A program made the translations under genes and the position numbers. Under the pieces are notes generated by a model. The model ran no database searches and was not told where the DNA came from. It saw only the letters and a program-made list of their open reading frames with translations. This document shows positions 1 to 64,000 of a stretch of DNA of 64,000 nucleotides, one piece after another (the first letter of the stretch is position 1; each line of letters begins with the position of its first letter). This DNA comes from Halorussus amylolyticus (GTDB taxonomy: Archaea > Halobacteriota > Halobacteria > Halobacteriales > Haladaptataceae). The stretch spans positions 235,000-298,999 of the forward strand of contig NZ_ML974133.1 of assembly GCF_004143485.2 (NCBI RefSeq). The letters run 5' to 3'.

Positions 1-76
1 GGGGGCGCCCCCCCCCCCCCCCCCCCCCCCGGCCCCCCCCCCCCCCCCCCGGGGGGGGCGGGGCCCCCCCCCGCCC
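1..76. other. G/C homopolymer block at window edge (probable artefact)
   Basis: The first 75 or so bases are almost only runs of C and G, with no codon structure. Readable coding sequence begins right after them in the middle of a conserved methyltransferase domain. A second block of the same kind lies at 27188-27257. The pattern fits poly-G dark-cycle reads assembled at a contig edge better than genuine DNA. Confidence 0.75.
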
Positions 77-553
77 CACCGCCCGCTCGCCCTCGAAGTC
101 GGGACCGGGTCGGGCTACGTCGCCGAGCGAGTCGAAGCCGAAACCGGCGTGCGCGTCGTCGGCTCCGACGTGAACCCCCACGCGTGCGTGCAAGCCAGCG
201 AGCGCGGCGTCGAAGCCGTCAGAGCCGACTTGCTCGAACCCTTCCAAGACGAGGTCTTCGACGCGATTCTGTTCAACGCGCCGTACCTCCCGACCGACTC
301 GGACGACGAGCGCGACGACTGGATGGAAGTCGCGCTCTCGGGCGGCGAGGACGGCCGTGCGGTGGTCGAACCGTTCCTCGCGTCCGTCGGGCGCGTACTC
401 GCGCCCGACGGTGCGGTGTACCTGCTGGTCAGTAGCCTCACCGGCGTCGAGGAAGTCGTGGACCTCGCGGCCAGCGAGGGGTTCTCGGCGGCGGCGCTCC
501 GCGACGAGTCGTTCCCGTTCGAGACGCTGACCGTGCTGAAGTTGGTACGATAG
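77..553 (+). CDS. HemK2/PrmC-type protein methyltransferase, 5' end lost
   Basis: SAM-dependent methyltransferase of the HemK/PrmC group, which in archaea methylates the glutamine of the release-factor GGQ motif. The SAM-binding motif I (LEVGTGSGY) is readable from about base 92, followed by the acidic SAM ribose-binding stretch GSDVNP. The catalytic NPPY motif appears as NAPYLPT. The reading frame runs without a stop into the G/C homopolymer block, so the real start is missing; GTG at 149 would delete motif I and cannot be the start. The C-terminus is complete (stop 551-553). Family assignment is firm; the substrate is inferred. Confidence 0.8.
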   Translation, partial: HRPLALEVGTGSGYVAERVEAETGVRVVGSDVNPHACVQASERGVEAVRADLLEPFQDEVFDAILFNAPYLPTDSDDERDDWMEVALSGGEDGRAVVEPFLASVGRVLAPDGAVYLLVSSLTGVEEVVDLAASEGFSAAALRDESFPFETLTVLKLVR

Positions 554-631
554 ACCTCGATTCGCCAGCAGTCGTGCGCTTTCGAGCCGATAGTAGTGGC
601 GAGTGGTACCACATATCTATGAACCTCGGTT

Positions 632-656
632 ATTTTCCTAAGTGGAAAATATTAAG
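632..656 (+). promoter_or_regulatory. TATA region with inverted repeat before the methionine synthase genes
   Basis: ATTTTCC (632-638), 5 nt, GGAAAAT (644-650) form a perfect 7-bp inverted repeat that overlaps a TATA-like AATATTAAG (648-656). The ATG at 684 lies about 30 nt downstream, so transcription would start close to the ATG. The repeat sits where a repressor would block TBP/TFB. The operator role is inferred from position. Confidence 0.45.
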
Positions 657-683
657 CCGCGGCATTCCGTAGGTGGAGACACC

Positions 684-1691
684 ATGACAGAGCGCATCGC
701 TACGACGCCGGGAGTGTATCCGCTTCCGGACTGGGCGAAAGACGACCTCGCCGACCTGAAAGGCCACCAGAAACACGACCTCATCGACGGCGACGAGGGC
801 GACGACGTGGTCTCGGTGTACGACCAGGCCCGCGAGGAAGTCGTCGAACGCCAGCAGGACGCCGGACTCGACCGCGTGGTCGAGGGGCAACTCCGGTGGG
901 ACGACATGCTGGCCCACCCGTTCGCGGTCCACGACGCGGTGGAAACTCACGGCATCGTGAGATACTACGACAACAACAACTTCTACCGCGACCCCGTGGT
1001 GACGGGCGAACTCACGTTCGACGGCGACATCGCGGCCGAGTTGGAGGCGGCGAGCGAGTTCGCCGATTCGGGGTCCCTGCAAGCGGTCGTCCCCGGTCCG
1101 TACTCGCTCGCCGACCTCGCCACCGACGAGTACTACGGCGACGATGCCGACTTCCTCGCCGCGGTCGCGGAGTTCCTCGCCGGAGAGGTCGAAGCGTTCC
1201 CCGAGGTCGAGACGCTGTTCGTCCTCGAACCCTCGCTGGTGGAGAATCCGCCGGGCGAAGGCGACGACGAGCGTGCCAGCGAAGCCATCGACACGGTGGC
1301 CGACGCCGCGCCCGCGGGTACCGACGTAATCGTCCACACCTACTGGGGCGCGCTGGAGGAGAAGGTACACGCCCACCTGCTTGACGCAGACTTCCACGCC
1401 GTGGGCTACGACTTCGTCTCGGAACAGGAGCAGAACCTCTACAACATCAACGAATACGGCACGAAGGACTCCATCGCGGCGGGCGTCGTAGATGGCCAGA
1501 ACACGCTGGTCGAAGACTCCGAAGCCATCGCCGAGCGCGCCGACTGGCTCGAAGAGAGCACTCCGGCCGCAGACTTCGAGGAAATTTACCTGACCCCGAA
1601 CACCGAACTGTTCTATCTGCCGTACTCGACGTTCCAGGAGAAGCTCGCGGCGTTGGGCGAAGCGACCGAACTCGCGGAGGTGAAAGCATGA
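684..1691 (+). CDS. MetE-family protein, first of a two-gene methionine synthase unit
   Basis: 335-aa member of the cobalamin-independent methionine synthase / UROD-like TIM-barrel superfamily. I chose the ATG at 684 because of its GGTGGAG upstream and the TATA spacing; an in-frame ATG at 642 lies inside the promoter. At the position where catalytic MetE has His-x-Cys, this protein reads VIVHTYWG, so the zinc-ligand Cys is absent and the chain probably does not hold the catalytic zinc itself. It overlaps the next gene by ATGA, which indicates translational coupling. A likely role is partner or folate-side subunit of the downstream enzyme; that is inference. Confidence 0.8.
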   Translation: MTERIATTPGVYPLPDWAKDDLADLKGHQKHDLIDGDEGDDVVSVYDQAREEVVERQQDAGLDRVVEGQLRWDDMLAHPFAVHDAVETHGIVRYYDNNNFYRDPVVTGELTFDGDIAAELEAASEFADSGSLQAVVPGPYSLADLATDEYYGDDADFLAAVAEFLAGEVEAFPEVETLFVLEPSLVENPPGEGDDERASEAIDTVADAAPAGTDVIVHTYWGALEEKVHAHLLDADFHAVGYDFVSEQEQNLYNINEYGTKDSIAAGVVDGQNTLVEDSEAIAERADWLEESTPAADFEEIYLTPNTELFYLPYSTFQEKLAALGEATELAEVKA

Positions 1692-2755
1692 GCCAGAATC
1701 GAGACCAGTTCCGACCCGAGAATCACCCGAACGACCACTTCCTGCTGACGACCGTCGTCGGAAGCTACCCCAAGCCGAAGTGGGTGGACCGCGTCAGCGA
1801 CCTCTACGAGGACCCCGACGCGGACTTCGGCGAAGCGGAGTGGCAGGAGGCGAAGGACGACGCCGCGCGCCTCATCACCGACGAACACGAGCGCGCCGGT
1901 CTCGACGTCGTCGTGGACGGCGAGATGCGCCGCAACGAGATGGTCGAGTACTTCGCCCACCGCATCGACGGCTACGAGTTCAACGGCCCGGTGAAGGTGT
2001 GGGGTCACAACACCTTCGACAAGCCCTCGGTCGTCTCCGACGTGGAATACGCCGAGACGTGGCTGGTCGATGAGTACGAGTTCACCGCGAGCGTCTCCGA
2101 CCGCCCGGTCAAGGTCCCCATCACGGGACCGTACACGCTGGCGAACTGGAGCTTCAACGAGGCGTACGACGACACCGAGTCGCTGGCTCATGACCTCGCA
2201 GACCTCGTGAACACCGAGGTCGAGAAGCTGGTCGAAGCGGGCGCTCGCTACATCCAGATAGACGAACCCGCGCTGGCGACGACGCCCGACGACCACGCCA
2301 TCGTGGGCGAGTGTCTAGAGCGCATCGTCGCTGGCATCCCCGACGACGTGCGAATCGGTCTCCACGTCTGCTACGGCGACTACTCGCGCATCTACCCCGA
2401 GATTCTGGAGTTCCCGGTGGACGAGTTCGACCTCGAACTCGCGAACGGCGACTACGACCAACTCGACGTGTTCAAGGAGCCGGATTTCACCGCGGACCTC
2501 GCGCTCGGCGTGGTGGACGCCCACGACGCGACGGTCGAATCGGTGGCCGAAATCAAGGCGAACATCCAGAAGGGCCTCGAAGTCGTTCCGCCCGAGCAAC
2601 TGACCGTGAGCCCGGACTGCGGCGTCAAGCTCCTGCCGCGCGAAGTCGCCTACGAGAAGATGACGAACCTCGTTCGCGCGGCCCGCGAGGTGGAGCAGGA
2701 ACTCGACGCCGGTGAGATAGAAGTCGAGAAGTCGGCCGTGACCGCCGACGACTGA
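1688..2755 (+). CDS. metE: Methionine synthase, catalytic MetE domain
   Basis: 355-aa protein equivalent to the C-terminal half of bacterial MetE, which transfers a methyl group to homocysteine to make methionine. All expected zinc ligands are visible: H226 and C228 (LHVCYGDYS), E250 (FDLELANG) and C311 (SPDCGVK). The N-terminal GSYPKPKW and GEMRRNEM stretches are typical of the family. Bacterial MetE is about 750 aa in one chain; here the function seems split over two overlapping ORFs, as in other haloarchaea. The methyl donor (folate or a corrinoid protein) cannot be told from sequence. Confidence 0.9.
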   Translation: MSQNRDQFRPENHPNDHFLLTTVVGSYPKPKWVDRVSDLYEDPDADFGEAEWQEAKDDAARLITDEHERAGLDVVVDGEMRRNEMVEYFAHRIDGYEFNGPVKVWGHNTFDKPSVVSDVEYAETWLVDEYEFTASVSDRPVKVPITGPYTLANWSFNEAYDDTESLAHDLADLVNTEVEKLVEAGARYIQIDEPALATTPDDHAIVGECLERIVAGIPDDVRIGLHVCYGDYSRIYPEILEFPVDEFDLELANGDYDQLDVFKEPDFTADLALGVVDAHDATVESVAEIKANIQKGLEVVPPEQLTVSPDCGVKLLPREVAYEKMTNLVRAAREVEQELDAGEIEVEKSAVTADD

Positions 2756-3276
2756 TGGCGATTCGGGAGTTGGGGTCTTGAAGGCGACGCGCTGGCGGTC
2801 GTCCGGAGCGCCGCGCGCCGCACAATCGCGGGTGCGCTCCGGCCTGATTCAGGTCACGAGGAGGATTGGTCTCGTTTTCGTACTTGAAGCTTAGGCCGGT
2901 CGAACCGTCGAGTCACGCGGTTGAATCTCCCGCCCGACGTCTGTGTGAGCGAAGCGAACACAGGCTCGGAAGACGCGGTTTGTCTTCCGGCGCGTGCGGG
3001 CGCGACCTCGTGTCGCGCCCAACCGCGCGAGGGGCGAGTAGCGCAGGCCTCTGGCCGAGCAACGCAGTCGGTTGGGGAGGTGTGAGGCTTGCAGTGCGGT
3101 GCTGTGCGGTTTGATTGGCTCAAGCAATAGCTAGCTCGTCCACAGTTCCCCTGGGGGTACGCGCAGTTTTTCTTCCGCCTTCCACTCAGAATCGGAGCTA
3201 AACGCAACCTCGGAAACTAAACACAATCACTGCCAGCGAAACCGTCAGCCAAAACCCCACAATCACATCGCAACCT
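2756..3276. other. 521-bp noncoding gap with three consecutive hairpins
   Basis: No convincing gene. Between 2941 and 3020 three hairpins follow each other: CTGTGT/ACACAG (2941-2946 with 2958-2963); CGGAAGAC, loop GCGGTTT, GTCTTCCG (2967-2989); and GGGCGCGAC, loop CTCGT, GTCGCGCCC (2998-3020). The middle loop is identical to the loops of two hairpins near the tRNA-Arg at 44946-44964 and 45209-45227. The gap separates convergent genes. Confidence 0.6.
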
Positions 3277-3618
3277 TCAGACGACGCCTCGCACGAGCGA
3301 CCCGAGTCCGGCCGCGACGACCGGAATCGCCGCGCTGACGCCGAGCACTTGACCCATCTCGACGTACTTCAAGAGCGCGCCGTTCGACGCTAACACCCCG
3401 GCGAACACCACCCACGCGAGAATCCCGAAGGCGAGTCCGGCGAGCAGTGCGCGCTTGGTGTCCTTCGAGACGAGTCCGACCAGTGCGCCGCCGAGGACGA
3501 AGCCGTACCAGTGAATCTGGGCGACCGCGAGACCGATGGCCACCGCGGTCGCCACGGCGAACCACCGGGCGCGGCGGTCCTCGCGGAGTTCGCCGAGCCA
3601 CGCACGAAGGATGCTCAT
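3277..3618 (-). CDS. Small membrane protein coupled to the acylase gene
   Basis: 113-aa hydrophobic protein with about three to four membrane helices and a basic N-terminus (LGELREDRRARW), the pattern of an integral membrane protein. A longer in-frame extension upstream is not used because the ATG at 3618 overlaps the stop of the acylase gene (ATGA, 3615-3618), which fixes the start and shows co-translation. I do not recognise a named family. A role in membrane placement of the acylase product is only a guess from the coupling. Confidence 0.75.
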   Translation of the reverse strand: MSILRAWLGELREDRRARWFAVATAVAIGLAVAQIHWYGFVLGGALVGLVSKDTKRALLAGLAFGILAWVVFAGVLASNGALLKYVEMGQVLGVSAAIPVVAAGLGSLVRGVV

Positions 3619-6002
3619 TCGTCGCCCTCCGTGGTCTCGCCGTCCGCGGATTCGAATTCGATTCTCGCTTCGCCGTCGGTGTCGCGGCCCATCGGCTTGT
3701 ACTCGCCGTCGGCCCACATCCGGAGTTGGTCGTCGTAGTGGTCCGAGAAGTAGTCGCCCGAGTTGCCGCCCGGAAGGATGCAGACTGACTCCTCGCGCTC
3801 GGCCATCGGGCAAATCATCCGCCAACTGCTTCCGACCGCCGACTCCCTGCGGTAGTTGTTCAGGGTGTGGGCCGAACCGTCGGTCGCGTACTCGGGGTAG
3901 TTCAGGAACGACTGGCCGAACGGGTGGGTAATGGCGGCGGTCGTGTTGCGGTCGCCGTAGGTCTCGCCGTCGTCGATGTCTTCGAGCGCGAGGCGGAGCG
4001 CGCGGGCCATCACCACGCTTCGCCCTTCGTCACCGAACCACCGACTCTCCTCGGGGAGCGCGGCGAGAATCCAGTCGTCGGGGTAGTAGCTCTCGTCGAG
4101 ACCGGCCGCTTCGAAGTCGTCGGCGAACGTCTCCTCGCGGAAGCGGTCGAACCACGCCGAGAAGACGAGCGCGGCCCGCGAGTCACGGTCCATCCGGTAG
4201 TCCCAGTCTCGGAGGGTATCGGCTGCGGCCTCGAGGTCGTCGTGAGCCTCTGCGGCGGCGACCAGTTCGTCGGTGACCTGCTCGGCGCGCTTCGAATGGG
4301 TGTCGCGCTGAAGCTCTTTCATGAACTCGGGGTCCATCGGGTCGTCCGACTCCGCCCGCGCGTCGAGCAGTTCGTAGAGGCGCTGGCCGCGATAGGGGGT
4401 GGCGTACCGCTCGCCGACGTAGTGTTCCGGGTCGTCCGTGATGCGCTGATTCGCGGTCCCGAGGTAGTCGGGGTTGACGGCGTGAGGCTTCTCCTCAAAG
4501 GGAACGAATCCCTCCCACGACGAGACGCCGAAGGGTTCGAAGCCCTCCCACTCGGCCTCTCCGGCCGACCCGTCGAAGACGCGGGTGCCCCACACCTCCT
4601 CGCCGTCGATGGTCCGAATCGGAATTCGGCCCGTAACGTAGTAGAGGGCGTTGCCGTCGCGGTCGGCGTAGACGACGCTCTGAGTCGGGAGGTCCATCTG
4701 CCGGGTCGCGTCGAGGAAGTCGTCCATTCCGTCCGCCTTGCTGTACTCGTGGATTGCTCTCGACGTTTCGGTCGCGGTGTGGCCGGTCCACGCCACGCCG
4801 ACCCGTTGGCCCTCGCGTTCGAGGACCGGCCCGTGAACCGTCTTCCGGACCGTGACGGTTCTGTCCTCGGCGTCGGCAACTTCGACGGTCCGCTCCTCGG
4901 TGTCGAACTCGCGCCACTCGCCGTCGTACCGATACCGGTCGCCCGAGTCGTCGGTTTCGTAGGTGTAGAAGTCGATGATGTCGGCCCCCGCGTTGGTGAA
5001 CCCCCACGCGCACGAGTCGTTCTCGCCGATGACGACGAACGGAACGCCCGGAAAGGTGACGCCGCGGACGGCGATCTCGTCGGTTCTGAGGTCCATCTCG
5101 TACCAGACCGGCGGGGCCGACAGCGCGAGATGGGGGTCGTTGGCGACGATTGGTGCGCCCGAATCGGTGTATTCGCCCGAGACGACCCAACTGTTCGACC
5201 CGACGCCGCGCGGACTCTCGAACGCTCGAAGCCACTCGAGGAGGTCGGGGTCGTCGAATCGTCCCGCGGGTTCGACCACCCGGCGCTCGATGCGCTCGCC
5301 GCCCGCGCCGTCTCGGATTATCGGCGCGTCGTGGTCGAGTCGGAACGGGTAGAGTTCGTCTGCCGCGTCGTCGCCGAGTTCGCTCGCGAGGAGTTCGCGT
5401 TCGAGCGTCCAGAAGTTCCCGGTCAGCGTCCACGAAATCTGGGTCTCCATCAGCATCGTGTCCGTGGGCGTCCACGAATCGGGTTCGTATTCGAGCAGGC
5501 CGAACTCCAGCGGGAGTTCCTCGCGGTCGATACAGGCGTTGACGCCCGCCGAGAACGCCTCGACCAGTTCGCCCGATGGCGTCCCGTCGAGGAGTTCGAG
5601 ATTCGCCTCCGACCCTCCGACGAAGTCCATCTTGACGTTGAATTCGTCGGAGTCGAGCGTGGCCTCGCCCACCACTTCCGAAAGCTGACCGCGCATCACC
5701 CGGCGCTGGAGGTCCATCTGAAACAGTCGGTCGGCGGCCTGCACGTAGCCGACTGCGAAATAGAGCGCCCGCTCGTTCGCGGCCTCGACGTGGGGCGTGC
5801 CGTACTCGTCGTACCGAACCGTCGCTTCGCCGTGGGGACTCTCGACCCGACGATTCGTCGGGTCGGTCGCGTCGCGCCACGCCGACCCCGAGAACGGCGC
5901 GAACCGGTCGAGGTAGCCCCGGACCGGCGAGAGCGACCCGCCAGCGACCCCGCCGCCCACGATGGCGGCCAGCAGGGCGCGGCGGGTGATGTCGGTGTTC
6001 AT
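3615..6002 (-). CDS. Tat-exported penicillin acylase family hydrolase
   Basis: 795-aa Ntn-hydrolase of the penicillin acylase / acyl-homoserine-lactone acylase family (S45). The N-terminus MNTDITRRALLAAIVGGG is a twin-arginine signal, so the enzyme acts outside the membrane. These enzymes self-cleave before a Ser that becomes the nucleophile at the new N-terminus; here this is GVGSNSWVVSG around residue 267, followed by the usual small-chain/large-chain arrangement. The start at 6002 gives the signal peptide directly; 28 extra in-frame codons upstream have no signal character. Substrate unknown: beta-lactams, N-acyl amino acids or quorum signals are possibilities. Confidence 0.88.
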   Translation of the reverse strand: MNTDITRRALLAAIVGGGVAGGSLSPVRGYLDRFAPFSGSAWRDATDPTNRRVESPHGEATVRYDEYGTPHVEAANERALYFAVGYVQAADRLFQMDLQRRVMRGQLSEVVGEATLDSDEFNVKMDFVGGSEANLELLDGTPSGELVEAFSAGVNACIDREELPLEFGLLEYEPDSWTPTDTMLMETQISWTLTGNFWTLERELLASELGDDAADELYPFRLDHDAPIIRDGAGGERIERRVVEPAGRFDDPDLLEWLRAFESPRGVGSNSWVVSGEYTDSGAPIVANDPHLALSAPPVWYEMDLRTDEIAVRGVTFPGVPFVVIGENDSCAWGFTNAGADIIDFYTYETDDSGDRYRYDGEWREFDTEERTVEVADAEDRTVTVRKTVHGPVLEREGQRVGVAWTGHTATETSRAIHEYSKADGMDDFLDATRQMDLPTQSVVYADRDGNALYYVTGRIPIRTIDGEEVWGTRVFDGSAGEAEWEGFEPFGVSSWEGFVPFEEKPHAVNPDYLGTANQRITDDPEHYVGERYATPYRGQRLYELLDARAESDDPMDPEFMKELQRDTHSKRAEQVTDELVAAAEAHDDLEAAADTLRDWDYRMDRDSRAALVFSAWFDRFREETFADDFEAAGLDESYYPDDWILAALPEESRWFGDEGRSVVMARALRLALEDIDDGETYGDRNTTAAITHPFGQSFLNYPEYATDGSAHTLNNYRRESAVGSSWRMICPMAEREESVCILPGGNSGDYFSDHYDDQLRMWADGEYKPMGRDTDGEARIEFESADGETTEGDE

Positions 6003-6132
6003 GCTCGTGACGTTCGTATCACTCGCATAAAACGACTGTTCCACGCGATGTGGGTTGTCGGAGGTTTGTTCGAGAAGACTACTCACTCCAAAATGTAGGA
6101 AGATTTTAATTATTTCGGGCTGGATTTCGGGT

Positions 6133-6465
6133 ATGGCTGCCCTCCCGTCACTGAACTGGCCCCTTCTAGCGGTCGTAGTCGTCGCGGCCGGGCTCGCGTA
6201 TCTCGCATACCGAGAGTTTCGCCACGATTACGAATCCGGAGAGTACCACTTTACATGGGGCGTCGGAGTCGTGGTACTGTTCCTTCAGGGTCTCGCGCCG
6301 GGAGTGGTCGGTCTCGGTCTCTACCTGACCACCGAACGCGGATATCCGGTTCACTGGCTGTTCGCATCCGTGGTCGTCTCGCTGCTCATCTTCGGATTCC
6401 TCGATGTCGGGGCGAGCGCGACTGCTGTCGGAGAGTCGCTCGGTGGGGTCGCTACCGGGAACTGA
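6133..6465 (+). CDS. Hypothetical membrane protein, three helices
   Basis: 110-aa protein with about three membrane segments (WPLLAVVVVAAGLAYLA, VGVVVLFLQGLAPGVVGL, LFASVVVSLLIFGFLDVG). The ATG at 6133 lies 25 nt after a TATA element (TTTTAATTA, 6104-6112), so the message is probably leaderless and the longer in-frame start is excluded. Codon use is slightly more AT-rich than the neighbours. Family not recognised. It is divergent from the acylase gene and shares its promoter region. Confidence 0.7.
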   Translation: MAALPSLNWPLLAVVVVAAGLAYLAYREFRHDYESGEYHFTWGVGVVVLFLQGLAPGVVGLGLYLTTERGYPVHWLFASVVVSLLIFGFLDVGASATAVGESLGGVATGN

Positions 6466-6506
6466 AAAATTGAAGCAAAACCGAAACGAGAAAACCGACC
6501 GCTATC

Positions 6507-6971
6507 TCACTCGTACAGCCACGTCTCGTCGCTGCGCTCGTACTCGACCAGTTCGTCGTCGTCGAAGAACAGGTCGATTTCGCGCTCGTTCGCGCCCTCG
6601 TCCTCGTGGTCCGAACCGTGGATGACGTTCCGACCGAGGTCGAGTCCGTAGTCGCCCCGAATCGTGCCGGGGGCGGACTCGGCGGGGTCGGTTTCGCCCA
6701 TCATGGTGCGGACCTGACGGGTCGCGTCTTGACCTTCCCACACCATCGCGAAGACGGGACCGGACGTGATGAAGTCCACGAGACCCTCGAAGAAGGGCTT
6801 ACCCTCGTGTTCGCCGTAGTGGTCGTGGGCGAGGTCTTCGTCAATCTGCATGAACTTCCCGGCGACGAGCTTCAGACCGCGGTCCTCGAATCGGGAGACG
6901 ATGTCTCCGATGAGGCCGCGCTGGACGCCGTCGGGCTTGACCATGACGAAGGTGCGCTCGGTCTCGCTCAT
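6507..6971 (-). CDS. ndk: Nucleoside-diphosphate kinase
   Basis: 154-aa enzyme that transfers the gamma phosphate between nucleoside triphosphates and diphosphates through a phospho-histidine. The N-terminal [12 protein letters not shown] and the active-site NVIHGSD (phosphorylated His) are intact and the length is typical. The start at 6971 overlaps the rpl24e stop (ATGA), excluding a 13-codon extension. It is last in the rpl7ae-rps28e-rpl24e-ndk operon, a common haloarchaeal order. Confidence 0.97.
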
Positions 6972-7162
6972 TGTTCGGTCGTCTCCTCGTCTCTGCCGTC
7001 CTCGGTCCACTCGAGGTTTCGGGGTTCGCGTCCGAGGTCGGCGTTCTTCTCACACTTCGCGGAGCAGAAGTGGGTGGTGGTGCCGTCGGTGCGGACGAAC
7101 ATCGTGCCCGTTCCGGGTTCGATGTCCGAGCCACAGAAGTCACAGTCTCGGGTCTGGGGCAT
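6968..7162 (-). CDS. rpl24e: Ribosomal protein L24e (eL24)
   Basis: 64-aa zinc-ribbon protein of the large subunit. Two Cys pairs form the metal site: CDFCG near the N-terminus and [10 protein letters not shown] about 25 residues later. The ATG at 7162 gives [11 protein letters not shown], the usual archaeal start; the 44 codons upstream in frame are arginine/proline-rich shadow sequence. It lies 2 nt after rps28e and overlaps ndk by ATGA. Confidence 0.96.
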
Positions 7163-7164
7163 TG

Positions 7165-7392
7165 TCACTGACCTCCGATGGAGTCGGCTTCGCGAGCGGT
7201 CTCGCGGAGTTGGATTATGTCGCCCTCGCGGACCGGACCGAGGCAGTTCCGCGTGATGATGCGGCCCTGGTTCTCGCCCTCGCGGATGCGGCACTTGACC
7301 TGCATGGCCTCGCCGTGCATCCCCGTCTTGCCGACGATTTCGATGACTTCGGCGGGCGTGGAGCCTCCTTCTTCGGACTCTTCAGCACTCAT
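7165..7392 (-). CDS. rps28e: Ribosomal protein S28e (eS28)
   Basis: 75-aa small-subunit protein with an OB-fold. The core [20 protein letters not shown] and the family C-terminal region [20 protein letters not shown] are clear. The acidic N-terminal extension (SAEESEEGG) is a haloarchaeal trait. It sits between rpl7ae and rpl24e in the same operon. Confidence 0.97.
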
Positions 7393-7401
7393 GGGTCACA
7401 C

Positions 7402-7764
7402 TCACCGAAGTTCCTCGACCTTGCTGGCGATGTCCTCCACGTCGTCGTCGGCCTCGCCCGCATCGACGATGGCCGCGGCCGCGCTTCCGACTTCCAGCCC
7501 GGCGGCGTGGCCGATGTCGTCCTGCGTATCGACGAAGATGAAGGGGATGCCCTTCTCGTCGGCGAGTTCGGGCAGGTGCATCACGATTTCCTCGGGCTGA
7601 ACGTCCTCGGCGACGTAGATGAGGTCGGCGTTGCCGCGCTCGATTGCCTTGGTCGTTTCGTTGGTTCCTTTCTTCACGGTTCCCGTGTCTCGGGCGACCT
7701 CGAGCGCCTCGACGGCGCTGTCTTGGAGGTCGGCCGGAACGTCGAAGTTTACGTATACTGGCAT
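7402..7764 (-). CDS. rpl7ae: Ribosomal protein L7Ae (eL8), kink-turn binding protein
   Basis: 120-aa RNA-binding protein that recognises kink-turns in rRNA, box C/D and H/ACA guide RNAs and RNase P. Conserved family residues include [23 protein letters not shown] and the following PPEEI-like segment ([21 protein letters not shown]). The start at 7764 (MPVYVNFDV) is the archaeal standard; seven codons upstream are excluded. First gene of the ribosomal/ndk operon. The nearest TATA (ttaaaa on plus, 7878-7883) predicts a leader of about 90 nt, unusual in haloarchaea, and that leader can fold into a kink-turn-like structure (see 7789-7841). Confidence 0.97.
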
Positions 7765-7788
7765 TGGTTGTTCACCTTCCCGCACGTC

Positions 7789-7841
7789 GGCTCAAGCTCC
7801 CCTGCCGGAGTAGTCCTATGCGGCTAGGAGCATCATCAACC
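7789..7841 (-). promoter_or_regulatory. Kink-turn-like fold in the rpl7ae leader
   Basis: On the minus strand, GGU-UGAUGAU-GCUCC (7841-7827) can pair with GGAGC-UUGA-GCC (7800-7789): a 5-bp stem, a box C/D-like internal loop (UGAUGA facing UUGA instead of CUGA) and a short outer stem, closed by a 26-nt loop. L7Ae binds just such motifs, and autoregulation of archaeal L7Ae through its own leader has been described. The fold is seen in sequence; binding is inferred. Confidence 0.45.
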
Positions 7842-7972
7842 GCGCGCAGGTTGTACGACTTGGTAGTTCGTCACCCCTTAAAAGCGCTTTCAAATGCTGC
7901 TGGGGCGTGCGAAACGAAGACAAGGGGACATCGGTCGTGGACGAGGGCAGTGTCGGTCGTTTACGGGAGCGC

Positions 7973-8518
7973 TCACTGTCGCTCGGCGCCGTCCCATCCC
8001 TCGCACAGCAGACCGTAGACCACCACGTCGCGGTACTCACCGTTGAGAAATTCGTGGTCTCGAAATCGTCCTTCCTCCGAGAAACCGAGACGCTGGAGCA
8101 ACCGCCGAGAGTCGTCGTTGAAATCCACGACTTTCGCATACAGTCGGTGGAGTCCGCGCGTCTCGAAGCCGTACTCCAACAGTAGGGAGGCCGCCCCGGT
8201 CGCGTACCCGTGGCCGCGAGCGTCGGCGTCGAGCCAGTAGGCCACTTCGGCGTGGTCGCGCTCGACTCGAAACAGATTGGCTTCGCCGATGGGTTCGTCC
8301 TCGCCGTCTCGGCAAATCAAGAAGTTCGCGTCGCCGTTATCCGCGGCAATCGTGTTCTCGTAGAACTCCTCGACTTGCTCGCGCGTCTGTGGTTCCGTGA
8401 ACGTCAACGGCGTCCGTAAGTCGGGGTCGCTTCGAGCGCGCTGGAGGAAGTCGATGTCCTCGCGCTCGGTGACTCGGAGGTCGACTCGCTCGCCGGAAAG
8501 GTAAACGGGGCCGGGCAT
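7973..8518 (-). CDS. GNAT acetyltransferase, RimJ/RimL type
   Basis: 181-aa GNAT-fold enzyme similar to ribosomal-protein-Ser/Ala acetyltransferases (RimJ/RimL). It begins with the family pattern GERVDLRVTEREDIDFLQRA, has the acetyl-CoA loop in DADARGHGYATGAASLL, and ends with DDSRRLLQRLGFSEEGRFRD typical of this subgroup. Start at 8518 (MPGPVYLSGE); a 34-codon extension reaches into the phnD promoter region and is rejected. Its substrate (protein N-terminus or small amine) is not predictable. Divergent from phnD. Confidence 0.85.
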   Translation of the reverse strand: MPGPVYLSGERVDLRVTEREDIDFLQRARSDPDLRTPLTFTEPQTREQVEEFYENTIAADNGDANFLICRDGEDEPIGEANLFRVERDHAEVAYWLDADARGHGYATGAASLLLEYGFETRGLHRLYAKVVDFNDDSRRLLQRLGFSEEGRFRDHEFLNGEYRDVVVYGLLCEGWDGAERQ

Positions 8519-8699
8519 GTCTGATTCGAGGGACGGCGCGACCAAATGCGTTCGGGAGAACGTCGCCCGGTTCTCACTGCGAGCGGTATTCCTAGATACA
8601 TTTCCAGATTGAACACTCACACCTAGAGAAACTATCTAAACGGAGGCCAATATATGAAAAAGCTTGAAAAGGGGTGCTGCGTATTCGCGGTTACCGCCA

Positions 8700-9812
8700 A
8701 TGAGCAAGAAAAGATTGTCGCGTCGGTCGCTGTTGGCTTCCACAACCGCAACGGTCACCTACGGTCTCGCTGGCTGTATCCAAGGCGAGGGCGGCGACGA
8801 GGCGACCGAAACCGAGACGAGCGCGGGAGACTCAGAGTTCGACCCGGCGAACCCGGAGTTCCCGCAGTCGATGCAGGCGCTGATTCAGGCCGGGTACGAG
8901 ACGGGGGCCATCGAGGACCTCGAGAATATGGAGGAGCGCGACGAACCGCGCTACGGCGACCCCGTCCAAGAGACGCCGTCGAGCGACGACGACTTGCTCG
9001 ACCCCGACAAACTCGCGTTCGCGATGACGCCGACGGAGGACCCGGCGGCGTACCGCGACACGATGCAGCCCCTGATGGACAACATCGCCGAGGAGACCGG
9101 CAAGGACGTGGAGTACTTCCCGCTCCAGTCGTACGCTTCCATGATTGAGGCGATGCGCTCGGAGCGCCTCCACGTCGGCGGATTCTCGACCGGTCCGACC
9201 CCGTTCGCGGTCAACCTCGCGGGCGCGGTTCCGTTCTCGATTCAGGTGTCGGACGACGGCGCGTTCGGCTATCGGCTCTGGCTCGCGACCCAGTCGGACA
9301 ACGACGAGATAAACGCGCTCGAAGACCTGGAGGGCAAGCGAATCGCTCACGCCGAGCCCTCGTCGAACTCCGGGAACCAAGCACCTCGGGCGCTGTTCGA
9401 GAACGAGGGCGTCGTCCCCGACGACGACTACGAAGTGTCCTACTCGGGCGGCCACGAACAGAGCATCCTCGGCGTCGCCAACGGCGACTACGACGCCGCG
9501 CCCGTGTGTAGTACGTGCGTGACGCGCGTTGCGGACGCCGACAACGTTGACCCGACGAACATCAAGGTCGTCTGGGCGAGCAACCCCTTCCCGACGACGA
9601 GTTTCAACTATCGCTACAACCTCACGCCCGAGATTCAGGAGGGTATCCGGACGGCGTTCCTCGAATACGACTACTCCGACACCGACATAGCCGAGACGTT
9701 CGAAGGGCGGGGCAAGTGGGTCGAAATCGACTACGCGACCGCCTACGACATCATCCTCCAGATTCAGGAGAAGAACGGCGTCGAGTACGAGACCGGTAAT
9801 CTGGAGGAGTGA
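8700..9812 (+). CDS. phnD: Phosphonate-type ABC transporter, substrate-binding lipoprotein
   Basis: 370-aa periplasmic-binding protein of the PhnD/PtxB/SsuA-like family (phosphate, phosphite or phosphonate binding). Start ATG 8700 gives [15 protein letters not shown], a Tat signal, and LAGC, a lipobox Cys for lipid anchoring. Family landmarks are [19 protein letters not shown] near residue 105 and the [13 protein letters not shown] segment. An acidic linker follows the Cys. The gene is 4 nt from phnC, so the importer is one operon; a TATA-like AATATATG lies at 8649-8656. Actual substrate not determined. Confidence 0.9.
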
Positions 9813-9816
9813 GGCC

Positions 9817-10671
9817 ATGATACGGGTCGAAGACTTGGAGAAGGTGTACGATTCGGGCGACCGTGCGCTCGACGGCGTCTCGATGGAAGTCGGTGGGAAC
9901 GAAATCGTCGCAATCATCGGCCCGAGCGGCGCTGGCAAGAGTACGTTCATCCGGTGTATCAACCGGCTTACCGAACCGACCGGCGGGAGCGTCTGGCTCG
10001 ACGAAACGGAAGTCACCGCGCTCGGCGGGTCGGAACTGAAGCAGGCCCGCCGAGACATGGGGCTGATTCACCAGGAGTTCAATCTCATCGAGCGACTGAC
10101 CGTGATGGAGAACGTCCTCTCGGGGCGACTCGGCTACATGAGCGCGTGGCGGGCGTTCCGCCGGGACTTCGACGCCGAGGACATCTCCCGGGCGCGCGAG
10201 GTGCTCGACCGAGTGGGTCTCGGCGGCCACGAGAACAACCGGGCCGACGAGCTGTCGGGCGGCCAGCGCCAGCGCGTCGGCATCGCTCGCGCGGTCATCC
10301 AGCGACCCAAGATACTGCTGGTGGACGAACCCACCAGCGCGCTCGACCCCGAAACGTCCATCGAGGTGATGGACCTGCTGACCGAAATCGCCCGCGAGGA
10401 CGATATTCCGGTTCTCATCAACATCCACGAGGTGGACCTCGCCGTCGAGTACGCCGACCGCATCGTCGGTTTGAGCGACGGTCGAGTCGTCTTCGAGGGG
10501 ACGCCCGAGGAACTCGACGAGCAGGCCAAAGACACCATCTACCGAGGCGGCGAGTCCCGAGAAGAGCGTGACGCCGCCGCGGAGGCGCGCGACGCGAACG
10601 CAGGCGGCTCGGACGACCGGGACGACGGACTCCCCGAGGACGTGACCCAACGGACCGCGAGGGAGGGGTAA
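9817..10671 (+). CDS. phnC: Phosphonate-type ABC transporter, ATP-binding subunit
   Basis: 284-aa ATPase. Walker [10 protein letters not shown] (about residue 32), Q-loop [12 protein letters not shown], signature [14 protein letters not shown], Walker [13 protein letters not shown] and the switch His in NIHEVDLA are all intact, and the sequence matches the PhnC branch. The C-terminal 40 residues are an acidic/arginine tail beyond the ATPase fold, which PhnC proteins usually lack. Energises import together with the two downstream permeases. Confidence 0.94.
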
Positions 10672-10677
10672 TCCCGA

Positions 10678-11493
10678 ATGGCGACTCACTCGAATCCCGA
10701 GTACGACGGCGAGTGGCACCGTCCGACGGCGTTCTACAATCGCTACGTCAAGTACGCGGTGTACGCGCTCATCGTCGGGTTCGTGCTGTTCAGCATCTGG
10801 GACCTTCGAGTCTCACTCGACAGATTCCTTCAGGGGATGTCGGCCGGCGCGACCCTCGTCTCGAACATGCTCCCGCCCGCCGCGACCCCCTCGCAGTTCC
10901 AGTTGATGGTCCGCGGCGTCGTCGAGAGCATCGTGATGTCGATACTCGCGACCGCCATCGGCGTCGTCGTCAGCGTCCCGGTCGCGTTCATGGCCGCGAA
11001 CAACCTCGCGCCCAAACCCGTCTACGCCGTGGGCCGAGGCATCGTCTCGGTCACGCGCGCGTTCCACGAACTCATCGTCGCCATCGTGATGGTGAAGGCG
11101 GTCGGGTTCGGGCCGCTGGCTGGCGTCCTCGCGCTGTCGTTCAAGACCGTCGGCTTCTTCGGCAAACTGCTCGCCGAGGAAATCGAGGACATCGACGTGG
11201 GCCAGATGGAGGCGGTCGAAGCGGTCGGCGCGGGCAAACTCCACATCTACATCTTCGGCGTCCTGCCGCAGGTCATTCCGCGAGTCATCGGTCTCACCAT
11301 CTACCGACTCGACATCAATCTCCGCCACAGCACGGTGGTCGGCATCGTCGGCGCGGGCGGCATCGGCATCACGCTGCTGAACTCGTTCCAGAAGTACGAC
11401 TACCAGTTCAGTTCGCTCATCATCCTCGTCATCGTGTGTCTCGTCATCGTGGGCGAAGTGGTTAGCGCCTACGCGAGACGGAGGGTACAGTGA
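10678..11493 (+). CDS. phnE: Phosphonate-type ABC transporter, permease 1
   Basis: 271-aa inner-membrane permease of the PhnE family. The central helices and the EAA-type loop that contacts the ATPase are visible (LLAEEIEDIDVGQMEAVEAV followed by GAGKLHIYIFGVLPQV), then the family signature RHSTVVGIVGAGGIG. About six helices. Its stop overlaps the start of the second permease, so the two chains are made together and probably form a heterodimer. Confidence 0.93.
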   Translation: MATHSNPEYDGEWHRPTAFYNRYVKYAVYALIVGFVLFSIWDLRVSLDRFLQGMSAGATLVSNMLPPAATPSQFQLMVRGVVESIVMSILATAIGVVVSVPVAFMAANNLAPKPVYAVGRGIVSVTRAFHELIVAIVMVKAVGFGPLAGVLALSFKTVGFFGKLLAEEIEDIDVGQMEAVEAVGAGKLHIYIFGVLPQVIPRVIGLTIYRLDINLRHSTVVGIVGAGGIGITLLNSFQKYDYQFSSLIILVIVCLVIVGEVVSAYARRRVQ

Positions 11494-12320
11494 TGTCGGA
11501 CTCGACGAACACGGAATCCGGCCCGAAGACTCCGACGGGCGACGACTGGCACCGCCACTCGCGCCGGGAGCGACTCGCCCGGTACGGTGCGGTCCTCGGA
11601 ACGCTCGTGATTCTCGCGGTCGCGTGGCGGTCGATGGAGGTCAACTACGACTACGTGGCGTCCGCGCCGCGCGAAGTCGGCGACCTCGTCGCTCGGATGT
11701 ACCCGCCGGACGTGGCGTACACGACCGAAATCGTGGGGCCGCTCATCGAGACCATCAACATCTCGATACTCGGCACCGGACTGGCAATCGTTCTCGCGGT
11801 CCCGGTCGCGTTCCTCGGGGCGGAGAACACGTCGCCGAACCGCCTGACCTACTGGTTCGGGAAGTTCATCATCTCGTTCACCCGGTCGGTGAACGTCATC
11901 ATCTGGGCGCTCATCTTCGTCGTGCTGTTCGGACCGGGCGCGCTCTCGGGCGTCCTCGCCATCGCGGTCCGGTCGGTGGGCTTCACCGCGAAGCTCATCG
12001 CGGAAGCCATCGAGGAAATCGACCACGGGCAGGTCGAGGCGGTCACCGCGACCGGCGCATCCACGGTTCAGACGTTCGTCTACGGCGTCGTCCCGCAGAT
12101 AAAGCCCGCGTTCGTCTCGGTCGCGACGTTCCGGTGGGACATCAACGTCCGGGCCTCGACCATCATCGGATTCGTCGGCGCGGGCGGCATCGGCGTCGCG
12201 CTCCAGACCAACATCAACTACTTCAACTGGTCGGCGGTCCTGACCATCCTCATCGCCATCCTCGGCATCGTCCTCCTGAGTGAAGGCATCTCGGCCTACC
12301 TCAGGAAGAAAGTGACGTGA
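11493..12320 (+). CDS. phnE: Phosphonate-type ABC transporter, permease 2
   Basis: 275-aa PhnE paralogue of the preceding gene. ATG at 11493 is preferred; a GTG lies one codon earlier. The same landmarks appear: LIAEAIEEIDHGQVEAVTAT and RASTIIGFVGAGGIG. The N-terminal 25 residues are hydrophilic. No C-P lyase (phnG-M), phosphonatase or phosphite dehydrogenase gene follows, so this operon only transports; the use of the imported compound must be encoded elsewhere. Confidence 0.93.
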   Translation: MSDSTNTESGPKTPTGDDWHRHSRRERLARYGAVLGTLVILAVAWRSMEVNYDYVASAPREVGDLVARMYPPDVAYTTEIVGPLIETINISILGTGLAIVLAVPVAFLGAENTSPNRLTYWFGKFIISFTRSVNVIIWALIFVVLFGPGALSGVLAIAVRSVGFTAKLIAEAIEEIDHGQVEAVTATGASTVQTFVYGVVPQIKPAFVSVATFRWDINVRASTIIGFVGAGGIGVALQTNINYFNWSAVLTILIAILGIVLLSEGISAYLRKKVT

Positions 12321-12637
12321 GGTAGCGGACCGCCGCCGCTCGTTTCGCGAATCCGTTTTTCGACACTGCACTGACTGACGCAAACCACCGTGAATCGCCC
12401 GGAGAATCATCCACCACGAATCGGCCGGTGACACAGACAACGGGTGGGACTTCCGAAAGACGCGTCTTTCGACTTCCCGCTCGGTCCCCTCGCGGGAATG
12501 AAAGGGGCCACCCGCTCGCGCTTGCGCGAGCGGGCGGGGGCTTTCGAGACGACACCGACCGCGATTCCACTTCACCTCGAGGATTCTCGCCGGAGCCGAA
12601 GGAAAACGCCCTTCTTTCGCCCTTTCCAACGACGAGC
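12321..12637. other. 317-bp noncoding gap with perfect palindromes
   Basis: No gene seen. It holds CGAAAGACG directly followed by its complement (12454-12471) and an 11-bp stem CCCGCTCGCGC, TT, GCGCGAGCGGG (12511-12534). Both lie between phnE and tmcA, which run in the same direction, so they could end the phn message; there is no T-rich tract after either. The in-frame upstream extension of tmcA through this region encodes unstructured sequence and is rejected. Confidence 0.55.
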
Positions 12638-14950
12638 ATGGACGTAGCCGGGGTCGCGACCGCCCTGCGAGCGGAGGCCCGTCGGACGAACGAGCGCCGC
12701 CTGCTCGTGCTCGCGGGCGACCGGGAGGCGTGCTACGACGCCGCCGACCGGGCGCTCGACGCCGCCGAAATCGACCGCGAGGCGACCACGCTCGTCGGAA
12801 CCGGGTGGCTCGACTGCGAGCGGGTCGGGCCGAAGCGCGCCGGTCGCCTGCTCGGCACCACTCGGGAGTGTGTGGTCCTCGACTGCCACGCCGATTTCCG
12901 ACCGAACGCGGTCGGTCGAATCGTCGGCGCGGTAGACGGTGGCGGCCTGTTCGTACTTCTGATGCCCTCGCTCGACGACTTTTCGGACTGTCGGACCGAC
13001 TTCGACCGGACGCTTGCGGTCCCGCCCGCCGACCTCGAAGCCGTGACGGGGCGCTTCCGACGGCGATTCGTCGGGACCCTTCTCGACCACCCCGGAATCG
13101 CGGTCGTTGACGTTGACGGCGAGACGGGAACGGTCGAGCGCGACGGCCTGACCCACCCCGCGCCGCGACTCCCCGACGAACCGCCCGAGCCGCCAGACGA
13201 CCACGCGTTCCCCGCGAAAGCCTACGACGCCTGTCTCACGGGCGACCAGATGGCGGTGGTCCGGGCGTTCGAGGCCCTTCGGGACGACGACTCGCCGACC
13301 GCCGTGGTCGCGGAGGCCGACCGCGGTCGGGGGAAATCGAGCGCGGCGGGCATCGCGGCCGGGGCGCTCGCGGCCGAGGGGACCGACGTGCTTGTCACGG
13401 CACCGGAGTACCGGAGCGCGCGCGAGGTGTTCGTTCGGGCGAAGGCCCTCCTCGAATCTCTCGGGAGAACTATCGAGACCGACCGCGACCCGCCGCGCGA
13501 GATTCGGCTTCGCGGCGAGGGGAGGGTTCGCTTCGAGAAACCGACCGCGGCCGCCGACCTCCCGGGCGACCCCGACGCGGTGTTCGTGGACGAGGCCGCC
13601 GCGCTCTCGGTTCGGTTGCTCGAACGGTTTCTGTCGGCCCGGCGGGTCGCGTTCACCACGACCGTCCACGGCTACGAGGGCGCGGGCCGGGGGTTCTCGG
13701 TCCGGTTTCGCGACCGACTCGCCGAGACCGACCACGAGGTCACCGAGACGCGCCTCGACGAACCCATCCGGTACGCGCCGGGTGACCCCGTCGAGACGTG
13801 GGCGTTCCGGGCGCTCCTGCTCGACGCCCGGCCGCCGGTCGAGCAGGTCGTGGCCGACGCCGACCCAGATTCGGTCGCGTATCGCGCCCTCCCGCCCGAC
13901 GACTTGCTCGCCGACGAGACGCTCCTCCGGGAGGCGTTCGGCCTGCTCGTGCTGGCCCACTACCGTACCGAACCCGACGACCTCGCGCGACTCCTCGACG
14001 CGCCGAACCTCGCGGTTCGGGCGCTGACCCACGGAAATCACGTCGTCGCGGTCGCCCTGCTCGCTCGCGAAGGGAACCTCCCCGCGGACCTGCGCGAGCA
14101 CATGTACGAGGGTGGGCGCGTCCGGGGCAACATGCTCCCCGACGTACTGACCTCCCAACTCCGCGACGAGGCGGCCGGAATCTCGCAGGGAATGCGAGTG
14201 ATGCGAATCGCCACCCATCACGCGGTCCGGTCGCGGGGACTCGGTTCGCACCTCCTCGGGGACATCCGGGCGGAGTTCGAAGACGACCTCGACTGGCTCG
14301 GGGTCGGCTACGGTGCGACCCCCGAACTCCTCGACTTCTGGCGCGAGAACGGCTATCGCGCGATTCAGCTCTCGACCACCCGCAACGACACCAGCGGCGA
14401 GTACTCCGCGCTCATGCTCGACCCACTAACCGAATCGGGGGCCGACCTCCGAGACCGCCACGCCCGGTGGTTCGTCTCCCGGTTCGCGTCGATGCTCGCC
14501 GACCCGCTCCGGGACGCCGACCCCGACGTGGTCCGGGCGCTCCTCCGGTCGGTCGAGGCCCCGGTGTCGCTCGAACTCTCGGCGTGGGACTGGCGGGCGG
14601 TCGCCGCGAGCGCGTACGGTCCGGGCCAGTACAATTCGGCCCCCCGGCCCTTCCGTCGGGTCGCGCTCAAGTATTTCGTCGATTGCGCGGCGGCGGCCTC
14701 GGAGAACTCCGAGGCCGCCGCGGGAGAGTCGGTCCCCTCTTCGAGGGACTCGACCCGGCTTTCGACCCGCGAGGAGCGCCTGCTGGTCCGAAAGGTCCTG
14801 CAGGCGCACCCGTGGGAACGGGTCGCCGACGAACTCGGCTTCCACTCGACGGGCCAGTGCATGCGGGCGCTCGGCGAAGCGTATCAGCCGCTGGTGGACG
14901 CCTACGGCGACGAAGCCGCCGAGACCGAAAAGCGGCGATACACCGATTAG
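12638..14950 (+). CDS. tmcA: tRNA(Met) cytidine acetyltransferase
   Basis: 770-aa ATP-dependent enzyme that makes N4-acetylcytidine, in bacteria at the wobble base of elongator tRNA-Met; archaeal homologues (Kre33/NAT10 family) can act more widely. Domain order: N-terminal DUF1726-type domain; RecA-like helicase module with Walker A DRGRGKSSA near residue 228 and Walker B FVDEAAAL near 315; GNAT domain with the acetyl-CoA loop RSRGLGSHLLG near 535; C-terminal tRNA-binding tail. Start ATG 12638 (MDVAGVATALRAEARR). Two nearby GNAT genes are unrelated. Confidence 0.93.
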   Translation: MDVAGVATALRAEARRTNERRLLVLAGDREACYDAADRALDAAEIDREATTLVGTGWLDCERVGPKRAGRLLGTTRECVVLDCHADFRPNAVGRIVGAVDGGGLFVLLMPSLDDFSDCRTDFDRTLAVPPADLEAVTGRFRRRFVGTLLDHPGIAVVDVDGETGTVERDGLTHPAPRLPDEPPEPPDDHAFPAKAYDACLTGDQMAVVRAFEALRDDDSPTAVVAEADRGRGKSSAAGIAAGALAAEGTDVLVTAPEYRSAREVFVRAKALLESLGRTIETDRDPPREIRLRGEGRVRFEKPTAAADLPGDPDAVFVDEAAALSVRLLERFLSARRVAFTTTVHGYEGAGRGFSVRFRDRLAETDHEVTETRLDEPIRYAPGDPVETWAFRALLLDARPPVEQVVADADPDSVAYRALPPDDLLADETLLREAFGLLVLAHYRTEPDDLARLLDAPNLAVRALTHGNHVVAVALLAREGNLPADLREHMYEGGRVRGNMLPDVLTSQLRDEAAGISQGMRVMRIATHHAVRSRGLGSHLLGDIRAEFEDDLDWLGVGYGATPELLDFWRENGYRAIQLSTTRNDTSGEYSALMLDPLTESGADLRDRHARWFVSRFASMLADPLRDADPDVVRALLRSVEAPVSLELSAWDWRAVAASAYGPGQYNSAPRPFRRVALKYFVDCAAAASENSEAAAGESVPSSRDSTRLSTREERLLVRKVLQAHPWERVADELGFHSTGQCMRALGEAYQPLVDAYGDEAAETEKRRYTD

Positions 14951-14972
14951 GGAGCCGCGAGTACGTGGGACC

Positions 14973-15134
14973 GTGCCCGAGTGCGCCGAAGAAGAGTGTT
15001 CGGAGTCTGCCGGGGTCAGACTACACATTCCGTGGGCGGAGAGCCGCGAGGTCTGTGCGGCCCACGCTCGCGTGCTGGCCCGAACGGACGGCATCGTCGC
15101 CGAACCGCTGGAAGAAAATGACGAGTGGCCGTGA
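14973..15134 (+). CDS. 53-aa zinc-finger-type microprotein
   Basis: A GTG-started ORF 22 nt after tmcA, too short for routine calling. It reads MPECAEEECSESAGVRLHIP... and ends ...AEPLEENDEWP. Cys at positions 4, 9 and 28 plus His31 (VCAAH) give a plausible C4-type metal site with spacing C-x4-C-x18-C-x2-H, the pattern of a treble-clef or ribbon. The sequence is coherent along its whole length and resembles small conserved haloarchaeal proteins. It probably shares the tmcA transcript. Function unknown. Confidence 0.7.
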   Translation: MPECAEEECSESAGVRLHIPWAESREVCAAHARVLARTDGIVAEPLEENDEWP

Positions 15135-15159
15135 ACGGAGTTCGATTCGAGAGTAGCGA

Positions 15160-16881
15160 CTACTCGTGGGCGAAGTACGCGACCGACTCCTCGCCCGCTT
15201 CGTGATGGTCCACTCGCACGAAGCCGACGCGCTCGAACTGGACCATCTCGTCCGCGTCGGTGTCGGCGAAGCCGGGTTCGGCGTGGCCCTCCTCGTCGCC
15301 GTGAATCGTCCGGAGTCGGGTCGGCACCGCGCCGTCGGTCGGGACCCAGTGAACCACGTCCACGCCCTCCTCGCGGACCGCGGCGATGTCGTCGCCGGTG
15401 TAGCGCAGTCCGTCGTCGCCCATTCGGAAACAGCCCAGGCCCTTGAGCCAGATTCGGTCGTCTTCGGCGGGAACGTCGCCCTCTTCGAGAAGGACCGCGT
15501 CACCGACCGGGATGTCGCGGGTGCCCCGGTCCTCGTGGTCGGGGTGGACCGGCGGGTGGGCGGCGTCGGGCGCGTCGTCCGATATCGGGACCTCGACGCC
15601 GTCGCGCACGAAGAAGTAGCGGGCGGCATCGTCGTCTATCAGCTCGCGGTTCTTCGCGTAGACCGTACTCATCGCCAAATCGACGTTGCTCGTGGAGGTG
15701 CCGAGTTCGACCATCGAGTCGGTGAGCGCCGACCCCCGGATGCCCCGGCGCTCGACGCTCAGTAGCGTCGGCGCGCGCGGGTCGTCCCAACCGTCGAGTT
15801 CGCCGTCGTCGATTAGCTGTTTGATGGTCGAGGTGGACATCTTCACGTCGTACTCGTCCACTTGCACGTGGCCCCAGTGGATGACCTCGGGATACTCCCA
15901 GTCGAAGTAGTCGTAGACGAACCGCTGGCGCTTCGCGGAGTCTTGGAGGTCGATACCCCGGATGATGTGAGTGACGCCCGTTAGGTGGTCGTCTACGCCA
16001 GACTGGAAGTCGAGCATCGGCCAGCACCGATAGTCGGCGGCCTCCTCGCGCGGGTGGGGCGTGTCGATGATTCGGAACGCCACCCAGTCCCGGAGCGCGG
16101 GATTCTTGTGCTCGATGTCGGTCTTCACCCGGAGGACCATCTCGCCCGAGTCGTACTCGCCGTCTATCATCGCTTCGAACTCCGAACGAGTGGTCTCGGC
16201 GTCCTTCTCGCGGTGGGGACACGCCTTCCCGTCGTTCTTCAGGTCGGAGAACTCCCCGGCGGGACACGAGCAGGTGTAGGCCCCGCCCTTCTCGATGAGG
16301 TCGCGCGCGTGGTCGTAGTAGATTTCGAGGCGGTCGCTCGCTCGATAGACTTCCGCGGGTTCGAATCCGAGGTACTCGATTTCGTCGAGGATTTCGTCGT
16401 ACACCCACGGAATCGGGCGCTTGGTCTCGGGGTCGGTGTCGTCGAACCGGACGATGAACTCGCCGTCGTACTCCTCGGCGTAGGTGCCGATGACCGCGGG
16501 CATTCGTGCGTGGCCGACGTGCCACGGGCCGTTGGGGTTGGGCGCACACCGCATCCGAATCTCGTCGTACTCGTCTGCGTTCGGAAGGTCGGGCAGGACC
16601 CGGTCGTCGCCCTCGTCGTCGCTCTCTAACTCCTCGACCCACTCGGGGTCGAGTTCGACCAGACGCTCCCTGCGCTCGTCGGGCGCGAGGTCGTTGACTC
16701 GCGAGATGACCGGCGCGATGACGCCGGGAATCTCGTCGCCGTGCTGGCGGAACTCGGGGTTCTCGCCCATCAGCGGTCCCATTATCGCGCCAACGTCGGC
16801 CTCGCTGTCGTGTTTGACCGCGTTCGCGAGCGCGTGAATCTCTGCTTCCGTCTCGATTCGGTCGCGAAGTTCGTCGTCCAT
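15160..16881 (-). CDS. gltX: Glutamyl-tRNA synthetase, archaeal type
   Basis: 573-aa class I synthetase. The HIGH motif reads PNGPWHVGHAR (about residue 116) and the KMSKS motif reads VKMSTST. The long N-terminal helical domain and the C-terminal beta-barrel anticodon domain are those of the archaeal/eukaryotic GlxRS group, which usually is non-discriminating and also charges tRNA-Gln, to be corrected by the amidotransferase. A CSCPAGEF...CPHRE segment near 210-225 has the Cys/His of the zinc-binding insertion. It is convergent with tmcA and its microprotein. Confidence 0.96.
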   Translation of the reverse strand: MDDELRDRIETEAEIHALANAVKHDSEADVGAIMGPLMGENPEFRQHGDEIPGVIAPVISRVNDLAPDERRERLVELDPEWVEELESDDEGDDRVLPDLPNADEYDEIRMRCAPNPNGPWHVGHARMPAVIGTYAEEYDGEFIVRFDDTDPETKRPIPWVYDEILDEIEYLGFEPAEVYRASDRLEIYYDHARDLIEKGGAYTCSCPAGEFSDLKNDGKACPHREKDAETTRSEFEAMIDGEYDSGEMVLRVKTDIEHKNPALRDWVAFRIIDTPHPREEAADYRCWPMLDFQSGVDDHLTGVTHIIRGIDLQDSAKRQRFVYDYFDWEYPEVIHWGHVQVDEYDVKMSTSTIKQLIDDGELDGWDDPRAPTLLSVERRGIRGSALTDSMVELGTSTSNVDLAMSTVYAKNRELIDDDAARYFFVRDGVEVPISDDAPDAAHPPVHPDHEDRGTRDIPVGDAVLLEEGDVPAEDDRIWLKGLGCFRMGDDGLRYTGDDIAAVREEGVDVVHWVPTDGAVPTRLRTIHGDEEGHAEPGFADTDADEMVQFERVGFVRVDHHEAGEESVAYFAHE

Positions 16882-16989
16882 TGGCGGGCAATTGGAGCGT
16901 CCGGGGGAAAACTGAACCGGATTCGTATCGACGTGTAAACGAATCGACCGGGACGTTTAGGTGAATCCGCATTCATCGGTTCAAAGCGT

Positions 16990-18960
16990 GTGACTCTCGA
17001 CTCGCCCCGGAACGCGGTCCGCGTCCTCTACGTCGATAGCGACCCGCCGCCGGACGAACTGCCCGACGAACGCCTGAACGTCACTGCGGCCTCCAGCGCC
17101 GCGGCCGCGCGCGACCACCTCGCGGACGCGAGCGGCGTCGATTGCGTGGTCAGCGAGTACGACTTGCCCGAATCCGACGGCATCACGCTCCTCGAAACCG
17201 TCCGCGACGACTACCCGAATCTGCCGTTCGTCGTGTTCACCGGGTCGGGAAGCGAATCGGTGGCGAGCGAAGCGGTCGGAAAAGGGGCCTCCGACTACCT
17301 TCCGAAGTCCGCCGGACTCGACTCGCTCCGCGACCGGGTGCGGCGGGCGGTCGCCACGAACAGCGTCGAGTCCGACTCGGGGCTGACCGGCGACCGAATG
17401 CGCGAACTCACGAACGCGTTCCCCGACGTGGCGTTCATTATCGACGAGACCGGGCGGTATCTCGAAGTCCTCTCGGGACCCCGAACGGCGAATCTCAAAA
17501 CCGTCGAGCAGGAGCGACTCGTGGGTCGAACGCTCCACGACGCGTTCGAGACCTCGAAGGCAGACCGATTTCTCGACCTCATCGAAACCACGCTCGAAAC
17601 CGGGTCGGTCGAGACGCTGGAGTACCGGGTCGAGACCGACGCCGGCACCCGGTGGTTCGAGAGTCGAACCGCGCCGCTCGGAACCGACATCGACGACCGA
17701 GGAGCCGTCGTCTGGGTCGCCCGTGACGTGACCGACCGCCTGACGAACGAGCGACGGTTGGCCGCCCGGAGCGACGAACTCGAAACGCTGACCCGAATCA
17801 ACGGCCTGATAAATCGCATCTTCCAGTCGCTCGTCGAGTCGGCGTCCCGCGAGGAGATAGAGCGGACCGTCTGCGAGGGACTGGCAAACTCGGAGTTCTA
17901 CCAGTTCGCGTGGATAGGCGGGCCGTGGGTCAAAGACGAGCGGATGACTCCGGGCGTCATCTCGGGGGCCGACCCCGAAGCGGTCGAGCGCCTCGTGGAG
18001 GCCACGAGCGCCCGTCCGAATTCGGAGAACTCCTTCGCCGACGTCGTGACCGAAGGCGAGTCGGTCGTCGTGCGCGACGTGCCCGAATCGCCGCAACTCT
18101 CGGAGGCCGAGCGCGAGCAGATGCTCGAGCTCGGCATGCCGTCGGCGGTCCTCGTCCCGCTGAGTTACGGCAACACCAACTACGGCGTTCTCGGCATCAG
18201 CGGCGCGTGTACCGACACGTTCGGCGACCGGGAGCTGACCGCGCTCGAAACGCTCGGCGTCGTCGTCGCGTTCGCAATCAACGCGGTCAAAAACCGAAAT
18301 CTGCTCTTCTCGGACACTGCGGTCGAACTGGAGCTTCGGGTCCCGCAGTCGAAATCGGTGTTCGGCCAACTGTCGGCGACGCTCGGATGTGAGTGTACGC
18401 TCGAAGGGTTCGTACCGATTGCCGACGACCGCCTTCTCGAATACGTCACGGTCGAGGGGGACGCCTCGACCGTCGGCGACCTGCTGACCGACGCCCCGAG
18501 AGTCGAGGAGCATCGCATCGTCAGCGAGGGCGAGGCGTGTCTGGTCGAGGTCGTCCTCTCGGAGTCGGGCGTGGCAGAGCTTATCAAGGCCGGGACGATG
18601 GTGAAGTCGGCGACCGCGAACGGCGGGACGGTACGACTCGCGGCCGAAGCGCCGTCCGACGTGGGCGTGCGGTCGGTCATCGACAGCTTTCGGCTGGCGT
18701 ATCCGGACTCCGAACTGGTGAGCAAACAGGAGGTGAACCACCCGGTCCGTACCGCCAGGGAGTTCCGCCAGACGCTGACCGAGAAACTGACCGACAAACA
18801 GCGAACCGCGCTCAAGGCGGCCTACTTCGCGGGCTACTACGACTACCCTCGCGGGAGCACCGCCGAGGAGATAGCCGACTCGCTCGACATCTCCTCGCCG
18901 ACCCTCCACCAGCACCTCCGGGCGGCCCAGGGCAAACTGGTCGGAACGTTCCTCGATTGA
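16990..18960 (+). CDS. Bat-like regulator: receiver, PAS, GAF and HTH-10 domains
   Basis: 656-aa sensor-regulator of the haloarchaeal bacterio-opsin-activator type. Residues 10-125 form a receiver domain with complete chemistry: acidic pocket YVDSDPP, phospho-acceptor Asp in SEYDLPESDG, Thr in VVFTGSG and Lys in DYLPKS. A PAS domain follows (about 135-255), then a GAF domain (about 275-435), a Bat-type middle domain and a C-terminal HTH-10 whose helices include STAEEIADSLDISSPTLHQH. The start is a GTG. No histidine kinase lies nearby; it sits between gltX and a winged-helix gene. Target genes unknown. Confidence 0.88.
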   Translation: MTLDSPRNAVRVLYVDSDPPPDELPDERLNVTAASSAAAARDHLADASGVDCVVSEYDLPESDGITLLETVRDDYPNLPFVVFTGSGSESVASEAVGKGASDYLPKSAGLDSLRDRVRRAVATNSVESDSGLTGDRMRELTNAFPDVAFIIDETGRYLEVLSGPRTANLKTVEQERLVGRTLHDAFETSKADRFLDLIETTLETGSVETLEYRVETDAGTRWFESRTAPLGTDIDDRGAVVWVARDVTDRLTNERRLAARSDELETLTRINGLINRIFQSLVESASREEIERTVCEGLANSEFYQFAWIGGPWVKDERMTPGVISGADPEAVERLVEATSARPNSENSFADVVTEGESVVVRDVPESPQLSEAEREQMLELGMPSAVLVPLSYGNTNYGVLGISGACTDTFGDRELTALETLGVVVAFAINAVKNRNLLFSDTAVELELRVPQSKSVFGQLSATLGCECTLEGFVPIADDRLLEYVTVEGDASTVGDLLTDAPRVEEHRIVSEGEACLVEVVLSESGVAELIKAGTMVKSATANGGTVRLAAEAPSDVGVRSVIDSFRLAYPDSELVSKQEVNHPVRTAREFRQTLTEKLTDKQRTALKAAYFAGYYDYPRGSTAEEIADSLDISSPTLHQHLRAAQGKLVGTFLD

Positions 18961-19069
18961 TTAGGCGGCTGATATTGGGCGTTTGACACCCTCTCCCGAC
19001 CGTACCTAACTATTGAGGCATGGGTTTGTTCCCTCCGCTGGTAAAAACAACCGTTGGAGGTCACCCGCC

Positions 19070-19474
19070 ATGAGTAACGATTCACTCCGTCCGAAGACGA
19101 ACGAGGGCGAACACGTCCTCCAGCGTGGTCGCGCAGTCAGAACGCTCTCGTTCGACACGATGTTCGACCTCCTCGCGGCGGACCTGCGTCGGTACGCCCT
19201 CTACGCGTTAGTGGGAGCCGACGACGGGTTCGCGGAAGTCGAGGCGCTCGCCGACGACGTCGCGATGTGGGAGGCCCGCGCGGACGACGTGACTATCACC
19301 GAGTCCCGCCGAACGGAGATTGCGGACGAACTCCGCCACAAACACCTCCCACGTATGGCCGACGCCGACCTCGTGGACTACGACTCGCGGAGCGACGTGG
19401 TCCGCTACTGGCGACAGCCGACGCTCGAGGAGTATCTCGAACACACACACTTCAAAGAATTTGCAGGCGAGTAG
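19070..19474 (+). CDS. DUF7344-type winged-helix protein
   Basis: 134-aa protein with the layout of haloarchaeal DUF7344 winged-helix regulators: SFDTMFDLLAADLRRYALYAL as first helix, a middle region, then RTEIADELRHKHLPRMADADLVDYD as recognition helix and wing. The ATG at 19070 has a good Shine-Dalgarno GGAGGT at 19054. It follows the Bat-like regulator by 109 nt and may be coregulated. A second protein of this class is at 32751-33125. DNA target unknown. Confidence 0.8.
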   Translation: MSNDSLRPKTNEGEHVLQRGRAVRTLSFDTMFDLLAADLRRYALYALVGADDGFAEVEALADDVAMWEARADDVTITESRRTEIADELRHKHLPRMADADLVDYDSRSDVVRYWRQPTLEEYLEHTHFKEFAGE

Positions 19475-19516
19475 TCTCTCGCCCCCGTTGACGTTTTTCG
19501 GTCTCCATCCGTTTCC

Positions 19517-19546
19517 GCCGACGAGCGCGTTCACGCGCTCGTCGGC
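19517..19546. terminator. 13-bp perfect hairpin between convergent genes
   Basis: GCCGACGAGCGCG, loop TTCA, CGCGCTCGTCGGC lies between the ends of the winged-helix gene (plus) and idsA (minus). Position and symmetry suit a bidirectional transcript end or 3' stabiliser. There is a T5 run on the plus strand before the stem (about 19494-19498) but none after it. Confidence 0.5.
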
Positions 19547-19593
19547 AGAATTCCGATTCGGTAGTCGCGACTGAGTCGGTAGCCGTGCCCGAC

Positions 19594-20649
19594 TCAGTAG
19601 TCGCGCTCGACGAGGTAGTCCGCGATGCCTTCGAGCAGGTCTCGGGCGTCGTTCTCGGGCAGCACTTCGAGTCGGTCCTTTCCGCGCTCGACCAACTCTC
19701 GGGCCTTCTCGCTGGCGTAGTCGATGCTCCCGGCGTCTTCGAGCGCCGCGACCGCCTCCTCGATTTCGGCCTCGGTGACGGCTTCCACGCTGTCGGTGGC
19801 GACGAGCGAATCCACGTCCACGCCCTGCTCGCGGGCGTGGAGCGTGATGATGGTCCGCTTGTTCTCCACGAGGTCGCTCCCGCGCTGTTTGCCGAGTTTC
19901 TCGCTCGGGACCGTCAGGTCGAGCACGTCGTCCTGAATCTGGAACGCCCGGCCGACGTCGATGCCGTACCGGTAGAGCTGCTCGACGGTCTCGTCGTCCG
20001 CGCCGAGCAGGATGGCTGGCATCGACGCCGCCGCGGCGTACAACACCGCTGTCTTGTCCTCTATCATCGTGAGGTACTCCTCGGGGAGCACGTCGGGGCG
20101 CTCCTCGAACTCGATGTCGCGGGCCTGGCCCTCACAGATGTCGGTGCACGTCGTCGCCAGCACGTCCATCGCGCCGACGACGCGGTCGGCGGGAGCGTCG
20201 GCGTTCAGCAGGATTTCGAACGCCTTGGAGTAGAGCGTGTCGCCCGCCAGAATCGCGGTCTCGGTGTCGTACGCCCGGTGGACCGCGGGAACGCCCCGCC
20301 GGAGGTCGTCGTCGTCCATGATGTCGTCGTGGATGAGCGTGAACGACTGGATGACCTCGATGCTGACCGCGGCGCTCATCACGTCCACCGCGTTCCCGTC
20401 GAGGTCTGGGAACGCGCGATACGCCGCCGCGTCGGAGTCCGCGTCCGCGAGCGCCTCGGCGACCAGCAACAGCACGGTCGGACGCAGACGCTTGCCGCCC
20501 GCGTCGAGCAGGTAGCGAGCCGCTTCGTAGAGGCGTTCGGGTTCCTCGACGGGGAGGTCTTCGACGATGGCGTCGTTGACCAGTTCGCGACGCTGTTCGA
20601 CCGCCCCTAACACCTGCTCCTCTAGCGTCTCGGCGCTCGCGTCTGTCAT
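19594..20649 (-). CDS. idsA: Polyprenyl diphosphate synthase (GGPP synthase type)
   Basis: 351-aa trans-prenyltransferase that condenses isopentenyl diphosphate with allylic diphosphates, supplying C20/C25 chains for archaeal lipids and carotenoids. The first aspartate-rich motif is HDDIMDDDDLRRGVP and the second QDDVLDL; both metal sites are complete. GGKRLRP near the N-terminus binds diphosphate. It starts one base after the stop of rnj, an order common in haloarchaea. Chain length cannot be set firmly from sequence. Confidence 0.93.
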   Translation of the reverse strand: MTDASAETLEEQVLGAVEQRRELVNDAIVEDLPVEEPERLYEAARYLLDAGGKRLRPTVLLLVAEALADADSDAAAYRAFPDLDGNAVDVMSAAVSIEVIQSFTLIHDDIMDDDDLRRGVPAVHRAYDTETAILAGDTLYSKAFEILLNADAPADRVVGAMDVLATTCTDICEGQARDIEFEERPDVLPEEYLTMIEDKTAVLYAAAASMPAILLGADDETVEQLYRYGIDVGRAFQIQDDVLDLTVPSEKLGKQRGSDLVENKRTIITLHAREQGVDVDSLVATDSVEAVTEAEIEEAVAALEDAGSIDYASEKARELVERGKDRLEVLPENDARDLLEGIADYLVERDY

Positions 20650-20650
20650 A

Positions 20651-22003
20651 TTATTCGACGAGTTGGATGATATTCCCGTTGCTCGTCACGTGAACGTCTC
20701 GACCCAGCTTGTACCCCTGACTCTCGCAGAGATTGACGTAGGGCGAGAAGCCGGGCATGTCCTGGTGGGCCGGGATGACGTGCTGGGGCTGGAGCGCGTC
20801 GAGCATCGTGTAGTGGCCCTCCTCGCGGAGGTGGCCCGAAACGTGAACGTCGTCGTAGATGCGCGCGCCCTGCATCTTGAGAAGGCGCTCGGACTGGTAG
20901 CGCTGGCCCTCGTTCGTCGGCTCCGGAATCACGCGGGCCGAGAAGATGACCTTGTCACCGTCCTCGAGGTCGTAGGGCGTCTCGCCCCGACCCATCCGGG
21001 TCAGCATCGCGCGCGGTTCGCCCTGGTGGCCCGTGACGATGGGGAGGTAGTTCTCCTTGCCCTCCTTCATAATTCGCTTGAAGGTGCGGTCCACCGACTT
21101 CCGGTGGCCGAACATCCCCATGTCCTCGGGGAAATCCACGAAGTTCAGGCGCTCTGCGGTGCCCGAGTACTTCTCCATCGACCGACCGAGCAGCACCGGT
21201 TCGCGGCCGATGTCCTTCGCGAACTCGACGAGGCTCTTGACGCGGGCGATGTGGCTGGAGAACGTCGTCGCCACGATGCCGCCGTCGTAGTCCTCGACCG
21301 AGGTCATCACGTCCTGAAGGTGGCGGCGCGCCACCGACTCGCTCGGGGTGCGTCCCTTCCGGCCCGCGTTGGTGCAGTCTTCGATATAGCAGAGAACGCC
21401 CTCACCCTCGCGGCCGATTTCGCGGAACCGCTTCATGTCGATGGGGTCGCCGATGACCGGCGTGTGGTCCATCCGCTTGTCGAGACCGTAGACGACTGCG
21501 CCCTCGGGCGTGTGGAGGACGGGGTTGATGGCGTCGATGATGGAGTGAGTCACGTTGACGAACTCCATCTCGACCTGCCCGGAGTCGCCGATTGTCATCT
21601 TCTCGCCGGGGTCCATCTTGACGAGGTCGTTCTCGACGCCGAACTTCTGCTCGCTCTGAATCTCCTGTTTCACCAGTTCGATGGTGAACGGCGTGGCGAC
21701 GATTGGCGCGTTGTACCGGTGTGCGAGCTTCGAGATGGCCCCGATGTGGTCGAGGTGGCCGTGCGTGGGCACGATGGCCTGCACGTCGCCTTCGAGGTCC
21801 GACATCACGCGGTCGTCCGGAATCGCACCCATGTCGATGAGGTCGAGGCTGTGAAGCTTCTCGGTCTCCACGTTGTCGTGGAGCAACACCTTCGAGAGGT
21901 TCAGTCCCATGTCGAAGATGACCACGTCGTCGCCCGCTCGAACCGCAGTACACTGTCGTCCGACTTCTTCGTAACCGCCGATGGTTGCAATTTCGATTTC
22001 CAT
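20651..22003 (-). CDS. rnj: Archaeal ribonuclease J
   Basis: 450-aa beta-CASP metallo-beta-lactamase nuclease; archaeal RNase J degrades RNA 5' to 3'. Motif 2 is THGHLDHIG, with the later His/Asp ligands in [14 protein letters not shown] and YGLDKR; the beta-CASP part holds [11 protein letters not shown] and [12 protein letters not shown], and the C-terminal [13 protein letters not shown] is typical. The start at 22003 ([15 protein letters not shown]) is the family standard. First gene of rnj-idsA, so RNA turnover and isoprenoid synthesis share a message. Confidence 0.95.
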
Positions 22004-22292
22004 AGTTTCACCTGTTGTACGCAAAGCCACGTCGCGTCTTCGTCGCGAAGCCACGCGGCGCGGCGTCCGTACGTACCGAAATCCACTCGCGGCGACGGGG
22101 TCCCGGCCCCGGCGTCTTACAGCCGTCGGTGGGACCGCGCGGTGGCGAGGCCACGAACCCGCGATTCTCGGTCTATGACGGGGTTACGCGTCCCGGTAAT
22201 AAAAACTGCCGGGATTCGGCGAGTCGTCGGAGAACGCTGACGAAGAGAATCGTCAGGAGAACGGAAACGAGCTGGGCGTCGGTGTAACGGCG

Positions 22293-22463
22293 TCAGTCTC
22301 GAACCGGGGAGTACGCCCCGGTGATGTTCCACTCGTGGATACAGAACGTGTCGCCGATGGACTCGTCCGCAGCAATCGTCCAGTTTACTTTCGCGTCGTC
22401 CCACGCCTCCTCTCGGCCGCACCGGTGACACTCTCGTTTCTTCGGCGGATCTAGCGTCGTCAT
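22293..22463 (-). CDS. HEWD family zinc-type microprotein
   Basis: 56-aa ORF beginning MTTLDPPKKRECHRCGREEA, with a CHRCG knuckle and the pair FCIHEWNITG near the C-terminus. This matches the small haloarchaeal HEWD proteins, in which CxxC and the CxHEW element probably bind zinc. A TATA element (ATTTAAGTAT on the minus strand, around 22485-22496) sits about 27 nt upstream, so the message is leaderless. Function unknown. Short length explains why it would escape normal gene calling. Confidence 0.85.
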   Translation of the reverse strand: MTTLDPPKKRECHRCGREEAWDDAKVNWTIAADESIGDTFCIHEWNITGAYSPVRD

Positions 22464-22612
22464 TGCATGCTATGTGGGAACAAGGATACTTAAATTAGAC
22501 CCCTGCATCAGCATTTGCCACCACCCAGTTCGGAGACGTGTGTCGCCGCCGAGAGGTCGAACGATTCGCGGAGGCCCGGACGTATTTCACGGTCGGCGTG
22601 GAAACCGGTCGC

Positions 22613-23263
22613 ATGCGCAGACGCACGCTTCTGCGCTCGGCCGCGGGGGCCGCGACGATGGGGGTCGGCGGGTACGCAGGCGCGAGCAGGGTCCGCGGCG
22701 AGCAAGAGACCGGGACCGACGGCGAACAGACCACGACTGATGGCGAAACGATAGCAGAGGGGGAGACGACGACCGCCGAAACCGACGGCGTCTCGATTTC
22801 GTCTCCAGCGTTCGAGAACGGCGGGACGATTCCGACCGAGTACACCTGCGACGGCGAGAATCTGTCGCCGCCGCTCCGAATCGAGTCGGTGCCCGAGGAA
22901 GCCGAGTCGCTCGCTCTGGTGATGGACGACCCCGACGCGCCGAGTCCGCCGTTCGTCCACTGGCTCCTGTGGGACGTTCCCGTCGATGCGGGCGAGATTC
23001 CGGAGAACGTTTCGCCGGGCGAGACCGTCGATGCGCTCGACGGCGCGGCGCAGGGCGCGAACGGCACCGGGGAACTCGGCTACGTCGGGCCGTGTCCGCC
23101 CGAAAACGACCCGCAACACACCTACCTGTTCACGCTCTACGCGCTGGAGGAGTCGCCGGGCTTAGACCCCGGCGCGGAGTACGAGGAGGTCCTCGAGGCC
23201 GTGATTCCGCGAGCAATCGACCGCGACCAGTACGTCGGCCAGTACGAGCGCGCCGACCAGTAA
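22613..23263 (+). CDS. Exported PEBP family protein (YbhB/YbcL-like)
   Basis: 216-aa protein with an N-terminal twin-Arg/hydrophobic signal (MRRRTLLRSAAGAATMG), a Thr/Glu-rich linker (ETTTAE type) and a phosphatidylethanolamine-binding-protein fold. PEBP landmarks are the ligand-site DDPDAPSPPFVHWLLWDVP and GPCPPENDPQHTYLFTLYAL. Bacterial homologues YbhB/YbcL have no settled function. The start at 22613 precedes the signal; 25 upstream codons are rejected. Starts a cluster of extracytoplasmic proteins that runs to 26345. Confidence 0.88.
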   Translation: MRRRTLLRSAAGAATMGVGGYAGASRVRGEQETGTDGEQTTTDGETIAEGETTTAETDGVSISSPAFENGGTIPTEYTCDGENLSPPLRIESVPEEAESLALVMDDPDAPSPPFVHWLLWDVPVDAGEIPENVSPGETVDALDGAAQGANGTGELGYVGPCPPENDPQHTYLFTLYALEESPGLDPGAEYEEVLEAVIPRAIDRDQYVGQYERADQ

Positions 23264-23273
23264 ATCACACACT

Positions 23274-23311
23274 CGGTCCGAAGCGGACCGCGCGCGGTCC
23301 GCTTCGGACCG
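23274..23311. terminator. 38-bp perfect palindrome after the PEBP gene
   Basis: Two 19-nt arms meet without a loop (23274-23292 and 23293-23311), beginning CGGTCCGAAGCGG and ending with its complement. It lies 10 nt past the stop of the PEBP gene and 78 nt before the next start. AAAA follows on the plus strand. It could end transcription or form a cruciform. Confidence 0.5.
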
Positions 23312-23388
23312 AAAACTCCGAGACGAAAACCACGGACCGAAAATCGCGGACCGATAGACCGAAGTTCGCGGCCGTCGCGGGTGAAATT

Positions 23389-23718
23389 ATGACCGTGAAA
23401 CTGGTCGATTTGCTCGTCCGAAAGGAGGGCCTGACGCACGAGGAGTTCGTCGAGCGCTGGCAGGGCGACCACGCCGACCTCGCCGAGCAGTTGCCCGGCC
23501 TCCAGAAGTACGTCACGTCGGTCCCGAAAGACCACGAGAAGGCGGGCTACGACGGCCTGCTCGAACTCTACTTCGAGGACACCGCCGCCATCGGCGCGGC
23601 GTTCGACTCCGAGGTGGGCCAAGAAGTTCAGGCCGACGCCGCCGAGTTCGTGGACATGGACGCCGGACCGACGCTCGTTGTGGACGAGACGGTTCAGTTG
23701 GACGACTTCGACGAATAG
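23389..23718 (+). CDS. EthD-like ferredoxin-fold protein
   Basis: 109-aa protein of the EthD family (dimeric alpha/beta barrel). The family opening VKLVDLLVRKEGLTHEEFVE followed by RWQGDHADLAEQLPGL and the Tyr/Val stretch QKYVTSVP are clear. EthD relatives bind hydrophobic or aromatic ligands, or assist degradation of ethers; no catalytic residue can be named here. ATG 23389 comes after the 38-bp palindrome, so it may have its own promoter. No signal peptide. Confidence 0.82.
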   Translation: MTVKLVDLLVRKEGLTHEEFVERWQGDHADLAEQLPGLQKYVTSVPKDHEKAGYDGLLELYFEDTAAIGAAFDSEVGQEVQADAAEFVDMDAGPTLVVDETVQLDDFDE

Positions 23719-23761
23719 CGCCCGAACGCTTTTGCTCGGAAACGCCGACAGTACTCGCGTC

Positions 23762-24700
23762 ATGGGGGACCGAAACGACGCGAATCCGACGGAGAACTCG
23801 GCAAATCGCACGAAAACCGGCGGCACGCGCCGCACATTTCTCCGTGCGATGGGTGCGGCAACCGCGCTCACCGGAACTGGGGCCATTGCTGGCGCACAGG
23901 AGACGACGACCGAGGAGGAAACGACCGCGACCGACGACGGGGAGACGACCACCGCTTCCGACGCGACGCCTATCGTTCTTGGCGCGCGAACATCCGGCTG
24001 GTACGGCCTCGCTCCGGCGAGCCTCGAGGGCGAGCAGAACCCGACGCTCGCACTTCGGGCGGGTGAACCGTACCGACTCGTCTGGATAAATCTCGACGGC
24101 GAAGAACACGAGTGGCATCTCGAAGACGAGGCCGGAAACGTCGGCGACCGAACCGAATCGGCTCGACAGGTCGGGGCCACCCGCGAAGTCGTCTTCGAGG
24201 CGAGCGAGCAGACGACGGCGTATCGGTGCGAGTTCCATCCCGAACAGATGGTCGGCACGGTCGAACTCGGCGGGGGATTTGAAACGACCGCCGAATCCGA
24301 GGAAACGACGGCCGACGGCGAAACTGCGACGGATGAAGAAACCACCGAGGACGGCGAGACGACCGCCTCGGGCGGAGGCGTCACCGAAGTCGCGGTCGGC
24401 CCGGAGGGGCAGTACCTGCGCTTCGTACCCGAAGAGGTCGAAATTTCGGTCGGCGACACGGTTCGCTGGACGGCCGAGAGCGAGGGCCACAACGTGAGCG
24501 CCAAACCCGAGGCGTCGAGCAAGGTCGAACTCCCCGACGGCGCAGAGCCGTTCGCCACCTACGAGGGGTCGCGGTCGTTCATGGTGATGGAAGTCGGCGA
24601 GACCTACGAACACACGTTCACGACGCCTGGCACGTACGTCTACGTCTGTGTTCCGCATGCAGGCCAAGGTATGGTCGGGACGGTGGTCGTCACTGAGTAA
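23762..24700 (+). CDS. Two-domain cupredoxin (halocyanin-like), Tat-exported
   Basis: 312-aa exported protein with a Tat signal (TRRTFLRAMGAATALTG) and Thr/Glu-rich linkers around two blue-copper domains. Domain 1 (about 80-185) carries ligands in EHEWHLED and YRCEFHPEQM (His, Cys, His, Met); domain 2 (about 220-312) in GHNVSAK and YVCVPHAGQGM. Both type 1 copper sites look complete. The protein lacks a lipobox. Its neighbour is a sulfite-oxidase-type enzyme with the same kind of linkers, so it is a natural electron acceptor. That pairing is inferred from position. Confidence 0.88.
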   Translation: MGDRNDANPTENSANRTKTGGTRRTFLRAMGAATALTGTGAIAGAQETTTEEETTATDDGETTTASDATPIVLGARTSGWYGLAPASLEGEQNPTLALRAGEPYRLVWINLDGEEHEWHLEDEAGNVGDRTESARQVGATREVVFEASEQTTAYRCEFHPEQMVGTVELGGGFETTAESEETTADGETATDEETTEDGETTASGGGVTEVAVGPEGQYLRFVPEEVEISVGDTVRWTAESEGHNVSAKPEASSKVELPDGAEPFATYEGSRSFMVMEVGETYEHTFTTPGTYVYVCVPHAGQGMVGTVVVTE

Positions 24701-24779
24701 CTTCTCTCAGTTACGCGTCGAATAGTTTGAAGAACGGCGCGTTCGATTAAACGTCGTTCAGTTTGCACGTCAGCCGGAC

Positions 24780-24788
24780 GCTTATACG
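24780..24788 (+). promoter_or_regulatory. TATA element of the molybdoenzyme gene
   Basis: CGCTTATAC-type element about 28 nt upstream of the ATG at 24813, the spacing of haloarchaeal leaderless promoters. It indicates that the enzyme gene can be transcribed separately from the cupredoxin gene, which ends at 24700. Confidence 0.5.
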
Positions 24789-24812
24789 GGTTGCTGGCGG
24801 TACACATGGTGT

Positions 24813-26345
24813 ATGTCTGGGGGCCAGGGGGAAGACGACACGGGAGAACAGACGCGGCGACAGCAGTATCTCGACCGGCGGCGGTTTCTGATGGCGAGCG
24901 GCGCGCTCGCCGGAGTCGGGGTGCTTTCGAGCAACGTCGGGGGACAGGACGACGAAACGACGACGGAGGGCGGAGGAGAAACCACGACGGCCGGAGACGA
25001 CGAACCGAGTCTCCAAGAGCAGTATCCGGGGCTTCGGATCCTCTCGGAGGACCCACAGAACGCCGAGGCCGCCGCGCGGGCGACCTACGAGAGCTACATC
25101 ACGCCGCGGGAGGAACACTACATCCGAAACCACTACGCGACGCCCGACATCGACGAGAGCGAGTGGACCGTTTCGCTCACCGGCATGGTCGATGAGGAAG
25201 TCGAACTATCGATGGAGGAGATACGACACGGCTACTCGACCGAGAGCGTCACCCACACCATGCAGTGTTCGGGCAACGGTCGGGCGTACTTCGACCCGCA
25301 GGTCGGCGGCAATCAGTGGACGTTCGGCGCTGTCGGCAACACCGTGTGGACCGGCACGCCCATCAGCGAGATTTTGGAGGAGTACGGCGCGAACACCGAA
25401 TCGAATATGTGGCTGTCGGTCATGGGGGGCGAGGCCCCGGAGGGCGAGGACATCTTCACGCGTTCTATCCCGATGGAGAAGGTGATGGACGACTGCCTGC
25501 TGGCCTACGAGATGAACGGCCAACCCATGACCGGCGACCACGGATTCCCGGTCCGACTCCTCGTCCCGGGGTGGTTCGGCAACAACAACGTCAAGTGGGT
25601 CGACCGAATGCACGTCATGGACATGATGGTGTACGGCGAGGAGTGGGAGGAAGGAGACCAACAGTTGTACACTCACTGGCAGCAGTACTCCTACCGGCTC
25701 ACGCCCATCGACGAGGAAACCGAGCAGTTCGAAACTATCGACGTGTTCGACATCGAAGACCAGATGGCATCCGACGAGATTCGCCACCCGTACATCTACG
25801 ACCAAATCGTGAAGTCGATAATCGGCTATCCGGGCGAAGAAGCGACCGTCACGCCCGGTCCGGGCGGCACCGTCGAAGTTCTCGGAGTTGCGTGGGCGGG
25901 CGACGACGACGTGGAGGCGGTCGAAGTATCGACCGACGGAGGCGAAAGCTGGGAGGAGGCGGAGTTCTTCGGCCCGGTCGAGAATCCCTACTCGTGGCGG
26001 CAGTTCCGGTACGCCTGGAACGCCGACCCCGGCGAGTACACCGTCTACTCGCGGGCGACCGACAGCGAGGGTCGGACTCAGCCCGCGACCATCTCGGACC
26101 CCGACGAGCAACTGGTCGAGATTACCGACGACCAGTTCCCGTGGAATCAGGGCGGCTACTGTGCGACGGCGTACGAACCCCACGGCGTGACCGTCACGGT
26201 CGCGGCCGACGAGCAAGCGACCGAGGAGGGAACTGAAACGACTGCTGAAGAAGAGACTGAAACGACTGCTGAGGAGGGAACCGAAACGACGGAGTCCGAA
26301 ACGACCGAAACCGCGACGGTGGTCGAAGAGACGACAACCACGTAG
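24813..26345 (+). CDS. Tat-exported sulfite-oxidase-type molybdoenzyme
   Basis: 510-aa enzyme with a Tat signal (LDRRRFLMASGALAGVG) and an acidic linker, then the sulfite oxidase fold. The Mo ligand is C152 in THTMQCSGNGR; GTPISEILEEYG and the LVPGWFGNNNVKWVDRM segment bind molybdopterin. The C-terminal Mo-co dimerisation domain (about 340-450) includes GVAWAGDDDVEAVEVSTDGG. The tail after 465 is about 40 residues of Thr/Glu repeats (TTAEEETE type), low complexity and surface-exposed. Members oxidise sulfite or reduce methionine sulfoxide; no haem domain is present, so an external carrier such as the upstream cupredoxin is needed. Confidence 0.9.
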   Translation: MSGGQGEDDTGEQTRRQQYLDRRRFLMASGALAGVGVLSSNVGGQDDETTTEGGGETTTAGDDEPSLQEQYPGLRILSEDPQNAEAAARATYESYITPREEHYIRNHYATPDIDESEWTVSLTGMVDEEVELSMEEIRHGYSTESVTHTMQCSGNGRAYFDPQVGGNQWTFGAVGNTVWTGTPISEILEEYGANTESNMWLSVMGGEAPEGEDIFTRSIPMEKVMDDCLLAYEMNGQPMTGDHGFPVRLLVPGWFGNNNVKWVDRMHVMDMMVYGEEWEEGDQQLYTHWQQYSYRLTPIDEETEQFETIDVFDIEDQMASDEIRHPYIYDQIVKSIIGYPGEEATVTPGPGGTVEVLGVAWAGDDDVEAVEVSTDGGESWEEAEFFGPVENPYSWRQFRYAWNADPGEYTVYSRATDSEGRTQPATISDPDEQLVEITDDQFPWNQGGYCATAYEPHGVTVTVAADEQATEEGTETTAEEETETTAEEGTETTESETTETATVVEETTTT

Positions 26346-26366
26346 GCGTTCGACCGCGCCGATTTT

Positions 26367-26846
26367 TCACTCGTCGTCGAAACTATCGAGTAGTTTCACC
26401 GTTAGCTCGACTGGGACGCCAGCGAGTTCGTGATTGAAGTCTATCGTGACCGTCTCGTCGCCGGTCTGAGTCACCCATCCGGTTTCGCCGGTTTCAGCGC
26501 GAACGAGTTCTCCGACTTCGGCGGCCGAATCGCTCCGTTCTTCGAGCGGTTCGCGCGGACGCTCGACGATTCGGTCGTCGTCGTACTCGCCGAAGGCGTC
26601 GACCGGGTCGAGTCGAACCGTTCGCTCCTCGCCCACCGTCATCTCCCGAACCGCGTCTTCCAACCCCGAGAGGACGTTGCCGTCGCCGACTCGAAACTTG
26701 AGCGGCTTGTAGTCGCGGTGGTCGTGATAAATTCCCTCTTCGAGCGCCACATCCACGTCGGTCGTATCGAAAACCTCCCCCGCGTCCTCACCCTCCGCGA
26801 TACGTCCCGTAAAGTGGACGACCGCTATCTCCCCTTCGGAAGCCAT
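26367..26846 (-). CDS. FKBP-type peptidyl-prolyl isomerase, SlyD-like
   Basis: 159-aa isomerase that speeds proline cis-trans steps in folding. The FKBP core VVHFTGRIAEGEDAGEVFDT, KFRVGDGNVLSGLEDAVREM and VGEERTVRLDPVDAFGEY is interrupted in the SlyD manner by an insert-in-flap domain and followed by a second lobe ending in TIDFNHELAGVPVELTVKLL. It lacks the His/Cys-rich metal tail of bacterial SlyD. Divergent from the gene under the DtxR-like box, with 95 nt between starts. Confidence 0.9.
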   Translation of the reverse strand: MASEGEIAVVHFTGRIAEGEDAGEVFDTTDVDVALEEGIYHDHRDYKPLKFRVGDGNVLSGLEDAVREMTVGEERTVRLDPVDAFGEYDDDRIVERPREPLEERSDSAAEVGELVRAETGETGWVTQTGDETVTIDFNHELAGVPVELTVKLLDSFDDE

Positions 26847-26925
26847 ACGATACCAATCGACGCCCTCGGCCTTGAGTTCGGGGGGTGGGACGGGGCCGAC
26901 CCTATACTTATTTACCCCGCCAGAA

Positions 26926-26941
26926 TTTAGGTTAGCCTAAA
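26926..26941 (+). promoter_or_regulatory. DtxR/IdeR-like iron box at the start codon
   Basis: TTTAGGTTAGCCTAAA ends directly at the ATG at 26942. Its core TTAGGTTAGCCTAA equals the first 14 positions of the bacterial DtxR/IdeR consensus. A TATA region (CTATACTTA, 26901-26909) lies upstream, so the box covers the expected transcription start. Regulation by an iron- or manganese-dependent DtxR-family repressor is inferred. Confidence 0.6.
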
Positions 26942-27972
<1,031 letters not shown>

Positions 27973-27976
<4 letters not shown>

Positions 27977-28437
27977 GTGTCGAAATCCGGCAGGTCGTCG
28001 GGGGCCTCGTACTCGGCCTCCCAGTCGATGTAGTCGGTCTCCAGCACGTCGCAGACGATTTGGCCGAGTTCGGTCATCGCGGCGTTGATGCCCGAAACCG
28101 TGTTCCACGAGTCGAGGTCCTCGTGGTACTCCTTGACCTTCCAGTCCTCGGAGATACCGGGGGCGTGATACCCCACGCGGTCGGCGAAATCGTCCCAGAA
28201 AAAGTCGAACTCCTGAATCAGGCCGAGGTCGCGGACGATGGCGTACTCGTCGGCTTCGAGGTCGGTGTGTTCGGTCCACTCGCCGAACGCCTGGCCCCAC
28301 GCGCCCTCGCGCAGGAACGTCTCTAATTCGGACCGGCGGTAGTCGGTGTCGCCGCGAATCTCAACGTCGTCGTACTCCTGCATATCCGTTTCGTCTCCGA
28401 GTTCCGGCGGGTCCGGAACCGACACGTCGAGTCCCAT
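27973..28437 (-). CDS. Conserved hypothetical protein, acidic, aromatic-rich
   Basis: 154-aa protein beginning MGLDVSVPDPPELGDET. It is rich in Trp, Tyr and acidic residues and shows no signal, membrane helix or metal motif. Segments such as SELETFLREGAWGQAFGEWT and EYAIVRDLGLIQEFDFFWDD look like folded helical core. The start at 28437 is chosen because the upstream in-frame sequence runs into the cdc48 3' hairpin. Its 3' end overlaps the stop of the convergent gene by 4 nt. Family not recognised. Confidence 0.75.
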
Positions 28438-28508
28438 GCCCGCCGGTACGCACGGGACGCCGATAAGCGTTCCCGATGTGGTAGTCCGGATATAGTAGCC
28501 CGCTCGGC

Positions 28509-28542
28509 CGCCTGCGCTCGCGCTCCGGCGCGAGCGCAGGCG
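28509..28542 (-). terminator. 15-bp GC hairpin after cdc48
   Basis: Arms 28509-28523 and 28528-28542 (CGCCTGCGCTCGCGC and complement) with loop TCCG. It lies 30 nt past the cdc48 stop on the minus strand and before the next minus-strand gene. The position suggests transcript ending or 3' protection. No T tract follows. Confidence 0.5.
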
Positions 28543-28571
28543 AGTCAGCCGTCGCTCGAGGTTGACCGCAC

Positions 28572-30746
28572 TCACTCCTCGGTCAGGGTCGGCCGAATCT
28601 TCTCGACGGCGGCGTCGAAGTGCTTCTGCTGAATCCGAATCTCGTGGGCGTTCGCGTCGGCCTGCTCGACCCCCCACGCCTCGGCGGCCTCTCGAATCGC
28701 GCGCATCGAGGCGTCCCGGACGACGGCTTCGAGGTCCGCGCCGGTGTACCCCTCCAGGTCTGCCGCGAGTTCGTCCAAGTCCACGTCGTCGCCGATTGGC
28801 TTGTCGTCGGCGTGGACCGCCACGATGGCCTTCCGCCCCTCGGCGTCGGGCGCGGGCACCTCGACGTGTTCTTCGAGTCTGCCGGGTCGGAGCAGCGCGG
28901 GGTCGAGCGCGTCCCGGCGGTTCGTCGCCGCGAGGACCACGAGGTTGGGGTTGTCGGTCAGGCCGTCCATCTCGGTCAGGAGTTGGGAGACCACGCGCTC
29001 GCTGACCTCCGCGCCGCCGCCCATTCCGGACCCCCGTTTACCGGCGAGCGCGTCGATTTCGTCGAAGAAGATGATGGCGGGACTCGCCTGCCGGGCGCGC
29101 TCGAACAGTTCCCGGACCGTCTTCTCCGATTCGCCGACGTAGCGGTCGAGGAGTTCCGGCCCGTCGACGTGGATGAAGTTCACGTCGCTCTCGCCCGCCA
29201 GCGCCCGCGCGAGCAGGGTCTTGCCGGTGCCCGGCGGGCCGTGGAGCAGGATTCCGGCGGGCGGTTCGGTCTTGGTCGCTTCGAACAGGCTCCGGTAGGC
29301 GAGCGGCCACTCGACCGCCTCGGTCAGCGTCTGCTTGGCCTCGTCCAAGTTCCCGACCGCCGAGAAGTCGATTTCGGGCGACTCGGCCACGAACTCCCGC
29401 ATCGCCGAGGGATCCACCGACGCCATCGCCGTCTCGAAGTCGGTGCGGGTCACCTCGACGTCCATCAGGGCGGCGTCGTCGGCCCCGGCGTCTCGCGCCC
29501 GCCGGAGCGCCGCCATCGCGGCCTCGGTCGAGAGCGCGTGGAGGTCCGCACCGACGAAGCCGTGGGTGCTGGCGGCGAGTCGTCCCACGTCCACGTCGTC
29601 TGCCAGCGGCATCCCGCGGGTGTGAACGTCGAGAATCTCGCGCCGCCCCGCCTCGCCGGGCACGCCGACTTCGATTTCCCTGTCGAACCGACCACCCCGC
29701 CGGAGCGCCGAGTCGATGGAGTCCACGCGGTTGGTCGCGCCGATGACGACGACTTCGCCGCGCGATTCCAGTCCGTCCATCAGCGACAGGAGTTGGGCGA
29801 CCACGCGGTTCTCCACGTCGCTCTCCTCGTCGCGCTTGCCCGCGATGGCGTCGATTTCGTCGAAGAAGATGATGGTCGGGGCGTTCTCCTGGGCGCGGTC
29901 GAACACCTCCCGGACCCGCTCTTCGCTCTCGCCCTTGTACTTGCTCATGATTTCCGGGCCGGAGATGGTGATGAAGTGGGCGTCCACCTCGTTGGCGACC
30001 GCCTTCGCGATGAGTGTCTTGCCGGTCCCCGGCGGGCCGTACAGCAGGACGCCCTTCGGCGGCGAGATGCCGAGTCGCCGGAACAGCGCGGGGTTCGACA
30101 GCGGGAGTTCGACCATCTCGCGCACCCGCCGGAGTTCCTCTTCGAGACCGCCGATGTCCTCGTAGGTCGCGCCGGTCGGCTTCTGGGATGCGTCGTCGCT
30201 CGCGCTCGTCACCGGAATCGATGTCGGCTCGGTCTCGCCGTCGAGCGAGACCGAGACGCGCGTGTCCGAGGACACCCGGACCACGCCGTCGGGGTCGGTG
30301 GCCGTGACGTGGAACGTTCCGGAGTCGCCGAGACGCTCGATGCGGACGCGCTCGCCCTCCTTGACCGGTCGGTCGCGGAGCGCGCGCTTGAGCGCGGTCT
30401 CCAGCGTGTCGCGGTCGTCGGCCGAGAACGTCGCGGTCGGCGAGAGCGTGACGCTCCGGGCGTCTTCGACCGCGATTTTCCGGACCGTCACGCCGTCGCC
30501 GATGCTGACCCCGGCGTTCGCACGGGTCTCGCCGTCTACCTGGACCACGCCCGACCGGACGCCAGCGCCCGCGGGCCAGACCTTCACTACGGTGTCGCGT
30601 TCGCCTTCGATGACCACAGTGTCGCCGCTCAGCACGCCCAGCGTCGCGCGGGCGGATTCGGGGATGCGGGCGATTCCTCGACCCGCGTCCCGCTTCTCCG
30701 CGCCTTGGACGGTGAGTTCGACCGCCGCGGAACCTTTCGCGCTCAT
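28572..30746 (-). CDS. Cdc48/p97/VAT-type AAA ATPase
   Basis: 724-aa unfoldase with an N domain (about 1-180, double-psi barrel) and two AAA modules. D1: Walker [10 protein letters not shown] (about 236-244), Walker [10 protein letters not shown] (292-300). D2: Walker [10 protein letters not shown] (502-510), Walker [10 protein letters not shown] (558-566). Arginine-finger regions ([18 protein letters not shown]) are present. It pulls proteins apart, probably feeding the proteasome, whose beta subunit is encoded at 48122-48850. Haloarchaea often have several Cdc48 paralogues (cdcH and others), and I cannot say which this is. A typical HbYX tail is absent. Confidence 0.93.
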
Positions 30747-30853
30747 GTCAGACCGTCGTAGCTCTACCGTCTTGAGGATTCCCCCTTCGAACGTGGGGGT
30801 CGGTGAGTGCGAGTAGCCGTGTTCGGAATCCGAGGAGCGCGAGAATCGTCACG

Positions 30854-30900
30854 GGGATTGTCGCACAGGCGCGGCACAGGGATTGTCGCACAGGCGCGGC
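30854..30900. repeat. 25-bp direct repeat, two copies
   Basis: A 22-nt string starting GGGATTGTCGCACAGG occurs at 30854-30875 and again, identical, at 30879-30900, with a period of 25 nt. It lies between the divergent starts of cdc48 (30746) and the FAD protein (30952), just upstream of the latter's TATA region. It may be a paired regulator site or a recent duplication. Confidence 0.7.
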
Positions 30901-30951
30901 AGGAAAACCGAAATCGCACACTTTGTATTCTCCTGAATGCAACCCTCACTC

Positions 30952-31725
30952 ATGCCAGAAGAACCCACGGAAGACGAATCCACGAAAGACGAGTTCACGG
31001 AGTACGACGTGGCGATAGTCGGCGGCGGTGTCGCGGGCCTTTCGGCCGGGGTGTACACCGCGCGCCACGGTCTCGAAACCGCGATTTTCGACGGCGGCGG
31101 CTCGATTCTCCGGCGGAACGCCCACCTCGAAAACGTCCCCGGTTTCCCGGCCGGGGTGAACTCTCGGCTGTTCCTCGATATGCTCTCCGACCAAGCCGCC
31201 CAGGCCGGGTGCACATTCCGGGAGACCACGGTCACGGCGGTCCGCGAGGCCGGCGACGGCTTCGCAATCGTGACCGCGGCGGGTGAGAGCCACCGCGCCG
31301 CGTACGTGGTTGCGGCGACCAAGAACGCGACCGACTACCTCGAACCCCTGCCGGGCGTCGAACTCGTGGACCGCGGCAAGACGTTCGTCGAAATCGACGA
31401 CCGGGGGCGAACGGGCAAGGAGGGCGTCTACGCCGCGGGCCGAATCGCGGGCAAGCCCCACCAGACCGCGGTCGCGGCGGGCCACGGTACCGAGGTCGCA
31501 GTCGCGCTTCTGGAGGACGACGACCGGCCGTTCTACCACGACTGGGTCGCTCCGGAGGGCTACTTCACCGGGCGCGACCGCGACGTCCCGCCGGGGTGCG
31601 AGGAGATAGACGAGGCCGAGCGCCGCGAGCGCGAGGACGAGTCGCTCGAAGTGATGGCCGAGTACTTCGAGTCGCCCCACGACGAGAAGCCCGAACAGCA
31701 CCCGAGCGTCGCGAGCGAGGACTGA
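30952..31725 (+). CDS. FAD-dependent thioredoxin-reductase-like protein without redox Cys pair
   Basis: 257-aa flavoprotein. The FAD dinucleotide fold is clear (YDVAIVGGGVAGLSAGVYTA) and the second FAD contact reads GVYAAGRIAG, where thioredoxin reductases have Asp in place of the Arg. No CxxC motif exists and no NADPH domain fits in the length, so it is not a thioredoxin reductase in the usual sense. The C-terminal 60 residues are very acidic. ATG 30952 is preferred over 30937 because it lies at leaderless distance from TTTGTAT (30922-30928). Electron partner unknown. Confidence 0.8.
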   Translation: MPEEPTEDESTKDEFTEYDVAIVGGGVAGLSAGVYTARHGLETAIFDGGGSILRRNAHLENVPGFPAGVNSRLFLDMLSDQAAQAGCTFRETTVTAVREAGDGFAIVTAAGESHRAAYVVAATKNATDYLEPLPGVELVDRGKTFVEIDDRGRTGKEGVYAAGRIAGKPHQTAVAAGHGTEVAVALLEDDDRPFYHDWVAPEGYFTGRDRDVPPGCEEIDEAERREREDESLEVMAEYFESPHDEKPEQHPSVASED

Positions 31726-31740
31726 ATCGCTCGCCACGTC

Positions 31741-32529
31741 ATGGACCACTACGACGAGTTCGAGGCGACCCATCGCATCGTCGCTACGAGAGGTGGAGGC
31801 GTCACCGAGTGCAAGCGCACAGTGATTTCGAATCTGTGCGACCTCGCGACCGAACTTCGCGCCGTCGTCCACTCGACGGTTCGCGAAGGCGTCCCGGAAG
31901 CCGTCACCGAACTCGATTTAGTCGCGCCGAACCGGGCGGCGTTCGGGGACGACGTGACGGAGCGAGAAGGTCAGCTCCCCGACGCCGAGCGCGCCGTGAA
32001 CGCCGTGCTCGCTGAGATGGACGACGACGGCCGCCTCCCCGTGACGGCGCTCGGTTTCGCCGGGAACGGGTTCGAGGCGGTCGTGACAGCCAGTACGAGC
32101 CACAGCCACGTCGGGAAGTTCGACTGCGACGACCCCGGTCTGCTCGACGAGCTTTCGGACGCCGCCGCCGGAGTCGGCGCGGTCGTTCCCGACGGTCCGT
32201 CCATCGGCTGGGAGCGCGGCGGAACGTACTTCGAACTCGACGGTCCCGACCTCTGCGTGTACGCCGAGCGCCCGGCGAGCGCCGAGGAACGCCCGTTTAC
32301 GAGCCACTCGTGTCACGACCTGACTCGGCTTACCGCCGTCTCTGCCGACGAAACCCGGAACCGCATCGAACTGTCGTGGCGCGACGGTGATTCGCTCTCG
32401 GAGAGAGCAATACGGGCACTCTTCGGTCGGCCCCCGGTGGAACTCGTGGTGCCCGGCGACGACTTCGACGCCGTCGAAGCGTATCTCGTTCGCTTCCTTC
32501 CCGAGTCGGACTCGTCGGCCGAACCGTAG
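31741..32529 (+). CDS. Conserved hypothetical protein
   Basis: 262-aa soluble acidic protein, 15 nt after the FAD protein and probably in the same operon. It starts MDHYDEFEATHRIVATRGGG. No signal, membrane helix or known motif is seen; the three Cys and the scattered His do not form a clear metal site. Internal sequence such as LPVTALGFAGNGFEAVVTAS looks like a folded alpha/beta protein. Family not recognised. Confidence 0.7.
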   Translation: MDHYDEFEATHRIVATRGGGVTECKRTVISNLCDLATELRAVVHSTVREGVPEAVTELDLVAPNRAAFGDDVTEREGQLPDAERAVNAVLAEMDDDGRLPVTALGFAGNGFEAVVTASTSHSHVGKFDCDDPGLLDELSDAAAGVGAVVPDGPSIGWERGGTYFELDGPDLCVYAERPASAEERPFTSHSCHDLTRLTAVSADETRNRIELSWRDGDSLSERAIRALFGRPPVELVVPGDDFDAVEAYLVRFLPESDSSAEP

Positions 32530-32750
32530 CGTCGGGTCCACTTCCGAAACGCAAGCGCAGTTCCGTTCCGAATTCGAACCCCGGAACGAATGGACGACAT
32601 CACGGACGACGCGGGCGCTCACGCTGGTCCCGCACGTGGTGCTCGGTATCGCCACCGTGGTGCTCGGTTTTCGAATCGACGTGTCCTTCGACCTCCCGCA
32701 GGTCCCCGTGGTGTGGGTTCCCGACGATATCTGAGTTCACCTTCCCGGCT

Positions 32751-33125
32751 TCACACGTTCGCTCGCGAGACGTCGGCCCCGGCCGGTGGCGACGACTCCC
32801 GCTCGCTCGTGTGCCGGAGGTACGGTTCGAGGTCGGCCGCCCGCGGGGTCAGCGTCACGACGTCGCGCTCGCGGTCGTACTCGACCGCGCCCGCGTCTTC
32901 GAGTTTCGGGAGGTGAGCGTGGACGAGCGACGTGTGAACCGCTTCGGGCGACGGTCCCTCCTCGTCGCCCTGCCACGCAGCGATGCGCTCGGCCAAGTCG
33001 GCCACGGTCGCCGCGCCGTCGCGTCCGACCGCGTAGAGGACGCCGCGACGACGGGCGTTCGCCAGCAGGTCGAACGTCGCGCTCACGTCGGCCGCCGGTT
33101 CGTTCGCGAGGATGCGTTCTGTCAT
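32751..33125 (-). CDS. DUF7344-type winged-helix protein
   Basis: 124-aa winged-helix protein. The helix opening SATFDLLANARRRGVLYAV matches the ArsR-like first helix of the DUF7344 class; EAVHTSLVHAHLPKLEDAGA is the recognition helix and VEYDRERDVVTLTP the wing. It is transcribed away from coaBC. A similar protein lies at 19070-19474. Effector and target unknown. Confidence 0.82.
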   Translation of the reverse strand: MTERILANEPAADVSATFDLLANARRRGVLYAVGRDGAATVADLAERIAAWQGDEEGPSPEAVHTSLVHAHLPKLEDAGAVEYDRERDVVTLTPRAADLEPYLRHTSERESSPPAGADVSRANV

Positions 33126-33326
33126 ACACTCACCCCGTGGTGTCGGGGGTATATCAACCGGGAGTTCGCTCCCGGTGCGTTCGGCCCGGGCGTCCCGACC
33201 GTTGCAACTGTTTCAATGCCCGATTTCTATTTTTAATAGCTCCGGCACAGTTCGCGTGACGGCCGCGAACCGGACCTTCGAGTGAACCCCCACCAATTTA
33301 ACGTGACACGCTCCGAACGTCCGGCA

Positions 33327-34490
33327 ATGCTCTCGGGAGTCAACGTCGCGTTGGGCGTGACGGGCAGCATCGCGGCGGTGAAGGTAGTCGAGTTGGCCCA
33401 CGAACTCCGGAGGCGCGGCGCGTCGGTCCGGGCGGTGATGACCGACAGCGCCACCGGCATCGTCCACCCGTGGGCGGTCGAGTTCGCCACCGGCGAGTCG
33501 GTCGTCACCGAAATCACCGGTCGAGTCGAACACGTCGAACTCTGCGGTCGGGACGGGTGGGCCGACGTGTTTCTGATAGCTCCGGCGACCGCCAACACGG
33601 TCGGGAAGATGGCGGCCGCCATCGACGACACGCCGGTCACGACGACCGCGACCACCGCGCTCGGCGCGGACGTGCCGGTCGTGGTCGCGCCCGCGATGCA
33701 CGAACCCATGTACGACCACCCCGGCGTGCTCGACGCCATCGACCGCGTCGAGTCGTGGGGCGTCGAGTTCGTCGCGCCCCGAGTCGAGGAGGGGAAGGCC
33801 AAAATCGCGACCGAGGACGCGGTCGCGCTCGCGGTCGCTCGCGCGACCGCGCCCGACGTCTTCGACGGCGCGAACGTCGTCGTCACGAGCGGCGCGACGA
33901 GCGAGCCAATCGACCCCGTGCGGGTCCTGACGAATCGCGCGTCGGGCAAGACCGGTCGAGCGGTCGCACGCGCGTGCTACGCGCTCGGCGCGGACGTGAC
34001 GTTGGTGCACGACGGCGGAGACGTGCCCTACGCCGAAACCGTACGCGTCGAGACCGCCGCCGAGATGCTCGACGCGGTCCTCGACCGGGCGAGTGCGGGC
34101 GCGGCCGACGCGGTCGTCTCGGCCGCCGCCATCGGTGACTACACGGTCGAGGCTAGCAACGAGAAGATTCGGTCGGGACAGGACCTCTCGCTCGATTTGA
34201 CGCCGACCCCGAAACTCATCGACGCGGTCCGTGCAGAGAGCGACGTTCCCGTCGTCGGATTCAAGGCCGAGACCTCCGGCGACGATGACTCGATGGTCGC
34301 GAAAGCCCGCGAGACGCTTCGGCGGGCGGACCTCTCGTTCGTGGTCGCCAACGACGCGAGCGTGATGGGCGACGACGAGACGCGGACGCTGTTCGTCCGC
34401 GAGAACAGCGTCCGCGAGTACGAGGGGACGAAAGCCGAGTTAGGGAGAAAAGTGGCCGAGCAGTTGGCGGTGGAATTGAAGACGCCGTAG
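33327..34490 (+). CDS. coaBC: Bifunctional phosphopantothenoylcysteine decarboxylase/synthetase
   Basis: 387-aa CoA pathway enzyme. N-terminal flavoprotein decarboxylase (CoaC, 1-180): GVTGSIAAVKVVELAHELRR, the catalytic His in TGIVHPWAVEF and PAMHEPMYDHP. C-terminal synthetase (CoaB): VVVTSGATSEPIDPVRVLTN and ASGKTGRAVARA for nucleotide binding, VSAAAIGDYTVE in the active site. Start ATG 33327 stands about 28 nt after a TATA-like TTTAACG, so 15 upstream codons are excluded. Makes 4'-phosphopantetheine in the cytoplasm. Confidence 0.95.
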   Translation: MLSGVNVALGVTGSIAAVKVVELAHELRRRGASVRAVMTDSATGIVHPWAVEFATGESVVTEITGRVEHVELCGRDGWADVFLIAPATANTVGKMAAAIDDTPVTTTATTALGADVPVVVAPAMHEPMYDHPGVLDAIDRVESWGVEFVAPRVEEGKAKIATEDAVALAVARATAPDVFDGANVVVTSGATSEPIDPVRVLTNRASGKTGRAVARACYALGADVTLVHDGGDVPYAETVRVETAAEMLDAVLDRASAGAADAVVSAAAIGDYTVEASNEKIRSGQDLSLDLTPTPKLIDAVRAESDVPVVGFKAETSGDDDSMVAKARETLRRADLSFVVANDASVMGDDETRTLFVRENSVREYEGTKAELGRKVAEQLAVELKTP

Positions 34491-34563
34491 ACGGCCGTTC
34501 AAGGTAAATCTCAAGGCGAAACAGGAAGAATTTTGTCAGTCGGGATTTCAGATTAGGTATCCG

Positions 34564-35184
34564 ATGACGGAGGATAACGGCGGCGAAGTTTGCGGTCGCA
34601 TCTGTCAGGAGGCGCGTGAGACACTCGACAAGCAGATATACCGGAACGAGAATGTAGACCGAAAAGCCATCGGGATATTTCGATTAAACCTTTTGCTGGC
34701 CGGTCTCCTCCTCACCGTGTTTACGCTGATGGTAAACAATCCCGAACTTCCCGAGAACGAATTTATTAATGTGTGGTCGGTCGCTGCGCTCGTTTCGTTG
34801 CTGCTTTCGACGGTTTTTGCGGCGATGACGTACACCTCCACTTCGTACGACATCGGCATCGGTCCGGACATCATCGAAGACTCGAAATTCGGCCGATACG
34901 ATTCCTCAGCCGACCTTGAACGGGAACTCCGCGAAGTGTATCGGGGGGCCCTAATCCACAACCGTAACGTCGGTCAGTTCAACGCATACTTCATCACTAT
35001 CGCAATTGCGGCCCTCCTCGATTCCGTAATCCTGTTCGTCGGTGGTGGCGCGGTTACATTCCTTGGGTACTACGACACGTACACTGCGAAGGGTTTCTTT
35101 ATCCTATCCGTGTTTGGACTGGTCATATTAAATCTCGTTATTTGGAAGGCAGACTGGATATTCTCCCAGATGTACACGGAGTAA
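34564..35184 (+). CDS. Four-helix membrane protein, AT-rich orphan
   Basis: 206-aa protein with helices near residues 36-58, 68-92, 138-160 and 178-200 and a soluble loop of about 45 residues with charged helix (DLERELREVYRGALIHNRN) in the middle. Third codon positions are much richer in A/T than in neighbouring genes, a mark of recent acquisition. Topology (two hairpins with a cytoplasmic linker) recalls SLATT-type effector proteins, but no specific motif confirms that. It stands alone between coaBC and the Mrp operon. Function unknown. Confidence 0.7.
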   Translation: MTEDNGGEVCGRICQEARETLDKQIYRNENVDRKAIGIFRLNLLLAGLLLTVFTLMVNNPELPENEFINVWSVAALVSLLLSTVFAAMTYTSTSYDIGIGPDIIEDSKFGRYDSSADLERELREVYRGALIHNRNVGQFNAYFITIAIAALLDSVILFVGGGAVTFLGYYDTYTAKGFFILSVFGLVILNLVIWKADWIFSQMYTE

Positions 35185-35245
35185 TGCTGGGACCAAAGAG
35201 GGCAAAACATTTATATCAGACGCCGAAGAATCCTAAAATAGAATC

Positions 35246-35386
35246 ATGACCTCGAGTGGCGAAAATTCAGATCGGTCGCGTAAGGGGTCGGCGAAACCGA
35301 TGCGAATGTCGAACTCACCCGACCTTGGCCCGCTCACTGCGGCGAAGACTGTAGCGCGTAAACTCCGCAGCAGTAACGACGAGTGA
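35246..35386 (+). CDS. 46-aa basic, disordered microprotein
   Basis: Small ORF MTSSGENSDRSRKGSAKPMR... ending ...ARKLRSSNDE. A TATA element TTTATAT (35209-35215) lies about 33 nt before the ATG, as expected for a nearly leaderless message, and the stop is clean. The protein is basic, unusual for a haloarchaeon, and rich in Ser/Arg/Lys. It shares the AT-rich pocket with the preceding membrane protein gene. No homologue is known to me; a chance ORF is possible. Confidence 0.4.
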   Translation: MTSSGENSDRSRKGSAKPMRMSNSPDLGPLTAAKTVARKLRSSNDE

Positions 35387-35606
35387 CGTTCCCGCCTCGC
35401 GAGAATCGAAGGGCAGAGTCCTGACGAAACGACCAAGCGTATTTTGGTCGAGACGCTTTGTTCGTATTCCTACGACTACGCCGAGGTTCGAAAACCGAAG
35501 CAATCTTTAGACACTGGCCGCCCTACTCAAACAGAGTATCTACGATGGTCGGACACGCACAGGTGTATCGTCGTTCCGAGAGAGTCACGCCCCGAGAGCC
35601 ACTGCA

Positions 35607-36677
35607 ATGACCGAGGCCCGAATTCTGGTGCCGGTGCGCGAATCGAGTACGCTCCGAAACACGGTCGCGTACGCCGCGGACCGCGCAATCGAGGCGCTGG
35701 AGAGCCACCGACCGGCGATTCACTTCGTCTATCCGGTCGCCCAGCGGGTCCGAGAGAACGGGCTTCCCGACGAGGCCGACGAACTCCTCGACCGAGTGGA
35801 CGCGTGGATAGCGGAAGACCTCGGAGACCACGCCGGAGACGTCGAGGTCGAAACCGCGTTCGTCGGGCGAAACGAGTACCTGTTCAACCCCGGCGACTAC
35901 GCCGACGTACTCCGTCGGTACGCGACCCGAAACGACATCGACACGGTGTTGCTCGACCCCGAGTTCAACCCTCTCGGCATGACGCCGCTGTTGCCCCCGC
36001 TCGAACACGAACTCGAACGGGCGGGCTTCGAGGTCGAAGTCGCGCCGGTCGAGCGCCCGACTCGGCGCTTCCCCATCGTCCGCCGAGCCGGACTCGGCCA
36101 GTTCGTGGTGCTGTTCTGCTGGTCGTTCGGCTTCTACCTCCTCATCGGGGGGAGCCTCTCGACGTTCGACCTCGCGACGGGTGCCCTCAGCGGACTCATC
36201 GTCGCGAGCCTCCTCTGGCGAATCTCGCTGAGCGGCTTCGCGAACGTGCCCCGACTCCTCGCCCGCATCGCTCGGATGGCCGTGTACGCGCCGTTCCTGC
36301 TGTGGGAAATCGCGAAGGCGAACCTCCAAATCGCGTACGTCGTCCTCCACCCGGACCTCCCCATCGACCCCGAGATGGTCGAGTTCGACGCCGCGGTGTG
36401 GTCCGAACTCCCGGCGACGGTGCTCGCCAACAGCATCACGCTCACGCCGGGGACGCTCACGGTGGACGTGTCGCGGCGACACTTCACGGTCCACGCGCTG
36501 ACGACAGACACGCGCGACGACCTCCTCGGCGGGACGTTAGAGCGGGCGGTCCGGTTCGTCTTCTACGGCCGGTCGGCCGCGCGCATCGCGAGTCCGGCCG
36601 AGCGAAGCGCCAGCGCGGAGGCGGCCGATGCCGACCGCACCGAATCCGCTGAGCCGACGGACGGTGAGAACGAATGA
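35607..36677 (+). CDS. mnhE: Mrp antiporter subunit E fused to a USP-like domain
   Basis: 356-aa protein. Residues 1-155 form a UspA-like alpha/beta domain (ARILVPVRESSTLRNTVAYA), residues 165-310 the MrpE membrane subunit (FCWSFGFYLLIGGSLSTFDL; PATVLANSITLTPGTLTVD is the family signature). Bacterial MrpE is only about 160 aa, so the universal-stress-like front half is an addition seen in haloarchaea; it may bind nucleotide and gate the complex, but the typical GxxGx9GS ATP motif is not visible. First gene of the nine-gene Mrp operon, with 4-nt overlaps between most cistrons. Confidence 0.9.
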   Translation: MTEARILVPVRESSTLRNTVAYAADRAIEALESHRPAIHFVYPVAQRVRENGLPDEADELLDRVDAWIAEDLGDHAGDVEVETAFVGRNEYLFNPGDYADVLRRYATRNDIDTVLLDPEFNPLGMTPLLPPLEHELERAGFEVEVAPVERPTRRFPIVRRAGLGQFVVLFCWSFGFYLLIGGSLSTFDLATGALSGLIVASLLWRISLSGFANVPRLLARIARMAVYAPFLLWEIAKANLQIAYVVLHPDLPIDPEMVEFDAAVWSELPATVLANSITLTPGTLTVDVSRRHFTVHALTTDTRDDLLGGTLERAVRFVFYGRSAARIASPAERSASAEAADADRTESAEPTDGENE

Positions 36678-36949
36678 CATTTATTGCCGACGTACTCCTG
36701 TTGACCGCGGCGGCGTTCGTCCTGATTTCGCTCGCGGTCGTCTACCGACTCGTTCGCGGGCCGACGATGCAGGACCGCGTCATCGCGGTCAACGTCATCG
36801 GGTCGAACATCGTGGTCATCATCGCGCTCATCGCGGCCGCGAACGACGACCCCTCGGCGCTCGACATCGCCATCGTGTACGCGCTGTTGAACTTCCTGAT
36901 GAGCATCGCCATCTCGAAGTTCACGGTCGAGCGAGGTGGTGTGCTGTGA
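36674..36949 (+). CDS. mnhF: Mrp antiporter subunit F
   Basis: 91-aa, three-helix subunit of the Na+/H+ antiporter. The conserved VYRLVRGPTMQDRVIAVNVI and the late DIAIVYALLNFLMSIAISKF are typical of MrpF/PhaF. Overlaps the genes on both sides, which fixes start and stop. Confidence 0.93.
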   Translation: MTFIADVLLLTAAAFVLISLAVVYRLVRGPTMQDRVIAVNVIGSNIVVIIALIAAANDDPSALDIAIVYALLNFLMSIAISKFTVERGGVL

Positions 36950-37266
36950 CGCCCCGAGAAATCGCAATCGCGGCGCTGGCGGTCGGCGGCGTCTTCTTCG
37001 CCGTCGTCGCCGCGGTCGGCGTGATTCGCCTTCCGGACCTCTACACCCGGTCGCACAGCGCCTCGAAGAGCGACACCTTGGGCGCGGGGATGGCGCTCGC
37101 CGCCGTCGCGCTGACGTTCGGAGCCGACATCTCGACGGTCAAGACCGTACTTCTGTTGCTGTTCATGTTCATCACGAATCCGACCGCCGCCCACGCAATC
37201 ACGCGGGCGGCCGCCGAGGAAGGTATCGAACCGTGGACCCGCGACGACGAGGAGGTGGACGAATGA
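36946..37266 (+). CDS. mnhG: Mrp antiporter subunit G
   Basis: 106-aa membrane subunit with a GTG start that overlaps the mnhF stop. The family core AAVGVIRLPDLYTRSHSASK and MFITNPTAAHAITRAA are intact. Three helices. Stop overlaps the next start (ATGA). Confidence 0.93.
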   Translation: MTPREIAIAALAVGGVFFAVVAAVGVIRLPDLYTRSHSASKSDTLGAGMALAAVALTFGADISTVKTVLLLLFMFITNPTAAHAITRAAAEEGIEPWTRDDEEVDE

Positions 37267-37796
37267 GCGCGGTCGAGTTCGCGCTGATAGCGTTCGTCCT
37301 CGCCTGCGGGGTCGCGACCGCGATGCTCCGCGACGTGCTCGCGGCCATCATCGCGTTCGCCGCCTACAGCCTCGGCATCGCGGTTATCTGGATACTTCTG
37401 CGCGCGCCCGACGTGGGTCTCACCGAGGCCGCGGTCGGCGCGGGCGTGACGACCGTGCTGTTCTTGCTCACCATCGCGAAGACCGTCCGTCCGGCGGGCG
37501 AGCGCACGCTCGAACGAATCGACCTCCCGGCGCTCGGCGTCGCGGTCGTACTGGTCGGCATCCTCGCGACGACGCTCGGCGCGCTCCCGCCCGTCGGCGG
37601 GGCCGAGACCCCGGTCATCACCTCCGAGGTGACGCAGTACTACCTCGACAACGCCTACACCGAGACCGAGGTCAAGAACGCGGTGACGGCGGTGCTGGCG
37701 GGCTACCGAGGGTTCGACACGCTCGGGGAGGCCGTCGTGGTGTACGCCGCCGGAGTCGGGATTCTGGTCGTCCTCCAACGCGAGGTGTTCGCATGA
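37263..37796 (+). CDS. DUF4040-type Mrp subunit (MrpA C-terminal / MrpB N-terminal-like)
   Basis: 177-aa membrane protein. The DUF4040 core is SLGIAVIWILLRAPDVGLTE followed by AAVGAGVTTVLFLLTIAKT, which in canonical Mrp complexes is part of the long MrpA chain or of a MbhE/hydrogenase-like subunit. Here it is a separate gene, and the last 70 residues look like an extracytoplasmic segment ahead of a final helix (LGEAVVVYAAGVGILVVLQR). It overlaps both neighbours by 4 nt. Confidence 0.85.
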   Translation: MSAVEFALIAFVLACGVATAMLRDVLAAIIAFAAYSLGIAVIWILLRAPDVGLTEAAVGAGVTTVLFLLTIAKTVRPAGERTLERIDLPALGVAVVLVGILATTLGALPPVGGAETPVITSEVTQYYLDNAYTETEVKNAVTAVLAGYRGFDTLGEAVVVYAAGVGILVVLQREVFA

Positions 37797-38290
37797 GCGA
37801 CGCCTCCGCGAACGGCGCGCCGTCGAACGACGAGACCGAATCCGACGAGCGCACGGTTCGGCCGTACGTCGAGAGTCCCATCATCATGGCGACGGTCCGG
37901 GTCGTCGCGCCGTTCGTGTTCACCTTCGGACTGTTCATCATGTTCCACGGCGCGGACTCCTCGGGCGGCGGGTTCCAGGGCGGCGTCATCGTCGGCACCG
38001 TCATCCTGATGCTCGGCATCGCGTTCGGCATCGAACCCACCCGCGAGTGGGTGGACCCCCGGACGCTCGTCTCGCTCGTCGGGGTCGGCGTGCTGGTGTT
38101 CCTCGTCATCGGATTCGGAACCGTCGTGGCTGGCGGCGGCTTCCTCGACTACGACGCGGTGGACATTTACCACGCGAACAAGTACGGTATCGAACTGGTC
38201 GAACTCGCCATCGGCGTCATCGTCTCCGGAATCATCACCGGCCTGTTCTTCGCCATCGCGGCCGGGGCGTCGGGAGGTGAGTCGGCGTGA
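37793..38290 (+). CDS. mnhB: Mrp antiporter subunit B
   Basis: 165-aa MnhB subunit: VVAPFVFTFGLFIMFHGADSS and GGGFQGGVIVGTVILMLGIA are the family core, with four helices. The 25-residue acidic N-terminus is a halophilic addition. Linked by overlaps on both sides. Confidence 0.93.
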   Translation: MSDASANGAPSNDETESDERTVRPYVESPIIMATVRVVAPFVFTFGLFIMFHGADSSGGGFQGGVIVGTVILMLGIAFGIEPTREWVDPRTLVSLVGVGVLVFLVIGFGTVVAGGGFLDYDAVDIYHANKYGIELVELAIGVIVSGIITGLFFAIAAGASGGESA

Positions 38291-38643
38291 TGGACGTGCT
38301 CGCGACGCGGTACTACTACCTCGTCACGTTCGTCGTGTTGGGACTCGGTGCGTACATGATGATAGCCAATCGCAACATCGTCAAGAAGATTATCGGCATG
38401 AACGTGTTCCAGACGGGAATCTTCCTGTTCTTCATCGCGGCGGCGTACCTCGACGGTGCGAACCCGCCCGTGCTGACGGCCGAACCGCCGTACGTCAGCC
38501 CGCTCCCCCACGTCCTCATCCTCACCGCCATCGTCGTCGGAGTGAGTCTGACCGCGGTCGCGCTCGGACTCGTGGTTCGCATCTACGCCGAGTACGGCAC
38601 GCTCGACGCCGAACTCATCCGGGAGGTGCGCCACGATGAGTGA
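38290..38643 (+). CDS. mnhC: Mrp antiporter subunit C
   Basis: 117-aa, three-helix NuoK-like subunit. Signature GMNVFQTGIFLFFIAAAYLD and the late PLPHVLILTAIVVGVSLTAV (NuoK-type helix) are clear. ATG 38290 preferred over a GTG one codon before. Overlaps mnhD by 8 nt. Confidence 0.93.
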   Translation: MDVLATRYYYLVTFVVLGLGAYMMIANRNIVKKIIGMNVFQTGIFLFFIAAAYLDGANPPVLTAEPPYVSPLPHVLILTAIVVGVSLTAVALGLVVRIYAEYGTLDAELIREVRHDE

Positions 38644-40162
38644 CCTCGTTCCCATCGCCGTCGCGGTCCCGATATTCGCGTCGGTGGTCGCACTGTTGGC
38701 GGGACTCGTCCGGCGGAAAACCGGGTGGCACGTCGCAGTCGCCGGGTCGGTCGTCCACGTCGGAATCGCGCTCGAACTCGCCCGGCGCGCGCTGTTCGAC
38801 GAGACGGTTCGGTACGTCGTCGGCGGATTCACCAGCCCCTACGGTATCGAACTCGTCGTGGACGGTCTCTCGGCGACGATACTAGTCCTCGTCGCTGTCG
38901 TGTCGCTCGGCGTCCTCGGCTACGCGAGGGTCGCCGGGCCGCGTTCGAACGCGTTCTACGCGGCGTACCTCCTGCTCACCGCCGGACTCACCGGCCTGAG
39001 CGTCACCGGCGACCTGTTCAACATGTACGTCTTCCTCGAAATCACGGGGCTGGCGGCGTACGTGCTGGTCGCCACCGGCGAGGGCGGGCGGTCGGCGGTC
39101 GCGGCGCTCCGGTACCTGTTCATCGGAACCGTGGGCGCGTCGCTGTTCCTGCTCGGACTGGGCTACGCCTACATCGCCACCGGGACGCTCAACATGGTCC
39201 ACCTCTCGGAACTGCTCGCGGAGGTCGGCCACACCACGACGCTGGTCCAGACCGCGTTCGCGTTCATCGTGGTCGGCCTGTTCATCAAGGTCGCCATCTT
39301 CCCGCTCCACACGTGGCAGCCGGAGGCGTACGCGAGTTCGCCCGATTCGGTGAGCGCGCTCATCTCGGCGCTCGTCTCGACCGTCTCGGCCTACGCGTTC
39401 GTGCGCGTGGTCTACACCGTGTTCACCGCCGACTTCCTCGCGGCGAATCCGCTCGCGCGGGACTTCCTGCTGGTGGCGGCCGCGGTCAGCATCGTCGCGG
39501 GAAGCGCGTTGGCCGTCGCCCAGTCGGAGGTCAAGCGGATGCTCGCGTACTCGTCGGTCGCACAGTTCGGTCTCATCGTGGCCGCGGTCTCGCTCGTGAG
39601 CGAGACCGCGATGGTCGGGGCGGTCGTCCACCTCGTCGGCCACGGCCTGATGAAGGGCGGCCTGTTCCTCGCGGCCGGAATCGTCGCGACCGCGACCGGC
39701 GCGCGGACCGTCGCCGACTACGACGGACTCGCCGACCGCATGCCGGTCGGCGCGGGGGCGTTCGGCGTCCTCGCGCTCGCGATGGTCGGCGTCCCGCCCG
39801 CAGTCGGGTTCGTGGGCAAGTGGTACATCGCGCTCGGCGCGGTCGAGTCCGAGGCGTGGGGGCTCACGGTAGTCATCGTCGCCAGCACGCTCCTGACGCT
39901 GGCGTACTTCGCGCGACTCGTCGAGCGGATGTTCTTCCGGGAGGCCCCCGAGGTGGTCGCCGACGGGGCCGACGCGACTGCCGAAGGCACCGTGACGCCG
40001 GCCGCGGCCGACGGCGGCGACGAGTCGCCGCCGACCGGCCGCGTGACGCTCGGGATGTACGCGCTCGTGGTCACCGCCGCGATACTGTCGGTGGCGCTCG
40101 GTGCGGGCGTCGTCGGGTACGAACAGCTCATCGAATCGACCGTGACCAGTCTCCTCTCCTGA
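38636..40162 (+). CDS. mnhD: Mrp antiporter subunit D (ND4/ND5-like), first copy
   Basis: 508-aa proton-conducting membrane subunit with about 14 helices. The ion-channel helix FVFLEITGLAAYVLVATGEG-type region carries the key Glu (YVFLEITG), and the broken helix lysine region is FIKVAIFPLHTWQPEAYASS. GLMKGGLFLAAG is the third family motif. An acidic loop near residue 440 is a halophilic insert. One of three ND4/ND5-like subunits in this operon. Confidence 0.93.
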   Translation: MSDLVPIAVAVPIFASVVALLAGLVRRKTGWHVAVAGSVVHVGIALELARRALFDETVRYVVGGFTSPYGIELVVDGLSATILVLVAVVSLGVLGYARVAGPRSNAFYAAYLLLTAGLTGLSVTGDLFNMYVFLEITGLAAYVLVATGEGGRSAVAALRYLFIGTVGASLFLLGLGYAYIATGTLNMVHLSELLAEVGHTTTLVQTAFAFIVVGLFIKVAIFPLHTWQPEAYASSPDSVSALISALVSTVSAYAFVRVVYTVFTADFLAANPLARDFLLVAAAVSIVAGSALAVAQSEVKRMLAYSSVAQFGLIVAAVSLVSETAMVGAVVHLVGHGLMKGGLFLAAGIVATATGARTVADYDGLADRMPVGAGAFGVLALAMVGVPPAVGFVGKWYIALGAVESEAWGLTVVIVASTLLTLAYFARLVERMFFREAPEVVADGADATAEGTVTPAAADGGDESPPTGRVTLGMYALVVTAAILSVALGAGVVGYEQLIESTVTSLLS

Positions 40163-40165
40163 ACA

Positions 40166-41782
40166 ATGACAGAAATAGACTCTCTCCGACCGGTCGCCGC
40201 GGTGTTGGTTTCGCTCGTCGCAATCGCACCCATCCTCGCCTCCCACGCCCGCCCGAACGTCCGGGAGGCGTGGACGATGCTCGCGGCCGGAGCCACGTTC
40301 GCAGTCGTCGCCAGCATGGTGCCGGGCGTCCTCGACGGCCACACCTACGTCACCGACTTCGGAACCTTCGTCCCCGAAGTGTCGTTCGCGCTCCGGGCCG
40401 ACGCGCTCGGCATCCTGTTCGCGCTGCTCGCCAGCACCCTCTGGGTCGTGACCAGCCTCTACAGCATCGGCTACATGCGCGGTCTCGACGAACACGACCA
40501 GACGCGATACTTCGCGGCGTTCGCGGGGAGCGTGGCGTCGGCCATCGGGGTCGCGTTCGCGCACAATCTGGTCGTGCTGTACGTCTTCTACGAACTGCTG
40601 ACCGTGGCGACCTACCCGCTGGTCGCCCACGACGAGACCGACGAGGCCCGCGCCGCCGGTCGGAAGTACCTCGCGTACACCTTCGGCGGCGGGGTCGCGG
40701 TACTGGCCGGAATCCTGCTCGTGTTCCTCTCGACGGGGACGACCGACTTCACCGCGGGCGGCATCTCGGCACTCGCGAACGCCGACCCCGCGATTGCGCG
40801 TGGGGCGTTCGGCCTGCTCGTCGCCGGATTCGGCGTGAAGGCCGCGCTGATGCCGATGCACTCGTGGCTTCCCGACGCGATGGTCGCGCCGACGCCCGTC
40901 TCGGGACTGCTCCACGCGGTCGCGGTCGTGAAAAGCGGCGTGTTCGGCATCGCCCGCGTCGTCCTCGACGTGTTCGGCCCGGACCTCGTGGGCGACCTCG
41001 GGATGGGGCTTCCGCTCGCGGCGGTCGCGGCGTTCACGCTCGTCGTTTCGAGCATCATCGCGCTCAGACAGGACAATTTGAAGCGCAGGCTAGCATTCTC
41101 GACAGTGAGCCAGCTTTCGTACATCGTGTTGGGACTCGCGATACTCCACCCGTTTGCGCTGATAGGCGGCCTGCTCCACATCCCCGCCCACGCGTTCATG
41201 AAGCTCACGCTGTTCTTCTGCGCCGGGGCGATTCACGTCGAGACCCACACCGACGACATCTCCGACATGGCGGGCATCGGAAAGCGGATGCCGCTCACGA
41301 TGGGCGCGTTCGCCGTCGCCGCCGCGGGGATGGCCGGAATCCCAATCGTGGCCGGGTTCGTGAGCAAGTATTTCCTGCTCATCGGCACGGTGTCGGCCGG
41401 ACAGGTGGTGTTCACGGGCGCGCTGTTGCTGTCGGGCGTGCTCAACATCGCGTACTTCTGGCCCATCGTCTACGCCGCGTTCTTCGAGTCGCGGGGCGAC
41501 GAGGACGAAAAGCCCCTGCTCGAAAGCCCGCTCGGCGGCCGGTTCGCGAGCGACGCCCGGGCCGACGGCGGGGAGACCCAGAGTAACTCCGACCACGGAC
41601 ACGGCCACACCGGCCCGTGGGAGCGTCGCGCGCCCACCGGCGCGGAATCGACGTGGTTCATGCTGTTCCCGATTCTGTTCGCGGCCTCGGGGTCCATCGT
41701 CCTCGGCGTCGTTCCCGACGCCGCGGTGTTCCTCCGAATCGTCCGTCTCATCGTCAGCGGCGCGACGGGGGTGAGCGTCTGA
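40166..41782 (+). CDS. Mrp antiporter ND4/ND5-like subunit, second copy
   Basis: 538-aa homologue of MnhD/NuoM with about 14 helices. Key Glu in VLYVFYELLTVATYPLVAHD, Lys in GVKAALMPMHSWLPDAMVA, and PAHAFMKLTLFFCAGAIH as the third motif. A His-rich loop (SDHGHGHTG) near residue 480 stands out and may bind metal. Three nt after mnhD; its stop overlaps the next ATG. Confidence 0.9.
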   Translation: MTEIDSLRPVAAVLVSLVAIAPILASHARPNVREAWTMLAAGATFAVVASMVPGVLDGHTYVTDFGTFVPEVSFALRADALGILFALLASTLWVVTSLYSIGYMRGLDEHDQTRYFAAFAGSVASAIGVAFAHNLVVLYVFYELLTVATYPLVAHDETDEARAAGRKYLAYTFGGGVAVLAGILLVFLSTGTTDFTAGGISALANADPAIARGAFGLLVAGFGVKAALMPMHSWLPDAMVAPTPVSGLLHAVAVVKSGVFGIARVVLDVFGPDLVGDLGMGLPLAAVAAFTLVVSSIIALRQDNLKRRLAFSTVSQLSYIVLGLAILHPFALIGGLLHIPAHAFMKLTLFFCAGAIHVETHTDDISDMAGIGKRMPLTMGAFAVAAAGMAGIPIVAGFVSKYFLLIGTVSAGQVVFTGALLLSGVLNIAYFWPIVYAAFFESRGDEDEKPLLESPLGGRFASDARADGGETQSNSDHGHGHTGPWERRAPTGAESTWFMLFPILFAASGSIVLGVVPDAAVFLRIVRLIVSGATGVSV

Positions 41783-43530
41783 TGGAACCGATAGTTCCCC
41801 CGTTCGTTCCGGTCCTGCTCGCGGCGCTCCTGTTGCCCTTCCTCGGGCGGCGGGTCGGCCACGCGCTCGGCGTTCTGGCGACTGCGGCGGTCGTTCCCTA
41901 CGTCTGGCTCGTTCCCGAAGGCGCGCACATCCCGGCGGAGCTGTTCGGCTTCCGCGTGGTGCTGTTCAATCTGGACGCGTTCAGTCAGCTAATGGGCCTC
42001 ATCTTCGGGTTCATCGGCGCGGTCGCGGTGCTGTACTCGTACGCGAGCGAGGCCGACAACCTCCAGACCGCGTTCGCGCTGAGCTACGTCGGGACCAGCC
42101 TCGGAGCCGTCTTCGGCGGTGACTGGCTCTCGCTGTTGTTCTTCTGGGAGCTAATGGCGGTCACCTCCACCCTGCTGGTGTGGCACTACGGCGGGCGCGC
42201 GATTCGGGCGGGCTACCGGTACGCGCTTCTCCACGGCATCGGCGGCACGCTCCTGATGGGCGCAATCGTCTGGCACTACGTCGCGGTCGGGAGCTTCGCG
42301 TTCACCGGCGACGGCATTGTCGGCGGGTTCCCACAGGTACTGGCGGCCATCGGCATCGGCGTCAACGTCGGCTTCGTCGGGCTTCACACGTGGCTTCCCG
42401 ACACGTACCCGCGCCCGCACATCGCCGCGAGCGTGTTCCTCTGCGTCTACACCACCAAGACCGGCGTGTACGGGATGTACCGGGCGTTCCCCGACGGCGA
42501 AATCGCCATCGCCTACATGGGCGGCGCGATGGCGGTCTTCGGCGCGACGTACGCCCTGTTCCAGAACGACATGCGTCGCCTGCTCTCGTATCACATCCAA
42601 TCGCAGGTCGGCTACATGGTCGCTGGCGTCGGCATCGGGACGGCGCTGGGTCAGGCCGGTGCGATGGCCCACGTCTTCAACCACATCCTCTACAAGGGTC
42701 TGCTGTTCATGACCGCGGGCGTCGTCATCTACCGAACCGGCCAGGAGAGTCTGAAGAAACTCGGCGGACTCGGCCGCGAGATGCCGGTCACGGCCGCCGC
42801 GTTCACCGTCGCCGCGCTCTCCATCGCTGGGTTTCCGCTGTTCAACGGCTTCGTCAGCAAAGGGATTATCATCTCCGCGAGTCACTACACCTTCGAGGCC
42901 GGACCCCTCGCAGTCGGCGACTACCACACCTTGGAGCTACTTCTCCTGATTGGGGGCGTCGGCACCTTCCTCTCGTTCATCAAGTTCGGCTACTACGCGT
43001 TCCTCCACGGAGAGTACGACGGAAGCGTCGAGGACGCCAACCGCGGCCAGACGGTCGGGATGGTCATCGTGGCCGCGCTCTGTGTCTTCTACGGCATCTT
43101 CGACGGCGCGCTGTTCGCGATTTTGCCCTTCGACGTGACCAGCGACGCGGTCGTCTCGCACGTGTACGTCACCTACACGGTCGCCCACGTCGTCGAGGGA
43201 CTCACGCTGGCGGCCATCGGCCTCGTCGGGTTCGTGCTCATCAAGAAGCCACTGAGCCGGTACGGCGGGGCGGTTCCGGACATCGACGCCATCTACAACC
43301 CCGCGGCGTTCTACGGCACCCGGTCGGTCGTGGTCGGGGTCACGGAACTGTACGCCGCAGTTGATAGGCTCGCGGTCCGACTCGCCGACGGGACTGGCCG
43401 CGCCGTCCGGACCGTCGGGTCGGGGACGTTCGATGTGGCGGGGCGTCAGGTAGCGGTCCACGTCGATATCCGCAACAGCGTTCTCGTCATCGTGGTCGCG
43501 CTCGTGGTCGCGCTCGCGGTCGTCCTCTGA
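41782..43530 (+). CDS. Mrp antiporter ND4/ND5-like subunit, third copy
   Basis: 582-aa NuoL/MnhA-like subunit. Key Glu in LLFFWELMAVTSTLLVWHY, His in VGFVGLHTWLPDTYPRPHIA, and HVFNHILYKGLLFMTAG. The final 70 residues end in a last helix VLVIVVALVVALAV. Canonical MrpA is about 800 aa with DUF4040/MrpB parts at its end; here those parts are separate genes upstream, so the operon is a split version. Last gene of the operon. Confidence 0.9.
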   Translation: MEPIVPPFVPVLLAALLLPFLGRRVGHALGVLATAAVVPYVWLVPEGAHIPAELFGFRVVLFNLDAFSQLMGLIFGFIGAVAVLYSYASEADNLQTAFALSYVGTSLGAVFGGDWLSLLFFWELMAVTSTLLVWHYGGRAIRAGYRYALLHGIGGTLLMGAIVWHYVAVGSFAFTGDGIVGGFPQVLAAIGIGVNVGFVGLHTWLPDTYPRPHIAASVFLCVYTTKTGVYGMYRAFPDGEIAIAYMGGAMAVFGATYALFQNDMRRLLSYHIQSQVGYMVAGVGIGTALGQAGAMAHVFNHILYKGLLFMTAGVVIYRTGQESLKKLGGLGREMPVTAAAFTVAALSIAGFPLFNGFVSKGIIISASHYTFEAGPLAVGDYHTLELLLLIGGVGTFLSFIKFGYYAFLHGEYDGSVEDANRGQTVGMVIVAALCVFYGIFDGALFAILPFDVTSDAVVSHVYVTYTVAHVVEGLTLAAIGLVGFVLIKKPLSRYGGAVPDIDAIYNPAAFYGTRSVVVGVTELYAAVDRLAVRLADGTGRAVRTVGSGTFDVAGRQVAVHVDIRNSVLVIVVALVVALAVVL

Positions 43531-43639
43531 TAAGGTCGGTTGTAGTTCTTCACCGGCCTGCATCCGTCGCTGGACTGTACCACACCCGGTTCACCGCAAA
43601 TAGCGTGCTCGGTTGATAATAGTTACAACCGTCTCTCTG

Positions 43640-43749
43640 ATAGTGATTGCTGTGATTAGTTTCAGTACCCGATAGAAATTTTGAGGTGTCGAGAAGTGAA
43701 ACCGTCGAGTTGTGACTGCCTCCCGGTACAGAGTCACAGCAATCACTAT
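43640..43749. mobile_element. MITE-like element, copy 1
   Basis: 110-bp element bounded by a perfect 16-bp terminal inverted repeat: ATAGTGATTGCTGTGA (43640-43655) and TCACAGCAATCACTAT (43734-43749). A second, diverged copy of the same length lies at 48946-49055; shared internal blocks include GTCGAGAAGTGAA/ATCGAGGAGTGAA and TGTGACT. It has no ORF. It lies 30 bp upstream of the TATA box of hpt. No clear target duplication is seen. Confidence 0.75.
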
Positions 43750-43806
43750 GACGCCGTCCCGCGATTGATTCCGTCACCTTTTATTGACGGGTCGAGTATC
43801 CCCAAC

Positions 43807-44373
43807 ATGGATAAGCTGAGGCAGTCTCTGCTCGACGCGCCGATTATCGAGAAGGACGGCTACCACTACTTCGTCCACCCCATCAGCGACGGGATTCCGA
43901 TGCTCGAACCCGCCCTGCTCCGGGAAATCGTCATCCGAATCATCCGAAAGGCCGAACTGGAGGACGTGGACAAAATCGTCACCCCCGCGGCGATGGGCAT
44001 CCACATCTCCACGGCCGTCTCGCTGATGACCGATATTCCGCTCGTGGTCATCCGCAAGCGCGAGTACGGACTCGAAGGCGAGGTCGCGCTCTCCCAGCAG
44101 ACCGGCTACTCCGAGAACGAGATGTACGTCAACAACGTCCACGATGGCGACCGGGTCCTCCTGCTCGACGACGTGCTCAGCACGGGCGGGACGATGAAGG
44201 CCATCACCGAGGCGCTCGAACACATCGGTGCGGACGTGGCCGACGTGCTCGCGGTCATCAAGAAGGAGGGTCCGAACGAACTCGACGGCACCGACTACGA
44301 TGTGAAGACGCTCATCAACGTGGACGTGCAGGACGGCGAGGTCGTCATCGTAGACGAGGACGGCGACGGATAG
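43807..44373 (+). CDS. hpt: Hypoxanthine/guanine (or adenine) phosphoribosyltransferase
   Basis: 188-aa purine salvage enzyme that joins a base to PRPP. The PRPP loop is [20 protein letters not shown] (about 115-134), and [13 protein letters not shown] plus [12 protein letters not shown] are typical of the archaeal HGPRTase-like branch (Hpt/Apt family). ATG 43807 lies 25 nt after TATA TTTTAT (43779-43784), so the transcript is leaderless. The MITE-like element sits immediately upstream of this promoter. Base preference is uncertain. Confidence 0.9.
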
Positions 44374-44418
44374 GGCATTTTTCGGACTTTTTTGGGTTCG
44401 ACTTCGGCGTCGAACGAC

Positions 44419-44787
44419 CTACGCTCCGGTCGCGCGAGTCTCGTCGCGCAGGAAGAGATACACCGCGAGAACGACGAAGGTCGTCGCCACGACACCGGCG
44501 GCCACCCCGAACGCGAGGAACTCCATTCCGGCGAACAGCCAGACCGCACCGAGATACAGCGCGAAGGCCGCTCCGAGGAGGTAGAACACCGGCCGCCAGT
44601 AGGTCGTGAAGTAGAAGAGCGGACCGACGAGGAGCGCGAGCGCGATGCCGACGAACTGGGTTTCTCGGTCGCCCGGCACGAACGGCGCGAACAGCCCGAG
44701 ATACAGGTGAATCCCCGCGAGCAGGAGCGTCACGAGGAGGAAGAGCCAATCGACGGCGTCGGGTTTCCGTGAGGTTCGAAGTTCCAT
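44419..44787 (-). CDS. Four-helix hypothetical membrane protein
   Basis: 122-aa protein with four hydrophobic helices (about 12-32, 45-62, 64-84, 90-112) and short charged ends (MELRTSRKPDA, LRDETRATGA). Convergent with hpt. The start at 44787 is chosen because upstream in-frame sequence is arginine/serine shadow that runs into the tRNA-side repeats. Family not recognised. Confidence 0.75.
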   Translation of the reverse strand: MELRTSRKPDAVDWLFLLVTLLLAGIHLYLGLFAPFVPGDRETQFVGIALALLVGPLFYFTTYWRPVFYLLGAAFALYLGAVWLFAGMEFLAFGVAAGVVATTFVVLAVYLFLRDETRATGA

Positions 44788-44928
44788 AGTGTAGCGGCGG
44801 CCGTTGACTGAACTGTCCACGCCCCGCGAGAAGGAAAAAGTTCCCCCGTGGACCTCGGATTTCGATTTCGGTCGCGTTCCGTCGTCGCTCGTCTTCCGGT
44901 TCGCTCGTCGCCCCGCGACTCGCTGCAC

Positions 44929-45269
44929 GGGCGTGACGGGACCGAGCGAACGCGGTTTGTTCGCGAGGGTCGTCACGCCCGTGAGGCTGAGCGAAGCGAA
45001 GCCGAACGGGCGTGACGGGAGTGAGCAGACCTCCGGTCTGCGAACACCGAAAGGCGCGCTGCGTCTTTCGGAATTCGAACCGGAGCAAGACGGTCCGGGC
45101 ATGCGGCGCTTCGCGCCGTTCCGGGCGTGCGACTTGCAGGGTTCGAACCCGCACGCTTCGCTGTCGGTCTCGCGTTGCTCGACACGACAGCGGGCGTGAC
45201 GGGAGTGAGCGAACGCGGTTTGTTCGCGAACTACGTCACGCCGGTGAGGCTTCGCGAAGCGAAGCCGAA
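44929..45269. repeat. tRNA-derived hairpin repeat array beside tRNA-Arg
   Basis: Two 79-bp units (44929-45007 and 45192-45270; 70 of 79 positions equal) each begin with GGGCGTGACGGGA, the complement of the tRNA-Arg 3' end, and each is followed directly by that string again (45008, 45271). A 19-nt start of a third unit lies at 45008-45026. Each unit holds hairpin GCGAAC-GCGGTTT-GTTCGC. Between the units are further hairpins (45025-45041, 45047-45071) and a tRNA T-arm-like fragment (about 45121-45157). The 482-bp gap 44788-45269 has no gene. Confidence 0.7.
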
Positions 45270-45342
45270 CGGGCGTGACGGGATTCGAACCCGCGGTCAG
45301 AAGGTTAGGAACCTCCTGCCCTATCCACTAGGCCACACGCCC
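45270..45342 (-). tRNA. tRNA-Arg (anticodon CCU)
   Basis: Folds as a complete 73-nt cloverleaf without intron: acceptor GGGCGTG/CACGCCC with discriminator G, anticodon stem GGAGG/CCTTC around loop TTCCTAA (anticodon CCU, reading AGG), T arm GCGGG-TTCGAAT-CCCGT. CCA is not encoded. Its 5' end is 14 nt from the tatA stop on the same strand, so it may be cut from the tatA message. Confidence 0.95.
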
Positions 45343-45356
45343 CGCGAAAAAGCAGT

Positions 45357-45635
45357 TCAGTTGGTCGTCTCGGTGTCCGTCTCGGTCTCGGTGGTCGGCT
45401 CCGCGCTCGACTCGCCGACGGGGTCGGAGTCGGTTTCGACGCCGCCCTCCTGCATCTGCTGTAGCTCTTCTTCGACTTCCTGACGCCCCTTCTTGAACTC
45501 GCCCATCGCCTCACCGGTCGAGCGCGCGAGTTTCGGAATCTTGTTCGCGCCGAACAGCAGGACGGCGATGAGGAGAATCACCATCATCTCCATCCCGCCG
45601 GGAATCGGGCCGAACAGTGGAATCATCTGTACCAT
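45357..45635 (-). CDS. tatA: Twin-arginine translocase subunit TatA
   Basis: 92-aa TatA/TatB-type protein: one N-terminal helix (EMMVILLIAVLLFGANKIPK), the hinge FGANKIPKLARSTGEAMGEF, an amphipathic helix and an acidic Thr/Glu tail. It forms the channel for folded proteins. Tat substrates are common in this window (acylase, PhnD, cupredoxin, molybdoenzyme). tatC is not here. The stop lies 14 nt from the tRNA-Arg gene. Confidence 0.93.
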   Translation of the reverse strand: MVQMIPLFGPIPGGMEMMVILLIAVLLFGANKIPKLARSTGEAMGEFKKGRQEVEEELQQMQEGGVETDSDPVGESSAEPTTETETDTETTN

Positions 45636-45743
45636 CTCTACGTGAGGATAGCTGATTCTGAATTATAGGCTTTTTGCTCGGTATCCGTATGCAATCCCGG
45701 TTCCGGAACTGCCTTCCGTCGGAGAACTCTATGCACGGACGAA

Positions 45744-46238
45744 ATGGTCAGCCAAGGCGACGACGCGCCCGACTTCACCGCACCGCTCGCAGACGGCGAC
45801 GTATCCGAGTTCACCCTCTCGGAGAATCTGGACGACGCGCCGGTCGTTCTCGCGTTCTTCCCCGGCGCGTTCACCAGCGTCTGTACCGAGGAGCTGTGTA
45901 CGTTCGAGTCCGAACTCGCCGCGTTCGAGGACGTGGGCGCGACCGTACTGGGCGTCAGCGTGGACTCGCCGTTCGCGCTCAACGAGTTCCGCGACCGGGA
46001 GGGTCTGAGCTTCGGTCTCGTGAGCGACACGAACAAGGAGATAATCGACGACTACGGCGTGGAGATGGACTTCGCCGACCTCGGTTACTACGGGGTCGCC
46101 AAGCGCGCGGTGTTCGTCGTGGACGACGAGGGCCAAATCGTCTACGAGTGGGTCAGCGACGACCCCGGTGTCGAACCCGATTACGCGGAGGTCACGGCCG
46201 CGGCAGTCGAAGCCACGACGGTCGAAGCCGCCGACTGA
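45744..46238 (+). CDS. Peroxiredoxin (AhpC/Bcp family)
   Basis: 164-aa thiol peroxidase. Peroxidatic C47 sits in FFPGAFTSVCTEELCTFESE, with C52 five residues later as the likely resolving Cys (atypical 2-Cys pattern). The Arg that orients the substrate is in KRAVFVVDDEGQIVY. Reduces hydrogen peroxide and alkyl peroxides in the cytoplasm. The reductant is probably a thioredoxin-type protein encoded elsewhere. Divergent from tatA. Confidence 0.92.
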   Translation: MVSQGDDAPDFTAPLADGDVSEFTLSENLDDAPVVLAFFPGAFTSVCTEELCTFESELAAFEDVGATVLGVSVDSPFALNEFRDREGLSFGLVSDTNKEIIDDYGVEMDFADLGYYGVAKRAVFVVDDEGQIVYEWVSDDPGVEPDYAEVTAAAVEATTVEAAD

Positions 46239-46315
46239 GTTCGGCGTGTGACGCTCCGAACACCTCCGAGCGCGTAGCCCGTGGATTGAAGGCGATTCCA
46301 TGAGACCTACACGGT

Positions 46316-47863
46316 ATGCCAGAATCGGACCTCGCCGCGCAGGTCGAAGACGTAGGCTCGGTCGACCCCGAGTCGTTTCAGTCGCGAGTCGAGGAGGACG
46401 CCGAGGTCATCGCGGAGGAAATCGACGCGGGAACGTTCGACAATCCGCAGGCCATCATCGGCTTCGAGTACGAATTTTACGCGGTGAACGCCGAGACCGG
46501 CGCGCTGACTCGGGTGCCGCGACGGCTCCTCGACCTCATCGGCTTCGAGAAGGAACTGGGGCTTCACAACGCCGAGATGTCCACCAGTCCCCAACCGCTG
46601 AACGCCCACGGTCTCGCGTCCCAGGAGTCGGAGGTCAAAGCCCGGCTCTCGGCCGCCGAGGACCGGACCGGCGCGGAGGGGATGCGACTGGTCAGCGACG
46701 CGATGTGGACCATCCCGCCGGAGGGCGAGACCGCCCGCCGATACCTCACCGACAGCGTCGAGGACCGCGGGGTTCGCATCGCCTCGAACATGAGCGACTC
46801 GGTGCGATACCACGCGATGGCGAACACCGACGCCGACGCGGGGATGGTTCTCGACGCCCCGCACGTCAGTCTGGAGGCCGACACCGTGATGCCCGAGAGC
46901 CTCATCACCTCCATCCAGCCCCACTATCAGGTGCCCCACGCTCGGGACCTCCCGACGTACTTCCAGTACGCGCTCCGAATCGCCGCGCCCCTGCTCGCGC
47001 TCGGTGCCAACTCGCCGTTCTTCCCGCCGGACCTCTACGACTCCGACGCCGACCCCGAAGAGATTCTGGCCGACGGGTGGGACGAGAACCGCATCCGCGT
47101 GTTCGAGACGGTGCTGAACGGTCGGGACGACGACGCCGACAAAGTTCGATTCCCGAGAGACATCGAGACGGTCGAGCAGGCGGTCGAGCGCATCGCGGCC
47201 GACCGCACCATCGTCCCGATGCCGGTCGAGTCGAGCGACCGCTTCGACGACGAGTTCGCCCACTTCCGACTCAAACACGGCACCTACTGGCGGTGGGTTC
47301 GGCCGGTGTTCGGCGGGGCCACCCGGTCGGCCGCGAACGCGCGCATCGAGTTCCGGCCCATCGCGGCCCAGCCCACGGTCCGGGACTCCATCGCGTTCCA
47401 GGCCGCCTTCGCGGGCCTACTCGAATCCACGTTCCGGCGCGAACACCCCGTGCGCCACCTCGACTGGGTCGTCGCCAAGGACAACTTCTACGACGCGATG
47501 CGCGACGGACTCGACGCGGACATCTACTGGATTACGAACGCGGGCACCGAGACGACCGACCGCGAGGCGGTGTTCGCCGACATCTTCGCCCACGCCAAGG
47601 ACGGCCTCCAAGCCAGAGGCCTCTCCGACGAGGAGGCCGCGAAGTACCTGTGGCCGCTCCGCCAGCGCGCCCGCCACGGACTCACCCCCGCGAGCTGGAA
47701 GCGCGAGCGAGTCCGAGACCGACTCGACGACGGCGAGAGCTTCGAGGACGCGGTGTACGGGATGCAACGCGACTACATCGAACGCCAGTCCGAGACGCTC
47801 ATCGACGGGACTTTCGCGGACTGGGTCGGACGGGGCGGGACGGAGATGAAACGTGAAGAGTGA
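46316..47863 (+). CDS. Glutamate-cysteine ligase superfamily protein (GCS2-like)
   Basis: 515-aa member of the carboxylate-amine/thiol ligase superfamily that includes glutamate-cysteine ligase. The opening IIGFEYEFYAVN carries the ExE metal-binding pattern, and NAEMSTSPQPLNAHGL and ARIEFRPIAAQPTVRDSIAF are typical later motifs. Haloarchaea use gamma-glutamylcysteine as their main thiol, but the ligase proper is about 360 aa; this longer paralogue may make a related gamma-glutamyl compound. A peroxiredoxin lies just upstream, in keeping with thiol chemistry. Exact substrate unknown. Confidence 0.75.
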   Translation: MPESDLAAQVEDVGSVDPESFQSRVEEDAEVIAEEIDAGTFDNPQAIIGFEYEFYAVNAETGALTRVPRRLLDLIGFEKELGLHNAEMSTSPQPLNAHGLASQESEVKARLSAAEDRTGAEGMRLVSDAMWTIPPEGETARRYLTDSVEDRGVRIASNMSDSVRYHAMANTDADAGMVLDAPHVSLEADTVMPESLITSIQPHYQVPHARDLPTYFQYALRIAAPLLALGANSPFFPPDLYDSDADPEEILADGWDENRIRVFETVLNGRDDDADKVRFPRDIETVEQAVERIAADRTIVPMPVESSDRFDDEFAHFRLKHGTYWRWVRPVFGGATRSAANARIEFRPIAAQPTVRDSIAFQAAFAGLLESTFRREHPVRHLDWVVAKDNFYDAMRDGLDADIYWITNAGTETTDREAVFADIFAHAKDGLQARGLSDEEAAKYLWPLRQRARHGLTPASWKRERVRDRLDDGESFEDAVYGMQRDYIERQSETLIDGTFADWVGRGGTEMKREE

Positions 47864-48121
47864 CGCGACGCCTTCGTCCACCTCCGACGAGCGACCGAGC
47901 GAAGCGAGGGAGCGCGCACGAGTAACTGTGGCGCACCAACGATTCGACCGCGACGAGCGATAGCGAGGAGCGGACCAAGGAACCTTCGATTGAGCGAGAG
48001 CAAGGCGGCTCCGCCGCCTTGCTCGAAGCGAAAGAGGAGGTGACGCCGGTTTTTGGTCGAGCTTTTACCAGAGAGGAAATCCGCCGGAGGCGGATTTCCG
48101 AACGCAGTAAAAGGTCGTGGT
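47864..48121. other. Convergent gap with two perfect hairpins
   Basis: No gene. GAGCAAGGCGGC-TCC-GCCGCCTTGCTC (47998-48024, 12-bp stem) and GGAAATCCGCC-GGA-GGCGGATTTCC (48075-48099, 11-bp stem) lie between the ends of the ligase-like gene and psmB. The second is 23 nt past the psmB stop, preceded by a T4 run in that direction. Likely transcript ends. Confidence 0.55.
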
Positions 48122-48850
48122 TTACAGCGCGTCGTCGTAGTCGTCGTACTCCGAGATTCCGACGCCGTCACCGGTCATCTCGGCGAGCCACATGCCGTTG
48201 CCGGAGGCGGTGTCGCGCTCGACCGCGCTCTTGAGCGCGCGGACCGCGACCTCGCGGGCCTCGTCCTGACCGATGTCCTCGTGGTAGTCCTGTTCGAGGA
48301 CGCCGAGCGCGAACTGCGACCCGGACCCCGAGACGGTGTAAGTCTCCTCGGTCACGCCGCCGAGCGCGTCGAAGGAGTAGACGTGGCCGCCTTCCTCGTC
48401 CACGCCGCCGAGGATGGGGACGACGATGAGGAACGCGCCCGAGCGGAGGAGGTTGGCGGTCAGCGTCGAGAGCGCCTCCATGCTCATGTCCTCGCCGCGG
48501 CGGGCCTCGTAGAGATTGTTCTCGACTTCGAGCGTGCGGATGAGCGACTGGGCCGCCGACACGCCGCCTGCAATGGTGAGCGCGCCGTTCGGGTGAATCT
48601 GCTCGACCTTCTGTGCGGTCTTGCTCGAAACCATGTTACCGAGGCTGGCACGCTTGTCCGTGACCATGACCACGCCGTCGGTGGTCGTCAGACCGACCGT
48701 CGTGGTACCGGTCTTCAGTTGCTCGACGTCGGAGGTGTCAACCGAGCGGTCCGGAAGCGAGCCGAGTTCGGGCTCGTAAGGGTTCGGGCCGTCGGTCGCG
48801 AGACGCGCGGTATTCTGGGAGAATTCGGAGCCGTGCATTGGGTTGCGCAT
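48122..48850 (-). CDS. psmB: Proteasome beta subunit
   Basis: 242-aa precursor. Self-cleavage after LKTG exposes Thr49 (TTTVGLTTTDGVVMVTDK), the catalytic nucleophile; Asp/Lys of the site are in VTDKRAS. The 48-residue propeptide is typical for haloarchaea. The GSGSQFALGVLEQDY stretch is the family C-terminal motif. A TATA element (TTTTAT on the minus strand, 48877-48882) 27 nt upstream makes the message leaderless and sets the start at 48850. Forms the 20S core with alpha subunits. Confidence 0.96.
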   Translation of the reverse strand: MRNPMHGSEFSQNTARLATDGPNPYEPELGSLPDRSVDTSDVEQLKTGTTTVGLTTTDGVVMVTDKRASLGNMVSSKTAQKVEQIHPNGALTIAGGVSAAQSLIRTLEVENNLYEARRGEDMSMEALSTLTANLLRSGAFLIVVPILGGVDEEGGHVYSFDALGGVTEETYTVSGSGSQFALGVLEQDYHEDIGQDEAREVAVRALKSAVERDTASGNGMWLAEMTGDGVGISEYDDYDDAL

Positions 48851-48945
48851 TATCAGTCCGTAGTCCGTCAGCACTGATAAAACCAACCCTTCGGGCGGAT
48901 GCGCCCGGAAGGCGCGCCGGCCCGAGGAGTCGAAAAGCGGTCTCG

Positions 48946-49055
48946 TAGCGATTGCTGTGAGTATTTTCGGTACCTCTCCAGAAGTCTCGGGGTATCGAGG
49001 AGTGAATCCGTCGGTCTGTGACTACCTACCGGTAGAGAGTCACAGCAATCACTAT
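48946..49055. mobile_element. MITE-like element, copy 2
   Basis: 110-bp diverged copy of 43640-43749. Right end TCACAGCAATCACTAT (49040-49055) is identical to copy 1; left end GTAGCGATTGCTGTGA (48946-48961) differs from its complement at two positions. It lies about 64 bp upstream of the psmB TATA box, and its last base is the first base of the reverse-read stop codon of the 54-aa gene beside it. Confidence 0.75.
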
Positions 49056-49219
49056 CAGGCGGCGTCGTAGGCCTGCCCGAGTCGGTTCACCACGCGGTGG
49101 ACGGGGAGCTGGAGGCCAGCCTGCTTGGCCAGAAGTGCCAGGGGCAGGAGGCAGATGCTGATTGCGACGCTCATCTGGTACAGGGCGAACAGGGTTGCGC
49201 GGTGAAGCCGTGTGGGCAT
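49055..49219 (-). CDS. 54-aa single-helix membrane microprotein
   Basis: Short ORF MPTRLHRATLFALYQMSVAI..., one hydrophobic helix (about 11-30, including ISICLLPLALLAK) and an amphipathic, basic C-terminus (VHRVVNRLGQAYDAA). The sequence looks genuine: helix, then a short loop LQLPVHR. A TATA-like TTTTATG lies about 40 nt upstream on the minus strand. The stop codon TGA takes its last base from the MITE-like element, so the C-terminus may have been altered by that insertion. Function unknown. Confidence 0.65.
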   Translation of the reverse strand: MPTRLHRATLFALYQMSVAISICLLPLALLAKQAGLQLPVHRVVNRLGQAYDAA

Positions 49220-49613
49220 TGGACTGCTACCTCGTTCGGGGGTCAGCCCACCCTACATAAAAGCGTTTCTGAATGTTATATTTCATAATCATCTATCGCC
49301 TTCCTCGACATCGCCGCCCGCTTGCGATTCAAGCGAGGTTGCGTTACGCCCAACGAAACTGGGTGCGGGATGCGCGCAGACGTAGGCACGGACTTGGCGA
49401 CACCGGGCGTACGCATAACTTATGAGGATTATCGGTCTCTCGTGCGCGACTCGCGCGCAGGTCGCGTGCGCCGCGAACGCCTGCCAGCACGCGAGACAGA
49501 CTCTCTCACTCGCGTTGGTCTCGCCCACTCGCGCTGGCCTACCCGGTCGTAATTTCGAATCCCACGCTCCGAATCATCACCCCTATGTGTAGCGACCACC
49601 GAGTAGTGACTCA
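49220..49613. other. 394-bp gap without a recognisable gene
   Basis: Contains the promoter of the 54-aa gene (minus-strand TTTTATG near 49257-49264) and that of the UPF0212 gene. ORFs inside it have shadow-like arginine-rich composition. A TATA-like CATAACTTATG occurs at about 49414-49424 on the plus strand with no gene at the right distance, so a small unannotated RNA there is possible. Confidence 0.4.
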
Positions 49614-49988
49614 ATGAGTAATTATCTCGTTGCGATGGAGGCGGCATGGCTCGTACGCGACGTCAACGGAATCGACGACGCAATCGGCGTGGCGGTCAGC
49701 GAAGCAGGGAAGCGACTCAACGACCAGAGCATGGACTACGTCGAAGTCGAGGTCGGCGCGACCACCTGCCCCGCCTGTGGCGAGCCGTTCGACTCGGCGT
49801 TCATCGCGGCCGGAACCGCGCTCGTGGGGCTCCTGCTGGAGATAAAGGTGTTCAACGCCGAGGGCGAGGAACACGCCCAGCGCATCGCCAAGAGCGAAAT
49901 CGGCGGCGCGCTCCGGGACGTGCCGCTCGAAGTCGTCGAGACCATCGAATATCAGGACGACGAGAGCGTCGAGTTCGGCGACGAGTGA
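49614..49988 (+). CDS. UPF0212 (DUF555) family protein
   Basis: 124-aa archaeal protein of unknown function. The family hallmark is the opening NYLVAMEAAWLVRDVNGIDD and the CPACGEPFDSAFIAAGTALV zinc knuckle (only one CxxC, so metal binding would need a dimer). The end EIGGALRDVPLEVVE is also conserved. Acidic tail typical of halophiles. Confidence 0.9.
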   Translation: MSNYLVAMEAAWLVRDVNGIDDAIGVAVSEAGKRLNDQSMDYVEVEVGATTCPACGEPFDSAFIAAGTALVGLLLEIKVFNAEGEEHAQRIAKSEIGGALRDVPLEVVETIEYQDDESVEFGDE

Positions 49989-50070
49989 GGACCCGACCGG
50001 AGAACCCTCCGAGACCGAATCCTTTTCGAAGACTCGCCGTACAGCGGCGAGTCCGCACCCGAACGGCGAG

Positions 50071-50607
50071 TCACGGCTTCGTCGCGGATTCCGGGTCGGC
50101 GCACTCCCCGGTGCTCTCGGGGGAGCGAGAGTGAGAATCAGGGTGGGAACGGGCTTCCGAGTCCGTCGTCGCGCACGCGGGACAGTAGTAATTGAACCCT
50201 TCCGAGAGCGTGTACACCGGAACGCCAGCGAGCGCGAACTCCTCGCGGTAGCGCCGAATCAGACCTTCGCGCAGTTGCGAGTCACACCCCACGCACTGCT
50301 CGGACCGACCTTCCGCCGAACGGAGAACACGAGCATCGACGCTCCGCACCCGACCGAACCGACCGACAGCGTGACGGCGGTTCAGTCGCCGACGAAACCG
50401 CGGGTTCACGAAAACCCCGAGCGAGACCGAGAGCATCGAGACGACGAACACGACGACCGGGGCGAGACTCGGCCGCTGAATCGCTCCGCCGACGGCCGCG
50501 ACGACGCCGAGCACGCCGAGACCCACCAGTAGCCATCCGGCGATGCCGTAGAGCAGTTCTGAGACGGCGTCCGCGAGCGCCACGACGTTGGAGGGCGTGT
50601 CCGTCAT
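50071..50607 (-). CDS. Membrane protein with C-terminal zinc ribbon
   Basis: 178-aa protein with two N-terminal helices (about 18-40 and 48-68) and a soluble part that carries CVGC (about 103-106) and CPAC (about 141-144), a split zinc-ribbon. The C-terminal 30 residues are low complexity. Such membrane-anchored ribbons occur widely in haloarchaea without known function. Convergent with the UPF0212 gene and divergent from the HTH-CBS gene. Confidence 0.75.
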   Translation of the reverse strand: MTDTPSNVVALADAVSELLYGIAGWLLVGLGVLGVVAAVGGAIQRPSLAPVVVFVVSMLSVSLGVFVNPRFRRRLNRRHAVGRFGRVRSVDARVLRSAEGRSEQCVGCDSQLREGLIRRYREEFALAGVPVYTLSEGFNYYCPACATTDSEARSHPDSHSRSPESTGECADPESATKP

Positions 50608-50743
50608 GCGTCTGCTTCGGATTTCGGCGCGAGTAATCTAATTTCTGTCGTGTTCTCTCGGGATGCGAGTCGGCTCGAAGGGAGTTCGCCGCGTCGGAAC
50701 GCCGCGCCAAAGGCGAGTCCGGACGTAGTCCGAAGCTTTATCC

Positions 50744-50758
50744 ATAACCCGTGGTTAT
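50744..50758 (+). promoter_or_regulatory. Palindromic operator candidate before the HTH-CBS gene
   Basis: ATAACC-CGT-GGTTAT is a perfect 6-bp inverted repeat between TATA (CTTTATCC, 50736-50743) and the ATG at 50767, so it covers the expected transcription start. The gene downstream encodes an HTH protein, which suggests autoregulation. Confidence 0.5.
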
Positions 50759-50766
50759 CAGGCGGT

Positions 50767-51306
50767 ATGGAACTCCCGACCCCACAGGATATCCGGGAGC
50801 GACGAACCGAACTCGACCTGACTCAGAGCGAGTTGGCCGACCAGGCGGGCGTCTCGCAGCCGCTCATCGCACGCATCGAAGGCGGCGACGTGGACCCTCG
50901 TCTCTCGACGCTCCGGCGAATCGTGGACGCGCTCGACCAATCGGAAGGCGACATCGTTCGCGCGGGCGACCTGATGCACGAGCAGGTCGCCCACGTCGCG
51001 CCCGACGATTCGGTCAGCGCCGCAGTCGCCGAGATGCAGGACGCGGGCTACTCCCAACTCCCGGTCATCGAGAACGGCGTCCCGGTCGGCTCTATCAGTT
51101 TCGAGGACCTGATGAGCGTGGACGAGGACGCCCGCGACCGGCCGGTGAGCGAGTACATGGGCGAGAGTTTCCCGACCAAGTCGCCGAACGCCACGCTCGA
51201 CGAAATCAGCACCGACCTCGGCCACAACAAGGCGGTCATCGTGACCGAGCGCGGCAACACGGTCGGAATCATCACCGAGGCGGACATCGCGGCGCGACTG
51301 TCGTAG
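50767..51306 (+). CDS. HTH-XRE regulator with paired CBS domains
   Basis: 179-aa protein. Residues 5-60 form a Cro/C1-type HTH (RTELDLTQSELADQAGVSQP and LIARIEGGDVDPRLSTLRRI), residues 70-179 two CBS domains (LMHEQVAHVAPDDSVSAAVA; TVGIITEADIAARLS). CBS pairs bind adenosine nucleotides or SAM, so this is a nucleotide-responsive DNA-binding protein. Start ATG 50767 agrees with TATA distance. A palindrome at 50744-50758 may be its own site. Conserved in archaea; target genes unknown. Confidence 0.9.
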   Translation: MELPTPQDIRERRTELDLTQSELADQAGVSQPLIARIEGGDVDPRLSTLRRIVDALDQSEGDIVRAGDLMHEQVAHVAPDDSVSAAVAEMQDAGYSQLPVIENGVPVGSISFEDLMSVDEDARDRPVSEYMGESFPTKSPNATLDEISTDLGHNKAVIVTERGNTVGIITEADIAARLS

Positions 51307-51384
51307 GGTCCATTTTGCGGTCGATTCGGCTGGGGTCGCCCCGGAACACCAACAATTATCGTTCGGGAACGCACAGTTCGAGCC

Positions 51385-52506
51385 ATGACGGACTTCTCCG
51401 AGCGAGTCGAGCAGGTCTCCATCAGCGGCATCCGCGAAGTGTTCGAGGCGGCGGGCGACGACGCCATCAACCTCGGCCTCGGCCAACCCGACTTCCCGAC
51501 GCCCGACCACGCCCGGCGGGCCGCAATCGACGCCATCGAGGCGGGCGACGTGGACGCCTACACCTCCAACAAGGGGACGCTCGAACTCCGCGAGGCCATC
51601 AGCGCGAAACACGAGCGCGACAACGGCGTTTCGGTCCCGCCGGGCAACATCATCGCCACCTCCGGGGGAAGCGAGGCGCTCCACATCGCCATCGAAGCCC
51701 ACGTGGACGCGGGCGAGGAAGTCGTCTTCCCCGACCCGGGCTTCGTCTCCTACGACGCGCTGACCCACCTCGCTGGCGGGACTCCCAAGCCGGTCGCGGT
51801 CCGCGACGACCTCACCCTCGACCCCGCGGCGGTCGAGGACGCGATTACCGACGACACCGCGGCGTTCGTGGTCAACAGCCCCGCGAACCCCACGGGCGCG
51901 GTCCAGTCCGAAGCCGACGTGCGCGAGTTCGCCCGCATCGCCGACGAGCACGACGTGCTCTGCATCTCCGACGAAGTGTACGAACACTTCGTCTTCGACG
52001 GTGAACACCACTCGCCGCTGGAGTTCGCCGACTCGGACAACGTGGTCGTGGTCAACGCCTGCTCGAAGGCGTACTCGATGACCGGGTGGCGACTCGGATG
52101 GGTCACCGGGAGCGAGGAGCGAATCGAGCGCATGCTCCGGGTCCACCAGTACGCCCAGGCCTGTGCGAGCGCCCCGGCCCAGTTCGCCGCGGAGGCCGCT
52201 CTCTCCGGCCCGCAGGACTGCGTAACCGAGATGGCCGAGGCGTTCGAGGAGCGCCGCGACGTGCTTCTCGACGGCCTCTCGGACATCGGTCTCGAAACGC
52301 CGACCCCCTCCGGCGCGTTCTACGCGATGCCGAAGGTTCCCGAAGGCTGGTGTGACGAGGTCGTAGAGCGCGGGGTCGTGGTCGTCCCCGGTGAGGCGTT
52401 CGGCGAACACGGCGCGGGCTACGCCCGCATCTCCTACGCGACCGACATGGAGCAGATAAAGGAGGCGCTGGAAATCATGGGCGAGGCGGCCGAGGCGGTT
52501 CGGTAG
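51385..52506 (+). CDS. PLP-dependent aminotransferase, class I/II
   Basis: 373-aa aspartate-aminotransferase-like enzyme (subgroup I gamma). The PLP lysine is in VVVNACSKAYSMTGWRLGWV, the Asn/Asp/Tyr cofactor contacts are in VVNSPANPTGAV and CISDEVYEHFVF, and the carboxylate Arg is in GYARISYATD. The substrate could be aspartate, an aromatic or a branched-chain amino acid. It follows the HTH-CBS gene by 78 nt in the same direction. Confidence 0.92.
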   Translation: MTDFSERVEQVSISGIREVFEAAGDDAINLGLGQPDFPTPDHARRAAIDAIEAGDVDAYTSNKGTLELREAISAKHERDNGVSVPPGNIIATSGGSEALHIAIEAHVDAGEEVVFPDPGFVSYDALTHLAGGTPKPVAVRDDLTLDPAAVEDAITDDTAAFVVNSPANPTGAVQSEADVREFARIADEHDVLCISDEVYEHFVFDGEHHSPLEFADSDNVVVVNACSKAYSMTGWRLGWVTGSEERIERMLRVHQYAQACASAPAQFAAEAALSGPQDCVTEMAEAFEERRDVLLDGLSDIGLETPTPSGAFYAMPKVPEGWCDEVVERGVVVVPGEAFGEHGAGYARISYATDMEQIKEALEIMGEAAEAVR

Positions 52507-52555
52507 GCCGTCCGGTTTCTCGAAGAATCGTTCGTGCAAGTCACGCTAACATTCA

Positions 52556-52581
52556 TGTAGACGTAGACAGCTACGTGTACA
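52556..52581 (+). promoter_or_regulatory. Inverted-repeat operator candidate of vapBC
   Basis: TGTAGACGTAG-ACAG-CTACGTGTACA, two 11-nt arms with one mismatch, ends one base before the vapB ATG at 52583. Antitoxins of this kind bind such repeats to repress their own operon. Confidence 0.55.
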
Positions 52582-52582
52582 C

Positions 52583-52828
52583 ATGGGGACGAAAACGATT
52601 CGGGTGAGCGAGGAGATTTACGACCGACTCGAAGCCCGAAAGCGAGAGAGCGAGAGTTTTACCGACCTTCTCGCACGTCTCACCGAGGAAGAGCGCGACA
52701 TTTACGCCGGGTTCGGCGCGTGGGCGAACACTGATGCCACCGAGAAGATGCGCGAAGCACACGAAAATCTGAACGAATCACTGGACGACGACACGAGCGA
52801 GTTTCGAAACTCCGAGGCGAAGCGATGA
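52583..52828 (+). CDS. vapB: VapB-type antitoxin
   Basis: 81-aa acidic protein. The N-terminal TKTIRVSEEIYDRLEARKRE segment is a ribbon-helix-helix-type DNA-binding domain of the haloarchaeal VapB (DUF7557-like) class; the rest (SFTDLLARLTEEERDIYAGF and the following acidic helix) would wrap the toxin. It overlaps the toxin gene by 4 nt. A palindrome covers its promoter. Codon use is more AT-rich than the surroundings. Confidence 0.88.
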   Translation: MGTKTIRVSEEIYDRLEARKRESESFTDLLARLTEEERDIYAGFGAWANTDATEKMREAHENLNESLDDDTSEFRNSEAKR

Positions 52829-53220
52829 AATGCTTCGACAACACGTTCGTAGTGGACTATCTCGATGGAAGACCGGAGACCATCGAATACTTGGAGCGTT
52901 GTTCCACTGATAGTCTCTATCTTCCGTCTATCGTTCTGTACGAAGCACTTCAGGGACAAGTACGGAGTACTGGGCCGACGGAGTTCGAACAGACTATCGG
53001 CCATCTCACGTGGGCGGATATTGCTCCGTTCCGGAAGACCACCGCGAGAGAGACCGGAAAGCTACAGGAAGAACTCGCGAACAGAGGCCGCGAACTTCGG
53101 AGTGCGGACGCGATGATTGCAGGCACAGCACGCGAACTCGATGCAACGCTCGTGACCGCCGATACTGATTTTGCGAACGAGGACGTGCGGACGGTTCTCG
53201 ACGTTGCCGAGTACCGATAA
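52825..53220 (+). CDS. vapC: VapC-type PIN ribonuclease toxin
   Basis: 131-aa PIN domain. Acidic residues for Mg binding are visible: D5 in CFDNTFVVDYLDG, E44 in IVLYEALQG, D95 in LRSADAMIAGTA and D115/D117 in TADTDFANED. Such toxins cut tRNA or rRNA when freed from VapB. Third positions are AT-rich relative to flanking genes, which with the toxin-antitoxin nature suggests horizontal transfer. Confidence 0.92.
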   Translation: MKCFDNTFVVDYLDGRPETIEYLERCSTDSLYLPSIVLYEALQGQVRSTGPTEFEQTIGHLTWADIAPFRKTTARETGKLQEELANRGRELRSADAMIAGTARELDATLVTADTDFANEDVRTVLDVAEYR

Positions 53221-53285
53221 TCGACACTACCGCGCTCCGCTCGCCCGCCTGAGTTTTTATTTGTGTCGCCACTGTGGATAGTTCT

Positions 53286-54137
53286 ATGCCCATCTCTCGC
53301 CGGGGGTCCGGCGTCGTCCCCGCGATTCGCGCGCTCGCCTCGCAGGTCCACCCGGTGTTCATGCTCCCGCCAGTCGCCTGCTCGCTGTTCGGCGGCGTGT
53401 TGGCTGGCGCGTTCGCCCCGCTGGCGGGCGTTCTTCACACGACTGCCATCTTCGCAGCGGTGTACACCGCCCACGTCAAGGACGGCTACGTGGACTTCCA
53501 CGTCCGGGGCGAGGACGACGACCACCCCCTGACCGAGCGCGGATGCAAGCGGGCGCTCGCCGCTTCCACCGGCCTGTTTTTCGCGTGTCTCGCGGGCCTG
53601 TGGCTCGCGGTCGGTTTCGGCGCTGTCGCGCTCACGCTCCCGACGTGGCTCGTGGCGTACCACCACGCGCCCCAGTTGGACACCAACCCCGTGACCGCGA
53701 CCACGGGCTACCCGCTCGGCATCGCGCTCGCCATCCTCGGGGGCTACTACGCGCAGGCCGGGGCGCTCGGCGCGGTTCCGGTCGCGTTCGCCGCGGTTTT
53801 CCTCGTCCTGCTCTCGGGCGTGAAGGTCATCGACGACGCGCAGGACTACGACTACGACCGGTCCATCGACAAGCGGACCGTCGCGGTCGCGCTCGGTCCC
53901 GAGCGCGCCCGCACCGCGGCCTACGCGCTGATGGCGACTGCGCTCGTCCTCGTGGTCGGCTTCGCCGCGCTCGCGGTCTTCCCGCCGAGCAGCGTGGCCG
54001 CCACCGCCGGATTCGGGGCCGTGGCGGTCGTCGCGCGCCGGGCCGACCCGACGCTGGCGACCATGTTGCTGGTCCGGGGGTCGTACGTCTTCCTCGCGCT
54101 GTTGTTGGTGGCGGTGTGGTTCCGACCGCTCGCGTAG
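53286..54137 (+). CDS. UbiA family prenyltransferase
   Basis: 283-aa membrane enzyme with about eight helices. Two Asp-rich motifs that hold Mg-diphosphate are visible: KDGYVDFHVRGEDDD near residue 62 (in place of the usual NDxxDxxxD) and DDAQDYDYDRSIDKRT near 182. It attaches isoprenoid chains to a ring or lipid acceptor, for menaquinone, archaeal lipid or carotenoid pathways; the acceptor cannot be told. ATG 53286 lies about 30 nt after TTTTTATT. Confidence 0.85.
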   Translation: MPISRRGSGVVPAIRALASQVHPVFMLPPVACSLFGGVLAGAFAPLAGVLHTTAIFAAVYTAHVKDGYVDFHVRGEDDDHPLTERGCKRALAASTGLFFACLAGLWLAVGFGAVALTLPTWLVAYHHAPQLDTNPVTATTGYPLGIALAILGGYYAQAGALGAVPVAFAAVFLVLLSGVKVIDDAQDYDYDRSIDKRTVAVALGPERARTAAYALMATALVLVVGFAALAVFPPSSVAATAGFGAVAVVARRADPTLATMLLVRGSYVFLALLLVAVWFRPLA

Positions 54138-54304
54138 TCGCTTCGCCCCTGGGGATGGCTTCCGAGACGACGGTTTAGCCCCGGCCTATCGCCTCGAAAA
54201 TCGACGTTACGGCCGCGAAAACTCGGATTGCCCCGGAGTATTCGGTCGTTCACGCGATGAACGGTAGAGCCGTTTCTTTCCGAAACTCGGCGTGTGTCGA
54301 ACCG

Positions 54305-55027
54305 ATGGTACGAAAAACAGCACTCGTCGCGCTCGTCGCGCTCCTCGTCGTCGGGGGTTCGGCGGCGGCGCTCGGCGCGACGCCCGCGGCGACCGACGCA
54401 CCGGCGGTGCAGAACGACGCGCCGATGGTGCAAGACGACACGACCGAGGAGAACGAGACCGACGAGGACGACGAAGACGACGAGGAGACGACTGAGATGG
54501 ACGACGAAGACGAGGAGACCACCGAGATGACGACGACGGTGGCCGAGAACGAAACCGAGAGCGCGACCGTCACCTTCGAGAATCAGACCTCGAACGGGTC
54601 GGCTGTCGTGGTCAACGAGACGAATCTCCCCGAGGGCGGATTCGTGGTGATTCACACCGCTGCGAACGTCACGGGAGAGACGTACGACGACCCCGCGAAC
54701 GCCTCCATCGGCCCGGTCGTCGGGAACTCGACCTACCTCGAAGCCGGGACTCACGAGAACGTGACGGTCGAACTCAACGAGACGCTCGAAGAGAGCCAGC
54801 CGCTCGTGGCGATGGCCCATCAGGACACCGACGACGACCAGGAGTACAACTTCCCGGAGGCTGACGGTCCCTACACGCAGGACAACCTCCCGGTAGTCGA
54901 TTTGGCGCTCGTGACGCTCGAAGACGGTGAGATGAACGAGACGACCGAGATGACGGAGACGACCGAAGAAGACGAGATGACGACCGAGATGGACGACGAG
55001 GACGAGGAGACGACGACCGAAGAGTAG
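54305..55027 (+). CDS. DUF7282 surface protein with acidic low-complexity flanks
   Basis: 240-aa secreted protein. Residues 1-25 are a signal peptide (VRKTALVALVALLVVGGSAA). Residues 38-75 and 220-240 are Asp/Glu/Thr repeats (DEDDEDDEETTEM type). The core, about 85-215, has the DUF7282 pattern (SNGSAVVVNETNLPEGGFVV; YLEAGTHENVTVELNETL). Many NxT/S sequons suggest N-glycosylation. Probably cell-surface bound. The ATG at 54305 is taken because a longer start gives no signal. Confidence 0.85.
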   Translation: MVRKTALVALVALLVVGGSAAALGATPAATDAPAVQNDAPMVQDDTTEENETDEDDEDDEETTEMDDEDEETTEMTTTVAENETESATVTFENQTSNGSAVVVNETNLPEGGFVVIHTAANVTGETYDDPANASIGPVVGNSTYLEAGTHENVTVELNETLEESQPLVAMAHQDTDDDQEYNFPEADGPYTQDNLPVVDLALVTLEDGEMNETTEMTETTEEDEMTTEMDDEDEETTTEE

Positions 55028-55040
55028 ACCGAACCGACGG

Positions 55041-55430
55041 CTACTCGCGGTCCGCGACCGACCGACACCGAGCGACCCACTTTTTTTCGAAGGCGTCCGC
55101 GCTCACTACTCGACCGGCGAGGTCGCCGATTTCGGTGACGCCCTCGTCCTCGCACCACTCGACGCACCGCCGATACGTGCCCATCGGGAGGTCGTCGTCG
55201 TCCCGAGTCGCGCGGAGTTCGGTCGCACCCGAGAGGAAGGCGACGAACGCACGAGTGTGGCCGTCCGTGAGGGTCCAGCGCCCCTCGATTTCCCGGACCG
55301 GAAGCGGGTCGTAGTTCGGGTCGTCGAAGTCGAACCACTGCGTTACGAGCGCGAGTTTGCGTCCGTTGAGGTAGAGTTGGCTCGGTCGAACGCCGGTGAG
55401 CGGAACTGCGAAAACTTCGGCGTCTCTCAT
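55041..55430 (-). CDS. ParB-like protein of unknown role
   Basis: 129-aa protein. The stretch VREIEGRWTLTDGHTRAFVA recalls the ParB/Srx nuclease-fold motif (DGHHR), with QLYLNGRKLALVTQWFDFDD before it. It is too short for a partition protein and carries no HTH, so a ParB-domain enzyme or binding protein is possible. Start at 55430 (MRDAEVFAVPLTG); 19 upstream codons overlap the next promoter. Convergent with the surface protein gene. Confidence 0.65.
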   Translation of the reverse strand: MRDAEVFAVPLTGVRPSQLYLNGRKLALVTQWFDFDDPNYDPLPVREIEGRWTLTDGHTRAFVAFLSGATELRATRDDDDLPMGTYRRCVEWCEDEGVTEIGDLAGRVVSADAFEKKWVARCRSVADRE

Positions 55431-55485
55431 GTGTCGGCGTCGTGACTCCTCAAGCCTTAATCTACCGGCGAACGAAGATTCTCGC

Positions 55486-56382
55486 ATGAACGTCGAGGGG
55501 CCGTGGACACACGAACAGGCCGTGGTGAACGACGTGCGACTCCACTACGTCGAGGCGGGCGAGGAAGGCGACCCGCTCGTGGTTCTCCTCCACGGCTTTC
55601 CGGAGTTCTGGTACTCGTGGCGACGCCAGATTCCCGCGCTCGCGGACGCCGGATACCGAGTCGTCGCGCCCGATATGCGCGGGTACGCGACCTCCGAGAA
55701 GCCTCGCGGGGTGTCGAGCTACCGAACCGAGAAATTGGTCGGCGACGTGGCGGGACTCGTCGAACACTGCGGCGCGGAGTCCGCGCGCGTGGTCGGCCAC
55801 GACTGGGGCGGACTGGTGGCGTGGGAGACCGCGATTCGACGCCCCGACGTTGTGGACCGATTGTCGGTCCTGAACGCGCCCCACCCCGGTCGGTACCGCG
55901 AGGAACTCCGACGAAACGCCGACCAGATTCGCCGGTCGTGGTACGTGGGATGGTTTCAGGTTCCGCGCGTCCCCGATTTCCTGCTCGGTGCGCGCGACGG
56001 TGCCGGAGTCGCGAAACTGCTCGAAGACACCGCAGGCCCGGACACCTTCTCGAAGACCGACCTCCGGCGCTACCGCGAGGCGGCGAGCCAACCGGGAGCC
56101 GTGACCGCGGCGCTGAATTACTACCGCGCGGTGTTTCGTGAAGGTCTCGGCGAGGAGGTCCGGGCGCTCGTCGCCGACGAGCGCCCGGACCGCGAGGTTC
56201 GAGTCCCGACTCTCCTGCTCTGGGGCGAGGACGACCCGGCGCTCGGCGTGGCGTTGACCGATGGACTGGACCCGTGGGTGGCCGACCTCCGAATCGAGCG
56301 GTTCCCCGACGCGACTCACTGGCTTCAGCACGACCGACCCGAGGAAGTCACCGAGTCGCTCCTCGGGTTCTTCGGCGAGTAG
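55486..56382 (+). CDS. Alpha/beta hydrolase, epoxide-hydrolase-like
   Basis: 298-aa soluble alpha/beta-fold enzyme. Oxyanion HGFPEFWYSWRRQIPALA (HGxP as in epoxide hydrolases and haloalkane dehalogenases), nucleophile Asp in VVGHDWGGLVAWE, acid in LLLWGEDDPALG and catalytic His in FPDATHWLQHD. The cap domain spans about 140-220 with two Tyr (SWYVGW, NYYRAVF) that could open an epoxide. Substrate unknown. Confidence 0.9.
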   Translation: MNVEGPWTHEQAVVNDVRLHYVEAGEEGDPLVVLLHGFPEFWYSWRRQIPALADAGYRVVAPDMRGYATSEKPRGVSSYRTEKLVGDVAGLVEHCGAESARVVGHDWGGLVAWETAIRRPDVVDRLSVLNAPHPGRYREELRRNADQIRRSWYVGWFQVPRVPDFLLGARDGAGVAKLLEDTAGPDTFSKTDLRRYREAASQPGAVTAALNYYRAVFREGLGEEVRALVADERPDREVRVPTLLLWGEDDPALGVALTDGLDPWVADLRIERFPDATHWLQHDRPEEVTESLLGFFGE

Positions 56383-56489
56383 TGACTGTTCACTGGCGAG
56401 TGGCGACCGTTCGCCGACGGGTAGCGACTCGCGGGCCGCGAGTCGCTACTCGTTTCGCGAGGCGAGACACCAGTCGTCTCTCGGAGTCG

Positions 56490-57032
56490 CTACACGGCGT
56501 CCTCCGGAAGTCGGACGATTTCCTCGGGGTTCTGGAACGCGTAGAGGACCAGCGACCCGTCCAGTCGCTGGCTCCGGAGGAGGTCGCGGGCCGCGCCGCG
56601 GTCCACGTCCGCGATGATTTCGACCGCGGTCAGCAGGTCGTCCTGATTGATACCGAGTTCGCCCCTGTCGATTTCGACGCCCTCGGGCGCTCGCACGCTT
56701 TCCAGCATCACCCGCACGAACTCCGCGAGGTCGGTGGTCTCGGCGAGTCGCTCGTGCCACGACGCCGGGTAGATGCTGACTCTCCCGTCGAGGTCGTAGA
56801 GTCGCTCGCCCGGTTGCCACGTCCGAGCGTCGGTCAGGCGGTCGTCGAGCGAGGTCCGTATCCGGTCGAGGTCGTAGTCGAGTTCCTCGGCGTACGCCTC
56901 CACGAGGTCGCGCGGAATCCCCGGTCCCTCGACGGGGTGGTGGCGTTCGAGATACTCGACCAGTTTCGTCGCCGTGAAGTAGTCGTCGTGGTGCGAGAGC
57001 CGGTCCGCGAGGTCAGAATCGACGGCTGTCAT
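56490..57032 (-). CDS. Conserved hypothetical protein
   Basis: 180-aa soluble acidic protein starting MTAVDSDLADRLSHHDDYFT. Mostly helical by composition; no metal, nucleotide or membrane motif. The middle part RVSIYPASWHERLAETTDLA and the end LLRSQRLDGSLVLYAFQNPE look conserved in type. Divergent from the amidotransferase gene. Family not recognised. Confidence 0.72.
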   Translation of the reverse strand: MTAVDSDLADRLSHHDDYFTATKLVEYLERHHPVEGPGIPRDLVEAYAEELDYDLDRIRTSLDDRLTDARTWQPGERLYDLDGRVSIYPASWHERLAETTDLAEFVRVMLESVRAPEGVEIDRGELGINQDDLLTAVEIIADVDRGAARDLLRSQRLDGSLVLYAFQNPEEIVRLPEDAV

Positions 57033-57166
57033 AGCACTGACCCACGACGCCGACCGTCAAAAGCGTCCGCGTAAGGAATCTGAGAGGCGCGAGTCGGCAC
57101 GGTCTCCTCGTCGCGGATTTCCGCGGGAGATAGTCTTTTGGCCCCGCGACACGCGATTGCTACCAG

Positions 57167-57802
57167 ATGCTACTCGTCCTCGAAAACGAGGTGGACCCCG
57201 ACACGCGCTACTTCGTCCCCGAAATCGTCCGGTACCTATCGGAACACGACGTGTACACCTACGCCGACGAGGGCGGTCAACCGTCCGTAGAGGACGTGGA
57301 CGGCGTCGTGATAAGCGGGAGCACCGCGGGCGTGTACGACCGCGAGGACTACCCGTGGATGGACGAACAGGCCGAACTCGTCCGGGAGTTGGTCGAGCGC
57401 GAGATTCCGACGCTCGGGGTCTGCTTCGGCCACCAGATAATCAACCACGCGCTCGGCGGCCGCGTCGAACACCGGGGGCTGACCAACCGACTCGTTCGGG
57501 CCGACTTCGACGACGACCCGCTCTTTTCGGGCGTCAACGACGTGGTTCCGATGGTCCACGGCGACCACGTCGTCGAGCGCGGCGACGGGATGGAGCGAAT
57601 CGGGTCGGCCGACTACTACGAGAATCTCGCCACGCGCCACCGCGATGCGCCGGTCTGGACGGTCCAGTACCACCCGGAGTTCACCGACCGACTCCTCGGT
57701 CGGATTCGCGACGACTTCGGATGGGAGGAAACAGATTTGTCGTTCTCGGACGTGAGCGTCGAGGAGACGTTTCGGAATTTCGAGCGACTGGCGAGCGAGT
57801 GA
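57167..57802 (+). CDS. Class I glutamine amidotransferase (GuaA subunit A-like)
   Basis: 211-aa single amidotransferase domain. Catalytic Cys in TLGVCFGHQIINHALGG and His/Glu in VQYHPEFTDR. It resembles the amidotransferase subunit of archaeal GMP synthase or a YfeJ-like stand-alone enzyme. No synthetase gene (guaAb) lies beside it, so the acceptor of the ammonia, or a peptidase role, is open. ATG 57167. Confidence 0.88.
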   Translation: MLLVLENEVDPDTRYFVPEIVRYLSEHDVYTYADEGGQPSVEDVDGVVISGSTAGVYDREDYPWMDEQAELVRELVEREIPTLGVCFGHQIINHALGGRVEHRGLTNRLVRADFDDDPLFSGVNDVVPMVHGDHVVERGDGMERIGSADYYENLATRHRDAPVWTVQYHPEFTDRLLGRIRDDFGWEETDLSFSDVSVEETFRNFERLASE

Positions 57803-57826
57803 CCTGCCGGGAAGCGAGTAACCGAA

Positions 57827-59008
57827 CTACTTCGCGGTACTCACAATTTTCACCACGTCGCCTTCCTCCAGTTCGTAGTCGTCGCTGATGTCGCGGTTCG
57901 TCTTGCCGTTGACGGCGTGGAGATAGCCGTCGCCGATATCGGAGTGGACCGCGTACGCGAGGTCCTTCGGAGTCGAACCCCGGCGCAGGAGGAAGGCGTC
58001 GGGGAGGACGTTGCCCTTCGCGTCGGTCCACTTGGTCTCGTTCTGGACCGGGAAGGCGGTGATTCGGTCGAGCAGACCGTACACCGCCTCGTCGAGCGCG
58101 TCCTGCACGCCGGTCCCGCCCCAGTCGGTCATGACCTCCCGAATCTTGTTCAGGCCCGCCTCCTGTTCTGCCGAGAGGTCGCCGACTATTTCGAAGTCCT
58201 CGTCGCCGGGGTCGTACTCGACGACTCCGGCCTCCGCGGCCTGCCGGAGCGCCAGTTCGCCCTCGGCGGTCGCGGGGATGACGGGCTTGCCGGTCGCTTT
58301 CAGGGCCTCGATGTTCTCGGGCGGGGCCACGTCGGCCTTGTTCGCCACCAGGATAATCGGTTTCGTGCGCTCGCGCACGTCGCGGGCGAGCGCGACCCGG
58401 TGGTCGTCGGTCCACTGAATCGGGTCGTCGGGGTAGTCGAGTTCGCGGAGGCTGGCGGCCACGTCGGCCTCGCTCGCGCCGAACCCGGTCAGCATGTCGG
58501 CGAGCGCCTCGTCGATGTCGAAGTCGGGCGACCGCGACTGGCGCTCGACCGTCTCCCAGTTTCGGTCGATGATGCCCGCGAGCCACTGGTCCATCTCCTC
58601 CTCGATGAAATCGACCTCCTCGACCGGGTCGTAGGAACCGACCTCGACCGGTTCGCCCTCCTCGTTCGTCCCACCGGAGGCGTCCACGACGTTGATTATC
58701 GCGTCGGCGTTCGTGAGTTCGTCCAGAAATTGGTTGCCGAGACCCCGCCCCTCGTGCGCGCCGGCGACGAGTCCGGCCACGTCGAGGAGTTCGATGGGGA
58801 CGTATCGCTTGCCGTCGCGGCAGTTCTCGTCGCCACAGCGCTCGTCGCGTTCGAGGCAGGGACAGCCGGTTCGGACGTGGCTCACGCCCCGGTTCGCGTC
58901 GATAGTCGTGAAGGGGTAGTTCGCCACGTCCACGTCGGACATCGTGGCGGCCTTGTAGAAGGTGGACTTGCCCGCGTTGGGCTTGCCCGCGAGCGCGATG
59001 GAAATCAT
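57827..59008 (-). CDS. ychF: YchF/OLA1-type GTPase with TGS domain
   Basis: 393-aa Obg-family protein. G1 AGKPNAGKSTFYKAA, G2 region NYPFTTID, G3 LLDVAGLVAGAHEGRG and G4 LVANKAD (a NKxD that binds guanine). A Cys-rich insert (CPCLERDERCGDENC) lies after G2 and is particular to archaeal members. The C-terminal TGS domain ends in DYELEEGDVVKIVSTAK. Start at 59008. Associated with ribosomes; exact task unsettled. Confidence 0.93.
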   Translation of the reverse strand: MISIALAGKPNAGKSTFYKAATMSDVDVANYPFTTIDANRGVSHVRTGCPCLERDERCGDENCRDGKRYVPIELLDVAGLVAGAHEGRGLGNQFLDELTNADAIINVVDASGGTNEEGEPVEVGSYDPVEEVDFIEEEMDQWLAGIIDRNWETVERQSRSPDFDIDEALADMLTGFGASEADVAASLRELDYPDDPIQWTDDHRVALARDVRERTKPIILVANKADVAPPENIEALKATGKPVIPATAEGELALRQAAEAGVVEYDPGDEDFEIVGDLSAEQEAGLNKIREVMTDWGGTGVQDALDEAVYGLLDRITAFPVQNETKWTDAKGNVLPDAFLLRRGSTPKDLAYAVHSDIGDGYLHAVNGKTNRDISDDYELEEGDVVKIVSTAK

Positions 59009-59171
59009 GCGCGTGACTACCGGCGTGTCCGGGAACTGCCTTTCGGTTCCGTAGACCGGACTCACCGACGGTCACGACGCTCCCTGAATCGGTCGCTTGC
59101 GCCAGCGAACGCGATTCATCTGCCCGAATACTTTTCCACGGATTCGGCCTACATCACCCGTGGGGGAAACA

Positions 59172-59882
59172 ATGAGTGAGAAAATGGGACGGAGTGGAAC
59201 GGAAACGACGAAAGAATCCGTGATTGGGGCGGTTTCGAGGGTAGCCGACCGAATCGAGACGAATCGGTCGAGCGGGGCGTCGAGACGCGGAATGTCGGGG
59301 CCGTTCGTGGTAATCGACCTCGGGCCGGTCGCGGAGCGATTCTTCGGCGACTCGAACTCCGAGGGGTTAGAAGAGCGCGCCGAGTCTGCCCTCGACGCGG
59401 TGAACACCGGAATGCAGGCGACGAGTAGTTCCGACCGGGATGGTCAGAGCCAAGGCCGAGGCATGCTCTCGCGACTGTTCGTCGTCGGTCTCGTCGTCGG
59501 TCTCGGATACGTACTCCGAAGACGAGGTGGGTCGCTCGGCGGAGTACTCCGCCGAGCGACCGAGCGCATGCGCTCGACCGCGGACGAGACCGCCGACCGA
59601 ACGGACGAGGCCGCCGACCGAACGGAAACCGTCGCCGGAACGGCCGCCCAGCGAATCCGAGAGACCGGCGAGATGGCGGCCCAACAGGTCGAACAGGGGA
59701 GCGAGATGGTCGCCACCCGAATCGAAGAGGGCGGCGAGACGGCGTCCGACCGCGTCGAAGAGAGCGGCGAAATGGCCGCCGACCGGATGGAGGAGGCCGC
59801 GGACACGGCCGAAGAGACCGCCGAGGAGGCCGAACAGGCGTCCGCCGAGATGTCCGATTCCGGCGAAGAGACCGAAGAATAA
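59172..59882 (+). CDS. Membrane-anchored protein with 11-residue repeats
   Basis: 236-aa protein: soluble N-terminal part (1-98), one membrane helix (about 99-116, LSRLFVVGLVVGLGYVL) and a long charged helix. From residue 161 the sequence shows an 11-residue period: VEQGSEMVATR, IEEGGETASDR, VEESGEMAADR. Such hendecads are found in group 3 LEA proteins and amphipathic lipid-binding helices. Start ATG 59172. No named family. Divergent from ychF. Confidence 0.72.
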   Translation: MSEKMGRSGTETTKESVIGAVSRVADRIETNRSSGASRRGMSGPFVVIDLGPVAERFFGDSNSEGLEERAESALDAVNTGMQATSSSDRDGQSQGRGMLSRLFVVGLVVGLGYVLRRRGGSLGGVLRRATERMRSTADETADRTDEAADRTETVAGTAAQRIRETGEMAAQQVEQGSEMVATRIEEGGETASDRVEESGEMAADRMEEAADTAEETAEEAEQASAEMSDSGEETEE

Positions 59883-59998
59883 CGCGGACTCGGGCGACCT
59901 TCGCGAACGCCGTTTTGACCCGGCGAGCGGAGCGGGTCGCTCGTCGGGTCGGCCCCGGCCACAAAGGGCTACACCAACCTCGTCGTACCACCGATGCC

Positions 59999-60208
59999 AT
60001 GACGGCAGTGAAAATCATCAAAGTACTCGGCACTTCGGAGGAATCGTGGCAGGACGCCGCCGAAGAGGCGTTCCGGCAGGCGAGCAAAACCGTGGACGAC
60101 ATCAGCGGCGTCGAAGTCGAGGACTGGACCGCGAACGTCGAGAACGGCGAGATTACGGAGTACCACGCGACCGCGGAAATCGCGTTCCCGGTCCACGACG
60201 AGCAGTAG
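59999..60208 (+). CDS. Dodecin, flavin storage protein
   Basis: 69-aa protein matching archaeal dodecin, which builds hollow 12-mers that bind riboflavin or lumichrome in pairs. Landmarks: VKIIKVLGTSEESWQDAAEE, the flavin-stacking Trp in VEVEDWTANV and EYHATAEIAFPV. Start ATG 59999. A 21-bp tandem repeat begins 30 nt after its stop. Confidence 0.94.
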   Translation: MTAVKIIKVLGTSEESWQDAAEEAFRQASKTVDDISGVEVEDWTANVENGEITEYHATAEIAFPVHDEQ

Positions 60209-60237
60209 CGACCGGGATTCGACTTCGACCCGACACG

Positions 60238-60318
60238 GAACCGACCTCGATTCGCTCAGAACCGACCTCGATTCGCTCAGAACCGACCTCGATTCGCTCA
60301 GAACCGACCTCGATTCGT
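60238..60318. repeat. 21-bp tandem repeat, 3.9 copies
   Basis: Three exact 21-bp units (60238-60258, 60259-60279, 60280-60300) and 17-18 bases of a fourth, each starting GAACCGACCTCGATTCG. The unit is a multiple of three. The last copies overlap the 3' end of the minus-strand gene at 60298-61065, supplying its last codons and stop. No spacer sequence, so not CRISPR. Confidence 0.9.
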
Positions 60319-61065
60319 CAGTAGAAAGCCGAATACCACCGCCGGGAAGGCGAGCGGCGCGGCGACGAAGCCCGCCATCCACGGATTTGCGCCCGTCGCG
60401 AACGCCGCGACCGACCCGACGAGAGCGAGGGCGACGACGAACCCGATAGCTCGCCAGTCGTCGCGGGAGAGCGCCGACCCGGCCGCAACTCCGAGGAGCG
60501 CGACCGGACCGAACGTCTCCTCGACCATGAGAAACGATTCGGACGCGCCCGAGAAGACGGTGTCGTAGGCGTTCGTGGCGGCGACGGCGACTCCCGCGAC
60601 GACCGGGACCGCGAGCGCCGACCGAGGCGCGAGCGGTCGAAACGACCCGGTTCGTGCGACCAGCGCGCCGACGACGAGCGCGAGCGACCCGAGTCCGGTC
60701 AGGAAGACCCGAATCGAGGTTCCGATGCCGGAGATGATACCGCCACCATACCCCAAATCGTACTCGTAGTAGGTGCCGTCACGGTCGAGATACTGGGCGT
60801 CTCCGAGCGCGTCGATTGCGGCGTCGTCGTCGCCGCGCCACAGCGTCGAGGATTCGCTCTCGTGTGCGGCGTCGAGTGCGCGCTGGGCGTCCGGCGGGAG
60901 GTCGGCGTACGCGACGACCGAATCTCCGGGAGGTTCGCTTCCGACCTCCTCGTACTGGAGGACGAACACCGACGACTGGCCGTGGTGCGGAAAGAGGTAC
61001 AGCGGGTGTGCGAGAACCGCGAGTCCGAGGACCACGAGGAGGACGGCGACGCGACGGTGGGACAT
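60298..61065 (-). CDS. Hypothetical membrane protein with exported domain
   Basis: 255-aa protein. An N-terminal helix (about 6-25) is followed by an extracytoplasmic part (30-115) with EEVGSEPPGDSVVAYADLPP, which recalls the small DUF7979-like haloarchaeal domain, then four or five helices (about 118-250). The C-terminal residues LTNRGRF and the TGA come from the tandem repeat at 60238-60318, so the end of the protein was probably moved by repeat expansion. Function unknown. Confidence 0.75.
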   Translation of the reverse strand: MSHRRVAVLLVVLGLAVLAHPLYLFPHHGQSSVFVLQYEEVGSEPPGDSVVAYADLPPDAQRALDAAHESESSTLWRGDDDAAIDALGDAQYLDRDGTYYEYDLGYGGGIISGIGTSIRVFLTGLGSLALVVGALVARTGSFRPLAPRSALAVPVVAGVAVAATNAYDTVFSGASESFLMVEETFGPVALLGVAAGSALSRDDWRAIGFVVALALVGSVAAFATGANPWMAGFVAAPLAFPAVVFGFLLTNRGRF

Positions 61066-61103
61066 ACCGCCTGATTTTCAGCCAGCCGACAAATTTCTTG
61101 CGT

Positions 61104-61835
61104 CTACAACTCCACGGCCATCATCACTTCGTCCACGTACTCGCCGTCGATTTTGTAGTGGTCCTCTCGGACCGCCTCGGTCTCCCAGCCGTGTTGGCTC
61201 AGGAACTCGATGGCGTCGTCGTTCGAGGACGGGACGCTGTTGTACACCTTCTCGTAGCCGTTCGAGGCCGCCCAGTTCAGGCCGCGTTCGAGCAGGTGGC
61301 TCCCGATGCCGTGGCCCCGGTACTCTTCGAGGACGCCGACCGTGAGTTCGGCGGTGTGCGCGAGTTTGTCGAGTTCGGGCGCGTGGATGTGGACCCACCC
61401 GACTACCTCGTCGCCCACGGTGGCGACGAAGAACATCCGAGATTCGAGTTCGTTGTGCCGGAGCAGGGTGTCCTGATGGTCCACCTCGTCGGCCACGCTC
61501 TCGGCGACGATGTAGCGCCCCTGCTCGGCGACCCGCCGAATCGCGCCCACGATGCCCGAGAGGTCCTCCTGACGCGCGGGCCGGATAGAGAACTCGACGC
61601 CCGAGTCCTCGTACTCCTCGACCGCTCCGGCCTCGAACGCCGCCCGAAGCCGACCCTCGTCCTCCTCGACGTAGCCGTCGCGCTTGAGGATGGCGACGTG
61701 GTGGCGGAAGCCGCCGGGGTCCACGCGCAGGCGGTCGCGCACGTCGTCGGCATCCACCTCGCCGTGGCTCTCGACGAACTCGTAGATTCGCTTGCGGTCC
61801 TCGTGGCCGAACTCCAGCGTCTCCGAGAAGTTCAT
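61104..61835 (-). CDS. Winged-helix domain fused to GNAT acetyltransferase
   Basis: 243-aa fusion. Residues 8-72 form a winged helix (DRKRIYEFVESHGEVDADDV, then GGFRHHVAILKRDGYVEEDE), residues 85-243 a GNAT domain with the acetyl-CoA loop LEEYRGHGIGSHLLERGL. A DNA-binding acetyltransferase could modify a regulator or chromatin-like protein; this is inference. Start at 61835; a TATA-like ATTAAGTAA on the minus strand, about 27 nt upstream, supports a leaderless message. Confidence 0.85.
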   Translation of the reverse strand: MNFSETLEFGHEDRKRIYEFVESHGEVDADDVRDRLRVDPGGFRHHVAILKRDGYVEEDEGRLRAAFEAGAVEEYEDSGVEFSIRPARQEDLSGIVGAIRRVAEQGRYIVAESVADEVDHQDTLLRHNELESRMFFVATVGDEVVGWVHIHAPELDKLAHTAELTVGVLEEYRGHGIGSHLLERGLNWAASNGYEKVYNSVPSSNDDAIEFLSQHGWETEAVREDHYKIDGEYVDEVMMAVEL

Positions 61836-61978
61836 GGTTAATGATAACACTTCGCAGTTACTTAATCCTTACTCGGCCCCGATGGTCGTGTTGGGTTGGA
61901 CAGAATCGAATGACTACGACCGGACACCCCCCATTTACCGACCGTTCCGGCGGTACAAACGTCCGAGCGAAGCGCGGC

Positions 61979-62896
61979 TCAAAGTAGGCCGAGGTCGGTG
62001 AGGTCGGCGGCGAGCGCCTCGCGGTCGGCGTCGTCCATCTTCCGAAGCGGACTCCGGAGCGGACCGGGGTCGAAGCCCACGTCGCGGAGGTCGAGCGCGG
62101 TCTTGACACCCGCCATGTACGGGCCGCGCTTGAGCGCGTCTCGGACCGCGTACACCTCGCTCTGGAGTTGCCGGGCGCGCTCCTCGTCGCCGTCGTCGTA
62201 GGTCTCGTAGAGGTCCACCACGAGTTCGGGGAAGGCGTTCGCGACTGCGCTGACCATTCCCGCACACCCGAGTTCGAGTCCGGGGAACAACAGCGAGTCG
62301 GACCCCGCCAGGAACGTCTTCTCGGGGTGGGCGTCGATGGCTTGGCCGAGCCACGGCACGTCCTTGCTCGAATCCTTGAGACCGACGAGATTGTCGATGT
62401 CCGCGAGCGCGTCGAGCGTGTCGAGCGACAGCGAATTGCCGGTCTTGCTCGGGATGTGGTAGACGTACACCGGGAGGTCCACCGACTCGGCGACTCGCCG
62501 GTAGTGGGAGACGGCCGCGTCGTGGTCGAGCGGGAAGTAGTACGGCGTGACGACGACCACGCCGTCAGCGCCCGCCATCTCGGCGCGTTCGGCGTGGCCA
62601 ACCGTCTCGCGCGTGCTCGGCGCGCCGACGCCCGCGATGACCGGCGCGTCGTCGCCCACGGTCTCGACCACGGCTTCCACCACGTCGTCGCGCTCCTCGG
62701 GCGTCAACAGGGGGAACTCGCCGTTGGTCCCGAGCGGAAAGACGCCGTGCGCGCCGTGTTCGACGACGAACCGCGCGTGGGCCGCGGTCGCCTCGTAATC
62801 GACCGACTCGTCCTCGTCGAACGCCGTAATCGTCGGCGGGACCACCCCGTGGAGGTCGAGGGGGTCGTCCGCGCCGGGTGCTGGTGCGTTGCCCAT
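61979..62896 (-). CDS. DapA/KDG-aldolase family class I aldolase
   Basis: 305-aa TIM-barrel lyase of the dihydrodipicolinate synthase / N-acetylneuraminate lyase / KDG aldolase family. The Schiff-base Lys is in NLVGLKDSSKD, the Tyr in PVYVYHIPSKTG, and the first loop reads FPLGTNGEFPLLT where DapA has GTTGE. The absence of lysine genes nearby and the GTNGE loop lean towards a sugar-acid aldolase such as KDG aldolase of the semi-phosphorylative pathway, but the choice is open. Confidence 0.85.
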   Translation of the reverse strand: MGNAPAPGADDPLDLHGVVPPTITAFDEDESVDYEATAAHARFVVEHGAHGVFPLGTNGEFPLLTPEERDDVVEAVVETVGDDAPVIAGVGAPSTRETVGHAERAEMAGADGVVVVTPYYFPLDHDAAVSHYRRVAESVDLPVYVYHIPSKTGNSLSLDTLDALADIDNLVGLKDSSKDVPWLGQAIDAHPEKTFLAGSDSLLFPGLELGCAGMVSAVANAFPELVVDLYETYDDGDEERARQLQSEVYAVRDALKRGPYMAGVKTALDLRDVGFDPGPLRSPLRKMDDADREALAADLTDLGLL

Positions 62897-62996
62897 ACCC
62901 GTGGCGTCGAGAGCCGCGTCCTTAAGCGGTTCCGTCTCGGCAGGACTTTTTCGGGCTTGAGTAAACTTTTAGTTGGTGGGGGCCACAGAAAGTGAT

Positions 62997-63269
62997 ATGA
63001 ACGTGACGGTCAAACTCACGGGGACGTTGGTCGCCCGCACCGGCACCCACGAGGCCCGCGTGGCGGTGCCCGCGGGTGCGACGGTCCGCGACGTGGTCGA
63101 AGCACTCGCAGACTCCTACGGCCCGCAGGTCCGCGCGGGCGTCCTCGACGGCGAACGCCTGCGCTCTGACACGGTCGTCGTGCGCGAATCGGTCGATTCC
63201 ACCGAGACGCTCTCGACCGCGACCTCGCTGGAGAACGGCGACACGGTTCGGTTTCGGCTGAACGTCTAA
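62997..63269 (+). CDS. MoaD/ThiS-like ubiquitin-fold protein without GG tail
   Basis: 90-aa beta-grasp protein: VKLTGTLVARTGTHEARVAV, PAGATVRDVVEALADSYGPQ and the late NGDTVRFRLNV. MoaD, ThiS and the haloarchaeal SAMPs end in Gly-Gly, which is adenylated by an E1-like enzyme; here the chain ends LNV, so it cannot be activated in that way unless processed. Start at 62997 with a leader of unclear type; eight upstream codons excluded. Role unknown. Confidence 0.82.
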   Translation: MNVTVKLTGTLVARTGTHEARVAVPAGATVRDVVEALADSYGPQVRAGVLDGERLRSDTVVVRESVDSTETLSTATSLENGDTVRFRLNV

Positions 63270-63335
63270 TCTCTGTCCGGCACTTCTCGATTCTCTCGAA
63301 CTCGTTTTACGATTCACTCCGCCCGCAGGATTATC

Positions 63336-64000
63336 TCACGCCCACGGCGGCGAGCGAAGTTCGTGCATCGAGTCGATGGTGTGGTCCGGCGTGTGGTCGG
63401 TCGCCGGGTCGGCCCCCGCGAGCCACACCGACCCGACTCCCGCGGCGTGTGCGCCCGCCACGTCCGACCGGAGGGAGTTGCCGACGTGGACCGTCTCGGC
63501 GGATGAGGCGCCCATCGCGGTCAGTGTTCGGTCGAACGGCTCGGGGTCGGGCTTGACGGGGCGACCCGGTTCGGCGAACGTCGCGGTCTCGAAGTAGTCG
63601 GCGATGTCGAGCGCCGCGAGTTTCGCCTCCTGTGTCTCGCGCCCGCCGTTAGTCACCAGCGCGAGGTCGTAGTCGTCGGCGAGCGCGGCGAGGGCCGTCT
63701 CCGCACCGGGGAGGAACTCGACCGACTCGGGGTCGGGGTCCTCGTACGCGCGAGCGACCGCGGTCGCTCGCGCGGGGTCGATACCGTACTCGTCGGCGAT
63801 GCCGCCGAAGCACTTCTCCCGGAGTTCGAGTTCGGTCTCGGCGACCACTTTCGGGAGCCACCGCCGAAAGTCCGACACGTCGAAGAAGGGTTCGACGCCC
63901 GCGAGTTCGAAGGCGTCGGCCAGTCTGTCAGCGGTCGAGTCCGAGTGGTCGCAGATGGTTTCGTCGAGGTCGAAGAAGACCGTCGAGACGTCCGCAGTAC
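63336..64000 (-). CDS. HAD superfamily hydrolase, cut by window edge
   Basis: Haloacid-dehalogenase-type phosphatase. The frame is open to the window end and begins there with TADVSTVFFDLDETICDHSD, which carries motif I (DLDET); motif II is LVTNGG, the Lys motif VKPDPEPFD and motif IV HVGNSLRSDVAGA. Helical cap between I and II puts it in subfamily I. An internal ATG at 63878 would remove motif I and is not the start. Similar to YjjG/phosphoglycolate-type phosphatases; substrate unknown. Confidence 0.88.
   Translation of the reverse strand, partial: TADVSTVFFDLDETICDHSDSTADRLADAFELAGVEPFFDVSDFRRWLPKVVAETELELREKCFGGIADEYGIDPARATAVARAYEDPDPESVEFLPGAETALAALADDYDLALVTNGGRETQEAKLAALDIADYFETATFAEPGRPVKPDPEPFDRTLTAMGASSAETVHVGNSLRSDVAGAHAAGVGSVWLAGADPATDHTPDHTIDSMHELRSPPWA

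What the first reader, a model, noticed from the sequence alone, without database searches (positions are those of the whole stretch)
7789..7841. Kink-turn-like motif in the unusually long rpl7ae leader
Most haloarchaeal messages here look leaderless, but the rpl7ae TATA predicts a leader of about 90 nt. In it, GGU-UGAUGAU-GCUCC faces GGAGC-UUGA-GCC, close to a box C/D kink-turn. The gene product itself binds kink-turns, so negative feedback on the ribosomal/ndk operon is plausible. Such feedback has been reported for archaeal L7Ae; this haloarchaeal version has UUGA in place of CUGA.
Basis: partly seen in the sequence, partly recalled or inferred. Interest (0 to 1): 0.62.

Follow-up and report, generated by a model that had tools for sequence, protein, structure and literature searches.

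The report
Haloarchaeal L7Ae leader kink-turn hairpin
[quoted passage not shown] this feedback is already known from other archaea, but here the hairpin is much larger and predicted to be stable without the protein.

Summary
The minus strand upstream of rpl7ae (ATG 7764-7762) carries a kink-turn at exactly 7789-7841, the core of a larger hairpin (7779-7850) filling the predicted ~92-nt leader. All 170 haloarchaeal rpl7ae leaders extracted keep the kink-turn's UGA. In 29 diverse leaders 15 of 22 base pairs changed on both sides with pairing kept (91% paired; 35-51% for slid controls). A covariance model hits 194 of 198 good-quality genomes of the order; of four misses, two have the element with long inserts, two a compact form. 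No Rfam family matches. L7Ae feedback on its own leader is published (Daume 2017; Huang 2019), so the kind is known. Apparently new: (1) the architecture, an 11-12-bp C-helix ending at the Shine-Dalgarno sequence, predicted to fold without protein (-41.9 kcal/mol), unlike A. fulgidus; (2) the published Haloferax volcanii reporter used only 50 bp, which would lack the conserved bulged strand if H. volcanii resembles five other Haloferax species (strand near -106); (3) an unexplained apical AGGR motif (167/170). Corrections: the working G.A pair is the second GA of UGAUGA; UUGA is a minor variant. Binding and repression are inferred, not shown.

The parts
7878..7891 (-). Promoter BRE/TATA GAAAGCGCTTTTAA
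   Evidence: Position; TTTGAAAGCGCTTTTA(A/T) recurs in most leaders; TATA-to-UGA spacing 41-44 nt in 165/170
7765..7856 (-). Predicted 5' leader of rpl7ae mRNA, about 92 nt; start near 7856 inferred from TATA, not mapped
7843..7850 (-). P1 5' strand CCUGCGCG (outer C-helix)
   Evidence: Covariation
7839..7842 (-). P2 5' strand CGGU (inner C-helix; the U is -1b)
7832..7838 (-). Kink-turn bulged strand: bulge UGAU (7838-7835), G 7834 and A 7833 (1b, 2b), U 7832 (3b)
   Evidence: UGA in 170/170 leaders; register set by variants with 3-nt bulges
7826..7831 (-). P3 5' strand GCUCCU (NC-helix)
7821..7824 (-). P4 5' strand GCCG
7814..7817 (-). Conserved apical motif AGGA (AGGR in 167/170 leaders), role unknown
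7804..7807 (-). P4 3' strand CGGC
7796..7801 (-). P3 3' strand GGGAGC
7792..7795 (-). Kink-turn non-bulged strand UUGA (3n = U 7794, 2n = G 7793, 1n = A 7792)
   Evidence: GA in 127 and AA in 4 of 131 distinct leaders
7788..7791 (-). P2 3' strand GCCG
7787..7787 (-). Single-nucleotide bulge (A) between P1 and P2; A, G or C in relatives
   Evidence: Fold; alignment
7779..7786 (-). P1 3' strand CGUGCGGG, ending directly before the Shine-Dalgarno sequence
7772..7778 (-). Shine-Dalgarno-like AAGGUGA; in most relatives GGAGGUGA, its first GG inside P1
   Evidence: Match of 5 nt or more to GGAGGUGAUC in 168/170 leaders
7402..7764 (-). rpl7ae, L7Ae/eL8, 120 aa, with the RNA-recognition stretch KKGTNETTK
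   Evidence: Pfam Ribosomal_L7Ae 9.9e-25; haloarchaeal ribosome chains 1s72_F and 9l94_E
7165..7392 (-). rps28e, downstream
   Evidence: Pfam Ribosomal_S28e 2.6e-29
6968..7162 (-). rpl24e, downstream
   Evidence: Pfam Ribosomal_L24e 2e-24
6507..6968 (-). ndk, downstream
   Evidence: Pfam NDK 3.9e-56

Best explanation
The leader of the rpl7ae-rps28e-rpl24e-ndk transcript is a cis-regulatory RNA: one long hairpin broken by a kink-turn that is bound by the L7Ae it encodes. When L7Ae exceeds its ribosomal, C/D and H/ACA partners it binds the kink-turn, clamps and kinks the hairpin whose foot abuts or overlaps the Shine-Dalgarno sequence, and so lowers initiation on rpl7ae. Shown here: position, invariant kink-turn core, helices by covariation, near-universal presence in haloarchaea, and adjacency to the ribosome-binding site. 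Published for other archaea: L7Ae binding and translational repression. Inferred here: L7Ae binding, repression, and the step blocked. Because the helices are predicted to form without protein, the switch is more likely kinking and clamping of a preformed hairpin than the folding of an open leader.
For: Kink-turn core UGA 170/170; GA facing it in 127 of 131 distinct leaders. Covariation in P1-P4. The fold survives in lineages of quite different sequence, e.g. L203 GGGGU-GGU-GA-GGAGCCACCG / CGGUGGCUCC-GA-GCCC, and L199. The model finds the element in 194/198 good genomes of the order; the top matches that were compared lie at l7ae, and the window's genome has no other match better than E 0.39. 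Lineages f10/f12 have a compact canonical kink-turn abutting the SD instead, e.g. L204 CGU-GAU-GA-AGCGC-GCUA-GCGCU-GA-ACG-AGGUG. L7Ae of this window has the recognition stretch KKGTNETTK. Literature: l7ae autoregulation through a leader kink-turn (PMC5539422) and a crystal structure and probing for A. fulgidus (PMC6298567).
Against: No binding or expression data for this element. 115 of 131 distinct leaders have a 4-nt rather than 3-nt bulge (or a U.C mismatch next to U:G). A predicted -41.9 kcal/mol hairpin without protein fits poorly with the published 'unfolded until bound' model. In this window the SD lies just outside P1. H. volcanii was reported not to use SD motifs in 5'-UTRs (PMC3986360), which weakens plain SD occlusion.
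Confidence: 0.85

Rival explanations
1. Same element and ligand, but the mechanism is exactly that of A. fulgidus: leader open and translated when L7Ae is scarce, folded and SD occluded only when L7Ae binds.
For: Published for A. fulgidus. At the 3b:3n position only 18/131 distinct leaders have the bases (3b = C or 3n = G) said to permit ion-driven kinking, so the kink itself is probably L7Ae-dependent here too. In most relatives the first GG of the SD is inside P1.
Against: Haloarchaeal stems are long, GC-rich and predicted stable alone: -41.9 kcal/mol, z -4.2 for the window, 93% of leaders z < -2.
Confidence: 0.2
2. A structural 5' cap: the hairpin protects the mRNA or sets a constant translation level, and L7Ae does not regulate through it.
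For: The hairpin begins within about 6 nt of the predicted start and is very stable.
Against: A cap would not need an invariant UGA with a facing GA, nor its confinement to the gene of the kink-turn-binding protein.
Confidence: 0.06
3. The leader responds mainly to another factor that reads the apical AGGR loop (30S subunit, other ribosomal protein), with the kink-turn only shaping the RNA.
For: AGGR in 167/170 leaders, kept beside large lineage-specific inserts, with no pairing partner found (sequences).
Against: The motif is absent from the compact f10/f12 leaders, which keep the kink-turn.
Confidence: 0.06
4. Chance pairing, or an upstream reading frame, explains the conservation.
For: AUG occurs in the box; in the window it opens a six-codon frame.
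Against: uORF length varies from 6 codons to open; covariation exceeds all 500 shuffles and every slid control.
Confidence: 0.01

Closest known systems
l7ae leader kink-turn of Sulfolobus acidocaldarius and other archaea (Daume et al. 2017, PMC5539422)
   Same: Kink-turn strands in the l7ae 5'-UTR near the SD; the gene product is the ligand; repression shown in vivo for S. acidocaldarius
   Different: The authors reported high leader conservation only for Sulfolobales; here a covariation-supported hairpin spans the whole haloarchaeal leader. Their H. volcanii reporter carried 50 bp with a substitute Kt-b strand; they note another Kt-b further upstream in their alignment
Archaeoglobus fulgidus l7ae leader kink-turn (Huang, Ashraf and Lilley 2019, PMC6298567)
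   Different: There the C-helix has few pairs and the RNA is unstructured without L7Ae; here the C-helix is 11-12 bp and predicted stable, and most leaders have a 4-nt UGAU bulge
Box C/D kink-turn of C/D sRNAs (RUGAUGA / CUGA)
   Same: Sequence resemblance UGAUGA / CUGA; same protein
   Different: The second, not the first, GA pairs; no second C'/D' motif or guide was seen; a leader, not a sRNA
Yeast RPL30 (L30e) leader kink-turn
   Same: Feedback on the own transcript by an L7Ae-family protein (cited in PMC6298567 and PMC5539422)
   Different: Eukaryotic; acts on splicing and translation

Membership tests
Archaeal l7ae autoregulatory leader kink-turn | Lies in the 5'-UTR of the l7ae gene, near the SD | tested here: met
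   170 leaders, P1 ends at or in the SD; start inferred from TATA
Archaeal l7ae autoregulatory leader kink-turn | Kink-turn: C-helix, bulge, tandem G.A/A.G, NC-helix | tested here: met
   UGA 170/170, facing GA 127/131, helices covary; the bulge is 4 nt in 115/131
Archaeal l7ae autoregulatory leader kink-turn | RNA unfolded in the absence of L7Ae (A. fulgidus model) | tested here: inconclusive
   Thermodynamic prediction says stably folded; not probed
Archaeal l7ae autoregulatory leader kink-turn | Binds L7Ae and represses translation | not testable with these tools
   Needs EMSA and reporter; the ligand has an intact recognition motif
Box C/D kink-turn of sRNAs | First GA of UGAUGA pairs with GA of CUGA, followed by U.U | tested here: not met
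   Only the second UGA is invariant; variants UGU-GA, CAU-GA, GGU-GA and CGU-GA lack the first
Any Rfam 15 family | Match to a covariance model | tested here: not met
   No match at gathering score in the window other than a tRNA; none up to E = 5 for 7700-7950

The most novel reading that the evidence does not exclude
In haloarchaea the l7ae leader is a preformed, leader-length RNA device: L7Ae does not fold it but kinks it, swinging the NC-arm with its conserved AGGR loop back towards the foot of the C-arm (arms of roughly equal length, about 10 and 11-12 bp), where loop or protein blocks ribosome loading at the adjacent start region. This would be a different switching principle from the open-to-folded l7ae leaders of other archaea.
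Probability: 0.2. Interest if true: 0.6.

Novelty: new variant of a known kind. Interest (0 to 1): 0.42.

Why it matters
It gives haloarchaea, which are genetically tractable archaea, a precisely bounded regulatory RNA on a ribosomal-protein operon, supported by covariation. It indicates that the one published haloarchaeal test probably used a fragment without the conserved bulged strand. It also poses a testable question: how does a leader hairpin predicted to be stable on its own act as a switch in a group reported not to rely on Shine-Dalgarno pairing?

Tried and rejected
Box C/D register: rejected because only the second UGA is invariant. uORF starting in UGAUGAUG: rejected, length not conserved. 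Pairing of apical AGGR with the 5' CCUG of P1, with UCCU of P3 or with the spacer: by eye none survives the lineages where those partners change. Second copies of the element in the window's genome: next best matches E 0.39 and 2.4, taken as chance. Weak matches outside the order (E about 0.001-0.006): not at l7ae, so chance. L7Ae control of nop5 in this genome through a leader: its TATA (TTTAAA) lies about 25-30 nt before the ATG, so it looks leaderless. My first 3b:3n tally was distorted by a pattern that matched P3; replaced. A mapped H. volcanii l7ae start was not found in the main text of PMC4983044, and supplements could not be read. No paper in the library held L7Ae, haloarchaea and autoregulation together.

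Full report
What was claimed and what is there. The minus strand reads GUACAACCUGCGCGCGGUUGAUGAUGCUCCUAGCCGCAUAGGACUACUCCGGCAGGGGAGCUUGAGCCGACGUGCGGGAAGGUGAACAACCAAUG (7856-7762), with rpl7ae starting at 7764 and followed by rps28e, rpl24e and ndk. The pairing lies at the coordinates given. It is only the core: folded alone, the leader makes one hairpin from 7850 to 7779, -41.9 kcal/mol, z -4.2, 1 of 200 shuffles as stable.

Comparison. I collected 170 l7ae upstream regions: 80 from named genomes and 90 from whole-genome searches of the same order; some of the two sets are the same species. All contain the kink-turn UGA; 131 are distinct over the element. TATA to UGA is 41-44 nt in 165, placing the predicted start at the foot of the hairpin. 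On 29 diverse leaders, 15 of 22 pairs changed on both sides with pairing kept; 91% of cells pair, against 35-51% when partners are slid; no shuffle of 500 reached the observed values. On 91 leaders fitted to the model the figures are 17 of 22 and 95% (that alignment leans towards the structure). An unconstrained consensus fold gives P1, P2, P3 and half of P4, with two further pairs inside the kink-turn core. Lineages with quite different letters keep the shape: L129 CCUCUGUGGGG/CCCGCGCGGAGG, L132 CCUAUC/GAUAGG, L199 CGCGACGUG/CACGUCGCG, L203 with a 10-bp NC-helix next to the G.A pairs.

Distribution. The covariance model finds the element in 221 of 236 genomes of the order and in 194 of 198 good-quality ones. 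Of the four good-quality misses, two (G191, G226) have the element with long inserts. The other two (G009, G011) belong to lineages f10 and f12, which have a short canonical kink-turn right against the SD, clearest in L204 CGU-GAU-GA-AGCGC-GCUA-GCGCU-GA-ACG-AGGUG. Lineage f2 (L202, one incomplete genome) shows no obvious element. The only weak matches outside the order are not at l7ae. In the window's own genome the next best match has E 0.39. No Rfam family matches.

Anatomy and register. From outside in: P1 (8 bp), a 1-nt bulge on the 3' side, P2 (3-4 bp ending in U:G), bulge UGAU, G.A/A.G, P3 (5-6 bp), P4 (3-4 bp), apical loop. Lineages with a 3-nt bulge (GU-CAU, GC-UGU, GC-GGU, GU-CGU) fix the register: the second GA of UGAUGA is the working pair, as in the GAU-bulge kink-turns drawn by Huang et al., not the box C/D register. 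In four leaders (L061, L075, L080, L142) the pair next to the bulge is C:G. The facing strand is GA in 127 of 131 distinct leaders and AA in 4. 3b:3n is U:C or U:U in 93 of 131; only 18 have the bases reported to allow ion-driven kinking.

How it probably works. L7Ae leader feedback is established in S. acidocaldarius, and S. acidocaldarius L7Ae repressed reporters with other archaeal l7ae leaders in E. coli (PMC5539422). A. fulgidus L7Ae folds an otherwise open leader and hides the SD (PMC6298567). The haloarchaeal case shares gene, position, motif and ligand, so the same feedback is by far the likeliest role. The folding part of the model may differ: C-helix 11-12 bp, MFE z below -2 in 93% of leaders, so the helices probably exist before L7Ae arrives while the kink does not. 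In most relatives the first GG of GGAGGUGA is inside P1; in the window AAGGUGA starts directly after P1. H. volcanii was reported not to use SD motifs in a 5'-UTR (PMC3986360), although 168 of 170 l7ae leaders have a 5-nt or longer SD match. Clamping of the hairpin, or a clash of kinked RNA plus protein with the 30S subunit, is my preferred step; this is inference.

Relation to earlier work. Daume et al. examined 121 archaeal leaders, reported high conservation only in Sulfolobales, and tested 50 bp upstream of H. volcanii l7ae. Their legend says the tested sequence has a potential Kt-b apart from one found further upstream in the alignment. In five Haloferax species in hand (not H. volcanii itself, which was not among the loci) the conserved UUGAUGA starts 106-108 nt before the start codon, outside 50 bp. 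So the complete element has probably not been tested. The supplementary alignment could not be read, so part of this architecture may be visible there.

Open points. The apical AGGR motif (167/170) has no partner that I could find. Lineage-specific hairpins of up to about 110 nt are inserted beside it without loss of the rest. One family, f13, has AA in place of GA on the non-bulged strand in the members looked at (L163, L165-L168).

Verdict. Real, strongly conserved, and of a known kind, with a distinct haloarchaeal architecture. Interest moderate.

Noticed in passing
window 7814-7817 (-) and the same place in 167 of 170 leaders: Apical motif AGGR conserved just after the 5' strand of P4, kept even when large lineage-specific hairpins are inserted next to it; no pairing partner found.
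   Followed up: partly
L186, L187, L188, L204 (lineages f10, f12): These members of the order lack the long hairpin and have a compact canonical kink-turn with a C-helix of about 3 bp directly against AGGUG, perhaps an older form.
   Followed up: partly
L163, L165, L166, L167, L168 (family f13): The non-bulged strand carries AA instead of GA at 2n/1n while everything else is kept: a natural non-consensus kink-turn.
   Followed up: no
L018, L067, L158, L183, L184: Apical region enlarged by lineage-specific hairpins, up to about 110 extra nt, without loss of the kink-turn or P1-P4.
   Followed up: partly
window 7878-7891 (-) and l7ae promoters of the order: The l7ae promoter itself (TTTGAAAGCGCTTTTAA/T) is strikingly conserved across haloarchaea.
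   Followed up: no
L197, start codon near 2322 (-): nop5 of the same genome has TATA (TTTAAA) about 25-30 nt before its ATG and so looks leaderless; L7Ae control of nop5 by a leader kink-turn, reported elsewhere, seems absent here.
   Followed up: partly
window 8664-12320 (+): Next to the l7ae promoter region, beyond a GNAT-like gene (7973-8620 -), lies an ABC transporter cluster resembling phosphonate uptake (substrate-binding protein, ATPase, two permeases), named from the translations only.
   Followed up: no
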